64,000 bases of DNA, from positions 90,010,001 through 90,074,000 of the forward strand of contig NC_133157.1 of the NCBI RefSeq assembly GCF_040802235.1. The letters are read 5' to 3'. The DNA comes from Manis javanica. Taxonomy: Eukaryota > Chordata > Mammalia > Pholidota > Manidae. The position numbers and the translations under genes are program-made. The notes beneath the pieces are model-generated. The model had not been told where the DNA came from and ran no database searches. It saw nothing but the letters and a program-made list of their open reading frames with translations. This document shows positions 1 through 64,000 of this stretch, piece by piece. The stretch's first letter is position 1, and every line of letters starts with the position of its first letter.

Positions 1-730
1 TCCTATTGAACAAAATGCTCCCTTCTTATATCTTTCATTAACTAGCATGAGGCCTGTCTTCTGATAAAATCCAGATCAACTTTTTTCTCGTATTCTAAAG
101 AAGAACATTGATGTAGGACTGAAAAATGTAATTGTATGCTATTCACAAATAAGCCCACTTATGAGGAAACATACCAGTTAGTAGGCTTTTGGCCACAATA
201 AATAGCATATGGGACATAATGTGGCTTAAACAGTGGGGTTTATTAATAAATCTCATTTTTTGAGAACTCTGGAGGTAGGTAATTGCAGAGACAGTTAACA
301 CAGCAGCTTTGGAGCAGCTTCTGTCCTTGTGAATATGCATGCACAAGTATTACTTCCTTACTAAGTGTAGCTAAAAGGCAGGGAATGGAGGGAACTTTCT
401 TTGTATCCAGAACCTTTTATCCCATTAAGACACAGAAGAAGATTCCTCTTTTGTGTCAATGGCCAGGACTGGGTTACCTGCCACCTCTAAACTCACTGTT
501 AAGGTAAATGAGGTTATCATGATAAAGTAGGAGTTAAGCCAATCAATACTTATGGGGAACCAGGCATAATGTCTCTTACCCAGACAAAATTGGGATTCTA
601 CCCCCAAGAACAAGAGCAGAATGGCTGTTGGGTAGTCAGCTCACAGTCTTCCAAAATATCTTAATCCAAATTTGAAAATCAAGTACTATAGTTGATCTTT
701 TTTTTCTAGTAGATCCTATGACAAAGTATG
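1..730. other. Intergenic sequence, nothing recognised
   Basis: AT-rich sequence with no splice-flanked coding segment, RNA gene or repeat family that I can name. The short open frames have no family resemblance and no codon bias. Confidence 0.5.
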
Positions 731-2875
731 CTTTTATAAGATTTGAGATATACTTCATACACATAAAATTCACCCACTTAAAGTGTACAGTGGTTTTTAG
801 TGTATTCATAGCCATGCAAACATCACAGCTTAATTTAGAACACTTCCATCACCCTAAAAACAAACCCCATACATATTAGCATTGATTCCCCACTATCTCC
901 CTGCCTCAGCACTGGCAACCCCTACCTACTTTCTGTTTCTATGGATTTGTCAGTTCTGGACATTTCACATAAATGGAATCATATAATTTGTAATCATGTG
1001 TGACAGACTTCTTTCACTTAGCATAATGACTTGTAGGTTTGTTCATATTGGAGCATGTATCAGTACTTCATACTTTTTTATTGCCAAACAATATTCCATT
1101 TTAAATAAACCCACTTTTTAAAATCCATTCATCAGTAGATGGCCATTTGCTTTGCTATCATTTTTTGTCCATTATGAACAATCCTGGCATAAGCATTTGT
1201 ATGCAAGTTTTGGCATGAACATATGTTTTCAATTCCCTTGGGTAAGTACTTAGGCATAGAATTGCTGAGTCACATGGGAAGTCTATGTTTAGTATTTTAA
1301 GGGATTGCCAAACTATTTTCCAAAGCAGCTGTACCATTTACATTCCCACTAGCAATGAATGTGAGTTCCAGTATTTATGAACACATATTTATGGATACTT
1401 GTTATTGCCATCTTTTTTATTTTAGCCATCACAGTGGGTGTAAACAGGTATCTAATTGAGGTTTGATTAATTCCCTTATAACTAATGATACTGAGCATCT
1501 TTTCAAGTACTTGTTGGCCTTTTGTATATTTTCTCTGAATAAATGTCCATTCAATTCTTTGTCCACTTTTAAATTGTTTATGTCCTTTTGTTGTTAATTT
1601 ATAAGCATTCCTTATGTATTCTCATATAAATCCTTTGAAAATATTTTCTCCCATTCTGTAGGTTGTCTTTTCACCTTCTTGACAGTGTTCATTGAAGCAC
1701 AAAACATTTTAGTTTTGATATAGTCTAATTTATCTACTCTTTCTTTTATTGCTATGATTTTCATTTGTATATTTGAAAACATTGCCTAATCCAAGGTCAC
1801 AAAGATATACTTCTGTATTTTCTTTTAGGAGTTTTATAGTTTTAGCTCTTACATTTAGGCCTACAATTAATTTTGAGTTAATTTTTGTGTGTGATGAGAG
1901 GTATGAGTTCAACTTTATTGTTTCACATGTGAATATCCAGTTGTATCAGATCCATTTACTGAATAGGCTATCCTGTCCCCATTGAATTGTCTTGGAATAA
2001 AAATTGGCCATAAATGTAAGGTTTTCTTTCTGGTTTTCCTCAGTTCTATTCTATTGATTCTTATGATTCTTATGCCAGTCCCACGGTGTCTTGATTATCG
2101 TAGATTTTTTTGTAAGCTTTCAAACTGGAAAGTGTATATTCCCCAATGTTTTTTTTTTTTCAAAATTGTTTGTCTATTCTGGATCCCTTGCATTTCTGTA
2201 TAAGTTTTATGATCGGTTTGTCAATTTCTGAAAAAAATCTACCTGGGATTTTGGTAGGGATTGCATTGAATCTAGCAATCAGTTTCAGAAGTGTCACCAT
2301 CTTAACTGTATTGTCTTTTGATTCACAAGTATAGGATGTCTTCCATTATTTCGACCTTTTAAAATTCTTTCAAAAGAGAGCTTTTTGTAGCTTTCAGAGC
2401 CTAAGTTTTACACCTCTTTTGTTAAATGGATTCCCAACTATTCTATTTTTCATGTATTGTAAACAATTTCTTCTTTATTTTTGGATTGTTTTTTGCTAGT
2501 GTACAAAAATGCGATTGATTTTTTATATGTTGATTCTGCATCTTGACATTCTGCTGAACTTATTAGTTCGAATTGTTTTTCAGTGGCTTCTTTTGGATTT
2601 TGTGTATGTAAGATCAGGTCATCTGGAAATAAAAGTTGTTTTACTTCTTTATTTCCAATCTAGATGCCTTTGTTTTTCTTGCCTAAATGCTCTGGCTAGA
2701 ACTTCTAATACAATGGAATAGAAATGGTGAGGATGGACTTCTTAGGGGGAAAGCTTTCAGTTTGTCTCCATTAAATATGATGCGAGTTGTGGGTTTTAGT
2801 AGGTTCTCTTTTTATATGGTGGAAATTCTTTTGTATTCCCTCCTAGTCTGCTGCCAAAGTCCTGTTTAACAACTT
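731..2875 (-). repeat. Old L1 (L1M-type) 3' portion, antisense
   Basis: Read on the minus strand this is the 3' half of an ancient L1: 3' UTR-like sequence near 735-850, then decayed ORF2 C-terminal and reverse-transcriptase-region sequence out to about 2.87 kb. On the plus strand it shows the usual antisense L1 signatures, for example AATATTCCATTTTA near 1090 and GGGATTGCATTGAATCT near 2257. Many stops and indels break every frame. It is far more diverged than the young L1s elsewhere in the window. The subfamily was not determined. Confidence 0.8.
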
Positions 2876-3769
2876 TGTAAAGTAGAATCAGTTTCCATTT
2901 TCCAAAATTTCCCTTCTCCCCTCACCTTTCTCCCAGTTTTCATTTACTTGTTAAATTTTTATTGGGCCTATATTTAATAATAGAGTAGTTTTAAGAAATT
3001 ACTCAAGAATTTAATTGTCAGGTAGGGGATTCTCTCTCCCCACCCTTTGCAGGTGCTAGAATTGCTCTCTCTTTTCCCCTTCTTTCTCAGCATGAGTTAC
3101 TAATAATTTATACTTACTGTAAAACTAAGTCATTGCCTGAGGGGGACTGCATTTCAAACTTTTCTCTAATTGATGTGTGAAAGACATTTTGTGGTTAAGG
3201 AACTTCAGGCTTCCTTAATAATCACTGAGGCTGCCACCAACTCCCATTGAGGAAAACAAACTGATAGTTGATATGAATCATCTTGAGCAAAATGGTAACA
3301 GAAAAGCTCCTTCAGAGTGGTATAGAGTAATTTTAATATTAAGTTCGGTTTCCTGTCTGTTTATGTTGGCTAGTTTTGGGGATCAACCTCTTGAGCTCTG
3401 AGTTTGGGTGACATTCAGCCTGTTAATAAATAAACAGTGGTATGGGTGAGGTAGGCAGACCAGCTCTGCTGCCTTGGAGAGGTGCTTTACTTCCTTACAT
3501 CCAACCTTCTCTCAGAAAGGATTTCATGCCACTTAAATCAAGTGATGAGGAAATCGGGACTCTGGGAAAGTGAGGGCCAGAAAGACAGATGCACCACATC
3601 TGTTTGGGACATGTGGACTCCCTGCCTGGGCTCATGGGAAACCCTAGCGACTCCTGGAGGGAGATGCTACTGCGTACTAGCCAGGGAATGTGGCAGTGGG
3701 GGTATCCCCTCTTCACATGTCGCTGTTGAGGTGAGGCTGACTTGCATCTCCTTGTATAGTGACAGCAGC
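2876..3769. other. Intergenic sequence, nothing recognised
   Basis: Pyrimidine-rich stretch near 2900-3080 followed by mixed sequence. The 118-codon open frame beginning at 3482 has no recognisable domain and no flanking splice signals, so it is not called. Confidence 0.4.
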
Positions 3770-3960
3770 TGCTCTCTCAAGTCCCACAAGTTAAGCACGT
3801 GCCTGCTCCCAAGCCCTGAGAGGGAAGTTGTGAAGTAGAAGATGTACTCCTCCAACTTGGTGACTCCTGCCCTTCCCCAGGCATCTGTCTGTCTCTTAGG
3901 GTACAGAACATGCCCAGCACATGGTAGATAATAAATACTTGTTGAGTGAATGGATGGGTA
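3770..3960 (+). repeat. L2/MIR-type LINE or SINE 3' end
   Basis: The segment near 3905-3955 (CCCAGCACATGGTAGATAA followed by AATACTTGTTGAGTGAATGG) is the common 3' terminus of ancient L2/MIR elements. The upstream boundary is uncertain. Confidence 0.45.
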
Positions 3961-4329
3961 ATTATAAACAAAAAGGTACATGAAAGGTACATAGCTAAAT
4001 TTTCCAGTGACAATTTAAAGCAAGTAATTAAAGCAATCTTTCTAGAAAATCCTGGATATACAGTAGTGGGAAAAAGAAATCATAGACACAACCTCATGAT
4101 ATACAGATGCTGGTGTGTAGACATTAAATAAAGAACAACACAAATATATGATTACAGACCTGGAATGGGTCAGCTCTCTGAGAAGAAAATCTCAGTGTAC
4201 ATTGACCAGGTTTTGGTCAAGGGGAGATGGATGAAAGTGAAAGAAACCACTTCCAGACTTGCCCCTTGAAAACATCCCTTGGTATCCTCCAGCCCTGTCT
4301 GGTCCTGGTGTACCTACCTTGTAGCTACG

Positions 4330-4770
4330 TGTGTATTAAGGGTTGAATTATGTCCCCCTAAAAGCTATGCAGAAGTCCTAACCTCTGGTACCTACAAATG
4401 TGGCCTCATTTGGAAATAGGGTTTTTCCAGATGTAATAAGGTTAGGATTAAGGTCATTAGGGTGGGCCCTGATCCAGTATGGCTAGTGTCCTTTTAAGAA
4501 GAGGGAAATCTAGACACAGACACTCAAAGAGGGAAAAAGACCACATGGAGCTGAAGGCAGAGATGGAGATCCTGCTGCTGTAAATCAAGGAACACCTGAG
4601 ACTACCAGAAGCTGGAAAAGCAGAAGAGGATCCTTCTGTAGAGGCTAAGGAAGGTGTACAGTCTTGCAGACACAGTCTGGTGGCCTCTAGAACTGTGAGA
4701 TGACACACATGTGCAGTCCAAGCCTTCCAGTTTGTGGTACTTTGTTAGCATAGCCACGGACAATGAACAG
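4330..4770 (+). repeat. MaLR-like solitary LTR, decayed
   Basis: The order of motifs is typical of mammalian-apparent LTR retrotransposon LTRs: GTTGAATTATGTCCCCCTAA at the start, GTGGCCTCATTTGGAAATAG, GTCATTAGGGTGGGCCCTGA, a TCCTTTTAAGAAGAGG segment, and near the end AGAACTGTGAGA and CCAGTTTGTGGTACTTTGTT. About 440 bp fits a solitary LTR. The exact family (MLT/MST or similar) was not resolved. Confidence 0.5.
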
Positions 4771-4984
4771 TATGCTGCACAGAGCAGTTTCTGGATAGAG
4801 GAGCAGCCTGGCTGGCCTCAGGCTTTTGTGAATGGGAAATAAGCTTTTACTGTGGGAAACCAAGGAGATTTAAGAGCTTAGTTGTTATTGCAGCACTCCC
4901 AAGCTTGCCCTGATGAGTATAGCATCTCAGCACATTCATAAATAGACCCCAACCTACCTTTGCAGCACCAACTGCCATTCACCC

Positions 4985-5310
4985 TATTCTCCTGTGATAT
5001 GGGAAACATACTTTCTGTTTCGAATGTTCTTCATTCTCTTTTTTATCAGGAGAAATCATATCCTGTTTAAAGTCCAGCTGAAACATCACTTTCTTCGAGA
5101 AGCCTTGTCAGTGCCCTTGTTCTTGCTGCATTTTGCCTGCACTTCCACCAAAGGTAATAGTCACTCATTGTACCACGTTAGGGTTTGGTGTGTGTGTCTA
5201 TAATGTGCTAGAAAGTGAGCTCCTTGAGGCCAAGGAGAGCATCATGAAGGTTTATATCCCTCATTTCTAGCATAACGTTTAATTCCTGGTACAGGATTTA
5301 AGGCATGAGT
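4985..5310 (+). repeat. L2 LINE 3' fragment
   Basis: Sense-orientation L2 signature: a decayed C-terminal coding segment (GCTGAAACATCACTTTCTTC, GAGAAGCCTTGTCAGTGCCC), then GTGAGCTCCTTGAGGCCAAG and a final TTCCTGGTACAGG stretch. It lies about 220 bp after the MaLR-like LTR. Confidence 0.6.
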
Positions 5311-5514
5311 AAAATTCACTCCAAGAGGAATTTATACTTCTCCCAGCTCTGGGAAGGTCACAGGGGCCCTGCTGGTGGAGGCCAGAGATCTGCTTTTGTC
5401 ATTGGCCAGCAGTAGTGCCCAAGCTATGTTGTGGCCTCCCTGGGGATGGCAATTCACTGCAATGGGCAGTCTGGCCTTTGTGAACACTGTATGCAGGAAG
5501 GCCTGGGGGTCTCT

Positions 5515-6345
5515 GAGGTCTTAAAAATTGTGACATAATTGACATAACACATTGTGTAAGTTTAAGGTGGACATGTTGACCTGATACATAATTTGATAAT
5601 CATATTGCAATAGGATACCCACCATTGTGTTAGTTAATCATGTCCCATAATTAGTGTTTCTTTTTCATGGCATGTTGTTGCTTTTTCTAAGGTACTAGCC
5701 AGGCAACAGATCAAGAGCTCAGATAGGACTCTTCTCTTATTTCTAAAAATTTTTTGAAGCACTAAACATATTCAGAAAAATACTGATAAAAACACAAACC
5801 AATGTACCTGTGATTCAGAATTAACAGATGCTCACATTGTTGATTCTACTTGATATTTTTTTTAAGTAAGAGATGAGTCATTATGGATAATGTTGAAATT
5901 ATCAATCGTTCCTCTCCACAATTCTCCTAGCTGTCCTGCATCCTTGCCCCACTCTTATAAATTTGGTGTGTGTTCTTTCAGATCATATTTTTGTATTTTA
6001 CATACGTAGGATGTACATATAAACACATAGTTTTACTTTGTGTTTAAAAATTTTTTAATGGTGTAAAACCATCTGTGCCTTCCTAAAATTTACTTTTAAA
6101 AAAAACCCTTAACATTGTTATGTTTGAGACCTATATACATTGATGTATGTAAATTTAGTCTAATCATTGCAACTGCTGTAAAGTATTGTATCCTTGGAAT
6201 GTATCGCAACTTATTTATCCATTGTTCTACTGATGAACATTTTAGGTTGTTTTGCTTTGACTGTCACTGCCACTGTGCACACCCTCCAACATGTCCCCTG
6301 TGCAGTGCTGGCATATTTCTGTAAGGTGTACACCTAGATGCTGAC
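5515..6345 (-). repeat. Old L1M 3' UTR/ORF2 fragments, antisense
   Basis: About 5525-5670 resembles an L1M 3' UTR read antisense (TTGTGTAAGTTTAAGGTGGA, then the run around a GATAATCATATTGCAA core). About 5745-6340 resembles an antisense L1/HAL1 3' segment containing ATTTATCCATTGTTCTACTG. They may be two separate insertions or one broken one. Confidence 0.5.
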
Positions 6346-6511
6346 TTTCTGGGTGATTTCATGTGTCCATCTTCAGGGTTCAGTAGATGGAGCCTTCGTT
6401 TCTCCAGCAGCTGAGCTCACAGCTCTCCGCTGAAAATAACTGCTCTCCCCAAGTGAGCCTCTCCTCCTGGAGGCAGCCTGGATCCCATGGTGGGAGGACA
6501 GAGGGGTACAA

Positions 6512-6523
6512 AGGTCTGACTCT
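6512..6523. repeat. Target-site duplication, left copy
   Basis: AGGTCTGACTCT, repeated exactly at 6652-6663 on the other side of a tiny L1 insertion. Confidence 0.85.
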
Positions 6524-6651
6524 GGATTTTTTTTGGATTAAAGTATCATTGATATAAAATCTTATAAAGGTTTCAACATTCACCCATATTATCAAGTACT
6601 CACCTCCCCCACTGCAGTCACTGTCCATCAGCGTAGTAAGATGCCACAGAG
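6524..6651 (-). mobile_element. Young L1, extreme 5' truncation (3' UTR only)
   Basis: A 128-bp insertion made only of the young L1 3' UTR, read on the minus strand. The poly-A tail appears as a T run at 6528-6534. The body matches the 3' UTR of the larger L1s here (TCACTGTCCATCAGCGTAGT). A perfect 12-bp duplication flanks it, so it is a genuine target-primed insertion. Confidence 0.88.
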
Positions 6652-6663
6652 AGGTCTGACTCT
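6652..6663. repeat. Target-site duplication, right copy
   Basis: AGGTCTGACTCT, the partner of 6512-6523. Confidence 0.85.
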
Positions 6664-7276
6664 TTTTTCAAGTTCAGATGACCCTGAATTGTCAGCATGG
6701 CCCCAGAGCTCTGTGGCGTCGGCCCAGTTTCTGCTAAAATCCGCACCACCGGCTAGCTCTTCCCACTGCCCAGTCCTGTTTACTCACACCTTATAGCCAT
6801 TGTTCCCCAGGCACCTCCAGTCAACTCTGCACAAGCCAAGCTCCATACTGGCATCTGCTTCTGGGGAACTGTCCTGTGGCTCTTGGGAATGGCGCTGTTT
6901 TCCAAGCATCTGTGCTGGTTTGCCTGCACTCCAACACCTCCTTTTTCCCCATACCTGTGCCAACACTTGGCATTGTTAAACTTCATTTTTTCCCCAAAAT
7001 AAAAACTTGTGGCTTTTTATGTAGTGGGAGGTCTTAAATGGCTTCCTTGACTATCAGCTGAGTAAGTTGGGTATTAGAAAAAAACTATAGGGCCACTGTG
7101 GCAACATTCCTTCTTGATGGCTAAGGAAGAAGTAGTTTCCATTTAGAAATTTCTTCCTAGCATTTCTTTGAAAACTTATGTTTTTCCAATCCTAAGGATA
7201 ATTATGAATTCTGAGGATAAAATCAGACAAGAAGTTGGGAAAATGGCAAAAACAATGATAATTCTTATTTGAGAAT
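6664..7276. other. Intergenic sequence, nothing recognised
   Basis: Unique-looking sequence between two truncated L1s. No coding or RNA signal seen. Confidence 0.4.
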
Positions 7277-7287
7277 TAAAGCATACC

Positions 7288-7622
7288 TTTTTAAAAATTA
7301 AAGTATCATTTATATACAATCTTATGAAGGTTTCACATGAGCAACATTATGGTTTCAACATTTACTCATATTATCAAGTTCCCCCCACCCCCATTACAGT
7401 CACTGTCCATCAGCATAGTAAGATGCTGTAGAGTCACTACTTGTATTCCCCCAGCTCTACTGCCTTCCCCATGACCTTACTGTACTGTGAGTGCTAATTA
7501 CAATGCCCTTTAATCCCCTTGTCCCTCTCTACCCATCACCCTCCCTAGCCCTTTCCCTTTGGTAACTGCTAGTTCCTTTTTGGAGTCTGTGGGTCTGCTG
7601 CTGTTTTGTTCCTTCAGTTTTG
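7288..7622 (-). mobile_element. Young L1, 5'-truncated (3' UTR only)
   Basis: About 335 bp of young-type L1 3' UTR in minus orientation, ending near the ORF2 stop region (CTGCTGCTGTTTTGTTCCTT at about 7598). Flanks TAAAGCATACC (7277-7287) and TAAAGCGTAAC (7623-7633) match at 9 of 11 positions and look like a decayed target-site duplication. It is more diverged than its neighbours. Confidence 0.75.
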
Positions 7623-7633
7623 TAAAGCGTAAC

Positions 7634-8125
7634 ATTCATTAACAAGGAGGCAAGACTGGTCACGAGTCCACTGACGTCTTGAAAGCAAGAGCAGGAAACA
7701 ATATGAAGCTGAGCCAGTGGATCAGGTTGACATTCTGGAAACTAGGACAACAGCACTCAGGAGAGATGCAGCAACAACCTACTCAGTCAGTCTCACACAA
7801 ATAGCTGCTGTGTGTGTGTATGTGTTCATGGCCCATTTCCTGCTAACGGTGAATTATTTTTGCAGAAAAGGAAGTATTAGTAATTTCATTTGCATAGTGC
7901 ACTTTATACAGATGCTTTGAGTGGGGTTACAAAAACAGTAAGTTTGGAAGCAAAATATACACTTAAACAGCAATTTTGACATGTGAGTGCAGTGCTGTTA
8001 ACTTTGCTGGGAGATCTGAATGTTACATTATACAAATTCCATCCTATGGTATTTGGATTTTCTAGTGTTTGAATATTTGTGGTAGGTTACAGTTCTTTGT
8101 AAAACAGACAATATTTTCATTGGAT
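7634..8125. other. Intergenic sequence, nothing recognised
   Basis: Mixed sequence with a short TG-rich run near 7808-7825. No gene or named repeat supported. Confidence 0.4.
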
Positions 8126-8139
8126 AAAAAAGGAAATCA
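8126..8139. repeat. Target-site duplication of composite A, left copy
   Basis: AAAAAAGGAAATCA, an exact 14-bp match to 15803-15816. The complementary strand reads TTTTTT/A at the inferred nick, which fits the L1 endonuclease preference for TTTT/A. Confidence 0.92.
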
Positions 8140-8938
8140 GAGGTGGAGGCAAGATGGCAGCATAAGTAGGAGAGTGGGAATCTCCTCCCAAAAACATACA
8201 TATTTTTGAAAATACAACAAATACAACTAATCCTAAAAGAGAGACCAGAAGACACAGGACAACAGCCAGACTACATCCACACGTGTGACAGCCCAGCGCC
8301 TGGTGAAAGGGGTAAGATACAAGCCCCGGTCCGGGGGGACCCGAGCGCCCCTCACCCAGCTCCCAGCAGGAGGAGAGGAGTCGGAGTGGGGAGGGAGAGG
8401 GAGCCCAGGACTGCTAAACACCCAGCCCTAGCCATCCGCACCAGAGCGCAGACACAGTGCATGCGTGGAGGGCTAGAAACTAGGGAAAAAGGGCAGCAAG
8501 ACCTCTGAGCGGGTCCCGAAGCTGATGCCCCTGTGACAAAGAAAAGCGAGTGCTTTTTGAAAGTCTTAAAGGGACAGGACGCCACAGCTGGATGGAAACA
8601 ACCAAGGTCACAGTCCAGAAGCTGGAAATTCCAGGGAAACCTGGGCGCACTAACCCCCTGGGCGACAGCTCTGAGACCCCCTCATGGAGATAAACAGCCA
8701 AACAGCCCCCAGTCCATTACCCCTCCAGGGCCCTGCCACAGCAGAGAAGCAGCCTGAGGCTGGCCACACCCTCAGCAAGGGAGGTTCCTCCATACCCGCC
8801 CGGCAAGACACAAAGACCCAGCCTACATGCAATTGCCCAACACAAGCCACTAGGGGCCGCAGTTGTCCCAGTAAAGAAAGGCCAGTAGCAAGAGGAAAGT
8901 TTGGCCCTCCCAGCTGACAGTCAATAGCACCTGTCAAC
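8140..8938 (+). promoter_or_regulatory. L1 5' UTR / internal promoter of composite A
   Basis: About 800 bp between the left duplication and ORF1, GC-rich with several CpGs in 8320-8520. A YY1-type site, CAAGATGGC, lies at 8150-8158, that is +11 to +19 of the element. Human L1 has a YY1 site at nearly the same place, where it sets the transcription start. The start near the edge argues that this insertion is not 5'-truncated. Confidence 0.75.
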
Positions 8939-9795
8939 ATGAAAAGGCAAAAAAATTTGATCCAGACAAGACTAACCCAGACAGCTTTGGCATGTGCTAC
9001 ATCTTCCGCTGAGAAGGAACCTGGGGAGATAGATTTAACCAGTCTTCCTGAAAAAGAATTCAAAACAAAAGTCATAACCATACTGATGGACTTGCAGAGA
9101 AATATGCAAGAACTAAGGAAGGAGAATACAGAAATAAAACAAGCTCTGGAAGGACTTCAAAACAGAATGGACGAGATGCAAGAGACCATTAATGGACTAG
9201 AAAACAGAGGACAGGAACGCACAGAGGCTGATGCAGAGAGAGATAAAAGGAACTCCAGGAATGAAAGAATTCTAAGAGAGTGGAGTGACCAATCGAAACG
9301 GAACAATATCCGCATTATAGCGGTACCAGAAGAAGAGAGAGAAAAAGGGATAGAAAGTGTCTTTAAAGAAATAATTGCTAAAAACTTCCCCAAACTAGGG
9401 GAGGAAATGGCCTCTCAGACCACAGAGGTACACAGAGCTCCCATGACAAGGGATCCAAGGAGGGCAACACCAAGACACATAATAATTAAAATGGCAAAGA
9501 TCAAAGACAAGGACAAAGTATTAAAGGCAGCCAGAGAGAAAAAAAGGTCACCTACAAAGGAAAACCCATCAGGCTATCATCAGACTTCTCAACAGAAACC
9601 CTACAGGCCAGAAGAGAATGGCATGATATACTTAATGCAATGAAACAGAAGGGCATCGAACCAAGACTACTGTATCCAGCATGATTATCATTTAAATATG
9701 AAGGAGGGATTAAACAATTCCCAGACAAGCAAAAGTTGAGGGACTTTGCCTCCCACAAACCACCTCTACAGGGTATCTTAGAGGGACTGCTCTAG
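8939..9795 (+). pseudogene. L1 ORF1 (RNA-binding chaperone), frameshifted
   Basis: ORF1 protein of L1 is a trimeric coiled-coil RNA-binding protein that packages L1 RNA. Codons 1-200 or so are open from the ATG at 8939. A coiled-coil region with repeated E/K/L heptads (LQRNMQELRKENTEIKQAL) is followed by the RRM-like part (RNNIRIIAVPEEE). The frame shifts in the A-rich run near 9540-9550. The rest of the C-terminal domain continues in another frame to a TAG at 9793-9795, with an extra TGA at 9682-9684 inside it. The start was chosen as the first ATG after the 5' UTR, just upstream of the coiled coil. Confidence 0.88.
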
Positions 9796-9990
9796 ATGGG
9801 AGCACTCCTAAAAAGAACACAGAATAAAACACCCAACATATGAAGAAGGGAGGAGGAGCAATAAGAAGGGAGAGAAATAAAGAATCATCAGACCATGTTT
9901 ATAATAGCACAACAAGTGAGTTAAGTTATACAGTAAGATAGTAAAGAAGCTAACCCTGAACCTTTGGTAACCACAAACTTAAAGCCTTCA

Positions 9991-12900
9991 ATGGCAATAA
10001 GTACATACCTTTCAATAATCAACCTAAATATAAATGGACTGAATGCACCAATCAAAAGACACAGAGTAATAGAATGGATAAAAAAGCAAGACCCATCCAA
10101 ATGCTGCTTACAAGAGACTCACCTCAAACCCAAAGACATGCACAGACTTAAAGTCAAGGGATGGAAAAATATATTTCATGCAAACAACAGAGAGAAAAAA
10201 GCAGGTGTTGCGATACTAGTATCAGACAAAACAGACTTCAAAATAAAGAAAGTAACAAAAGACAAAGGACATTACATAATTATAAAGGGCTCAGTCCAAC
10301 AAGAGGATATAACCATTATAACTATATATGCACCCAATACAGGAGCACTAACATACCTGAAACAAATACTAACGGAACTAAAGGAGGAAATAGAATGCGA
10401 TGCATTCATTCTGGGAGACTTCAACACACCACTCACTCCAAAGGAGAGATCCACCAGACAGAAAATAAGTAAGGACACAGAGGCACTGAACAACACACTA
10501 GAACAGATGGACCTAATAGACAGACATCTACAGAACTCTACATCCAAAAGCAACAGGATACACATTCTTCTCAAGCACACATGGAACATTCTCCAGAATA
10601 GACCACATACTAGGCCACAAAAAGAGCCTCAGTAAATTCCAAAATATTGAAATCCTACCAACCAACTTTTAAGACCACAAAGGCATAAAACTAGAAATAA
10701 ACTGTACAAAGAAAGCAAAAAGGCTCACAAATACATGGAGGCTTAACAACACGCTCCTAAACAATCAATGGATCAGTGACCAAATCAAAACAGAGACCCA
10801 GCAATATATGGAAACAAACGGCAACAACAACACAAAGCCCCAATTTCTGTGGGATACAGCGAAAGCAGTCTAAAGAGGAGAGTGTATAGCAATCCAGGCA
10901 TATGTAAAGAAGGAAGAACAATCCCAAATGAATGGTCTAATGTCACAATTATCGAAATTGGAAAAAGAAGAACAAATGAGGCATAAGGTCAGCAGAAGGA
11001 GGGACATAATAAAGATCAGATAAGAAATAAATAAAATTGAGAAGAATAAAACAATAGCAAAAATCAATGAAACCAAGAGCTGGTTCTTTAAGAAAATAAA
11101 CAAAATAGATAAGCCTCTAGCCAGACTTATCAAGAGGAAAAGAGAGTCAACATGAATCAACAGAATCAGAAAGGAGAATGGAAAAATTCACGGACCACAC
11201 AGAAATACAAAGAATTATTAGACAGTACTATGAAAACCTATATGCTAACAAGCTGGGAAACCTAGGAGAAATGGACAACTTCCTAGGAAAATGCAACCTT
11301 CCAAGACTGACCCAGAAAGAAACAGAAAATCTAAACAGACCAATTACCAGCAATGAAATTGAAGCAGTAATCAAAAAACTACCAAAGAACAAAATCCCCG
11401 GGCCAGATGGATTTACCTCGGAATTTTATCAGACATATAGGGAAGACAAAACACCCATTCTCCTTAAAGTTTTCCAAAAAATAGAAGAGGAGGGAATACT
11501 CCCAAACTCATTCTATGAAGCCAACATTACCCTAATACCAAAACCAGGCAAAGACCCCACCAAAAAAGAAAACTACAGACCAATATCCCTGATGAATGTA
11601 GATGCAAAAATACTCAAGAAAATATTAGCAAACTGAATTCAAAAATACATCAAAAGGATCGTACACCATGATCAAGTGGGATTCATCCCAGGGATGCAAG
11701 GATGGTACAACATTCGAAAATCCATCAACATCATCCACCACATCAACAAAAAGAAAAACATAAACCACACGATCATCTCCATAGATGCTGAAAAAGCATT
11801 TGGCAAAATTCAGCATCCATGCATGATAAAAACTCTCAGCAAAATAGGAATAGAGGGCAAGTACCTCAACATAATAAAGGCTATATATCATAAACCCACA
11901 GCCAACATTATACTGAACAGCAAGAAGCTGAAAGCTTTTTCTCTGAGTTCAGGAACTAGACAGGGATGCCCACTCTCCCCACTGTTATTTAACATAATAC
12001 TGGAGGTCCTAGCCACGGCAATCAGACAAAACAAAGAAATACAAGAAATCCAGATTGGTAAAGAAGAAGTTAAACTGTCACTATTTGCAGATGACATGAT
12101 ATTTTACATAAAGAACCCTAAAGACTCCATTCCAAAACTACTAGAAGTGATATCGGAATACAGCAAAGTTGCAGGATACAAAATTAACACACAGAAATCT
12201 GTAGCTTTCCTATACACTAACAATAAACCAATAGAAAGAGAAACCAGGAAAACAATTCCATTCACCATTGCATCAAAAAGAATAAAATACCTAGGAATAA
12301 ACCTAAACAAAGAAGTGAAAGACCTATACTCTGAAAACTACAAGTCACTCTTAAGAGAAATTAAAGGGGACACTAACAAATGGAAACTCATCCCATGCTC
12401 TTGCCTGTAAGAATTAATATCGTCAAAATGGCCATCCTGCCCAAAGCAATATACAGATTTGATGCAAGCCCCATCAAATTACCAGCAACATTCTTCAATG
12501 AATTGGAACAAATAATTCAAAAATTCATATGGAAACACCAAAGACCCCAAATAGCCAAAGCAATCCTGAGAAAGAAGAATAAAGTAGGGGGGATCTCACT
12601 CCCCAACTTCAATCTCTACTATAAAGCCATAGTAATCAAGACAATTTGGTACTGGCACAAGAACAGAGCCACAGTCCAGTGGAACAGACTAGAGACTCCA
12701 GACATTAACCCAAACATATATGGGCAATTAATATGTGAGAAAGGAGCCATGGACATACAATGGCAAAATGACAGTCTCTTTAATAGATGGTGCTGGCAAA
12801 ACTGGACAGCTACATGTAGGAGAATGAAGCTGGACCATTGTCTAACCCCATATACAAAGGTAAATTCAAAATGGATCAAAGACCTGAATGTAAGTCATGA

Positions 12901-13813
12901 AACCATTAAACTCTTGGAAAAAAACATAGGCAAAAACCTCTTAGACATAAACATGAGTGAACTCTTCTTGAACATATCTCCCTGGGCAAGGAAAACAACA
13001 GCAAAAATGAACAAGTGGGACTATATTAAGCTGAAAAGCTTCTGTACAGCAAAAGACACCATCTATAGAACAAAAAGGAACCCTACAGTATGGGAGAATA
13101 TATTTGAAAATGACAGATTCGATAAAGGCTTGACCTCCAGAATATATAAAGAGCTCACATGCCTCAACAAACAGGAAACAAATAATCCAATTAAAAAAAT
13201 GTGCAGAGGAACTGAACAGACAGTTCTCCAAAAAAGAAATACAGATGGCCAACAGACACATGAAAAGATGCTCCACATCGCTAATTATCAGAGAAATGCA
13301 AATTAAAACTACAATGAGGTATCACCTCACACCAGTAAGGATGGCTACCATCCAAAAGACAAACAACAACAAATGTTGGCGAGGCTGTGAAGAAAGGGGA
13401 ACCCTCCTACACTGCTGGTGGGAATGTAAATTAGTTCAACTATTGTGGAAAGCAGTATGGAGGTTCCTCAAAATGCTCAAAACAGACTTACCATTTGACC
13501 CAGGAATTCCAATCCTAGGAATTTACCCTAAGAATGCAGCAATCAAGTTTGAAAAAGACAGATGCATCCCTATGTTTATCGCAGCACTATTTACAATAGC
13601 AAGAATTGGAAGCAACCTAAATGTCCATTGGTAGATGAATGGATAAAGAAGATGTGGTACATATACACAATGGAATATTACTCAGCCATAAGAAGAGGGC
13701 AAATCCTGCCATTTGCAGCGACATGGATGGTGCTGGAGGGTATTATGCTCAGTGAAATAAGCCAAGCAGAGAAAGAGAAATGCCAAATGATTTCACTCAT
13801 CTGTGGAGTATAA
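9991..13813 (+). pseudogene. L1 ORF2 (endonuclease / reverse transcriptase), broken
   Basis: ORF2 protein nicks target DNA and reverse-transcribes the RNA there. The apurinic-type endonuclease comes first, with the NINGLN asparagine, a QETH catalytic glutamate and the GDFN motif near 10420. Next come the Z region (IPGPDGF), the reverse transcriptase with the FADD active site at 12084-12095, and the C-terminal cysteine motif ([19 protein letters not shown]). The frame is broken by a shift near 10530-10540, stops between 10635 and 11160, a TGA at 11634-11636 (also present in copy B), a shift near 12400 and shifts near 13200-13310 and 13600. The native C terminus ends at TAA 13811-13813. The start is the methionine just before the endonuclease fold, and an in-frame ATG at 9964 is an alternative. 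Confidence 0.9.
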
Positions 13814-14149
13814 GAAGAAATGAAAAACTGAAGGAACAAAACAGTAGCGGAATCACAGAACCCAAGAATGGACTAACAGGTACTGAAAGGGACTGGGGAG
13901 GATGGGTGGGTAGGGAGGGATAAGGTGGGGGAAGAAGAAGGGGGGTATGAAGATTAGCATGCATGGGGCCGTGGGAGAAAGGGGAGGGCTGTATAACACA
14001 GAGAAGATAAGTAGTGATTCTATAACATTTTGCTATGCTGATGGACAGTGACTGTAAAGGGGTTTAGAGGGTTGTCCTGGTATAGGGGAGAGCCTAGTAA
14101 ACATAATATTCTTCATGTAAGTGTAGATTAATGATAACAAAAAAAAATA
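13814..14149 (+). repeat. L1 3' UTR and A-rich tail inside composite A
   Basis: A G-rich stretch (13890-13995, several GGGG runs) is followed by the conserved block with CTGATGGACAGTGACTGTAA at about 14037. The UTR ends with GATTAATGATAAC and an A run at 14138-14147. In a normal L1 the element would stop here. The G-rich 3' UTR is typical of L1. Confidence 0.85.
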
Positions 14150-15439
14150 AGCAGTTCCTGGGTGGTGACCTCCAATGAGTTCTACACAATGATATAAAGG
14201 GCATATCAAAGTGTGGGCAAAGGGTCTGTTTGTGTTCATACAGAGGATCAAAGCCTAATTTGGCTACCCAGAAAATGAACTAAGATACGATATGAAGAAG
14301 AACTTCCAACATCAGCAGTCTCTGGAAGAGTCATACCAGAAGATGATCATCAAAAAACCTCAACAAAGATCCAGGTGATGCTGCAGTTGTAGCTGCATTC
14401 ATCCTACCGGTTCCTGGACTTACCATTGGAATGAAGAAGGAGATATCTAAGCTGGCCTGTGCATACAGTAAAACAACAATTTGACTGGATCCATACTGTC
14501 AGAACTCAACCAAGAATTAGGAGAAGTGCAAGTTGCAGTGCTCCAAAATCTTACAACTACAGACTATCTACTGTTAAAGAACATATCGGATGTGAACAGT
14601 TCCCAGGAATGGGTTGTTTTAACTTGTCTGATTTCTCTCAGACTGTTCAAGTTCAGTTGGACAATATCCATCATATCATAGATAAATTCTCACAAATGCC
14701 TAGGATGCCTAACAGGTTTTCTTGGTTTCACTGGAGATGGCTGGTAATTATAGATCTGCTTTGGTTATGTAACTGTATTCCTATTGTGTTAATGTGTGTG
14801 CACAATTTAAATAGTATTTTAAAACCTATACATGCTTAAGTTACTCTGCAAGAAGATATGTCAAAGAAATAATCAATCTTCCCATGTTTTCTTCTGCCTG
14901 CTACTTCTATAGCTTTTCTTCTTCCTTCCTAATTACAACCTTAAATAGAATTCGTGCCTCATATCAAATTTACCAAGTATCATAATTCCTCCAAGTGGTA
15001 AAGATACCTCAAGACAAATGCTGGGCATAGAAGCCACAGGGCATAAATCTGCAAAGAAGTAAAAAGCTAACCTTTTCAAACAATATGGCTTCTCTCTCAC
15101 TTACCAACTTTACATTTCCCTGTATGGCCCCGGAAGATAACTGGTTAGCCAGAGACGGGTAAGATTCCTCAAGGGAGGAACAACCTAAGACAGGCACAGT
15201 CGCAGCGGGTCCATCAGGTGAGAAATTGGGGATCAACAGAGGTGAGGCTTAGAACCTCACCACCCCCCATTTTGAGAGAAATCTTCTGCATCTGTGGATG
15301 TTTTATTGCCGTTGTCTAGCTTGGATTAACACATCATCTACAGGCACACACCTGATCATCTACATTTGCTCTCTTACAGCACTAAACTATGTTTTCTACC
15401 TTTATCTTGCATCTACCTACCACTTCAGCATTTTATTAA

Positions 15440-15466
15440 AAATAATAATAATAATAATAATAATAA
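15440..15466 (+). repeat. (AAT)n microsatellite
   Basis: About nine AAT units directly upstream of the ERV polypurine tract. The equivalent place in copy B is shorter and interrupted. Confidence 0.9.
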
Positions 15467-15475
15467 AGGGAGAAA
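15465..15475 (+). promoter_or_regulatory. ERV polypurine tract
   Basis: AAAGGGAGAAA immediately before the TG that starts the LTR. This is the canonical position of the plus-strand primer of a retrovirus. Confidence 0.85.
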
Positions 15476-15802
15476 TGTGGGATCCACATATAAATCAAGT
15501 ATGAAAATCAAACGAATATTCATATTTGACTTGATTGTTTATAGTTCATAATGCGTGATCAAAACCGAAAGTTTCTGTGATGACTGCCCTTGTACTGTTC
15601 ACCATGTAAGAACTTATTCACTATGTAAGAATTTGTTCACCATGTAAGAACTTGTTCGTTATGCTTCAGAAGATTGGAGAATGACGAGAATTAGGCTTGG
15701 GGTGGATTAATGATTGTGCATTGGGCATTGACTCCCCTATACAGAATTTTATTGTTGTTAACAACCATTTGATCAATAAATATGAGAGATGCCCTCTCAA
15801 AG
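15476..15802 (+). repeat. ERV LTR (U3-R), ending at its polyadenylation site
   Basis: The LTR starts TGTGGGATCC. U3 holds three perfectly spaced 19-bp repeats (15598-15616, 15617-15635, 15636-15654; consensus TTCACCATGTAAGAACTTG), which look enhancer-like. The signal AATAAA is at 15775-15780. The sequence stops about 20 nt later at CTCAAAG and runs into A's, so U5 is missing. That is the 3' end expected of a polyadenylated RNA, not of integrated proviral DNA. Confidence 0.85.
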
Positions 15803-15816
15803 AAAAAAGGAAATCA
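15803..15816. repeat. Target-site duplication of composite A, right copy
   Basis: AAAAAAGGAAATCA, identical to 8126-8139. Confidence 0.92.
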
Positions 15817-18700
15817 ACCTATGTTTCCTTATTTTTTATTGCAGCCACCATTTAAAAACACATCAATAAATGTTACAAAAATATATAGAAGCATATGATT
15901 TTAGGAATTTCTGAGAATTACTATTTCTCATTCCTGAATTCCAAAGATTAATATCTGTTGAGAATTTTGGAACACTCAAGAAGCTTTGCTAGTTAAAGTG
16001 GGGACCCCTAGGATTTGGAAAATGGACCAAAAAAGAAGCAGATGTGCTGGGCAGAGCCAGGAAATGGTAATGATGTCACGGGCAGCACAGTTAAAGTCAT
16101 GGTAAAGTAAGGCCCTGATGGTCTTCATACAGATTAGCCTGGGAGATTGTCAAAATAAAACCATATTTGTACTGAATACCTGCAGGTATTCAGGAGAAAA
16201 CTGCCCCCAGCACTGCTGGAGGAGCTGAGAGGCAGAGCTGGACTGAATGGTGACCTGGGAATGGTCACCGAATGGGTGACCCAGGGAAACACTTGGGTGA
16301 CCTGGGGTCAGGCCTGCGCCTCCCTCCGCAGAGCCAGCAGGAGCTGGCATGAACGAGGAGGCATCCCAGGGTTTGTGAGACACATGAAGGGGATGGATGA
16401 AGGGGATTTCTCCTTCAGAGAGGAGCAGAGTGTCCTGAGAGGGCACGCCAGCTGTGAGGCTTGAAGGGTAGTGAGGTGGCTTGAAGTGCTGGGACGAACT
16501 CCGTCCATCTGGCAGTGTGAGTGGTGAGGCCTTGAGCTGACCTTCCAGGGTCCAAGATGGAGAACTGCACCCGGTGGTCCCACTGCAGAGCTGTGACAGA
16601 CCCCTTCCACACTGGGGTCAGAATCACAGTGTTCGATGGCAGTAAGGGCTGCCCATAAGTTATATTTTTATTTCCCACCTGTGTCAGATGCTAAGATCCT
16701 ATTCTTGGTAAAATACAGCAGCCTTCTCAGAGGCATGGGAAATACCTTTGGGGAAACCCCCTCACTCAAGCCTCTGTGCCCTTCTCAGAGTCCTTGGAAA
16801 TAGGAAAGACAGAAAGGCGCAGCCTCATGGAAGACATGATTCTATGACCAACCAGGGTGTAGAGGAAGGTGCTTCAGAGTGAGACAACGGCCGGTTCACA
16901 CAGGCCCGGTGGAGTCAGCTCATGCCTGGCTTTGGTCAGTGAGCCAGACTCTCAGGAAGACGCAGCTGCTCTCTCTGTCCCCAGACTGCAGGCGCTGTGA
17001 TAGCCCGGGCTCTCAGGGAGAAGGCAGTGTGATGCAGAGCTGAGGGCCCAGCATGTGGAGCCAGACAACACCAAGAGCGAGTCCCAGCTCAGCCCTCATG
17101 GCTTTATGTGGCCCCTCCCTTTAGTCACCTCGGGGGTCCACTCCACAGGTGTCAGTAGGCTGGACTGAGGTAGCACGTTCTGCTTCCTGGTCCACACTGA
17201 GTGCCTGGTAGCTTTTACACTTAAATGAAGGATAGGTTTCGAGGTTTAATCTCTTGCTTTGATTTGATCCACATCAGTGGGTCACATTGCTGTGGTTGCA
17301 TCAGTGTAGAGCAAAGAACTGCCTCTGGTTGGAGACAGGCTGCATGTTCTTACATATTAAAGCAGTTGATTAGCTGTGAAAAATAGGTGAGATTTCAATG
17401 GTTTCCAGTGATAGCTTATGTGTAAAGCTCAATAACCAGCTGTGATTGGAAATGCTTACTTCTAATACTTCCCCCAGGAGCTGCTGAGGGTCTCTGTCCC
17501 TGGTCAGTCCTCACTGATCTACTAGCCCCACTTCCTTCTGCTGGCCTACATCCCCCAGGTGCCTCCTGGCCACCCAGCAGTTGGTTCATCTGTGCCCCAT
17601 CTTCACATCCATGATGATCTAGCTTCCATCCTGTTGTTCAAAACTTTGTCCCATGCCCTTCCAGGAATCGGTTAGATTCTGCTAAGCCAGGGTGGGCCTC
17701 AGACACAGCACACTGGCTTTCTTATGTCAGTTCACCTGCCTTCTTGGGGCACCACAACAGCCCTGAGGGGGTGGGGGTAAGGGCCACTGGGAACCAGCTC
17801 TGCCAAGAGTCAGCCCTCAGCTGACCTACCTGCCATGTGCCATAAACTGGAAATTCATTTGTGTTTATATCAATTTTCTTTTAAAATGAAACACCTCCAG
17901 GGAGGATTGACATATATACAGTTATAAGTTTAGTATCTATGATTACTACAATGTGGAGTAACTGGTCAGAAATGAATCTCCCAACTCCAATGTTACTGGT
18001 ATGGGAAAGTTCCATCTACCTTAAAATATTCTTTATATGTCATTTCCAGAAAAACATTGTTGGCAAAGGGCTAGACTACTTTTTCTCTAAAATAATCTTC
18101 ATTTATCTTAATGATCTATAATGGATTCATCATCCCTGAATTTCAATGCCCATACCAATCCTACATATTTTTGTTTACCCTGATTATCATGAACATGTAA
18201 TACATTTTCTTATCTACATGCCAGTTTCCGAGTTGGTCATCGCTGTAACTGATGGTGTTCTGGGTTTAAGGGCATCTCTGATGGGGAGCAGGGGAAGCAC
18301 ACTCATGGTCTGATTTGAGAGGCAACCTCTCCTAAATCATGTTCCTCCACTGACCCTGTGCATATCCCTGAGTAGCCAGTGTTCAGCCATTAGTCCAGGC
18401 CTTTTAGAGAGACTTCAGAGGGGCTTTAATTGTCATCTAGTTCCATTCCCTCACTGATCTTCACAGAGAGGAGACCTGAGGTCCTCTGTGGCTGGCATCT
18501 CAGCTGAGCTCACAGGGAGCAGCGCTGGGTTTCTACAACTCCAGTCTCCTCACTGGGGAGCAGTGCATTTCCCACCTTGGATGAGTAAGGAGTGGGCACT
18601 TCCCATGGCCACAGTCACCAGGCAAATGCCATCTGGAAGGAGTAATGCCTAAAAGTGTTACTACCCTCTCTTTGGTAGTAACTCTTAATGTAGGAAAGAA
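15817..18700. other. Intergenic sequence, nothing recognised
   Basis: About 2.9 kb without a named repeat or gene. 16245-16310 has a cluster of GGTGACC-type short repeats on both strands. 17040-17180 and 17480-17850 are moderately GC-rich. No open frame longer than 100 codons with splice signals was seen. Confidence 0.4.
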
Positions 18701-18704
18701 AAAG

Positions 18705-19070
18705 GAAAATCAAAAGTAGGACCAGTCTACTGGATCTGGAGCGGCCCTGTGCAAGGGAAACACAGTGCAAGCCACATGTGTAATTTTGTTTCCTAGTAGC
18801 CACATTAACAAGTAAAGAATCTAAATATATTTTAATTCTAGGTATGTCTTAATTACCTAATTAATTCTAATAAATATCATTTATTTAACCTGACACACAC
18901 AAAACACAATTTCAATATAATGATTATTAACAAGACATTTTACATTATTTTTGTACTAAGCTTTGACATCTGGAAGGCATGTTACACATTTGGCACACCT
19001 CAGGACTGTCCACATATCAAGTACTCAATAGCCACATGTGGACAGCGTATTGGAGAGCATGAGCCTAGTG
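18705..19070. repeat. hAT-type DNA transposon remnant (MER5-like)
   Basis: Contains the repeated block TAGTAGCCACATTAACAAGT near 18795 and, towards the other end, AATAGCCACATGTGGACAGC near 19028. Between them lies an AT-rich core with CATTTTACATTATTTTTGTA. This arrangement is typical of MER5-like non-autonomous hAT elements. A second similar remnant is at 48245-48430. Confidence 0.55.
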
Positions 19071-19172
19071 TACTCTCTGCTGAGTCTCTCTGTTTTCTGT
19101 TTGCTGCATTAGTGTGTGGGGCTGGGAGGTCAGGGCCATCACCCTGATACTTCATACGCTATAAATAAGAGG

Positions 19173-19184
19173 ATCATATACTTT
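19173..19184. repeat. Target-site duplication of composite B, left copy
   Basis: ATCATATACTTT, an exact 12-bp match to 26508-26519. Confidence 0.9.
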
Positions 19185-19190
19185 TTTTTT

Positions 19191-19514
19191 TGAGAGGGCA
19201 TCTCTCATATTTATTGATCAAATGGTTGTTAACAACAATAAAATTCTGTATAGGGGGGTCAGTGCTCAGTGCACAATCATTAATCCATCTCAAGCCTAAT
19301 TCTCGTCAGTCTCCAATCTTCTGAAGCATAACGAGCAAGTTCTTACATGGTGAACGAATTCTTACATAGTGAATAAGTTCTTACATGGTGAACAGTACAA
19401 GGGCATTCATCACAGAAACTTTCGGTTTTGATCATGCATTATGAATTATAAACAATAAGGTCAAATATGAATATCCGTTTGATTTTTATACTTGATTTAT
19501 ATGTGGATCCCACA
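19191..19514 (-). repeat. ERV LTR (U3-R) of composite B
   Basis: Inverted LTR beginning TGTGGGATCC at 19514. AATAAA is at 19215-19210 on the minus strand, and the element ends about 20 nt further at a run of about ten A's. The same three 19-bp U3 repeats lie at 19336-19392. As in copy A, U5 is absent. Confidence 0.85.
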
Positions 19515-20839
19515 TTTCTCCCTCTATTATTATTATTATTTTTATTTTTAATAAAATGCTGAAGTGGTAGGTAGATGCAAGATAAAGGTAGAAAACATAG
19601 TTTAGTGTTGTAAGAGAGCAATTGTAGATGATCAGGTGTGTGCCTGTAGACTATGTGTTAATCCAAGCTAGACAAGGGCAGTAATACATCCACGGATGCA
19701 GAAGATTTCTCTCAAAACTGGGGGCGTGAGGTTCTAAGCCTCACCTCTGATGATCCCCAATTTCTCACCTGACGGACACGCTGCAACTGTGCCTGTCTTA
19801 GGTTGTTCCTCCCTTGAGGAATCTTACCCGTTTGTGGCTAACCAGTCATCTTCTGGGGCCATACAGGGAAATGTAAAGTTGGTAAGTGAGAGAGGAGCCA
19901 TATTGTTTGAAAAGGTTAGCTTTTTACTTCTTTGCAGATTTATGCCCTGTGGCTTCTATGCCCAGCACTTTTCTCGAGGTATCTTTACCACCTGGAGGAA
20001 TTATGATGCTCGGTAAATTCAATATGAGGCACGAATTCTATTTAAGGTTGTAATTAGGAAGGAAGAAGAAAAGCTACAGAAGTAGCATATGGAAGAAAAC
20101 ATGGGAGGATTGATTATTTCTTGGACATATCTTCTTGTAGAGTACCTTAAGCATGTATAGGTTTTAAACTACTAACTAACTTGTGCACACATATTAACAT
20201 AATACGAATACGGTGACATAAACTAAGCAAATCTATAATTACCAGCCATCTCCAGTGAAGCCAAGAAAACCAGTTCAGCACCCTAGGCATTTGTGAGAAT
20301 TTGTCTATGATATGATGGATATTGTCCAACTGCACTTGAACAGTCTGAGAGAAATCAGACAAATTAAAGCAACCCATTTCTGGGATCTGTTCACATCCCA
20401 TATGTTATTTTAACTGTAGATAGTCTATAGTCATAAGATTTTGGAGCGCTACAACTTGCACCCCTCCCAACTCCTGGTTGAGTTCCAACAGTACAGATCC
20501 AGTCAAATTCGTTGTCTCACTGTATGCACATGCCAGCCTAGACATCTCCCTCCTCATTCCAGTGGCAAGTCCAGGAAATGGTGGGATGGACGCAGCCACA
20601 TACGCAGCATCGCCCGGATCCCTGTGGAGGCTTTTTGATGATCATCCCCTGGCACGAGTCCTCCAGAGAGTGCTGATGCCGGAAGCTCCTCCTCATATCG
20701 TATCTTAGTTCATTTTCTGGGTAGCCAAGCTAAGCCTTGATCTTCTGCATAAAAACAAACAGACCCTTTGCCCACACTTTCACATGCCCTCTATACCACT
20801 GTGTAGAACTCATTGGAGGTCAGCACACAGGAACTGCTC
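19515..20839 (-). pseudogene. ERV env transmembrane remnant in composite B
   Basis: Homologous to 14150-15475. A polypurine tract sits at 19525-19515. The degraded envelope transmembrane region is visible mainly in two open pieces: 20599-20405 (fusion-peptide-like and first helix) and 20401-20147 (second helix and membrane-anchor-like segment), separated by a stop or shift. It begins at the same GCAGTTCCTG as copy A. No other retroviral gene is present. Confidence 0.7.
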
Positions 20840-20872
20840 TTTTTTATTTTTTTATTTTTTTTAATTTTTATT

Positions 20873-21004
20873 AAGAGAAAGGAATATTATCAGAAAAGAG
20901 TACCTCCATAGCCGATCATCTGACCCCCTCTAAGAGATCAAATTAGGGATATTTAAAGCATGCGTTAATCTTTGATTTACCAATAGTTTTATCCTATCAA
21001 GGAG
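20873..21004 (-). other. Unidentified A-flanked module between L1 tail and ERV in composite B
   Basis: About 130 bp with ordinary base composition, lying between two A-rich stretches on the minus strand (20872-20840 and 21048-21005). Composite A has nothing here: its L1 A-tail meets the ERV directly. I do not recognise the sequence. It could be an older piece of the ERV, a captured transcript or a small retroposon inserted into the tail. Confidence 0.6.
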
Positions 21005-21048
21005 TAATCCCCCTTTTCTTTCTTTCTTTTTTTTCCTTTTTTTTTTTT

Positions 21049-21380
21049 ACTCTTTAATCTACACTTACATGAAAAATACTATGTTTACTATGCTCTCTCC
21101 TATATCAGGTCCCTGCTACAAACCACCTTACAGTCACTGTGCATCAGCATAGCAAAATGTTGTAGAATCACTACTTGTCCTCTCTGTGTTGTACAGCCCT
21201 CCCTCCCCTTTCTCCCTCCGCCCCATGGATGCTAATCTTAATATCCCCGTCCTTCTTTCACACCCTTATCCCTCCCTGCCCACCCATCCTCCACAGTTCC
21301 TTTCCCTTTGGTACCTGTTAGTCCATTTTTGGATTCTGTAATTCTGCTGCTGTTTTGTTCCTTCAGTTTTTCCTTTGTTC
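21049..21380 (-). repeat. L1 3' UTR of composite B
   Basis: Same 3' UTR subtype as composite A (ends GTGTAGATTAAAGAG before the A's, with CAGTGACTGTAAGG inside). The five stand-alone young L1s here end in a different variant, with TGTACATTAATGATACC-like or similar termini. Confidence 0.8.
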
Positions 21381-24300
21381 TTATACTCCGCAGATGAGTG
21401 AAATCATTTGGTATTTCTCTTTCTCCGCTTGGCTTATTTCACTGAGCATAATACTCTCCAGCTCTATCCATGTTGCTGCAAATGGTAGGATTTTTCCACT
21501 TCTTATGGCTGAGTAGTATTCCATTGTGTATATGTACCACGTCTTCTTTATCCATTCATCTACCGATGGACATTTAGGTTGCTTCCAATTCTTGACTATT
21601 GTAAATAGTGCTGCGATAAATATAGCGGTGCATCTGTCTTTCTCAAACTTGATTGCTGCGTTCTTAGGGTAAATTCCTAGGATTGGAATTCCTGGGTCAA
21701 ATGGTAAGTCTGTTTTGAGCATTTTGAGGAACCTTGATACTGCTTTCCACAATGGTTGAACTAATTTACATTCCCACCAGCAGTGTAGGAGGGTTCCCCT
21801 TTCTCCACAGCCTTGCCAACATTTGTTGTTGTTTGTCTTTTGGATGGCAGCCATCCTTACTGGTGTGAGGTGATACCTCATTGTAGTTTTAATTTGCATT
21901 TCTCTGATAATTAGCGATGTGGAGCATCCTTTCATGTGTCTGTTGGCCATCTGTATTTCTTTTTTAGAGAACTGTCTGTTCAATTCCTCTGCACATTTTT
22001 TAATTGGGTTATTTGTTTTCTGTTTGTTGAGGCATGTGAGCTCTTTATATATTCTGGAGGTCAAGCCTTTATCGAATCTGTCATTTTCAAATATATTCTC
22101 CCATACTGTAGGGTTCCTTTTTGTTCTATAGATGGTGTCTTTTGCTGTACAGAAGCTTTTCAGCTTAATGTAGTCCCACTTGCTCATTTTTGCTGTTGTT
22201 TTCCTTGCCCAGGGAGATATGTTCAAGAAGAGGTCATTCATGTTTATGTCCAAGAGGTTTCTGCCTATGTTTTTTTCCAAGAGTTTAATGGTTTCATGAC
22301 TTACATTCAGGTCTTTGATCCATTTTGAATTTACTTTTGTATATGGAGTTACACAATGGTCCAGTTTCATTCTCCCACATGTAGCTGTCCTGTTTTGCCA
22401 GCACCATCTGTTGAAGAGACTGTCATTTTGCCATTGTATGTCCATGGCTCCTTTATCAAATATTAATTGACCATATATGTTTGGGTTAATTTCTGGAGTC
22501 TCTAATCTGTTCCACTGGTCTGTGGCTCTGTTCTTGTGCCAGTACCAAATTGTCTTCATTACTATGGCTTTGTAGTAGAGCTTGAAGTTGGGGAGTGAGA
22601 TGCCCCTTACTTTATTCTTCTTTTTCAGGATTGCTTTGGCTATTTGGGGTCTTTGGTGTTTCCATATGAATTTTTGAATTATTTGTTCCAATTCATTGAA
22701 GAATGTTGCTGGTAATTTGAGAGGGATTGCATCAAATCTGTATATTGCTTTAGGCAGGATGGCCATTTTGACGATATTAATTCTTCCTAGCCATGAGCAT
22801 GGGATGAGTTTCCATTTGTAAGTGTCCCCTTTAATTTCTCTTAAGAGTGACTTGTAGTTTTCAGAGTATAGGTCTTTCACTTCTTTGTTTAGGTTTATTT
22901 CTAGGTATTTTATTCTTTTTGATGCAATGGTGAATGGAATTGTTTTCCTGATTTCTCTTTCTATTGGTTCATAGTTAGTGTATAGGAAAGCTACAGATTT
23001 CTGTGTGTTAATTTTGTATCCTGCAACTTTGCTGTATTCCAATATCAGTTCTAGTAGTTTTGCAGTGGAGTCTTTAGGATTTTTTATGTACAGTATCATA
23101 TCGTCTGCAAATAGTGACAGTTTAACTTCTTCATTACCAATCTGGATTCCTTGTATTTCTTTGTTTTGTCAGATTGCCATGGCTAGGACCTCCAGTACTA
23201 TGTAAATAACAGTGGGTAGAGTGGGCATCCCTGTCTGGTTCCCGATCTCACTGTTCAGCTTCTCACTGTTCAGTATAATGTTGGCTGTGGGTTTATGATA
23301 TATGGCCTTTATTATGTTGAGGTACTTGCCCTCTATTTCCATTTTGCTGAGAGTTTTTATCATGAATGGATGTTGAATTTTGTCAAATGCTTTTTCAGCA
23401 TCTATGGAGGTGATCATGTGGTTTTTGTCTTTCTTTTTGTTGATGTGGTGGATGATGTTGATGGATTTTCGAATGTTGTACCACCCTTGCATCCCTGGGA
23501 TGAATACCACTTGGTTATGGTGTATGATCCTTTTGATGTATTTTTGAATTCAGTTTGCTAATATTTTGTTGAGTATTTTTGCATCTACATTCATCAGGGA
23601 TATTGGTCTGTAATTTTCTTTTTTGGTGGGGTCTTTGCCTGGTTTTGGTATTAGGGTGATGTTGGCTTCATAGAATGAGTTTGGGAGTATTCCCTCCTCT
23701 TCTATTTTTTGGAACACTTTAAGGAGAATGGGTATTATGTCTTCTCTGTGTGTCTGATAAAATTCCGAGGTAAATCCGTCCGGCCCCGGGGTTTTGTTCT
23801 TGGGTAGTTTTTTGATTACCATTTCAATTTCTTTGCTCGTAATTGGTTTGTTTAACTTTTGTGTTTCTTCCTTGGTCAGTCTTGGGTGGTTGTATTTTTC
23901 TAGGAAGTTGTCCATTTCTTCTAGGTTTTCCAGCTTGTTGGCATATAGGTTTTCATAGTAGTCTTTAATAATTCTTTGTATTTCTGTGGAGTTTGTCGTG
24001 ATTATTCTGTTCTCATTACTGATGCTGTTGATTTGTTTTGATTCTCTTTTTCTCTTAATAAGTTTGGCTAGAGGCTTATCTATTTTGTTTATTTTCTCAA
24101 AGAACCAGCTCTTGGTTTCATTGATTTTTGCTATTGTTTTATTCTTCTCAATTTTGTTTATTTCTTCTCTAATCTTTATTATGTCTCTCCTTCTGCTGAC
24201 TTTAGGCCTCATTTGTTCTTCTTTTTCCAGTTTCGATAATTGTAATGTTAGACTATTCATTTGGAATTGTTCTTCCTTCTTCAAGTGTGCCTGGATCGCT

Positions 24301-25196
24301 ATATACTTCCCTCTTAAGACTGCTTTTGCTGCATCCCACAGAAGTTCGGGCTTTGTGTTGTTGTTGTCATTTGTTTCTATATATTCCTTGAGCTCTATTT
24401 TGATTTGTTCATTGATCCATTGATTATTTAGAAGCATGTTGTTAAGCCTCCATGTGTTTGTGAGCCTTCTTGTTTTCTTTGTAGAATTTATTTCTAGTTT
24501 TATACCTTTGTGGTCAGAAAAATTGGTTGGTAGAATTTCAATATTTTGGAATTTACTGAGGCTCTTTTTGTGTGCTAGTATGTGGTCTATTCTGGAGAAT
24601 GTTCCATATGCAATTGAGAAGAATGTATATCCTGTTGCTTTTGGATGTGGAGTTCTATAGATGTCTATTAGGTCCATCTGTTCTAGTGTGTTGTGCAGTG
24701 GCTGTGTGTCCTTACTTATTTTCTGCCCAGGGGATCTATCCTTTGGGGTGAGTGGTGTGCTGAAGTCTCCTAAAATGAATGCATTGCAGTCTATTTCCCT
24801 CTTTAGTTCTATTAGTATTTGGTTCACAAATGCTGGTGCTCCTGTGTTGGGTGCATATATATTTAGAATGTTTATATCCTCTTGTTGGACTGAGCCCTTT
24901 ATCATTATGTAGTGTCCTTCTTTATCTCTTGTTACTTTCTTTGTTTTGAAGTCTATTTTGGCTGATATTAGTACTGCAACCCCTGCTTTCTTCTCACTGT
25001 TGTTTGCCTGAAATATGTTTTTCCATCCCTTCACTTTTAGTCTCTGCATGTCTTTGGGTTTGAGGTGAGTTTCTTGTAAGCAGCATGTAGATGGGTCTTG
25101 CTTTTTTATCCATTCTATTACTCTGTGTCTTTTGATTGGTGCATTAAGTCCATTTACATTTAGGGTGACTATTGAGAGATATGTAGTTATTGCCAT
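21381..25196 (-). pseudogene. L1 ORF2 (endonuclease / reverse transcriptase), nearly intact but interrupted
   Basis: Long open frames cover the endonuclease and Z region (to the stop at 23550-23552) and, after a gap, the FADD active site (23100-23111) through the reverse transcriptase, the cysteine motif ([19 protein letters not shown]) and the native C terminus at 21381. Breaks: a TGA at 23550-23552 at the same codon as in copy A, and a scrambled stretch at about 23170-23280 that removes the normal sequence just before FADD. So no full ORF2 protein is made. Endonuclease residues in NVNGLN and QETH are kept, while the usual GDFN reads GDFS in this copy, a change at a catalytic asparagine. Confidence 0.9.
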
Positions 25197-25391
25197 TGCA
25201 GGATTTAGATTCGTGGTTACCAAAGGTTCAAGGTTAGCTTCTTTAGTATCTTACTGCCTAACTTAGCTCACTTATTGAGCTGTTATATACACTGTCTAGA
25301 GATTCTTTTCTTCTCTGCCTTCTTATTCCTCCTCCTCCATTCTTCATATGTTGTGTGTTTTGTTCTGTGTTCTTTTTAGGAGTGCTCCCAT

Positions 25392-26248
25392 TTACAGCAG
25401 TCCCTGTAAGATGCCCTGTAGAGGTGGTTTGTGGGAAGCAAATTCCCTCAGCTTTTGCTTGCCTGGAAATTGTTTAATCCCACCATCATATTTAAATGAT
25501 AGTCGTGCTGGATACAGTATCCTTGGTTCAAGGTCCTTCTGTTTCATTGCATTAAATATATCATGCCATTCTCTTCTGGCCTGTAGGGTTTCTGTCGAGA
25601 AGTCTGATGTTAGCCTGATGGGTTTTCCTTTATAGGTGATCTTTTTCTCTCTAGCTGCCTTTAAAACTCTTTCCTTGTCCTTGATCCTTGTCATTTTAAT
25701 TATTATGTGTCTTGATGTTGTCCTCCTTGTATCCTTTCTGTTGGGGGTTCTGTGTATTTCTTTGGTTTGTTCGATTATTTCCTCCCCCAATTTGGGGAAG
25801 TTTTCAGCAATTATTTCTTCAAAGAGACTTTGTATCCCTTTTCCTCTTTCTTCTTCTTCTTGTACCCCTATAATACGAATATTATTCCTTTTGGATTGGT
25901 CACATAATTCTCTTTGTGTTGTTTCATTCCTGGAGATCCTTTTATCTCTCTCTATGTTAGCTTCTATATGTTCCTGTTCTCTGGTTTCTATTCCTTCAAT
26001 GGCCTCTTGCATCTTATCCATTCTGCTTATAAATCCTTCCAGGGATTGTTTCACTTCTGTGATCTCCTTCCTGACATCTGTGATCTCCCTCCGGACTTAA
26101 TCCCATTGCTCTTCCATTTTTCTCTGCATCTCTGTTAGCATGTTCATGATTTTTATTTTGAATTCTTTTTCAGGAAGACTGGTTACGTCTGTCTCCTTCT
26201 CAGGTGTTGTCTCTGTGATCTTTGTCTGCCTGTAGTTTTGCCTTTCAT
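25392..26248 (-). pseudogene. L1 ORF1, broken in the N-terminal part
   Basis: From about 26054 down to 25392 the coiled coil and C-terminal RNA-binding domain are open and end normally (220 codons, including RNNIRIIGVQEEE and the SFKYDGGIKQFPGKQKL segment). Upstream, the probable ATG at 26248 reads out of frame, and a TAA lies at about 26098-26100. The C-terminal half is intact here and broken in copy A, so the two copies decayed independently. Confidence 0.82.
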
Positions 26249-26507
26249 GGTGATAGAGATAGTTTGCAGAGCTGGTACAAGTGATATCTGGGAAAGCTTT
26301 CCTTCTTGTTGGTTTGTGGCCTTCATCTCCCCCTTCGCGAGACGCTGGTTTCTTGCAGGTGTGGTTGTTGTCTGGATGTTGTCCTGTGTCCTCTGGTCTC
26401 TATTTTTGGAAGAGTTGTGTTTGTTATATTTTCATAGATATATGTGGTTTTAGGAGGAGATTTCTGCTGCTCTACTCATGCCACCATTCTGGCTCTGCCG
26501 CTCGAGA
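26249..26507 (-). promoter_or_regulatory. Short L1 5' UTR of composite B
   Basis: Only about 260 bp against about 800 bp in composite A. The outer end is homologous (an AGAATGGTGGCATGAGTAG stretch replaces the YY1-type AAGATGGCAGCATAAGTAG of copy A). Roughly 540 bp of the internal GC-rich part is missing, which suggests an internal deletion or a different promoter variant. Confidence 0.65.
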
Positions 26508-26519
26508 ATCATATACTTT
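26508..26519. repeat. Target-site duplication of composite B, right copy
   Basis: ATCATATACTTT, the partner of 19173-19184. Confidence 0.9.
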
Positions 26520-27680
26520 ATTAAGCAATCTAAGACACCATTGAGGGTAAAAGGAATGGGTGCTCCTAAAAATAGTGGCAGACAGCAGACATGCATCAGT
26601 GAACAGCAGCCCAGGACATGTGGTCTCTCTGGTTATGAAATACTCCCATCAGAGGTGGGAGTCCTCAGGGAGCCCTGGGCGGCCAGTGGGCAGCCCGAGA
26701 GATGGCAGACACCTGAGCTGAGGCATCACAGCTACAGGTCCCTCTATGCTGAGTTGCCCTATCTGGTCTCCCCTTCAGTATTCTCTGGAGCCCCATGTAG
26801 GGCTCAGATATCAGAAGGGGCATCGACAGGCACCTAGGCTAAGGACTTGCGATTTAATCCAGGATGAAAGAGGCCCTTATCAACTGAAGACATGCAGAAA
26901 AGAGGAAATGAGCTTAAACTGCACAATGTAAGATTTGTCAGGCACAGGAAGGGTTGCCTCGTGCTGAGAAGGCATTTCAGAGACTGGTGGTGCTAGATGC
27001 CTTCCGGGGACTTTAAAAAGCAGCATGAGTTCACTTCATCCCAGGCAAAGACCTTCCTGTGACAAGGAGGGAAGATAAATCAGCAGATATCTGAGCCCCT
27101 TCAAGGTCTAGATCCCAAGGAAAGATTAAACTCATGATTCTTGGAAATATTCCAAAGATGAAAAAACAGTTTTAGCCAGATAAAAATTTGTTGCAAACAT
27201 TTGTTAAAGGGTAAGCACAATCCTTGAAGAAAGGAAAAAGAACCCAATTTACATATTGGTACTGTAGAAAGTAATGACTTTCATATTTTATTTACATAAG
27301 GTTTAAGAATTACCATGAGAAAGAATCTTTCCCAGAAGATTTTTACTTACAAATGTTTAAAAAAAAAACCAATATTACAATATGTTTTGACTGTGTATCT
27401 AAAGGAGATGGTGCTATTTCATGTGTTAGATTAAACCAATTATTTTCAGCTGTAAGTTAATTTCTATTATAAAGTAATACCATAGCAAGCATCTATATTA
27501 TGTGCTGTCATATTCAACAGACATTTATTTTCCGGGATTTTTGCTTTAAATTGGCTTAGGTTTTCATCTTTGCACAACAACAACAAAAATGGCATTTTGA
27601 GTATTTGGCTGATATTCATCAAGCCAAAATGGGTAAAATAATTTCATCCAATTAACACTGGCTGGTGAGTGAAATATGAC
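26520..27680. other. Intergenic sequence, nothing recognised
   Basis: No gene or named repeat supported. The 119-codon frame at 26478-26837 begins inside composite B and has no domain resemblance. Confidence 0.4.
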
Positions 27681-27785
27681 CTGGCTGATAGGAGACTGGG
27701 ATTCTGGTTCCAATTTTAGTTAAAGTACTAACTTGATACAGAGCAAATTGCTTAACCTCTTAGGTTGGGCTAAGGTACCAGGATC
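27681..27785 (+). repeat. MIR SINE fragment
   Basis: The segment with GACTGGGATTCTGGTTCCAA and GCAAATTGCTTAACCTCTTA is the core of a sense-strand MIR. Confidence 0.65.
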
Positions 27786-28200
27786 CTTTCTGCTGCAAGT
27801 GACAGAAACAGGAATCAAGATGGTTTAAGCAATAAGGGCACCTGCTGCCTCATATATGATGAAAGCTGGAAGCATGAGGGCTTGAGGGGCAGCTGACAGA
27901 ATCATCAAGGCCAGGTTCTTTCTGTCTCACAGCTCTGCCATCCTGTGTCACTGTCACTCAGGCTGGCATGGGAATGAGAAGGCTGTGGCAGGTGGTCCAT
28001 CCAGATGTAGACACAAACAGTGGAGCAAAAAAGATTCTTTCTTCCTTGGCTTTTCTTGGATCACCCTTAAGATGTTTCTTCACATCTCATTGGCTAGGTT
28101 GGGCCACATGCTCATTCTTGAATTGCTCACTGGCCTGAGGAATGGGATACTCTGATGAATTCAGATAAATCATTTGGAATGGAATAGATGATGTAGAGCT
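27786..28200. repeat. Ancient interspersed repeat, family not identified
   Basis: The block starting near TTTCTGCTGCAAGTGACAGA and running through GGTTGGGCCACATGCTCATT looks like a repeat widespread in mammalian genomes, but I cannot name the family with confidence. Confidence 0.4.
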
Positions 28201-28649
28201 GACAACAGTGACCACTTGATGATTGATAATCTTATGGTCTGGGAAGACCACCAGGGGACGGATACTTTGTAAATGGTAATCAATCTAAAAGTGCATGGTG
28301 TCATTGTTATTTATATGCTCCTAATGTAGTTATCATTCAACTAAAAGTCCCATAATGGTTAAAGAGAATAGATTAGAATGTCTGGCATTTGTCCATTAGA
28401 AGAATGTGTAGTTCTAGATTTTCATTCCCTGAAAAGCTTTCAGGGAAGGACCACGCTATGTAATAGTGAAATCAAAGGGACATTTAAACAGGACTCTATC
28501 ACCCGTCACACACCAGGAGGGAACAGAAGGACATCACACCTTCTACTCTTATCTTGCATATGATGAGCTTCATATTTCTATTAAAAGTTCTACTCTCTTA
28601 CAATAATCAGATCAGAGGCATGGAGTTAGTCAGACAGGCATAGTAAAAA

Positions 28650-28885
28650 CCATTAGCAGCTTGGGTAGACAAACTGGAACATAAATCCCAGTTTCTCCAT
28701 TTAGTAATCCCAGATCTCTGCACATATCAATTTACTTAATGTCTTTGAATTTCATTTTCCCAATCTGTACAATGAGGCTAATAATATCACTGCCCTACAT
28801 ATTTGAGGGATTTCATGAAATAAAACTGAAGAACATTAATCACAATGTCTATCATAAAATCAGATGTTCAATAAATGGTTCCCAT
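28650..28885 (+). repeat. MIR SINE, near full length
   Basis: Sense MIR: core with ATCTCTGCACATATCAATTTAC, then TTTCCCAATCTGTACAATGA, and the 3' end with GATGTTCAATAAATGG. Confidence 0.75.
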
Positions 28886-29356
28886 ATAGGAGGAGTTTTT
28901 GAATTACTGTTTAATAATAATGAAAATATTTCCCAGAAAAAGGTCTCAACAAATTCAGTAAATTCAAGTCAATGGATATTTAACAAGTCTCTACTGTGTG
29001 AAAGGTTTCATGTACCTTGACACCACATTATTAATCTGTAATGGTGGTTGATACCTAATAATGCCCAGTAGGTTCTATGGATTCTTCCATGCTATTCAAT
29101 CTGGATTCACTAATACATGAATGCTGGGAAGAAATGATGAAAGTATCTCTAATTGACAGGAGTAGGGTTGTGGGCCGTGGTGGTGATGGGGAGAAAAGGG
29201 AGGTGAAGACTGAGTCTAAGAGCCAATTAGTGGGGCCAATAACAAAATATTAAATGTAGTTCTATGATTCTATGAACAGACAGAAAGAGAAGTGAGTGTA
29301 TGCATAGGTGTGTATGTGTGTGCACAGATGTATTTTCATGTCCAGAATAGATATTT
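28886..29356. other. Intergenic sequence, nothing recognised
   Basis: Contains a short TG-rich run near 29295-29325. No gene seen. Confidence 0.4.
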
Positions 29357-29368
29357 TCAGCCTTTATT
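29357..29368. repeat. Target-site duplication, left copy
   Basis: TCAGCCTTTATT, exact match to 29962-29973. Confidence 0.88.
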
Positions 29369-29961
29369 ATTTTTTTATTTATTTTCATTTTGGTATCATT
29401 AATGTACAATTACTTGAACAGCATTATGGTTATGAGACTCCCCCCGTTATCAAGTCCCCACCACATACCCCATTATAGTCACTGTCCATCAGCATAGTAA
29501 GATGCTATAGAATCACTGCTTGTGTTCTCTGTTGTACAGCCCTCCCTGCGCACCCCCCCCACATTATGTCTGCTATTATTAATAACCCTTTTCCCCCCTT
29601 ATCCCTACCTTCTCACCCATCCTCCCCAGTCCCTTTCCCTTTGGTAACTGTTAGTCCATTCTTGGGTTCTGTGAGTCTGCTGCTGTTTTGTTCCTTCAGT
29701 TTTTGCTTTGTTCATATACTCCAGAGATGAGTGAAATCATTTGATACTTGTCTTTCACCACCTGGCTTATTTCACTGAGCATAATACCCTCTACCTCCAT
29801 CCACGTTGTTGCAAAAGGTAGGATTTGTTTCCTTCCTGTGGCTGAATAATATTCCATTGTGTATATGTACCACATCTTCTTTATCCATTCATCTACTGAT
29901 GGACACTTAGGTGGCTTCCATTTCTTGGCTATTGTAAATAATGTTGTAATAAACATAGGGC
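29369..29961 (-). mobile_element. Young L1, 5'-truncated, antisense
   Basis: A 593-bp insertion holding the L1 3' UTR and the last codons of ORF2, on the minus strand. Its tail is a T-rich run at 29369-29385. A perfect 12-bp duplication flanks it. There is no ERV extension, so it is an ordinary L1. It sits directly beside the 3' end of an older L1. Confidence 0.88.
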
Positions 29962-29973
29962 TCAGCCTTTATT
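29962..29973. repeat. Target-site duplication, right copy
   Basis: TCAGCCTTTATT, the partner of 29357-29368. Confidence 0.88.
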
Positions 29974-31690
29974 TTTAATTTTACTTTATTGAGATGTGGT
30001 TTACATGCAATAAAATGCATCCATTTTAGGAACACACTTTGATTGAGTTTTGACAAATTTACGTGTGTGTTACCACCACTACAATAAAAATTTAAGGAAC
30101 TCCCATCATTCCAGAAATCTCCCTCATACTCTTGTCCCCCAGCTTCAGGCAGCCATTGCTCTTCATGGTTCCCAACCTGCTCTGTGGGCACGTGGGGACA
30201 CTACAGCAAACTCATAGGCACTATGAACATTATTTATAATTTTTGAAGGAAACACAGAGGCTTTTGTTGGACACCTTGAGCACCACTATTATGAAGCTGT
30301 TTGTACCTAACTGTTTACTAAATGGAAATGTTAGGTGTTTCTTTTGGGCTACGTGCCATGAAAATATTACTGAGACACTGATAGTAGCGCTTTCAAGGCT
30401 CATTCATGTTGTGGCACATATCACGATATCATTCCTTTCTATCACTGGCAAGTATTTTAATGTAACACAGTTTCTCTAAAGAAAGATTTGTTCATGTACA
30501 AATCTTTTGGGTACATATGTTTTCATTTTTCTTGAGTAGAAATTCAGAAGCAGAATTTCTGGATCATGTGTTAAATGTATGTTTAATTTTTTTCAGAAAC
30601 TACAAAACTGCTTTCCAAAGCACAAATTGACACCCCCAGTGGCTCTACTTCCTTGGCGGTTTTTTTAATTTCAGCCATTGGAAGTTTTTTTAATGGTATT
30701 GGCAGTTTAAAAAATTTTAGCCATTCTGGTGGGTGTATGGTGCAAACTCATTGTGCTCTTAATTTGCATTTTCCCAATGACTAATGATGTGGAGAATATT
30801 TTCATGTGTTTATTGGCCATTTATGGATCCTCTTTAGTGAGCACAGTTGAAATCTTTTGTGCACTTACAAAAATTGGCCAGTCTGACTTACTGTTGAGTT
30901 GTAAAAATTGTACATATCCTTGAGGCAAGTCCATTGCTTCTAGTCTGCACTCCACCTTTTTATTGCTTTAAAATAATGAATGGGTGTTACATTTCAACAA
31001 TGCCTTTTCTGCACCTCATGTGCATGGCTGAGAATTAGAGGGATGGTTCTGTATAAATTTGGGGACAATTTCCCCACAGATATCTTCTAGGGGAAGTAAT
31101 TTGCATTTCATAGATTTTAGAAAAGTGAAATCATGGTATGTACTCTTTCTGCTTACCTTTTCTCATTCAGCTTAATGATTTTTGTTATTTATCCAGGTTG
31201 TAGCATCCTTCGGTAATTCATTGGTGGGTAAAATTTTTATTGGTGGGAAGTAGCCCACTGTGTGGCAATGCCACCATTTACCTGTCCATTCACACATTGA
31301 TGGGCCTTTGTGTTGATACCAGATTGGGGCTGTTACAAAAATCTGCTGTGAACATTCATGTACAAGTCTTTTTGTGGATATAAATTCTCATTTACTTAGG
31401 TTAAATATCCAGGAGTAGAATGAGTAGGTTGTATAGCAGGAGTATGTTTACTTTTAAGAAACTGCCAAACTGCTTTCTATTCCCATCAGAGTGGATGAGG
31501 GTTCCTCCACATCCTCAAAATATTTGGTATGGTTGGCCTTTTAATTTTAGCCAGTTTGATGTGTAGACATGCATCTCATAGTGGCTTTAATTTGCATTTC
31601 CTTGGTGAATAATGATTTGAGCTTCTTTCCATTTGTATATCTACTTTTGTGAAGTATCCTTTCAGGTCTTTTACATCTAACCTATGAGGA
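29974..31690 (-). repeat. Old L1M fragments, antisense
   Basis: Two decayed antisense L1 3' segments, about 29975-30930 and about 31050-31685. Each shows the order 3' UTR-like sequence, then ORF2 C-terminal sequence (for example CTTTTAATTTTAGCCAGTTT and GGCTTTAATTTGCATTTCCT near 31535-31600). Possibly two separate old insertions. Confidence 0.65.
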
Positions 31691-32139
31691 TGCAGAGATG
31701 CTTCAGAAACCATTTTGAATATAATATTGTCCTACATTTTCCCTTAGTTCACCCTAAGTAAATAGCGCCATGGTAATGCTATGACAAATAAAGCTACAAG
31801 AGGTGTTAACTGAAGGGTGACAGGCCATCAGCCTGCATGGTCACAGGCTGTTAGGCTGCCAGCAGTAGGGTGCCCAAAACGCCCTAAGGAAAGACGGAGG
31901 TATCTTTCATTTCCAACTTCCAGTTTTTATTATAGTTGTGGAATAACCTTGACATTAATAAATTTTGTGTGGAAAAGGGCCACTTTTCCATGTGGAATAC
32001 CTTGGGCAGCTGTGGGACAGCAGGTAGGGACAGAGAGCCTTTCAGAGGAGACAGGGTGGCACCATCAGCAGGAGTGACGCCGCACCAGGGCAGCCAGCAC
32101 TGCCTGCTCCCTCTGTGCCTGCAGCTGTTCTGAATTATC
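31691..32139. other. Intergenic sequence, nothing recognised
   Basis: No supported feature. Overlapping short frames on both strands show no family resemblance. Confidence 0.35.
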
Positions 32140-32320
32140 CATGTGTTTCGTCTCATTTAATCCTCACAGTAACCTGTGTCATGAGATTATTATTACCTTC
32201 ATTTTGCAGCTGAGGACCCCTTCTGCCTTCTGAGGGTGAAGAAGCTTCTGCAAGGTGATGTGGCAGTGTTGGGAGAAACCCAAGTTTACACTCTGGGTCA
32301 AAACCGTACTCCGTTGCCAA
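32140..32320 (-). repeat. MIR SINE, antisense
   Basis: Antisense MIR signature: CTCATTTAATCCTCACAGTA, TATTATTACCTTCATTTTGC, then the decayed middle with AAGGTGATGTGGCAGTGTTG. Confidence 0.75.
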
Positions 32321-34560
32321 AGCCACACAAACCCAAGAACTTCCATGTGTTTTAGATCTGTGGGTCATCGTCTCCCTGAGAAAAACCTTTATAAGTGACT
32401 CACAATGACAACCCAAGTTACAACTAATGCCATAAGGAGGGCAGAGTGAGGGAGCATATTTGGCATAGTGCAAATCCATCTCCACGACTAGAAAAACACA
32501 ATCCAGGTTCAGTGTCAGATCCCCAGTTTCATTTAGTAGATGACATGTAGCTTCATAGGTTCCTCCAAGTTTATTCCAGGTTGTGACAATGCCATCTGGG
32601 GAACTGACAACAGGAGCTCTCCCACAGCCAACAGCCGTGTCCCTGCACGGTTCCCAGCCACCAAGCGCCTCTGGGTGTCCGCCTGAGAGGCGAGAATTCC
32701 AGAGCAGCTGCTTGTGCCTCCGGGGCCTCTGTCCTTGGCCCTCCTGCCAGAGGCTGCAAGGCGGACCTGCCCTAGGCCAGCATGCTTGTGGTGCATGGAC
32801 CACTTTGGCTGTAAGAGCAAATAGAGAAAAAAGTTTTAGTTTTTCAAAATGTCTCTCTATACTGAAAATAAATACAACTTGGGCTTACAGGAAGGTCTTT
32901 ATTGAGTCTTCACAGGGCCCCCGCTTTGTGTGAGGCAGCAGGGACTTTGAGCTGGAGGGAGGCCCAGCGGGGGCGAAGAGGCTGACTACCCCCAGCAAAC
33001 GACATGCGCAGGAAGGGGTTGCATGTGGACCAAAGTCTCTTACTGCTTCACATTAGGAGTGAGGAGACGGGGCCTGAAATACCCGAGGAGTCATCTCCAC
33101 TTCCTTTTCATTTTAAACACTAAATGTGACCAAGAAAAAAGTTTTTAAGGAAAAGGAGTCTATTTTTATTTCCAAATGTATGTAGAAACAGTTCTGATGC
33201 CCAGAACACATGGAGCCCAGGAAATGCCGTCATGCCCACCTCGTGCCAGAAGCATCTGCCTCTCCGAGATGCGGCAGCCCCAGGCACGTCCAAGGGGCCC
33301 CTTGGACTGATATACTGATGGGGGGTCGCTGCCCCCAGGGCACCAAGGGCACCGCTGGAGGACGGTGGGCGGGACCATTCTGAGGCACATTCTGTGCCGG
33401 CCCAGAGATGCGGGCAGGACTGAGCCCCCACTGTCCACAGCCGCGAGCTGCCGAGTCACAGCCTCTCTCGTCCCTGCCTTCCCCACGCTGCCCTGGGGAA
33501 TAACCCGGAGGTTAGTGGCGGTCACTTCAACACGGAAAGAAAGCTGCGATGTCGGCCGCTGGAGCTGGACGTGGGGGGCTGAACCGGCAGCGCCTCCTCT
33601 TCAGGGAGAGCTTCAGACCGGCTTTCGGTCTTGGGCATTTTTGCCGGCCTTTGAAGTCATGTGAAAAGTCCAAAATAGAAAAGAAAATCCACCAACTGGC
33701 TCAGAATGATCCAAAAAGTTAAATGTCAAGAGTTCTTGGTCTTTTTCCAAATGGATCTGGGGCACAGTTATCTGCTTCTGCGTCATGAAACTATTTACCG
33801 GGCAACAAAAACTGATGCTGAAAACTGGGGAAAATTATGTACATAAAGTGAAAATCTGAAGTGTATGGCCCAGTGAAGTTCACTCACACACCCACCTCCC
33901 TGAGGTAATACTGTTCCCACCCCTGCCTTCCTGGTTAATTCTCTGTTCCCAGACTTCGCCACATCTGAGACATGCCTGTGTCTGCACAGTTTGTTTCCTT
34001 CGTTGCCGAGAGATTCCCAGTGCACAGCAGCACAGGTTACCAGGATATTTAGGTGGTTGTGGGGTTTGGCCACCTTTAGAAAGGCTGCTCAGCATATTCC
34101 TGCATGTGGCACGGTGGACGCACACACCCCTTTATCCTGGGTGTGGAATGACTGGGTCAAGGCTGACCCACATTTAGTTGTTAGCAGCTAATGCCAAACG
34201 CTTTTCCAAAGGTTTTTAGCGGTTTATACTTTATATTCTACCAGCAAATAATGTGAGTTCTGGTTGCTCCATATCTTTCTAAGATGGGTACTGTCAGTAT
34301 TCTAAATTTTAATCACCCCTTGAGTATGTAGGACCTTTCCCTGATAAATAACAATAAATAAGTATATTGATCTTATTTTTATATGCCATTTGGGTATCCT
34401 CTTTGGGAAGTCCCTTAAGAACACGTTTTTAATTCCAAATAAAATGGTATTATGTGATATGCCTTACACACAGTCCCCCCAAAATATGTATGTAGAAGCA
34501 CACCGCATTTTTTAAAACTAGTTAAAATATCTTTAAATACATTTCGTTACTCAAGAACGT
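32321..34560. other. GC-richer intergenic sequence, no gene supported
   Basis: Several mid-length open frames occur on both strands (for example 32153-32803, 216 codons, and 33166-33525), but none resembles a known family. They overlap an antisense MIR or lie in GC-rich DNA where stops are rare by chance. 34230-34500 is AT-rich. Confidence 0.4.
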
Positions 34561-34574
34561 TGCCCTGAAAGTCC

Positions 34575-35295
34575 TTGGTGTGCTGACCCGCCGCAGTAGG
34601 CTTCCTGTGCCGGAACGGCCGCAGAGTCCGGCCTGCGAGGGCCTGAGAACCGCCCGTGGTACTCGGCCTGCAGCGCCCGGCGCCTCTGCTTCCAGCCCCG
34701 TTGTGGCTGCGGCCTTGCCCGAGACCTCGCCGGTCCCGGGACCTCAGCGGCCAGCTGCCGCCCGCCAAGGGCTCACGGCTCACCGCCACGGCGCCTGCCG
34801 CACGCATCGGCCGCACCTAAGGGACGGAGCAAGGAAGACCCCGTGCGCGGCGACGAGGGGCTGACGCGGCCCGAGCAGCCTGGGCGCAGACCCCGCGCCC
34901 CTGACAGTCCAGGCTCCGCGGGGAACGGCGGGACCGTACCCCTGTCCCTCGCTCACCGAGGCGGGCGGCGCCTTCCGCCTTCCGAGAGACACTCCCCCGC
35001 CCCCGCCGTTCTCCCAGCAATGCTGCCTTGCCATTGCCCATCGGCGGCGGGCCTGCTTCTCACCCCTTCATCCTGGGCCCACTCGGCCACAAGCACGAGG
35101 CGCGGCGCAGCCCCGGCCTGCCTGGAGCCAGCAGCGTGCACGCCCCCGCCCGGGGCCCGGGCCCGACACCGACGGCCCACCGGCTGGGAGGCTCGGGGCC
35201 GCGCGGAGCCTCTGTGCATGAAAGTCACGGGCCTCCGCCACCCGCAGAGCCAGGCGCCCGAGGACCGCCCGTGCTGCTGTGTTCCTGCACCCCAG
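34575..35295. promoter_or_regulatory. Orphan CpG island
   Basis: About 700 bp dense in CG dinucleotides and GC-rich (for example CGGAACGGCCGCAGAG and GGCGGGCGGCGCC), in sharp contrast to the AT-rich DNA just before it. It lies about 8 kb upstream of VIPR2 exon 1. No coding exon was recognised. It could be the start of a non-coding transcript, a distal VIPR2 promoter or enhancer, or a subtelomeric GC-rich block. Confidence 0.65.
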
Positions 35296-36700
35296 GGCCC
35301 CGTGCGAATTGGAACGACTGTTTAAAGCCACTGAGTTTTGTGATAGTCGTTACACAGCAGCAAGGGGCCGCAACACACACAGGTTGGGGAGACGTCGGCT
35401 GCTCGTGCCAGGGCAGAATGCCGCAGGGAGCAAGACACGATGGCTGACTTCACAGAGCTTACTGCCTTTCGGGTGGGTCGTGAGCTGAAGAGCCCTGTGT
35501 GACCCCGCTGCCTGGCTCAGCTGCTGCATGTGTGGCCTCCCCTCCGGGTGCACTTCTCACGTGCCATCTGTCTCTAGTGTAGCTGCCCAGTCTCAGCTCA
35601 GGTTGCATGGTCGGAGGGTCAGGCTGCACGCCCACAATGGCTCAACCCATGGCAGGAGCTCACATCGTGGAGCTCAGCTGGGTGGGGAGCAGAGCGCCGC
35701 GGCCCACCTCTGCATGGACTCTCAGGTCAGAGTTCTCATATTGCTTCTCATGCTGAAAACGGGCGGCTCTCAGGCCCTCACAGGAAGCCTGCGAGATCAG
35801 AAGCTCAGTTAGTGGCCAGGTCCTGCCTTTCGACCCAGAAAAGGGTGCCAGCATGAAAAGAAGGGAGCACGCTGTGGCACTTACAGCTCAAATGGACCTT
35901 GGGGCTGAGTCAGGGCCATGTCAGGAGCTGCCACCTGCTATCTCAGACCCTTACTCCCTTTCCAGTGTCCTTGCCATCAAAATAGGAAGGCAGTGACATT
36001 CACTTGACAGCATCCATAGGGTCCAGCAAACTGTTCTTGGAAAGTGCCTGGCAATAAACACGAGCTGTTATGCCTCCCAAGTTGGCTGGAGCTGGGAGGG
36101 AGGTGGCCCAGAAGAGGCCAGCACAGAGGGTCAGTGCTCTCTGCAGGGTGCAGCCGTCACGGCCTCCAGAGACTTGAAGCCATGTGAAGTCCCCCTCCTG
36201 GGACTGAGGAGCTGGACCCGAAGGTTCCCCAGCGACAGTCTGGGCACACCTGCTGCCTCTCCCATCTTCTTGAGCAGCAGAAATGGGTGATTCAGTGCGG
36301 TCTGCGGCTTGGCCTCTGAGTCCTTTAACATAGCCTTCTAAGAAGCTGCAACCAGCCAGTCACACAGGAGGTAAAATCTAGGGTAGCAGTGAGATGTGGC
36401 ACCCTGCTGCTTGGAGAGTCACGACTGTCCTGGGGATACACACTGGCACACTCAGGATGCACAGAGAGTGTGCTGTCCGGGAGTTGGCTGCAGCTGCCAG
36501 CCCACCTGGGCTCTTCAGCGAGGTTTCATCCCCTGCTCCAAAGCCATTCAGCCCATTCCATACCCCTGGGGTAGGAGGGACAGCACCACCGTGACAGAGA
36601 GCTGCTGGTCTGAGGCATGTTTTGCACTCTCCTTGGCTCAGTCAGTTTGTAATTGTGGCAGCCAGCAGGAATCAGAGCGTGGTCTCCCAGGGACCTTGAG
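35296..36700. other. Intergenic sequence with small old-repeat traces
   Basis: 35310-35360 (GTTTAAAGCCACTGAGTTTT, then GTTACACAGCAGCAA) looks like the tail of an old LTR or similar repeat. 35900-36070 may be a decayed sense MIR (GGAAAGTGCCTGGCAATAAA). Otherwise nothing was recognised. Confidence 0.4.
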
Positions 36701-36701
36701 G

Positions 36702-36739
36702 CGGGGGGTGTGGGTGGGGGTGTGGGGGGGTGGGGGTGG
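36702..36739 (+). other. G-rich tract, G-quadruplex candidate
   Basis: Six or more runs of at least three G's separated by single T or GT steps within about 40 bp. It can be expected to form a quadruplex on the + strand. Confidence 0.6.
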
Positions 36740-36744
36740 ATGAG

Positions 36745-37725
36745 GAAGCCAGTGCTGAGGGAGGTCTCACCTGTGAGGACATCATGCATCTGAAAGGCTT
36801 GCCTTTTCCCCAGGCCCAACTCCCAGGCAGAAAGAGCATTAACTCCTTGCTGGCTGCCTGGTCCTGTAGCACAGAAATGTGTGTGACTGAGATGACTGGA
36901 ACACTAAATGCCATTTGTGAGGTCTTTTGAGAGGAAGAGATCAAGCACTGGCAAATTCCAGTTTACTGTGAAGAAACTGCTTTGTTTGAACATGACATAG
37001 GAGAGACTGAGCAGAAATGGAGGGCCTTCTGAGCTCTGGGCTTGGCTGGTGCACACTGTCTGAACTTAAAGCAACTATTAGCGTCTCCTGGGATGTGGGC
37101 AGGCAGCTGCTTTGAAGCAGTAACCACACCATTTAGGGATAATTTATATCAAGAGACAAGAAGAATGCAGCACAAGATTGCAGAGTGTGGGTTGCGGAAG
37201 CCAAATAGAGTTAGAAGGTATGTTGAAAGGTTTGCTATGATTTCTTTTTCTTTTTCTGGAAATAATGCACCATCCGCATCAGTCCTAAGGATTCTAGACC
37301 TAATGGAGTGAGTGAAGCAGATATGAAAGCTTGACTAAGTCGCGGTCACTCTGCTGTCCAAGCTGCTGACCTTCAGCCTCTTGGTTTGGATTTATTAGCT
37401 CTGTAAAGTCAGCCTGCCATGTGAAATATTAAAATTCTAACTACCCAGGCTTTCCTAGTTTTAAAAAAGTACTGAAAACCTCAGCATCAATTCCTCAACT
37501 CATCTGCTGATCAGTTTATCAGCTTATCTGTTCTCCCTGAACTTAACCAAATATCGTGTAAATGTTGGAGTCCATTTGATTTTTACTTGGAGTATATTTC
37601 AAGAAGTAATTCAGTACATTTACAAAAATATTATGCTACATTCCACCCCACCTCTGGCTTGTACTTTTTAAAAAGACTTCCAATTTCTAATTCAGCATGT
37701 GAGTAACTTGGAAGTCATCGGTCTC
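36745..37725. other. Intergenic sequence, nothing recognised
   Basis: No supported gene or repeat. Confidence 0.4.
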
Positions 37726-37729
37726 CTGT

Positions 37730-40700
37730 CTTCAAACAAGAAAAAGCTGAACGAACTGAAAATCAAAAACTTGTCTTAGATTCATCAGAGAATTCGGGTC
37801 AGAGGGCAAACCACTTCTTGCCAAATTGGAGAGACAGATAGGCTGATGCAGAGAATAGCAACTTATAGAGGCAGAAACCTTTGTGTGAACTAGGAGTGGG
37901 GCAGGAAAACCTAAGCTGTAATTGATTAACTGATGGAGGTTCATTGTGGAAAAAACTGAGAGTCAAAAACTCCAGGGGGACCTCATCCTGAGGGAGTCTC
38001 ACTTTCATGACTTTTACCTCCAAGAGTGGACCAGGTTCTCACAGTGAAAAAGAAAGGAAACGCCCCTTGTGCTTCCAGCACAGGGACCATTTTTAAATAC
38101 TCCAGTGTGCTCTGTTCTTAACAAGGCCTGGCCTTAGTGGAAACTAGTTAACCAGGGCCTAACTGACCTGGGGGAAGGGAAATACCCAACTCCAACCTCC
38201 TCCATCCATCCCATACCACTTAAACTAAGAGCACTGGTGACATTCAAAGTCCAGGAGCACAGGCTTCACAGAAGACCTCAACATGGAACTGTGGATCCCC
38301 ACAGCTCACCACTGCCACACGGACAGATCCTGCATAACAACAGGGCATACCCTGGAAGAACTGCACATCTCAGACCTTATTCAAGAAGAGTCTGTAGGGA
38401 AGCCCATCAGAAAGACAACGGAGGAGAAAAACACAAGGACAGCAGAGGAGATTTTAGTCTCTCATATCTACAGCAAACACTGCCTTACTCCTAGCTGATA
38501 AACATAAAAACTAATATTAAAGGCCTGCTTGCCTCAGTTCCTTTTACCCATGTCTGACTTTCAACAAAAAATTACAAGGCATGCTGAAATATAAAAATCA
38601 CAGCTTGAAGAGGCAAAGCAAACATCAGAACCAGACTCAGATGTGGCAGAGATGTTGAAATTGTCAGACCTGGATATAAAATGAAATCCAAAGTAAGCAC
38701 AAGAAAATAAATATAAAAATAGGAGCAAAAATCAATGAAATGGAAAACAGGAAATCAATAGAGAAAAACAATGAAACCAAAATATGGTTATTTGCACAGA
38801 TACTAAAGTTGATAAACTTATAGGCCAGTTAAGTAAGACTAAAATAGAAACTGCACAAATTGTCAATATCAGAAACAAAAGTAGGTCCATCACTACTGCT
38901 CCCATGAACATTAAGAAGGTAATAAAGGTGAACCCTTCTATGCCCACAAATTTGATAACTTAGATGACATGAATCAATTTTTCAAAAGATACAATTTACC
39001 AAAACCAACACGAAGAGAACTGGATAATCTGAATAGGCCTGTATCTATTAAAGAAATTGAATAAAAAATTCATAACCTTCCAAAACAGAAAGCACCAGGC
39101 CCAAATGGGTTTACTGGCAAATTCTACCTAATATTTAAGGAAGAAATAATGTAAATTCTCTACAATCTCTTCCAAGAAAGACAAGTAGAGAAGACACTCC
39201 TAAATCATTCTATGAGGCCAGCATTATCCTAACACCAAAACTAGACAAAGGCACTGTAAGCAAAGAAAACTACAGACCAACATCTATCATAAATCCAGAT
39301 GTAAAAATACTCAACAAAATATTAGCAAGTCAAATCCAATGTATAAGGAGAATTACACACCACAAATAAGTGGGATTTATTTCAGGTTTGCAAACCTGGT
39401 TCAATATTTGAAAATCAATTGATATTAATCTCACATCAAAAAGTTAAAGAAGAAAACTCATATGATTATATAAAGAAGATACAGAAAAAGCATTTGGCAA
39501 AATCCAACATGTATTCATGACAAAAACTCAACAAATTAAGAATTAAGGGAAACTTTCTCAATCTAATAAAGAACATCTAGAGGAAAAAAAAACTATAGCT
39601 TACCTGCTAAAATTAGGAAGGCAAGGAGATCCTCTCTCAGCATTCCTATTCAATATATTGGAAGTTCAGCTAACACAATAAAAGACAAGAAAAGGAAATA
39701 AAAAGTATGTGAATTGGGAATGAATAAAACTCTCTCTGTTCACAAATGATATCATTGTCTATGTAGAAAATCCTAAAGAATAAACAACATAAAACCTGCT
39801 GAAACCAATCAATGTTTACAGCAGAGTTGCAGGATACAAGGCTAATATGCAACTCAGCTGTATATTACAATTACAAGGTTAATACAAAGTCAACTGCTTT
39901 CTTATGTACCAGTCATTAACAATTGGAATTTTGATTTAAAAACACAAAGTACCATTTATATTAAAGAATGTCTTTCAAAAACCTGATATGATACAAAATA
40001 TGTACAATATCTTTATGAGGAAAACTACAAAACTCTGATGAATTAAATCAAAAGAGAACCAGATAAATGTTCTATGTTCATGGATAGGAAGACTCCATAT
40101 TGTCAAGATATCAGTTCTTCCCTAATTAATCTATTGATTTGATACAATCCCACTCAAAATTCTAGAAAGTTATTTTGTGGATATGGACAAAGTGATTCTA
40201 ACATTTGTACGAATAGGCAAAAGATCCAGAAGAGTCCACACAATACTGAAGAAGGAGCAAGTCAGAGGACCAACACTACCACACTTCAAAACTTACTATA
40301 AAGCTACAGAAATCGAGACAGTGTGGTATTCACAAAAGAATAAACAGATACATCAGTGAGACAGAATAGAGCCCAGAAATAGATCCACACAAACGTAGTC
40401 ACCTGACATTTGACAAAGAAACAAAAGCAATTCATGAAGAAAGGAAAGCCTTTTCAGCATATCTTGCTGGGATAACTGGGCATCTGCATACAAAAAAGTG
40501 AATCTAGACACAGACCTTACATCTGACACAAAAAAATTAAATTAAAATGGATCATAGACCTAAATATAAAATGCAAGACCATAAAACTCCTGGAAGATAA
40601 CATAGGAGAAAATCTAGATGACCTACGGTTTGGTGATGAATTTTCAGATAAAACACCAAAAACACAATCCAAGAAAGAAAAAATTGGTAAGTAGGACTTT

Positions 40701-41425
40701 AATAAAACTAAAAACTGTTTTGTAAAAGACACTGTTGATAAAATGAGAAGACAAGCGACAGACTGGGAGAAAGCATTTGCAAATCACCTATCTGATAAGG
40801 GACTGGAATCCAAAATGTATAAAAAATTCTTAAGAATTAAGATTTTAATTGGCAAAATATCTGAACAGATACCAAACAAGATAAACAGATGGAAAATAAG
40901 CATATGAAAAGATGCCCCTCATCAAGTCCTCAGGAAAATGCAATTAAAACAATGAGATCCCACTACCCACCTTGAAGAATGTCAAACCTCTGGGGCACTG
41001 ACAGCTCCAGATGCTGGCAGGGTTGTGGAGCAAACAAGAACTCTCATTTCCTGCTGGTGGGAATGCAAATGCTGCAGCCACTTTGGAAGAGTTTGGCAAT
41101 TTCTTACAAAGCTAATACTCTTACTGTAGAGAACAGCAAGTACAGCCCTAGGTATATAGTTGAACTTACTTCCACACAAAAACCTGCTCATGAATGTTTA
41201 CAGCAGTTTATTCATAATTGCTCAATCTTGGAAGCAACCAGGATGTCCTTCAGTACATTTGAACACTTAATGCTACCTGAAAGAAGTCAATCTGAAAGGC
41301 TATATAGTGTATGATCCCAACTCTATTACACTGTGGAAAAGACAAAGCAGTGGAGACAGTAAACTTCTGACGTTAGTTAATAGCAACTTTGTCTCATCAG
41401 TTTTAACAGTGTGTCCAGAATACAC
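37730..41425 (+). repeat. Old L1M, near full length but decayed
   Basis: A sense-strand ancient L1. Its 5' part is about 37730-38690 (CTTGTCTTAGATTCATCAGA and AACAAGGCCTGGCCTTAGTG are L1M 5' signatures). Decayed ORF2 runs from about 38700 to 41310, with traces of the AGAAAGCACCAGGCCCAAAT block near 39089 and the C-terminal cysteine region near 41010. Dozens of stops and indels exclude function. ORF1 is not clearly discernible. Confidence 0.75.
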
Positions 41426-41864
41426 ATAACCTTTTGTCCTGTGTGCCATTCTGCAGCTTGTGAATTTGACTCTTGGACAATACTGACGTAGCTTTCTGTT
41501 GGGTCAAGATTATCTGTCAGGTGCTCAGACTTCCTGAACTGGCCACATGCCTTGATTTCCCTGATGTGCTTTTGCTCAGCACATTCATGGTTCCTTGGTG
41601 CTTCTGTCCACCATGCTCCCTGTGATTGAGATCACCCCTCTCCACTTTAATCATTCTCCAGTCCCATTTAGAGGTTCACTCCTCCAAGCTCCTCCCAGGA
41701 GAGGTCAACTCCTCTTGCTCCTTTGTGCTGCATCTTGTCATTATCGCACCTACTCCTCCATGCCATTCGCCCCCACCTGCTGTACTGTGAGCACCTACAG
41801 GGAAAGAGACCTGGGACTTGCCTTGCACATGATGCGTCATGCTTAGAGGGCGGATCTTCAGCAA
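41426..41864. other. Intergenic sequence, nothing recognised
   Basis: No supported feature. Confidence 0.35.
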
Positions 41865-42100
41865 AGCATCTACATTTGCATTAATAACTGACTGTTACCA
41901 CCACCCTCTGAGGTGGGAGGGCCGGTATCTTTATCCTCATGCTCATTACAAATGGACAAGTAACTCAAAGAAGTTCATTGACTTGTTCAAGGTCAAATAG
42001 TGAGTCAAAGAAATGTTGCCAAATTGGACCCAGAGTCAGTGAGCTTTCAGATCTCAAGCTGCAGACCTAGAGCATCAGGTGCTCTGTCTAATACTGTTCC
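41865..42100 (-). repeat. MIR SINE, antisense
   Basis: Antisense MIR order: GCATTAATAACTG start, CCCTCTGAGGTGGGAGG, TTTATCCTCATGCTCATTAC, GACTTGTTCAAGGTCAAATA, then a decayed end. Confidence 0.65.
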
Positions 42101-42109
42101 CTACCGGCT

Positions 42110-42355
42110 AGAAAGATGAGTGATGGGCAATAGATGGGGATAGATAGGTATTGGTACACAGACAGATAGACATTGGTAGATACGGATATAGATCTAGATA
42201 GATGATTGATAGGTGATAAATATACTAGATACATAGATGATAATATTGATACATGTTAGATATAATAGATGATACAGATAGATGATAGATGATAAATATA
42301 AATCATAGATGATGTATAGATATGACAGATGCTACATGATAGGTAGATAACAGAA
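42110..42355 (+). repeat. Degenerate GATA/TAGA tandem array
   Basis: About 240 bp of imperfect GATA-type repeats (AGATAGATGATAGATGATAA and variants), an ageing tetranucleotide microsatellite. Confidence 0.85.
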
Positions 42356-42379
42356 ATATTTTGCTGGCGTATTTGGAGA

Positions 42380-42530
42380 GCAGGTTCAGAGATGACAAAA
42401 ATGATAAAGCCAATAATGTAAAACTTTAAAAGCTGAACCTAAATAAAGGCTAAAGGGGTGTTCTTTACTCTTCTTATTCTAACTTCTGTGTAAGTTTGAA
42501 ATTATTTGCAAAATAAAAAGTGAAAAACAC
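42380..42530 (+). repeat. Old L1 3' terminus
   Basis: AACTTCTGTGTAAGTTTGAA followed by ATTATTTGCAAAATAAAAAG is the usual 3' end of old L1s. It may be the tail of the 37730-41425 element or of a separate insertion. Confidence 0.55.
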
Positions 42531-43064
42531 AGCATACATTATCTGTTTTATTTTCCGTTTCTAGTGCTTTCTTTGCTGGATAACAACTAGCTCTCTTGCT
42601 GAACTAATCCTTCCGGATGTTGAAAGTGATTCCAAGCTCCAGAAGCGCCGGTCTCGTCCGGCCTGTGGATGCCCCGGGGCCCCCTGGCAGCCCTGGGGCA
42701 GGGGAGGGACGCCCCCCGGGCTTCCGCGGCAGAACTCAAGAACCGCCCAGCTGGGTCTGCCCTCCCACCCAATGCACTCCAATTTTCTTGTTAATTTTCA
42801 GTTGCCCCAACCCAGTCCGCCGGCGTCAAAGACTACCCACCCACCCTAACTGGGATTCTTGCCACTTTCTTGGGCGCCTTTAGCTTTTGATTTAACACGG
42901 CACGCGTAGATGCAAACCCAGCGCGGAGCCCGGTCTCCCTGTTCCCAGAGCGGGTCTCCCCAGGGGCGATCCACTGCACGCCGTCGACCCGCAGGTGCGC
43001 ACCCACTCACCGCTCTCCCGGCTGCAGAGACGGGGAACAGGGCGGCTAAGAGGGAGGCGCGGAG

Positions 43065-43330
43065 AGGATGGGCACCGGGGGAGAATGGAGAGGAGGGCAG
43101 GGAGGATAACGGGGACGCGGGGAGGGTGGGGAGGTGGGGAGGTGGGAGCGGGGGAGACGAGGGGGTGGGGAGAATGGGGGGAAGAGAGGAGGGTGGGGAG
43201 AGAGGGCGGGGAGCGTCGGGAGCGGGGCGGCTAAGAGGGGAGCCCCGGGAAGGGCGGGAGGAGGGAGGATGGGGAGGGCGGAGGGCGCGCGGGGCGGGGA
43301 CGCGGGGCGCGGGGGCGGAGCGGGATCCCG
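43065..43330 (+). other. G-rich purine tract in the VIPR2 promoter
   Basis: Very long G/A tract with many GGG and GGGG runs, 43120-43215 being the densest. It lies just upstream of the exon 1 coding start on the sense strand. It may form G-quadruplexes or R-loops and offers many Sp/KLF-type sites. Confidence 0.65.
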
Positions 43331-43465
43331 TACCCGGCCTGGCGCTCGGGCGGCTTGGCGGCAGCTGCTCGGCGCGCGCGGCTCTGACACCGCCGGACCT
43401 CGGTGCGGGTCCGAACCCGGGGCGCGTACCCGAGCTCGGCGGGTGCCCGCGCCCGCAGAGCGGGG

Positions 43466-43528
43466 ATGAGGGCGCCGGCGCTGCTGCCCTTCGGGCTCCT
43501 GACCTGCTGCGGCTGGCTGCTCGCTCCC
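43466..43528 (+). CDS. VIPR2: VIPR2 coding exon 1 (signal peptide)
   Basis: First coding exon of the VPAC2 receptor, which binds VIP and PACAP at the cell surface and signals mainly through Gs and cAMP. It encodes residues 1-21, a short basic N terminus and a leucine-rich hydrophobic core ending WLLAP, which is a classic signal peptide. The donor is CCC|GTGAGT at 43529, phase 0. The ATG at 43466 has G at -3, and no ATG lies in frame just upstream. From memory, human VIPR2 exon 1 encodes about 17 residues, so this one seems about four longer. Exon 2 joins in frame to give ..APVNSIHPE.., as expected for VPAC2. The 5' UTR extent is unknown. Confidence 0.93.
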
Positions 43529-45467
43529 GTGAGTGCGCCCCGAGCCCCGTCTCCCTCCCCAGAGAGCGCGGCGCTCGCGCGGGCTGCGCTTCCCTCCCGC
43601 GGGCGGGCGGCGGGGTCGGGCCACCGAATAGCTGGGACGCTCGCAGCAGAACGGAGAGCCGCACGCGGAGCGGCCCGGGCCTCGGCGGGGAGGTGCGCTG
43701 GGCTTTCCGCCTCCGCGGCCCCAGGTTCGCCAGAAACCGGTCGCGTCTCCGCCCGACGCCCCGCGAGACGAGCGGGTTCCCGGGGGCGCGCGGCCCGGGG
43801 CGGGCGGGGGAGGTTGCCTCGGGCGGCGCTTCTCCCCCGACCCCCGGGGGCCGGTACCGGCTGTTGTTCGTTCTACTGCGCGTCAGACGGGGATGCGAGC
43901 AGCCTCGGAAAGTTTGGGAAATACTCTGCCCTGATTCTCGTTTTCCTATTCAAGAGCACCGAGGACAAGGAGCACTGAACAGACGCCTGTTAAACGAGGG
44001 CGTCGGCAGATAATTCTTAACTCCCGAGAATTCTACTTCTGTTTGAAGGCCGCTGTGAACCCCCTGTGAGCCCGCCTCTTGCTTCCTCCCGTGGACGGGA
44101 GGCCGCGGCCCGCGCACTCGCAGCCTGCCGTCCAGGCCGCCTCCCGTCCGGCCGGTGAAGCCCCGCGGGGCGCTGCCTAGGGAAGCCCCGATGGCGGGGA
44201 CGCCCCGGTTTTCGGGAGGGCTGGAACCTACCGACTCCCCTGCCGCGCACGGAGGCGTTTCCTCCCTCCGGAACGGAGGCTGTGCGGGCGAGAACCTTGG
44301 TACTGGAGCTAGCGCTTCGGAGAGCTAGTTTGTTAAAAGTACCAGGGATTATTACGGTTAATGCTGCTTTAATGTGGAAGATGTCCCCCAAATAAGTCAT
44401 CATTCTGCCTATTTCAAGAATGCCAGGGATTTTTAGTCCTGTAACAAGAATATATCTTTCTCTTTAAATCAATATAATTTCCCCAGTTCTGAAGCGTAAG
44501 CCACAGCGAATGCTTGAAAGCAGGAGTCTCTGCAAATGGTGCTACGCCATGTAGATCTTAGGGGGAAAGAAACAAACGTGGGGTCTTTTTTTTTCAATGA
44601 GGGCAAATGTGGCAAAAGTATCCAACATTCGTTTTCGGCCTTAATTCCGCTAAGAAATTTTTTCCTCGTTAGAATTCTGATTGACCTGTTTCAATGGTAG
44701 GATAAGTAAACACACATGGCCATCATATACCCAAGAGTACAATTCTCTTTAGTAAAAGTAAAATTTTGTTCAGACATGCGGGTGGAGGGACGGCACACAG
44801 CTCTAGCCAACAGTGTATGCGTTGGTGGGGGGGGTCATAAATAAGGAGAACACTAGATTTTTGTAAAAATAAGGATCAGACCATATCATCTGCTAAGACT
44901 GAAACATGTCATTTTGTCTTTTGCCAAATTGATAGATAGTATTATGGTATCACATCTACAATCTCTATAATAAATACGCATTAAACCACCCTCCTCTTTC
45001 AGTGGAAGTGGGAGTGATGTAGCTCCCACAATTCCTTTCCCCTCCTACCTCCTGATCTTTTTGAAAAACTTCACACCAGACTCTAAAGTTGAGCTTCAGA
45101 TGTGATCCGCAGCCCCTAAAATCAGTTACCCTATTGAGACATGTTCCTCGCCATGCAGAGACACCTCACAGGAAGCGTGCTGGTGTCTGTGCAGAGGGCT
45201 TAGTCAGCAGGACTGGTCTTACAGGTGCACGTGTGCTTGCTTAAACCAAGGGCTATGAAACCGAGGACTGGAGTATTGAAAGATTATTGGATTAAAGTAC
45301 CCCATTGCCCCCGAATTACTACCAACAACATACAGTGTATTACATTAGTATGCTGTTTTCCTGCACAGGAAAAAAAACATACTCTGTTAGGTTTCATATT
45401 TGTTTTAAAATTCCTTTATGAAGTAAACACTGCAGCTTAAAAAAATAATAATAACCATGCCAGATAG
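43529..45467 (+). other. VIPR2: VIPR2 intron 1, 5' part
   Basis: The first 800 bp are still CpG island. Beyond that there is AT-rich intronic sequence with no named repeat. Intron 1 runs to 47384 (3.86 kb), and its 3' half is mostly a young L1. Confidence 0.7.
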
Positions 45468-45485
45468 GAAGGTGCTTGTTTTTTT
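45468..45485. repeat. Target-site duplication, left copy
   Basis: GAAGGTGCTTGTTTTT (running on into the T tail), matched at 47244-47259. Confidence 0.85.
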
Positions 45486-47243
45486 TTTTTTTTGGTATGG
45501 TTAATGTACAATTACTTGAACAACATTATGGTTACTAGACTTCCCCCCATTATCAAGTCCCCCCCACATACCCCATTACAGTCACTGTCCATCAGCCTAG
45601 TAAGATGCTATGGAGTCACTACTTGTCCTCTCTGTGCTGTACTGCCTTCCCCATATTCCACCCTGCTACATTATGTCTGCTAATCATAATGCCCGCTTTC
45701 CCCCTTATCCCTCCCTTCCCACCCATCCTCCCCAGCCCCTTTCCCTTTGGTAACTGTTAGTCCATTCTTGGGTTCTGTGACTCTGCTGCTGTTTTGTTTC
45801 TTTAGTTTTTACTTTGTTCTTATACTCCACAGATGAGTGAAATCATTTGGTACTTGTCTTTCTCAACCTGGCTTATTTCACTGAGCATAATACCCTCTAG
45901 CTCCATCCGTGTTGTTGCAAATGGTAGGATTTGTTTTCTTCTTGTGGCTGAATAATATTCCATTGTATAGATGTACCATATCTTCTTTAGCCATTCATCT
46001 ACTGATGGACACTTAGGTTGCTTCCATTTCTTGGCTATTGTAAATAGTGCTGTGATAAACATAGGGGTGCATATGTCTTTTTGTAACTGGGAACCTGCAT
46101 TCCATTTTCAGGAGTGGAATACCTGGGTCAAATGGTATTTCTGTTTTGAATTTTTTGAGGAACGTCCATACTGTTTTCCACAATGGCTGAACTGATTGAC
46201 ATTCCCACTATCAGTGAAGGAGGGTTCCCCTTTCTCCGCATCCTCACCAGCATTTGTTGTTCCTAGTCTTTTCTATGTTGGCCATCCTAATTGGTGTGAG
46301 GTGATATCTCATTGTGGTTTTAATTTGCATTTTCCTGGCAATTAGCAATGTGGAGAATCTTTTCATGTGCCTGTGGCTATCTGAATTTCTTCTTTGTAGA
46401 AGTGTCTGTTCATGTCCTCTGCCCATTTTTTAATAAGGTTATTTGCTCTTTGGGTTTGAGGCATGTGAGTTTTTTATATATTTGTGATGTTAACCCCTTG
46501 TCAGATATGTCATTTACAAATATATTCTCCCATGCTGTAGGATGCCTTTTTGTTCTGCTGATGGTGTCCTTTGCTGTACAGAAGCTTTTTAGCATGATGT
46601 AGTCCCATGGGTTCATTTTTTATTTTGTTTCCCTTGCCTGAAGAGATATGTTCAGGAAAAAGTTGCTCATGTTTATATTCAAGAGATTTTTGCCTATGTT
46701 TTCTTCTAAGAGTTTTATGGTTTCATGACTTACATTCAGGTCCTTGATCTACTTTGAGTTTACTTTTGTGTATGGAGTTAGACAGTGATCCAGTTTCATT
46801 CTCTTGCATGTAGCTGTCCAGTTTTGCCAACACCAGCTGTTGAAGAGGCTGTCATTTTCCCATTGTATATCCATGGCTCCTTTATCATATATTAATTGAC
46901 CATATATGGTTAGGTTTATACCTGGGCTCTCTAGTCTGTTCCATTGGTCTATGGGTCTGTTCTTGTGCCAGTACCAAATCATCTTGATTACTGTGGCTTT
47001 GTAGTAGAGCTTGAAGTTGGGGAGCATAATCTCCCCAATGTTATTCTTCCTTTTCAGGATTGCTTTGGCTATTCAAGGTCTTTTGTGGTTCCATATGAAT
47101 TTTAGAAGTATTTACTATAGTTCATTAAAGAATGCTATTGGTATTTTGATACGATTGCATTGAATCTGTAGGTTGCCTTAGGCAGGATGGCCATTTTGAC
47201 AGTATTAATTCTTCCTTGCCAAGACCATGGGATGAATTTCCAA
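45486..47243 (-). mobile_element. Young L1 in VIPR2 intron 1, 5'-truncated, antisense
   Basis: A 1.76-kb minus-strand L1 holding the 3' UTR and the C-terminal part of ORF2, broken by stops and shifts. Its poly-A tail is the T run at 45486-45493. A 16-bp duplication (GAAGGTGCTTGTTTTT) flanks it. The right end is only 141 bp before VIPR2 exon 2. It carries no ERV extension. Confidence 0.9.
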
Positions 47244-47259
47244 GAAGGTGCTTGTTTTT
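47244..47259. repeat. Target-site duplication, right copy
   Basis: GAAGGTGCTTGTTTTT, the partner of the left copy at 45468. Confidence 0.85.
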
Positions 47260-47384
47260 AAATGAGTATTAGTTTGGAAGCAGTTTAGTACTGTGAAGTT
47301 TGGGGATTTTTTGCAGAATTTCTATTTGACTTTCTTCTTATGGTGGAATTTTTAGTTATTTCTATTTTTTTAAACCTTGACCAG

Positions 47385-47484
47385 GTGAACAGCATTCACC
47401 CAGAATGCCGATTTCATCTAGAAATACAGGAGGAAGAAACAAGATGTGCAGAGCTTCTAGGGCCTCAAACAGAAAATTACAAAG
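47385..47484 (+). CDS. VIPR2: VIPR2 coding exon 2 (ectodomain start)
   Basis: Encodes residues 22-54 plus the first base of codon 55. It begins VNSIHPECRFHLEIQEEE, which closely resembles the mature N terminus of mammalian VPAC2. Cys29 and Cys42 are visible, and Cys42 is the first cysteine of the class B ectodomain pattern. The acceptor is CTTGACCAG|GTG (47383-47384), preceded by a weakish T tract. The donor is AAAG|GTAAGA at 47485. The incoming phase is 0 and the outgoing phase is 1, which matches exons 1 and 3. The signal-peptidase site probably lies near the exon 1/2 join. Confidence 0.95.
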
Positions 47485-48244
47485 GTAAGAATTGGTGAGT
47501 AAGACCATCCCAGAAATTGGTAATCAAACATGCAAAAACTCACACCTCATGATGAAAACTGATGTTTTAAGGTCACTTGCATCTTCAGGGAAAAAAGGTC
47601 CATTTCCAGTGCTTTTCAATGACTGCTGATGAAACTCATACAGCCTCTTGAGTATGGGGGTGGGAGGGGCCTTTACATAGACCTTTTAAAAAGAAAGACT
47701 TAATCCTTAACAGTAACAATTTCCATGGTTTGAGATAATAGCAACAGTTGCTAAAATACTTTCATGGGTGTTGTTATGCTTTGCAAAAGCAACTCCATTT
47801 TCTGTGGAATGTGTATTTATCTGATCTCTCGCATTTTAAATTCTTAGTTCCATTACAGATGATTCTGGTCCAGTTAGAAATGATAGAAACTTATGGGAAA
47901 TCAAACAGGAAAATGAAACATTGGTTTCCTGAAGACAAACCTATTTACAAATACAGTGAACTTTCTGATCCATTTTCTCCAGGCCAGAGAAGGAATGTTG
48001 GGGTGACACACACTCAGCCCAGACACATCCACACTTTTATAAATACAGGTCTGGGACTTCAAACACCCTGATTATAAACAGGAGCAAACCCTTTGTCCTT
48101 CAGTTTTCTTTTTCTCTGTTCTGTGTCATTATTTTATCTTCTTAAAGAAAAAAATTAAAATCAGAGTATGACCATGTGTTAAAACAGTCTAGCATTCTGC
48201 AGAGGACCTCAGAGAAAAAAAACGCAGACATGGGTTCTGTTTAG
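47485..48244 (+). other. VIPR2: VIPR2 intron 2, 5' part
   Basis: Ordinary intronic sequence with no recognised element. The 107-codon frame at 47748-48071 has no splice context or family resemblance. Confidence 0.5.
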
Positions 48245-48430
48245 GCCAGCACTGCCCAGAGGACATAGAATGTGTGCCACAGGGGTGTTTTTGAGTTTTC
48301 TAATAGCCACATTAAAATAAGTAAAAAGAAATATGAGAGTAATTTTAACAATGTATTTTATTTATCCAAATATATCTGAATCACTCTCATTTCAACTTGT
48401 ACTAGTATAAATGCTGATGAGAAATTTTGC
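48245..48430. repeat. hAT-type DNA transposon remnant (MER5-like)
   Basis: Contains TTCTAATAGCCACATTAAAA and the AT-rich core TTTATTTATCCAAATATATC. It resembles the remnant at 18705-19070. Confidence 0.5.
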
Positions 48431-51400
48431 ATTTCTTCATTCACACAACCCAGCACGCACTGTGCATGCCCTGACCACACTTCGCAGTTTGGACCTGCCG
48501 CCTCCCAGGCACTCACACTGGACTCTAGACCCAACCTAAAATAGGCATCGGGGCCCCTTCCACCTCCTCTGGAGCCTCCAGTCCTTGAACAGGGAGGTCT
48601 TGGGCTCTAGGATTCCTTCCTGCCAAATCCAGATTCATGGTTCTGTACTGCACATGCCATAGCTTCCCAACGGCCTGGTAGAACTCTGCCCAGAGAAAAG
48701 TGGGTGAGTCCAGTTCCACAAGAAACATGGGCTGAGTGTCCTGTGTAAAGCCACATGCCAACCATTAGCCTGTGACAAGGACAGATGAGACGTGGTCCTG
48801 CTATCCAGGGCCTCATGATGAGACGATGGGCATGTTCCCTCCTGTGAGAGTCAAGAGGTTAGATTCAGCTTCCCTCGCTGAAAGAGGACAGGCAAAACTG
48901 TGAGGGTCATCCAGTTAGTGCCAGTGCCCCCAGGGCCTGTCTGCATATCCCTGCGGTCCGGCCTCGCACCCTCCTGCATGTGGAGGAGTTGGGGTGTCTG
49001 CTGTGTCCTCGGTAGGTGCCCCTCAGACTTCTGTCTGAAGACTCTCAGGGATGGGACCTCTGCTCCTCACACCATATGGGACAGTCACATTGTTAGCAGG
49101 CTCTGAGGCTGTGCACAAATGGCCGCCACTCACTGGTGCTAAATTGCCTCCTGGAGCATAGGGGGCAGAGCTACTTCTTCCAACATGCAAAGGGCGTTTG
49201 TAGGCTCTGCCTTCTCCTCCCTGGTCCAGATACTCCCGATTCCTGCAGCTTTCCCCAGGACACACACACAGGTCTCCTGCCAAGCTGTGGGCCTCCAGGG
49301 ACACTCCAGAAATGGGCACGGGAGGAGAATTTTACCATTGACATTGCTGGCACGTGGTAATAATGAAACCAGACCAAACTGTAGTCAGTTTTCTTCCTGT
49401 TGACAAATCTCTGCAGACAATGCCCCTCTCCCTTGCACCCCTGAGTGACTGCTCCCAGCTCAACCCTCTCGTAACCGGTGTATTAGGGAAAAGCTCTTGG
49501 GATACTGTCTTACAGCTTCGTTCTTGCCATTCCTGATCTCCTGCTTTCATCAAGAATGCTTTGGTACCAGAGAGAAAGCTGGCACAGTTCCAATGGGCGA
49601 CAGGAACACTTACCTTTTAAAAAATAGAGTATGGCCATGACCTTCCCTGGGAGGAATTCCCTCACAGTTGGTCAGGGTTGGCCAGATAGCAGACGGAACA
49701 TCTGTAAGTTTGTGCCAATGACGTGCCTCATGACATACATGCCGTACAGGGAGCAAGAGGACCAACTCAGGGAGGTGAGGTTCTCTGCCATTATGAAATA
49801 GGATGCTGTGACCCACAATCAGGTTTTTTTAAATATAAAAGATTCTCATTATTTGCTGGCTCACATAGATGAAATGTGTTCAGAACAATATCCTTTTAGT
49901 TTTACTCTGTTCCAAGGGACAAGCATGACCCCTCATCCCTGGCCAACTGTTCAACAGCGGTAAGCTGCTGCCCAGGAGGGGAGCTGCTGGCCATGTGACT
50001 GGGCAGCGGTGGTGTAGGGCCACGGGGCCCTGGGGACCTGGGAAGAGGCAGATGCTCCTTACACCCCACTGTTCTGTGAGGAACGCAGGTGCTGAATTGC
50101 CCAGCTTCCTATTTTCAGAGAACATCAGAAATGCAAACTTTACCCAAAATATTACAATTAAAAGTTTGCAACAAGTACTTAAAACAACAACAAATTTCTG
50201 CAGAAGCCAGGGAGGCTGCTATCTGCAGGATGGCCAGACTCAGGCTTGTTTCCATGGTTGGAGAACAAATGCCTCCTGGTGCGAGGATGGGTCAGGACAC
50301 CTTAAATATTCAAGAGGGCTCCCTTGCTGCTTATTTTTGCTGGGTTCAGAGTTTCTCAGAGCTGATCCATGTGGGCCCACATCAGACGTGGAGGTATGTA
50401 AGGCAGAGTCCCTGAAAATCGCTAAGTTCACCTCAGAATCAGCTGGAGCAGAAAGAACATGGTAGCTTTAGAGGCCATAAAACATCTGCCATGTTTGGAG
50501 TGGTGGGGAAAGATGCCACTTGGTTTTTTTACAATGACAAGTATCAGGCCTTGGACATTTTCTTACATTGAAGGCTCTTGTTATTAAAACTCCGTAGCAA
50601 AAATACCTACATCTGACTCATCTTCCCTTCCTGACTTACAAGAAGAGCTTGCTAACAAGGCCGGCTGCCCTTCAGTAAAAAGGCAGCATTGTGAGGTAGA
50701 CAGGCCTGGCCACCTTCACCTTTCTGTAGAGACACACTTTGTCCTCTAAATTCCTTTTCTTTTCTTTTTTACTCTTTGGAATATGCATGGCTCAAATGTC
50801 AGGGATATAAATAGTAATAAGTCACCAGAATAAGCAGCACAGATGAGGTAAGCCAGGGTGGGCTGGATGACTGCGATGCCGGACACCAACCATGTGTGTC
50901 TGCTCATGAACTTAGAAGGGCAGTGAGATAGTAAGGGTCTGTAGTTGCTACTTTAAAATTCTGTAGGATTAAGAAATTGATATGGAAGAGCACCAGAGAC
51001 AAGAAAAAGTCATTTTCAATTTTAGGGAGTTGGTAAAAACTCAACTAGGAATTATTTTTAACACATGTTGAATCTAAAACAACACATAAAACCAGACAAA
51101 AACCAATTTCAATTCTAAACTTCTTTAAAAGGATTCACTTTGTACAAAATAAAAGTTCAGTAGGTATTCAGAGCTTCATGACTTAAGACTGACTCATTAT
51201 TAAAACTAAACCTTGGCAACAGGTATATGAGGCACTCTGAGGCCACAAGTGGCTAAAAACACAGCTAAAAGGCAGCCCTGGCATGTGACCCCTACTGACC
51301 TGTGAGTGGAAGGGAATGTCAGAGGCCCCAGGCTTTGTCCAGGTGTCCTGCCTGTGACAGATTGGATAGGAATTTGCGTGTGACTTTATATCATTTATGC

Positions 51401-51535
51401 CTGCATCGGAAGGGGATGTGTCCTCCATCTGGGGAAGAGCAGAGGTGGTCTCTGCATCTTTGCAGCCCCCAGATCTTACATAGTATTGGCATTTCAGAAG
51501 ATAGTGAGTAAACTTGTGCTGAACAAATTAATGAA
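48431..51535 (+). other. VIPR2 intron 2, no feature recognised
   Basis: GC-moderate intronic DNA. The 156-codon frame at 49995-50465 and its neighbours show no domain and no paired splice sites, so they are not called. Confidence 0.45.
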
Positions 51536-51539
51536 ATTT

Positions 51540-51860
51540 TTCACATAAAAAATTAAGTGATATATGCACATAAAAATGCATTCAAAAACATATATAATGA
51601 AAACTATTTCCTACTCCAGATCGCCAGGTCCCCTCTCTGAGGACAGCTACTGCCTTTCACCTACCCTCCTGGGGATCCTCAGACTGATGTGTGTCCCTCC
51701 CGTTTGTCTTGTACACATGGCAGTTAGCATGCCATCTACCCCAAAGCTCTGCTGCACTGTTTTTCTTTTTTACTTTAGCAGTGTATTTGCAGACTGGTCT
51801 GTATTGCTTTATATATTCCATTTAAGAGCTGTGTAGTATTCTGATGTGTTTTATTAGTCT
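51540..51860 (-). repeat. Old L1/HAL1 fragment, antisense
   Basis: The antisense 3' LINE signature is weak but visible (CAGTGTATTTGCAGACTGGT, GAGCTGTGTAGTATTCTGAT). Confidence 0.4.
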
Positions 51861-54642
51861 ATCTCAGGCTCTGATTCTCTGTGGCTTCAGGTTTCCAGGT
51901 GTTTGATCACATGGGCAGGTCGCAGCCCTTCCCAAGGAGGACTTGTGGGTCTGAGTGAGGCTTTGGGGAGTTTTCTGGGTCGAGCACGATGCCCAGAAAC
52001 TGCCTCAAAGTCCCTCAGAGCAGGGCCTCTGTTCCTGAGTCATTGTCCTGTGTCATGATGAGCTGCTCTGCTGCGGATCCCCAGATGCTGCCCTCAGCCC
52101 CACGGGAAGGCCAGCACACCTTCCTGGTCCTTACATGCCTCACCCACACTTTGCTCTGGGTGAAATCGAGTCTGTCCTGCTGTCTGGCTGGTTCTGTCAG
52201 CACGGGCATTCTGCCGCTCACTCCCTCTTCCCAGCATGTTTTATTGATCATGTACCAGGCAAGAAGGGTCAGGGGAAATCGGGTGCTGTGTCCACCCCTG
52301 CAGGACTGAGTCAAGCCCCCAGCGGCAGCTCATTGGGGTGGGAGAGCCAGGCCCTGCATCAGAGAACAGGGTTCTTAAGGGAAACCAGAGAACGTGAAAT
52401 GTAGTGATACCAGTCTGCTGAACCAGAAGCCAACAGAGAAAAGTGCATAAGGACTTCTCTCTGCTCAGAGATAATGCAGGAAAAAGGTGGGTGGGAAAAT
52501 TACCAAGAAAATGGATGCTTTTTGGTCAGAATCGCACCCGTGACCAGTCCTCGGCTAATTTGCTGTCAGGGCTTTTGCACCGGCGCTGTTCAGGGACCTT
52601 GGTCTTGGTTTCTGTTTTGCCTTGTGTTGCCTGCTCAGCCTGGGCATGGATTCACTCCATCCCGCACACCCTGTCCCCACCCTGACCGCCACCAGGCTGA
52701 GCCCCTACCATCTGCAAGCTCCTTTTGCACCTGGCACTGCTTCTGCTGTGACAGGGAACACACTCTTGCTTGTACTTTGGGCACAGGTCCGCTTCAGCCT
52801 CCTGGCCAAACGCTTCTGCTGGAGGGTCCCTTCCTGTGGAGACCAGATGTGCAAACCTAGGTGCCCTGAGCAGAGGGAAGGTACTGTGAGGTGCATCTGT
52901 GGGTGACGTGCGGTGCCAGGACAGGGGTGAGCATGGCTGCACAGCAGATGCTGGGACCCCTGAGCCTGACGCTGGGAAGGTGACAGTCAGCACCTCATCC
53001 AGGTGCAGAAACATGAGAGGATGTTCCAGATTCCCATCCCAGCTGGGGGCGGGAGCCCAGATCCCTGGACTCCTGGCCAAATGCTGTTTTACAAAACCAT
53101 GTTTGGTGTCTTGGACAAAGAGGTGGGCTTTAGAACAGGGTGTTCTTCCTCTCTGATGTCGGCTTCAGAGGCAGGGGGTTCCTTTGAACACCCCACATCT
53201 GGCAAGATCCTATCTTACCTCTCGCATACTAGCTTTAAATGTTCACATTCAGTTTATGATCTTTTGTGAAGGATTTCCACTAGTTACTACGAGCCTGGTG
53301 AAGTCAGCATTTCTTTTCTGTGAACTGCAGGCTCTGTGAATCTCAGCCGGTCTTGATTGGAGGGCCTTCCTTGTACCCTGGCTGCGGCCTCTGTCCCCTC
53401 ACTGCTGGGGAGACCCACACAGTTCTCTGCCTTCTGTGGATAAGTAAGGACCCTTTGGGGGCAGTTTACCCGCAAGTGGGGACCAGGCATTTCAGGACAC
53501 AAAGTCCACGGTCCTGAGCATCCAGGTGTCTGCACCCACTTTAAGCTTCATACCTACCATGAGCTGCAGTGGCTGAGCACCCGCAGCCCAGGAACTGGTG
53601 CTTCAAAGACCCCTCCCTCCCATCCAGGGAAGGATTAATGCAGCTTCTCAGACATTGGTGGCTTAGTCACAGCTCCTCCTTCCCTGTGGAGGAGGACAGC
53701 AGCCTAACAAGCGACCCAGGCCTCTGGGCCCCACTACTTGGCCCCAGTGACACAAAGAACATTCTTCCTGCGAGCTCTGATACTCTGCCCCTCGGGACCC
53801 TGTGCCAAGTGCCCTCCATCACGGCGATCCGCGGGAGGTGATCTTGTCCAAAACCTGCCGTGCAGTTCAGAGGAGGGAGGGCCTATTTCCACCCAGGCTG
53901 CTGACTCATCAGGAGGTGGGAGGTTCCAGTTTAGACGTGCAGGAGCTTGGGAGAGAGAGCAGCAGGTACACCAAGCAACCTCAGCCCATCCCAGGTAGCA
54001 GGGCAGGGCGGGAATCCAGGCCCAGGTGAGTGGTTTGGGGAAGGAGAGTAGGGTGGGCCCACATTCTGGGACTGAGAACAGGAAGCCCCAGGAATTCCAA
54101 GATGTCGGGTGTCTTGGGAAGGTTCATGGAGCAAACACTTCTGAGAGGAAGTGGAGCTGAATGAAGGCAACCCTGTATGGAGAAGGAATAGAGCCCAGCT
54201 GGGGGTTAGGGGTGCCCACTGCAGAAGGTGCCAGAAAGAGAGGCTTGGACAGATGATGGAGCCAGCAGCACCGCCAAAAGAGGTGACATCTGAGGGTCCC
54301 AGGCTGGCCAAGCAGGACCTTCTCTACAGAAAGGCAGGAGCCAGTGCTGAGCACCTGAAGGAGCACCCCAAGGTGGCAATCACAAGCCTGCTGACACAGG
54401 AGGAAAAGCCGGTGGAGCGAGAGTGAAGGGGCCCCCATGGGGACAATGGTTTTGGCAGAAGTTCCTGCAGTGGGAGGAAGGGTGACCCAGGACTGACTGA
54501 GGGCCCTGGAGGAAGAGGAGGGAGGCGAGAGGCAGGGTGAGGACATAGAGGACTGTGTGCACAGGGGCGGGGGCACAAGGACCCACAGGTGACTGTTCCT
54601 CAACTGTGGCCCAAGGTACTGACTTGAGATATTCTAGGAACC
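51861..54642 (+). other. VIPR2 intron 2, GC-rich, no feature recognised
   Basis: Many open frames of 80-160 codons on both strands are explained by high GC and few stops. No family resemblance was seen. Confidence 0.45.
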
Positions 54643-54737
54643 CTGGACTGCTGTGGCACAGCAGTCAAGACATTTGAAGGGGCAGCACCAAGAGATGTAA
54701 TAAAACTCTGCAGGTAGAAAGCATGTGGTATGTTAGA
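54643..54737 (-). repeat. Unclassified repeat, arm 1 of an inverted pair
   Basis: Its reverse complement matches 61827-61915 closely over about 75-80 bp, including ACATGCTTTCTACC, GCAGAGTTTTA and CATCTCTTGGTGCTGCCCCT. Family unknown. Confidence 0.7.
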
Positions 54738-56428
54738 CAACCCCCTCATCTGCAGACCTTGGGTACAGCTGTGTCCTACCCACCTGGGGGCGGGTGTCAG
54801 GCAGAGCTGTGGATGCCCTGGGCACTCTTGGCTGTGCGTCTGCTGGGCTATGTGCAATTGGTAATGCTCATCCCAACACGGGCACAGAAGTGTCCTAGAG
54901 CAATCCTGGGAAGTCACCCAGGTCCTGCTCATAAATCCATGGGAGATTATCCTGGGGATAACATGGCAGGCTTCCCCGTGCTCTGGCCTTGGAGCTCACA
55001 GGCAACAACAATGCCCCCAGTCGTCAAGGCTCTGGAAGAAGGCTTTTGAGAATTTTTAATGTTTAGGGAAAGAGTGGCTGTTTATAAAAGGCAGTGACAG
55101 CAGCCATCTCAGGGCAAAAGCATTTGTGCTCAGCATGGGTTTATGAACTCAAATGGGCCCCCTGGGGCCCAGCTGTCTGTGCAGCTGCTTGAGGAGGAGA
55201 AAGGCATGAATGCTCTGCCTTTGAGAACTGGGGCAGCCAGTGGCTCAGCAGTGCTGCCCAGGGCCCCACGCAGGTGCCAGACTCTCAGGCTCAAATCGGA
55301 GGACATTTGGTGTTTGGGGGTTATTGGGTTCAGAATATCTCTTCAATGTACAGGTTTGCCCTGGATCTCTGTGTTTCTCTGGAAACTACCTTTGCTTGGC
55401 TAATGGCTTCAGTTAATTCTGGGTGAGTCTTAGTTTAGTGTCATTCAAGTCCCAGTATGACTCCCACCTATGGAATCTGCCTCAACTGCTGCCGCAAAAA
55501 TAAAACTTTCAGATTCAAAATTCCAGAGTGATCCCACTTCAAAGCACCAACCCATGGCCATGGCAGAGCAGAGGCATGCCCAGCCCTCGGGGGTGCCACC
55601 TCCAGGCTGTGGAGGGCTGAATTGTAGCTCCCTTCTCAGAATACTGGGGCATCCCAGCACCGTCCAGAAGCAAGTTCCCTGTAATACCTTCCTTATCGTG
55701 CTCTGACGCGCGTGGACTCCTCCCTCTGCTGGGCCTGGGTTTCCTCCAGTGTCTTGTACGGGGCACCCAAGGAGGCCTGTCCTGGGGCCTCTGCACAGCC
55801 ACTACCCAGGGCTCAAAAACTTGACTGTGTGTGGACTCGCCCGCGGGTGTGTGTGGATGCCTGGTTGTGTGTTCTCCTCTGCTCGGCTCTGCTGGTGGGA
55901 GGAGCTCTTGCTTGAGGCCCTCCTGGCCCGCCAGCCCATCAACAGCAGGGCCTTGGGTTGGTGACCTTGTTGAGGGATGAATGCTTGCTCATGATGCTGG
56001 AAGGCCTGGCTGCATCTTATCTGGAAGCTGTCATATCGTGAAATAAGTGCAGCTGCTGGTAGGAAACAAACCAACTTGCTTCTCTTCATCACTGTCTCCA
56101 GGTGGTGGGGCTGTGGTCACACCCTGACTGGTTCCATTAAACTGCTTTTGAATCATTCCTTCAGCTCCTGAGTGCAGCTGCGGCATGTGGCCGCCTCACC
56201 CACATGATCCCAGAGAAGCACAGTCCAGGGCTCCCGGCTCTGACAGGGCCTGGCTCTGGGCCTTTCCCCTGAGATGGTGACCCCTCTCTACCTCACCAAT
56301 AGCTATTTGCCAGTGAGATGAGCTACATCCTTGCACCCACTAAGCTGGGCTGGGTGCCCAAAGCCATGGCAAAAGGCTTCAGTTAGGAATGATGACAATA
56401 GCTATTGGTTACAAATGACATAAAGACA
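54738..56428 (+). other. VIPR2 intron 2, no feature recognised
   Basis: No supported gene or repeat. 55700-55930 is rich in TG and GC. Confidence 0.45.
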
Positions 56429-56436
56429 CATGCTTA
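56429..56436. repeat. Putative target-site duplication, left copy
   Basis: CATGCTTA, repeated at 58084-58091. Only 8 bp are certain, and the flanks have diverged. Confidence 0.55.
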
Positions 56437-58083
56437 ATATAGAACCATAAAAGACCCTGAATAGCCAAAGCAATTCTGAAAAAGAAGAATAAATCTGGGG
56501 GAATTACATTCCCTGACTTCAAGCTCTACTACAAGGCCACAGTAATCAACACGATTTGGTACTGGCACAAGAACAGACCCATAGACCAATGGAACAGACT
56601 AGAGAGCCCAGATATAAACCCAACCATATATGGTCAATTAATATATGATAAAGGAGCCATGGATATACAATGGGAAAATGACAGCCTCTTCAACAGCTGG
56701 TGTTGGCAAAACTGGACAGCTACATGCAAGAGAATGAAACTGGATCACTGTCTAACTCCATACACAAAAGTAAACTCAAAGTAGATCAAGGACCTGAATG
56801 TAAGTCATGAAACCATAAAACTCTTAGAAGAAAACATAGGCAAAAATCTCTTGAATATAAACACGAGCAACTTTTTGCTGAACACATCTCCTCAGGCAAG
56901 GGAAACAAAATAAAAAATGAACCCATGGGACTACATCATGCTAAAAAGCTTCTGTACAGCAAAGGACACCATCAGTAGAACAAGAAGGCATCCTACAGTA
57001 TGGGAGAATATATTTGTAAATGACATATCTGACAAGGGGTTAATATCACAAATATATAAAAAACTCACATGCCTCAACCCCCAAAAAGCAAATGACCCTA
57101 TTAAAAAATGGGCAGAGGACATGAACAGACACTTCTACAAAGAAGAAATTCAGATGGCCAACAGGCACATGAAAAGATGCTCCACATCACTAATTATCAG
57201 GGAAATGCAAATTAAAACCACAATGAGATATCACCTCACACCAGTTAGGATGGCCAACATAGAAAAGACAAGGAACAACAAATGCTGGTGAGGATGCAGA
57301 GAAAGGGGAACCCTCCTACACTGCTGGTGAGAATGTAAACTAGTTCAACCATTGTGGAAAGCAGTATGGAGGTTCCCCAAAAAACTCAAAATAGAAATAC
57401 CACTTGACCAGGGAATTCTACTCCTAGAAATTTACCCTAAGAATGCAGGATCCCAGTTTCAAAAAGACATATGCACCCCTATGTTTATCACAGCACTATT
57501 TACAATAGCCAAGAAATGGAAGCGACCTAAGTGTCCATCAGTAGATGAATGAATAATGAAGAGGTGGTACATATACCCAATGGAATATTATTAAGCCATA
57601 AGAAGAAACAAATCCTACCATTTGCAACAACACAGAGGGAGCTAGAGGGTATTATGCTCAATGAAATAAGCCAGGTGGAGAAAGACAAGTACCAAATGAT
57701 TTCACTCATTTGTGGAATATAAGAACAAAGCAAAAACTGAAGGAACAAAACAGCAGCAGAGTCACAGAACCCAAGAATGGACTAACAGTTACCAAAGGGA
57801 AAGGGACTGAGGAGGGTGGGTGGGAAGGGAGGGATAAGGGGGAAAAATGGGCATTACGATTAGCACACATAATGTAGGGGGGGCATTGGGAAGGGTGTAC
57901 AACACTGAGAAGACAAGTAGTGATTCTACAGCATCTTGCTACACTGATGGACAGTGACTGTAATGGGGTATGTGGTGGGGACTTGATAATGGGGGAATCT
58001 AGTAAGCACAAGTTGCTCATGTGATTGTATATTAATGATACCAAAAAAAAACAATGACCCAAAACAACAACAACAACAAAATG
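56437..58083 (+). mobile_element. Young L1 in VIPR2 intron 2, 5'-truncated, sense
   Basis: A 1.65-kb plus-strand L1 with the C-terminal part of ORF2 (the best frame is 56917-57291), a 3' UTR and an A-rich tail (58042-58080, partly AAC repeats). Stops, such as the TAG at 56782-56784, and frameshifts make it non-coding. It is the same L1 subtype as the intron 1 copy and lies in the opposite orientation. It has no ERV extension. Confidence 0.88.
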
Positions 58084-58091
58084 CATGCTTA
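58084..58091. repeat. Putative target-site duplication, right copy
   Basis: CATGCTTA, the partner of 56429-56436. Confidence 0.55.
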
Positions 58092-58849
58092 GAACAGCAG
58101 AAAGAGAGACCCCTTCATTTAGTAAAACTTGAACCATCACTGTTGCACACAGAGTAACTGGGCTGCTGGTTAGTGACTGTGGTTAGGACTGGCCTCAGTT
58201 TAGCAATAGTCTTACTGCCACCTTTGCTCAGACCTTCTGCTGACACATCCCTCAACGTACTACCATTCCTGGACACTCAGGCCATTTCCCCATGGTCAGG
58301 AAGGACCCAGGGCCTCTGCTCCCTGACCCAGCATGGGGTGGAGACGAGGAGGTTAACCCTCAGGAGCTGCCAGGACTCTCTGTCTCAGCATTTTTTGTAA
58401 AGAAGTCTCCTGGGTGAAGCCATGGACCAGCCCTGTGGACAGCGAACACTATCACTGGGCCTGGAGACTCAGAAACGCTGGGCCACATTTCTTGCTCCTA
58501 AGCTTTCCTGCCACTTTCTTGGCTTTGGATTTCCTCTTCGGACATCTTTGCATGCTGCCGTTCAGGGCAATCAAAATACCCTGTTTTTCTGAGGCCTCAC
58601 CCTCTCAATACCTACTGAGATTCACACTTGAATCAATTACACCTTCAGGGCTCACAAAGTGCTAATATTCTAATTCTAACAATTCTTTACACATCTATTA
58701 GTTTGCATTCTAGATAGAGAAGAGCTTTTCCTCATCATTTGGAAAAAACTGCAATTCATTCCAAAAGGACAGGATAAAAGTTCAAATACTTGCTAAGTTC
58801 TTAATAACTAGATTTCCAATCCAACAATTATTCCATCATTGTTTGTATC
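58092..58849 (+). other. VIPR2 intron 2, no feature recognised
   Basis: No supported gene or repeat. Confidence 0.4.
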
Positions 58850-59030
58850 ACAAGTACAGTGGAGGTGGAGAGTTTAAAAATGAAGGATTTCGTGTTATAG
58901 CCACACTGGAATATTAAATAGCTGTTACAAATGATGGAATGCATGAAAAAAATATGGGTGATACATTGTTAAGCAGCAAAGCAAGGAAGCAAGATGTTGG
59001 TATATATGTATCCACTCCTGGAAAGAACTC
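58850..59030 (+). repeat. Old LINE 3' fragment
   Basis: CTGGAATATTAAATAGCTGT, ACAAATGATGGAATGCATGA and ATACATTGTTAAGCAGCAAA follow the order of a sense-strand L1M/HAL1 C-terminal end. Confidence 0.45.
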
Positions 59031-59351
59031 ATGAACCTTCCACGTGGCTCCGAGAAGGCCCTGCCTGGGGCAGTTGCCCCTCCAAAGCCCGGCACCCTGC
59101 GCAGGACCAGGACCAGGGGCTCACAGTTCCTGGGAGTTACTCCAACTCCCACACGGACGAGGAGGGGAGGCAGGTTGAGAGGACTATCCAGGGAGGGTTT
59201 CTTTTTAGAAAGCATCCTTAGAATGCTGCAGAGCTGAGGGAGATCCCCCCCAACCCGGCAAGAGGACTTTCAGGATCGAGTCCCAGGAGCCACAGGTGTG
59301 AGAGGTGACCACAGCCAAGTTTGTCACTGTCCCCTGCAAGGAGCTGGCCTG

Positions 59352-59392
59352 TGGGGCTGTGGGGCGGGGTGGGGGTGGGGGTGGGGGGAGGC
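59352..59392 (+). other. G-rich tract, G-quadruplex candidate
   Basis: Repeated GGGG/GGGGG runs separated by one to three bases over 40 bp, on the VIPR2 sense strand. Confidence 0.65.
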
Positions 59393-59559
59393 AGCCCTTC
59401 TCACTGCAAAGGACACGGGAGCCTGGGCCAGGACCTCTGAGGATGGCCCAGCCTCCTCCGGCCAGAGAGCACCCACGGCGGGGCTGTTCAGCAGGTCCCA
59501 CGGCCAGCCTGCCCTCTCCACCCCGCTGCCGCCACCAGCCCTGAGACCACCCAAGTGCA

Positions 59560-60235
59560 GGGAGACCTGGTAAGTGAGGGAGACTCTGTCGCGGGAAGGT
59601 CGGAGCTGGGCGCTGCCTACCGCCGGCTAGGGAACAGGTGCTCAGGTGGCAGCCAGCATCAGGTCGCGAGTCCCCAGGACAGCACGCCCGTATCTGGCCA
59701 GGCCACCCGTGGACGCTCGTGGCTCCACGCCGGCAGTGAGCAGAGAACCCAAACGGTGGCTCTCCCAGCACCTCCTCAGGTTAAAGAAGTGGGTGAGCAG
59801 CCATGCTTGCTCGCGAAGGGCTGGCACTTGGCGAGCCCTGCATGGGCCACGGAGCCAACCGGGGTGGCGCCTCCGCGCTTGCCCTCCTCGACCGGCTGCC
59901 GCACAGTGACAGGCGGAAGCCGCGAGGGCCCCTCCTGCCGTCGCCGTCCCGGGGCCAAAGCCTGTCTCCACTCGCCTCTCTCAGCTTCAGCTCAGCTCCT
60001 GGAAACGTGTAAATTGGAGTCTAGCAAGGGTTCCGGCACAGCCCAGCACCTGACAGTCTCCCCACGGACTTCATCCCGGGATTCTGGCCGCAGTCACGGG
60101 GGCAGAAGCAGCAGGAGGCAGAGCTCACCGCCTGCGGGGACCGCGGCTGAGGGGTGTCCGACCGCCAGCTCAGGTGACCGAGGTGCTGTCCCGCTAGCCC
60201 GCGGGGAGGCGTCTGTGCCTGCGTGCAGGGGTGCT
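59560..60235. promoter_or_regulatory. CpG island inside VIPR2 intron 2
   Basis: About 670 bp rich in CG dinucleotides (for example TACCGCCGGCTAGG, GCCTCCGCGCTTGCC, CCTGCCGTCGCCGTCCCGGG). It lies 3.4 kb before exon 3. It could be an alternative promoter, an antisense transcript start or an enhancer. The 228-codon frame across it has no domain resemblance. Confidence 0.6.
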
Positions 60236-61826
60236 CAGTGACCAGAGCAGCTCTGGCCGCCATCCTGCAGGCCCCCTGGGCCCCCACAGCATCTGCTTGT
60301 GGAGGACTTAAACTTGAGCTTTTGGTTGGAGGCAGTTCTTCGTCATGTTTGCTCTTTAACGTAGAGGGAGGTACACAGTCAGCTGCTCCTGGCCTGACGC
60401 CTCAGTTTTCTTTCTTTTCTCACTCCCCTGTTCCTGCAGCCTACTTCCCCACACTCCGTCAGGAGCAAGGTGACTGCTGAGGTCTCCCTGAGGCCGGTCC
60501 TCAAGCCCTCTCCTCCGAAGCAGGCCACTGTAACTGACCCCACCCCTGTCACTGCTGCTTCCTGGCACATACTTTTCATGGGGAGCAGCCAAGTTGTCAG
60601 GCCCCCCCAGGGTCTCCTAAGCTGTCCCCCCACTGGGCTGTCTCTCTCTGTGAGTTGATATTTGAAGGGGTCTGGATTTCTCTCCAGTAGAAACTGGGCG
60701 GTTGGAGCATGGTCACTGCCCGCGGTGCACCAGGAACCTCGCGTGGAGTGGGCAGTATCTGTATGCGGCGTGGTCAAAGCCTCACCTGAAACACAAGCCC
60801 TGCACTTGCTGTAAGTGCTCACAGAACCATTGCTGTCCACACAGAGATGTTTCCATCACACGTGATGCCTGAGGAAGAGCTGGTACTCAGACACATGCTT
60901 TGGCTCCGTGTGCAGTGCTTTCACCCTAAAATATCTAACACGAAAGACTGAAAGGTGGAGAATATCCATTCAGGTGTGCGAGCTCAGGATCAATAACAGG
61001 TCTTGTGGGGCCAGAGGGGGCCACAGGGCAGTAGCGCCTTCTAGACAACAAATAAGAAGTGGGCCCAGTCCTGGTCCTGCCCTGGTTCCGGGGCCTCACC
61101 ACGGAGGACAAAGGTTGGGGCAGTGGGATGAAGCCCAGAAATTGTAAAAGCTCTTTCCTAGATACAGGGTAACAAGGAAGTAGGGAGATTCATTTGCAGT
61201 TTTCTTGAAAATTGATGTTTGTGTTACGTGATTATAAGAAAATAAGTCCAGAACTCAAAACAACACATGTACCGTCCTCAGTGAGAGTTATGACTCACCT
61301 GAGGACAATTTGGAGAGAAAATCGGTTCTTTGGATACATGGGGAGTGCTTTCCCTTTAATTAGAGTAGATTCCTCTGATTGTGAGACACCCTCTGGCGAG
61401 ATGACCCCCATACCCTCTGAGCCACAGCCCCTCCCTCAGTGCCCATATTTCCAGGGTATCAATTGAAGCGTGTTCTAACCTCAGCCTTTCCTGGACTCTG
61501 TTCCAGTGTCCAATGAATATTTTCCTGAACGTGCTGTGAAATTTGAAAAATGTCTGCTGGCCGCATCGTATGGAGGTCCTTAGTCTACAGCATTGACTTC
61601 AGGACACCAAACTATCTTTCAAAGAAGCACCTAGGGGGCCACCACCAGCTCCTGTATTTTCTTTGAGCCTCGCCCTGGTCTAGGCCACCGGTGGGTCCTG
61701 TCCCACTGGGCGGCAGAACATGGACACAGGTGCCTTGGTGCACAGAGCCCTTTCCACAGGGGAGCATCACCTTCCCCCAGCTTCTCACCTTCTGCAGGCT
61801 TAGCTGGGTTCCCTGCTTGGCCTGGT
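60236..61826 (+). other. VIPR2 intron 2, no feature recognised
   Basis: No supported gene or repeat. Confidence 0.4.
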
Positions 61827-61915
61827 TACCTAACACAGCACATGCTTTCTACCCGCAGAGTTTTACTGACATCTCTTGGTGCTGCCCCTTCAAATGTCTT
61901 GACTGTCATTTTGGA
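61827..61915 (+). repeat. Unclassified repeat, arm 2 of an inverted pair
   Basis: Inverted match to 54643-54737 (see there). Identity is high but not perfect. Confidence 0.7.
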
Positions 61916-62672
61916 ATTTGGGCAGCAGAAGAGAGAAGCTCATACACTCCTGACTGGCTGTCCTCTGTGCTCAGACTCAGCCCACACGCAGATGCCTCCT
62001 CCCCATTCCGGGCCCTGCAGGTGGCTCCTCCTGCGGGACTGCACATGAAGCTCAGTTAATGGCAAGGTCCCCGTCCTCTGCGGCTTCTGCATGTGTTCAG
62101 TAAGCGAGCAAATAAAGGGAAGGGGTGCAGTCAGAGGCCTCTGGGCACCGGAGCCACACCCTCCCATGGCGTGAGGAGTCCGGAGGTGAGCACACAGCTT
62201 TAACGCCTATTGAGGTTTCATCATCAGAGCAGAGATTCAGCCTTTTTTGGTGACAGCGGTTGACCCTTAATCAACAACCAGCTGTCAGAAAGCGCTACCT
62301 TATCACTCACCCACTCATGCTGCAGTCAGAGGGCTCAGGGCCTCCATGAGACCCCCACTGCTCACTGCCTGGCTATTCAGCCTCGGGACACACCTGGTTT
62401 CCAGTGACGCATTTGAACCTGATGACTTGTTCTGAATATTTTCCTTAAAAAGAAACATTTCCTCTAAAAATGTCAGAACAGTATTATAGTATGTATTTAT
62501 GTACTTATTTTGTCATTGGTGTGTACTTCAAATTTTAGAATGAAAAAATTTTCATTTATATTTTTAAAACCTTTAGAAAGCATTTTCATCAGCAAAACTT
62601 GGTTTATAACCAACCTTTCAGAGGCATCTATTTTTTTAAAGTAAAACATCCCTGTGTTCAAAACAAAAATGT
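61916..62672 (+). other. VIPR2 intron 2, no feature recognised
   Basis: No supported gene or named repeat. 62040-62075 loosely resembles 35800-35830 and may belong to the same unclassified repeat family. Confidence 0.35.
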
Positions 62673-62780
62673 GTGTTCCCCTAGTGTTTCCCTAGTGTTC
62701 CCCTAGTGTTTCCATACAGTGTCTGTACAGGTCTGTGTGTGTTCCCCTAGTGTTTCCGTACAGTGTCTGTACAGGTCTGA
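62673..62780 (+). repeat. 44-bp tandem duplication with partial third unit
   Basis: Units begin GTTCCCCTAGTGTTTCC and continue TACAGTGTCTGTACAGGTCT. Copies lie at 62697-62740 and 62741-62778 with one A/G difference (CCATAC versus CCGTAC). A partial unit sits upstream at 62673-62696. This is a candidate variable tandem repeat. Confidence 0.85.
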
Positions 62781-62884
62781 ACACCATGACAAAGAAGCAG
62801 TGTCGTCTGTTTTCACCTAGGCAGCCACATTGCTCCTCCAATATTGTAGTCAAATAGAATAAAAAACTGTGGAGGTCACAAAAT

Positions 62885-63100
62885 AGAGTAGAAGACCTGG
62901 TACTGTAGTTAAAAGCCCAAGGTTCAAATGTGGGTTTGATCACAATGTGTGACACGAAGAAGTCTCTGAACTATTTGTCCCTGTGCTTTTCATCTGTGAC
63001 ATGATTTACGCAGTATTTGTATGACTTGCCTTTGTTGGGTAGTTACTGAGACCAAACAACATATCAGAAAAAATGTTTTAAGCTGTAACATTGTACAAAT
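62885..63100 (+). repeat. MIR SINE, decayed
   Basis: Sense MIR order: ACTGTAGTTAAAAGCCCAAG, GTTCAAATGTGGGTTTGATC, then GTCTCTGAACTATTTGTCCC. Confidence 0.6.
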
Positions 63101-63599
63101 TATTTGATAACTCTGTGAAGGTAACTTAAGATTTTATCACTAATATGTCATCCTGACTGTAAAAAGCAATTAAACCTTATCAAATATTTAGTTTTGCAAA
63201 TTATCCTAAAAGCACAAGTACACATTCATTCAAGGGACCCTAAGCCTTGAAAACTTACACAAATGCTGAGGAGCCCCCATTTTGTCCCCCTGGGGGTGCA
63301 CATCCTCAGGAAAAAGCAGTGATTCCACTAAAATTCAGGAGTGTACTGTGCACGTTGGATACACAGTAGTTCCTACCACAGACCTGGTGGTGTCTTCAAA
63401 GCTGATTAAAATTAGGATATTCTCAGTAATATTGTTGGTGCACATTTATTTCACAGAAAATCAATTTGCAAGGTAAGCACCTAATTAATGGGCTTTCTGT
63501 TTGCAAAGCTGTGAGCAGAATGGGTCCCATCAGCCTGGGTGTGACTGGGTTGTGCCCCCGGTGGGTGCACCATGCCGACTGCTCTCTCTCTCCTCCTAG
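63101..63599 (+). other. VIPR2: VIPR2 intron 2, 3' end with splice acceptor
   Basis: Ends in a strong pyrimidine tract (CTGCTCTCTCTCTCCTCCTAG) with the AG at 63598-63599. Intron 2 is 16.1 kb long. Confidence 0.8.
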
Positions 63600-63707
63600 C
63601 CTGCCCTGGAGTCTGGGACAACATCACATGCTGGCCCCCAGCAGACGTAGGCGAGACTGTCACAGTGCCCTGTCCAAAAGTGTTCAGCAATTTCTACAGC
63701 AAACCAG
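63600..63707 (+). CDS. VIPR2: VIPR2 coding exon 3 (ectodomain core)
   Basis: 108 nt completing codon 55 and encoding to residue 90. It carries the class B (secretin family) ectodomain signature GVWDNITCW, with Trp60, Asp61, Cys65 and Trp66, an N-glycosylation sequon at Asn62 (NIT), and cysteines 56, 65 and 79 that take part in the disulfide-bonded hormone-binding fold. The acceptor is TCCTCCTAG|CC, and the donor is CCAG|GTACTG at 63708. The phase is 1 in and 1 out. The remaining exons, including all seven membrane helices, lie beyond the right edge. Confidence 0.95.
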
Positions 63708-64000
63708 GTACTGTCTGTGTTGTTTCCGAGGGTGTATGTCTGTCAGAAAGGGTCGACTTCTCCGTGAAGGCAGCAGGCACCCGGAGCACCCGTTCACTTT
63801 GCTGAGCGAGTCAGGGAACAGCTGCCCTGTCACGCACAGAGCTGGTTTCAGGAGCAGGATGAAAAGCTTCCTGCTGAGCCATTCACCTCAAATCAAATGC
63901 AGGGGAGAGCAGGCCTCAGGGAGAGGCTGGGCCGGGCAGGTCCACTGTGCGCCAGAAGCAGACAAAGGGGAGCCAAGAGCCAGGTGCCACAGGAGCTGAG
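63708..64000 (+). other. VIPR2: Start of VIPR2 intron 3
   Basis: Intronic sequence running off the window. The donor at 63708 is clear. Confidence 0.75.

Follow-up and report, generated by a model that had tools for sequence, protein, structure and literature searches.

A large L1 family in the pangolin Manis javanica that appears to carry a retroviral segment as its 3′ end

Results

Two composite units in the window

The window, by which we mean the whole stretch of 64,000 nucleotides of Manis javanica DNA that was analysed, holds two composite units, copy 1 on the plus strand (~8140-15799) and copy 2 on the minus strand (~26504-19191). As the original prediction had described, each consists of an L1, an A-tract and a retroviral segment (hereafter the module) that ends at the polyadenylation site of an LTR. 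The features of the two units are as follows.

8126-8139, no strand: copy 1 5′ target-site duplication, AAAAAAGGAAATCA, a 14-base exact match to 15803-15816
8140-14139, plus strand: copy 1 L1 (5′UTR, ORF1, broken ORF2, 3′UTR) up to its A-tract; ORF1 domain Transposase_22, E 5.7e-20
14140-14150, plus strand: copy 1 A-tract at the join, seen in the sequence; 20 fetched long loci join at a like A-tract
14151-15799, plus strand: copy 1 retroviral module, starting with GCAGTTCCTG and ending at the polyadenylation site of the LTR; join counted 633 times genome-wide
14435-14839, plus strand: copy 1 open piece of 134 aa, envelope TM region; the TM relative P0130 matches ASLV TM, E ~4e-11
15476-15799, plus strand: copy 1 LTR part, starting TGTGGGATCC, with AATAAA at 15775, seen in the sequence
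15803-15816, no strand: copy 1 3′ target-site duplication, an exact match to 8126-8139
26508-26519 (to 26505 with one mismatch), no strand: copy 2 5′ target-site duplication, AAAGTATATGAT, 12 exact bases
21050-26504, minus strand: copy 2 L1, its 5′ region shortened, with ORF1, an ORF2 split into two open pieces, and 3′UTR; Transposase_22, E 1.2e-24, and Exo_endo_phos, E 1.1e-18
20838-21049, minus strand: copy 2 A-rich tract, extra stretch (GGGGGATTACTCC... from 21013 downwards) and A-rich tract, placed by alignment; likely integrase-derived, as read by eye
19191-20837, minus strand: copy 2 retroviral module, ending at the polyadenylation site of the LTR, from self-comparison and alignment
19173-19184, no strand: copy 2 3′ target-site duplication, pairing with 26519-26508

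In both copies, the retroviral part stops ~19 nt past the AATAAA, inside the LTR beginning TGTGGGATCC. Each whole unit had been predicted to carry its own target-site duplication, and this was borne out by 14 exact bases around copy 1 and 12 around copy 2, the latter extending by eye to 15 bases with one mismatch. By contrast, the two retroviral parts do not begin at the same base, as had been thought, given that the alignment leads from the L1 A-tract of copy 1 directly into GCAGTTCCTG, whereas copy 2 carries an additional 197 nt between the L1 and GCAGTTCCTG, a form that proved to be a large family in its own right. In pairwise alignments, the L1 bodies of the two copies were 91.1% identical (K2P 0.095) and their retroviral parts likewise 91.1% identical (K2P 0.096), so that both parts have diverged equally.

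The description of both units as full L1s held for the presence of ORF1 and of parts of ORF2, but not for their completeness: the longest ORF2 frame of copy 1 spans 308 aa, copy 2 has its ORF2 broken into two pieces with 2 stops, and its 5′ region lacks 538 alignment columns of copy 1. Self-comparison of the 64-kb window matched the copy 1 module only with that of copy 2. Further L1 3′ ends lie in the window near 7335, 29379, 45475 and 58051, and a short tandem repeat with a 44-nt unit (97% matches) occupies 62695-62779.

The join recurs throughout the genome

The genome was searched over 2.56 Gb in 63 contigs. A 201-nt query over the copy 1 join yielded 1151 first-look candidates, and all of the 40 that were scored, which include the query's own copy, matched (38 over the full query, with 90-100% identity). 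The exact pattern of the L1 end, 5 to 35 nt and GCAGTTCCTG occurred 633 times in the genome, and its reversed control 0 times. For the copy 2 form, a join query gave 1110 candidates, of which 40 were scored and again 40/40 matched, 17 over the full query and one being the query's own copy; the exact copy 2 type join occurred 4421 times, compared with 0 for the reversed control. These counts agree with the prediction of a repeated mobile unit, they extend the crossing of the junction far beyond the two window loci, and they rule out the idea of chance neighbours or of a family of two copies only.

The retroviral word of the copy 2 form was counted 6958 times (control 3), at least 63.5% with the L1 end in place, and the module-start word 4196 times (control 0). 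Among 96 listed module starts on contig C1 below 71 Mb, 34 showed an exact copy 2 type join, 15 a copy 1 type join and 47 neither. The starts with neither may reflect either decay of the search words or modules standing without L1, and we read them as mostly chimeric. At a divergence of a few percent, many joins must no longer contain an exact word. Three inverted pairs of joins on C1 (1823148/1827587, 4500775/4505214 and 23476341/23480780) were each spaced by 4439, probably representing segmental duplicates or an assembly effect.

Target-site duplications enclose whole units

Besides the window copies, 36 loci were fetched with the join queries (20 long loci, 14 loci of the second form, L030 and L032), a procedure that selects for the join itself and not for its surroundings. 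The join was present in all 36, and also in L047, which was fetched solely by its best envelope TM match and shows an L1, the extra stretch and the module. All of the 20 long loci (9.9 kb) have the direct L1-module join, and in each the module stops no more than 3 nt from the polyadenylation site of the LTR. The unit begins with the 5′ end of the L1 in 12 of them, is clearly 5′-truncated in 5 and is interrupted or rearranged in 3 (L011, L012 and L014). The second-form loci uniformly contain the L1, the extra stretch and the module (14/14), and 12 of the 14 reach the polyadenylation site. L030 has the 3′ portion of its module inverted relative to the rest, in a twin-priming-like manner. Irregular arrangements were seen in L014, with a second LTR piece directly behind the unit, in L034, whose L1 part is immediately preceded by a module end, and in L040, with a module repeated internally.

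A duplication was found around the whole unit in both window copies, L009, L010, L018, L033 and L035, and one enclosing the unit together with a second tail behind it in L015, L019, L021, L024, L025 and L027. These unit duplications measure 11-17 bases, and the units begin with L1. Among the units with a duplication, L015, L024, L027, L033 and L035 are 5′-truncated, and the last two are truncated within the L1 3′ end, their target sites being duplicated over 15 bases with one mismatch and over 17 bases, respectively. In the 10 long loci that lack a second tail, for which no shuffles were run, repeats of at least 13 bases were found in L009, L010, L013 (A-rich) and L018, while the duplication was weak or absent in L011, L012, L014, L016, L017 and L028. 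In the 10 loci with a second tail, the duplication beat 100/100 shuffles in the six named above and failed to beat all 100 shuffles in L020, L022, L023 and L026, leaving 10 of the 20 long loci in which a clear duplication was not found. Wherever duplications are clear, they enclose whole units, contrary to the alternative of an ERV piece bearing its own duplication inside an L1 tail.

The L1 part and the codon record of ORF2

ORF1 carries the L1 RNA-binding domain in both window copies and ORF2 the endonuclease domain in copy 2, at the E values listed above, and the reverse transcriptase was recognised through matches to mammalian L1 ORF2, with Pfam RVT_1 matching the broken ORF2 piece at E 0.004, under its cut-off. 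The hallmarks of L1, namely target-site duplications, an A-tail and 5′ truncation, are present in the family, a clear duplication being seen in some loci and not in every one. Among the 120 ORF2 relatives listed, one was a Manis javanica protein (P0116), 86% identical over 49% of the query and pointing to a pangolin as the likely host, and the remaining 119 were 46-70% identical. Three listed proteins (P0026, P0057 and P0059) are mammal-like L1 ORF2 proteins filed as Trypanosoma, Entrophospora and Pseudomonas, likely a contamination of public records.

Intact ORFs were found in none of the 22 copies that were read, out of thousands in the genome, and the longest frame was 724 aa (L023). In ORF2, replacements were rarer among shared changes (N:S 202:153) than among private ones (806:250; Fisher p 1.1e-11) over 21 of 22 copies, L015 having no ORF2 and L011 being left out of the codon test, and part of the shared changes may be older than the join. 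Near-fixed differences between the second-tail copies and the rest showed an N:S of 12:10 (p 0.024). The depletion of replacements among shared relative to private changes indicates that the ORF2 of the source elements was under purifying selection, and hence that these elements were likely autonomous. The label of an autonomous-type L1 is thus backed by the codon statistics, but not by an intact copy among those read.

The retroviral module

The module had been taken for an ERV env remnant plus LTR. Its TM region and LTR agree with this, but the retroviral part seems to start further upstream, in pol. The first 0.3 kb of the module together with the extra stretch gave a best match to retroviral integrase at E 0.2 and no Pfam match, and may tentatively be read by eye as a decayed integrase end; should this be correct, the extra stretch would be part of the retrovirus itself. 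The module has no gag, and its pol consists of this supposed end only. A relative of the TM piece, P0130 (76% identical to the piece in copy 2), matches the avian alpharetrovirus TM structures 5h9c and 4jpr with E ~4e-11. The 28 protein matches to the TM piece all came from short contigs, Pfam matched the piece weakly, and the surface unit appears to be missing upstream of TM. Outside the genome, no relatives of the module emerged: the LTR word occurred 0 times in viral contigs, phage records contained none, and 16 pattern matches to the TM protein in viral contigs yielded 0 confirmed cases.

In the genome, a TM query of 146 aa gave 32346 first-look candidates by a loose criterion, and all of the 150 best-scored places were 88-95% identical to it, ~125 of them without a stop. 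Most of these 150 places have an open frame of 174-176 codons, high scores favouring open frames. Six such places lie on C1 below 71 Mb, 4 with an exact L1 join at the expected upstream distance and 2 without. In an alignment of 35 module rows plus the partial L047, the N:S of the TM frame was 149:38 for private and 100:40 for shared changes (p 0.09), and the frame was free of in-frame stops and frame-breaking gaps in 7 of these 35 rows plus the partial L047. On a more far-reaching reading, an autonomous mammalian L1 lineage would have taken a retroviral pol-env-LTR end, including its polyadenylation signal, as its own 3′ end and risen, in several sub-forms, to be one of the main retrotransposons of its host, with the envelope TM frame of ~175 codons serving as a third, used frame; we regard this full scenario as quite improbable.

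Sub-forms, age and exchange of parts

The family comprises at least three sub-forms, defined by the direct join, by the join with the extra stretch, and by the direct join followed by a second tail of 207 nt. The second tail, shared by 10 of the 20 long loci (L015 and L019-L027), is a common sequence behind the LTR A-tail with an AATAAA near its end and an A-tail of its own. It may resemble the L1 3′UTR ends of other mammals and is likely a second transduction.

In a tree rooted on two plain L1s as the sole outgroup, 32 chimeric L1 3′ ends formed one clade (100/100), with direct-join copies basal under this root. The copy 2 form was a clade in both the L1 and the module trees (14/14 copies, 100/100), and the second-tail form was a clade in the module tree (9/10 copies, 100/100), with L019 outside. 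The L1 tree was built without L014, L015, L024, L033, L035 and WL29, the module tree without L040, L043 and three plain L1s (no module), and L030 and L031 are in neither. Against this rooting, the putative integrase reading, which runs continuously through the extra stretch, and the presence of this stretch in L047 would suggest that the longer form is the older one. In that case, the direct-join form would have lost the stretch between the L1 A-tract and the A-rich run just before GCAGTTCCTG.

Mean pairwise module divergence within the three forms was 4.6-5.8%, half of which is 2.3-2.9%, corresponding to ~10-13 million years at 2.2e-9 per year, an age that is only indicative because the loci were picked by similarity. 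This rate is given in its source as an average for mammals and was used for lack of a pangolin rate (PMC4643047). At least two types of 5′UTR occur, intermingled among the two 3′ forms, and pairwise distances in the L1 were uncorrelated with those in the module (r -0.02 over 120 pairs). In addition, L011 is a mosaic, with an ORF2 ~84% identical to copy 1 and a 3′UTR and module ~94-97% identical, so that its old ORF2 is combined with a young 3′ end, and likely arose by template switching. Parts thus seem to be exchanged among members of the family, for which template switching may be the mechanism.

Discussion

Origin and spread of the chimeric L1

The two window copies belong to a large L1 family with a retroviral 3′ segment (likely an integrase end, envelope TM and an LTR cut at its polyadenylation site), which, as we consider likely, was gained once by read-through and then copied as a single RNA. 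An L1 transcript would have read through into an ERV remnant behind it, with the 3′ end forming in the LTR, at its AATAAA; the L1's own proteins would have copied the joined RNA by target-primed reverse transcription, and the new 3′ end would have been inherited, the chimera persisting as an autonomous L1 lineage. Within 113 nt of its end, the copy 1 L1 has neither AATAAA nor ATTAAA and one AGTAAA, and the LTR has an AATAAA. Because the L1's own end lacks AATAAA, reading through to that of the LTR may have provided a better end. The near-identical K2P values of the L1 bodies and the modules in the window also speak for joint copying.

The main rival places the founding event in reverse transcription, with the enzyme jumping from the L1 template onto an ERV mRNA, perhaps at the A-tract, and the later spread being identical. 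The A-tracts that flank the join, the stop of the ERV part at the 3′ end of an mRNA and the exchange of parts within the family would all suit such a switch. However, each form has a single join position across thousands of copies, and the forms make up clades, both of which suit a single founding event; the second, similar gain of a tail is a usual product of transduction. Neither a founder locus nor a parent ERV turned up that would set read-through apart from template switching, which we nevertheless hold to be the less probable origin, at odds well short of even.

Far less probable still is a module that exists in its own right, as a SINE-R-like retroposon or an ERV fragment, and that is abundant alone and comes to lie behind L1s by chance, for example through insertion into their A-tails. 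Although the 47 of 96 listed module starts without an exact L1 word upstream and the second LTR piece directly behind the unit of L014 could be taken in this sense, the join base and the L1 type are constant, the duplications lie outside whole units, the 5′ truncations fall inside the L1, and the proportion of extra-stretch words retaining the L1 end stays at or above 63.5% despite word decay. Segmental duplication of one or a few chimeric loci, as might be imagined from the three evenly spaced inverted pairs on C1, has next to no credibility as the source of the many copies, given the mean pairwise divergence within forms, and is refuted for the loci read, which differ in flanks, duplications, A-tails and truncation points.

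Comparison with known systems

An ERV provirus has two LTRs with gag and pol between them and a duplication of 4-6 bases, whereas the units described here begin with L1, lack gag and are flanked by the longer duplications given above. They come closer to L1 3′ transduction, known from human L1 families, in which sequence from behind the A-tail, followed by a second A-tail, is carried inside the target-site duplication. The second A-tail and the duplication outside the transduced piece are found here as well, but the piece is a retroviral pol/env/LTR end that has been kept over thousands of copies with sub-forms, one of which has gained a second tail.

Replacement of the 5′ end is known from L1 lineages. 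Mammalian L1 lineages have been described as recruiting new 5′UTRs and then expanding (PMC5872511), which, as far as that description goes, has the uptake of a foreign end and the expansion in common with the present family, except that there the 5′ end and here the 3′ end was replaced or extended. In Manis pentadactyla, an alpha-type ERV lineage has been reported, and the provirus ERV-Gamma.b9-Mpen is described as carrying a nearly complete LINE-1 between ENV and the 3′ LTR (PMC12584738). Compared by description only, this is the arrangement that a founder would need, although the account given there treats it as an insertion into one provirus and not as a mobile family. The mouse Axin1 insertion (PMC6500023), again compared by description only, is likewise a chimeric L1, but apparently a single phenotype-causing insertion rather than a family.

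The original prediction had called such an element little described, and in line with this a targeted literature search brought up no paper in which an L1 family ends in retroviral sequence, although repeat libraries may contain the family in pieces. Repeat annotation would likely treat these units as separate L1 and LTR pieces and would thereby distort ERV and solo-LTR counts in the host.

In SVA elements, the SINE-R consists of the env end and LTR of HERV-K, joined to Alu-like and VNTR parts in a non-autonomous element. As in SVA, the 3′ end of an L1-mobilised element is formed here by the end of env and an LTR that stops at its polyadenylation site (20/20 long and 12/14 second-form loci), but the module is attached to an L1 that has ORF1 and ORF2, and in 12 of the 20 long loci the unit begins with the 5′ end of that L1. 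In this family, an L1 lineage appears to have acquired its 3′ end from a retrovirus and to have retained it over thousands of insertions and several sub-forms. Within a single genome, it thereby becomes testable whether an L1 competes better with a strong, borrowed polyadenylation site, and also how SVA-like composites start, since the family looks like a SINE-R-like module still on its carrier.
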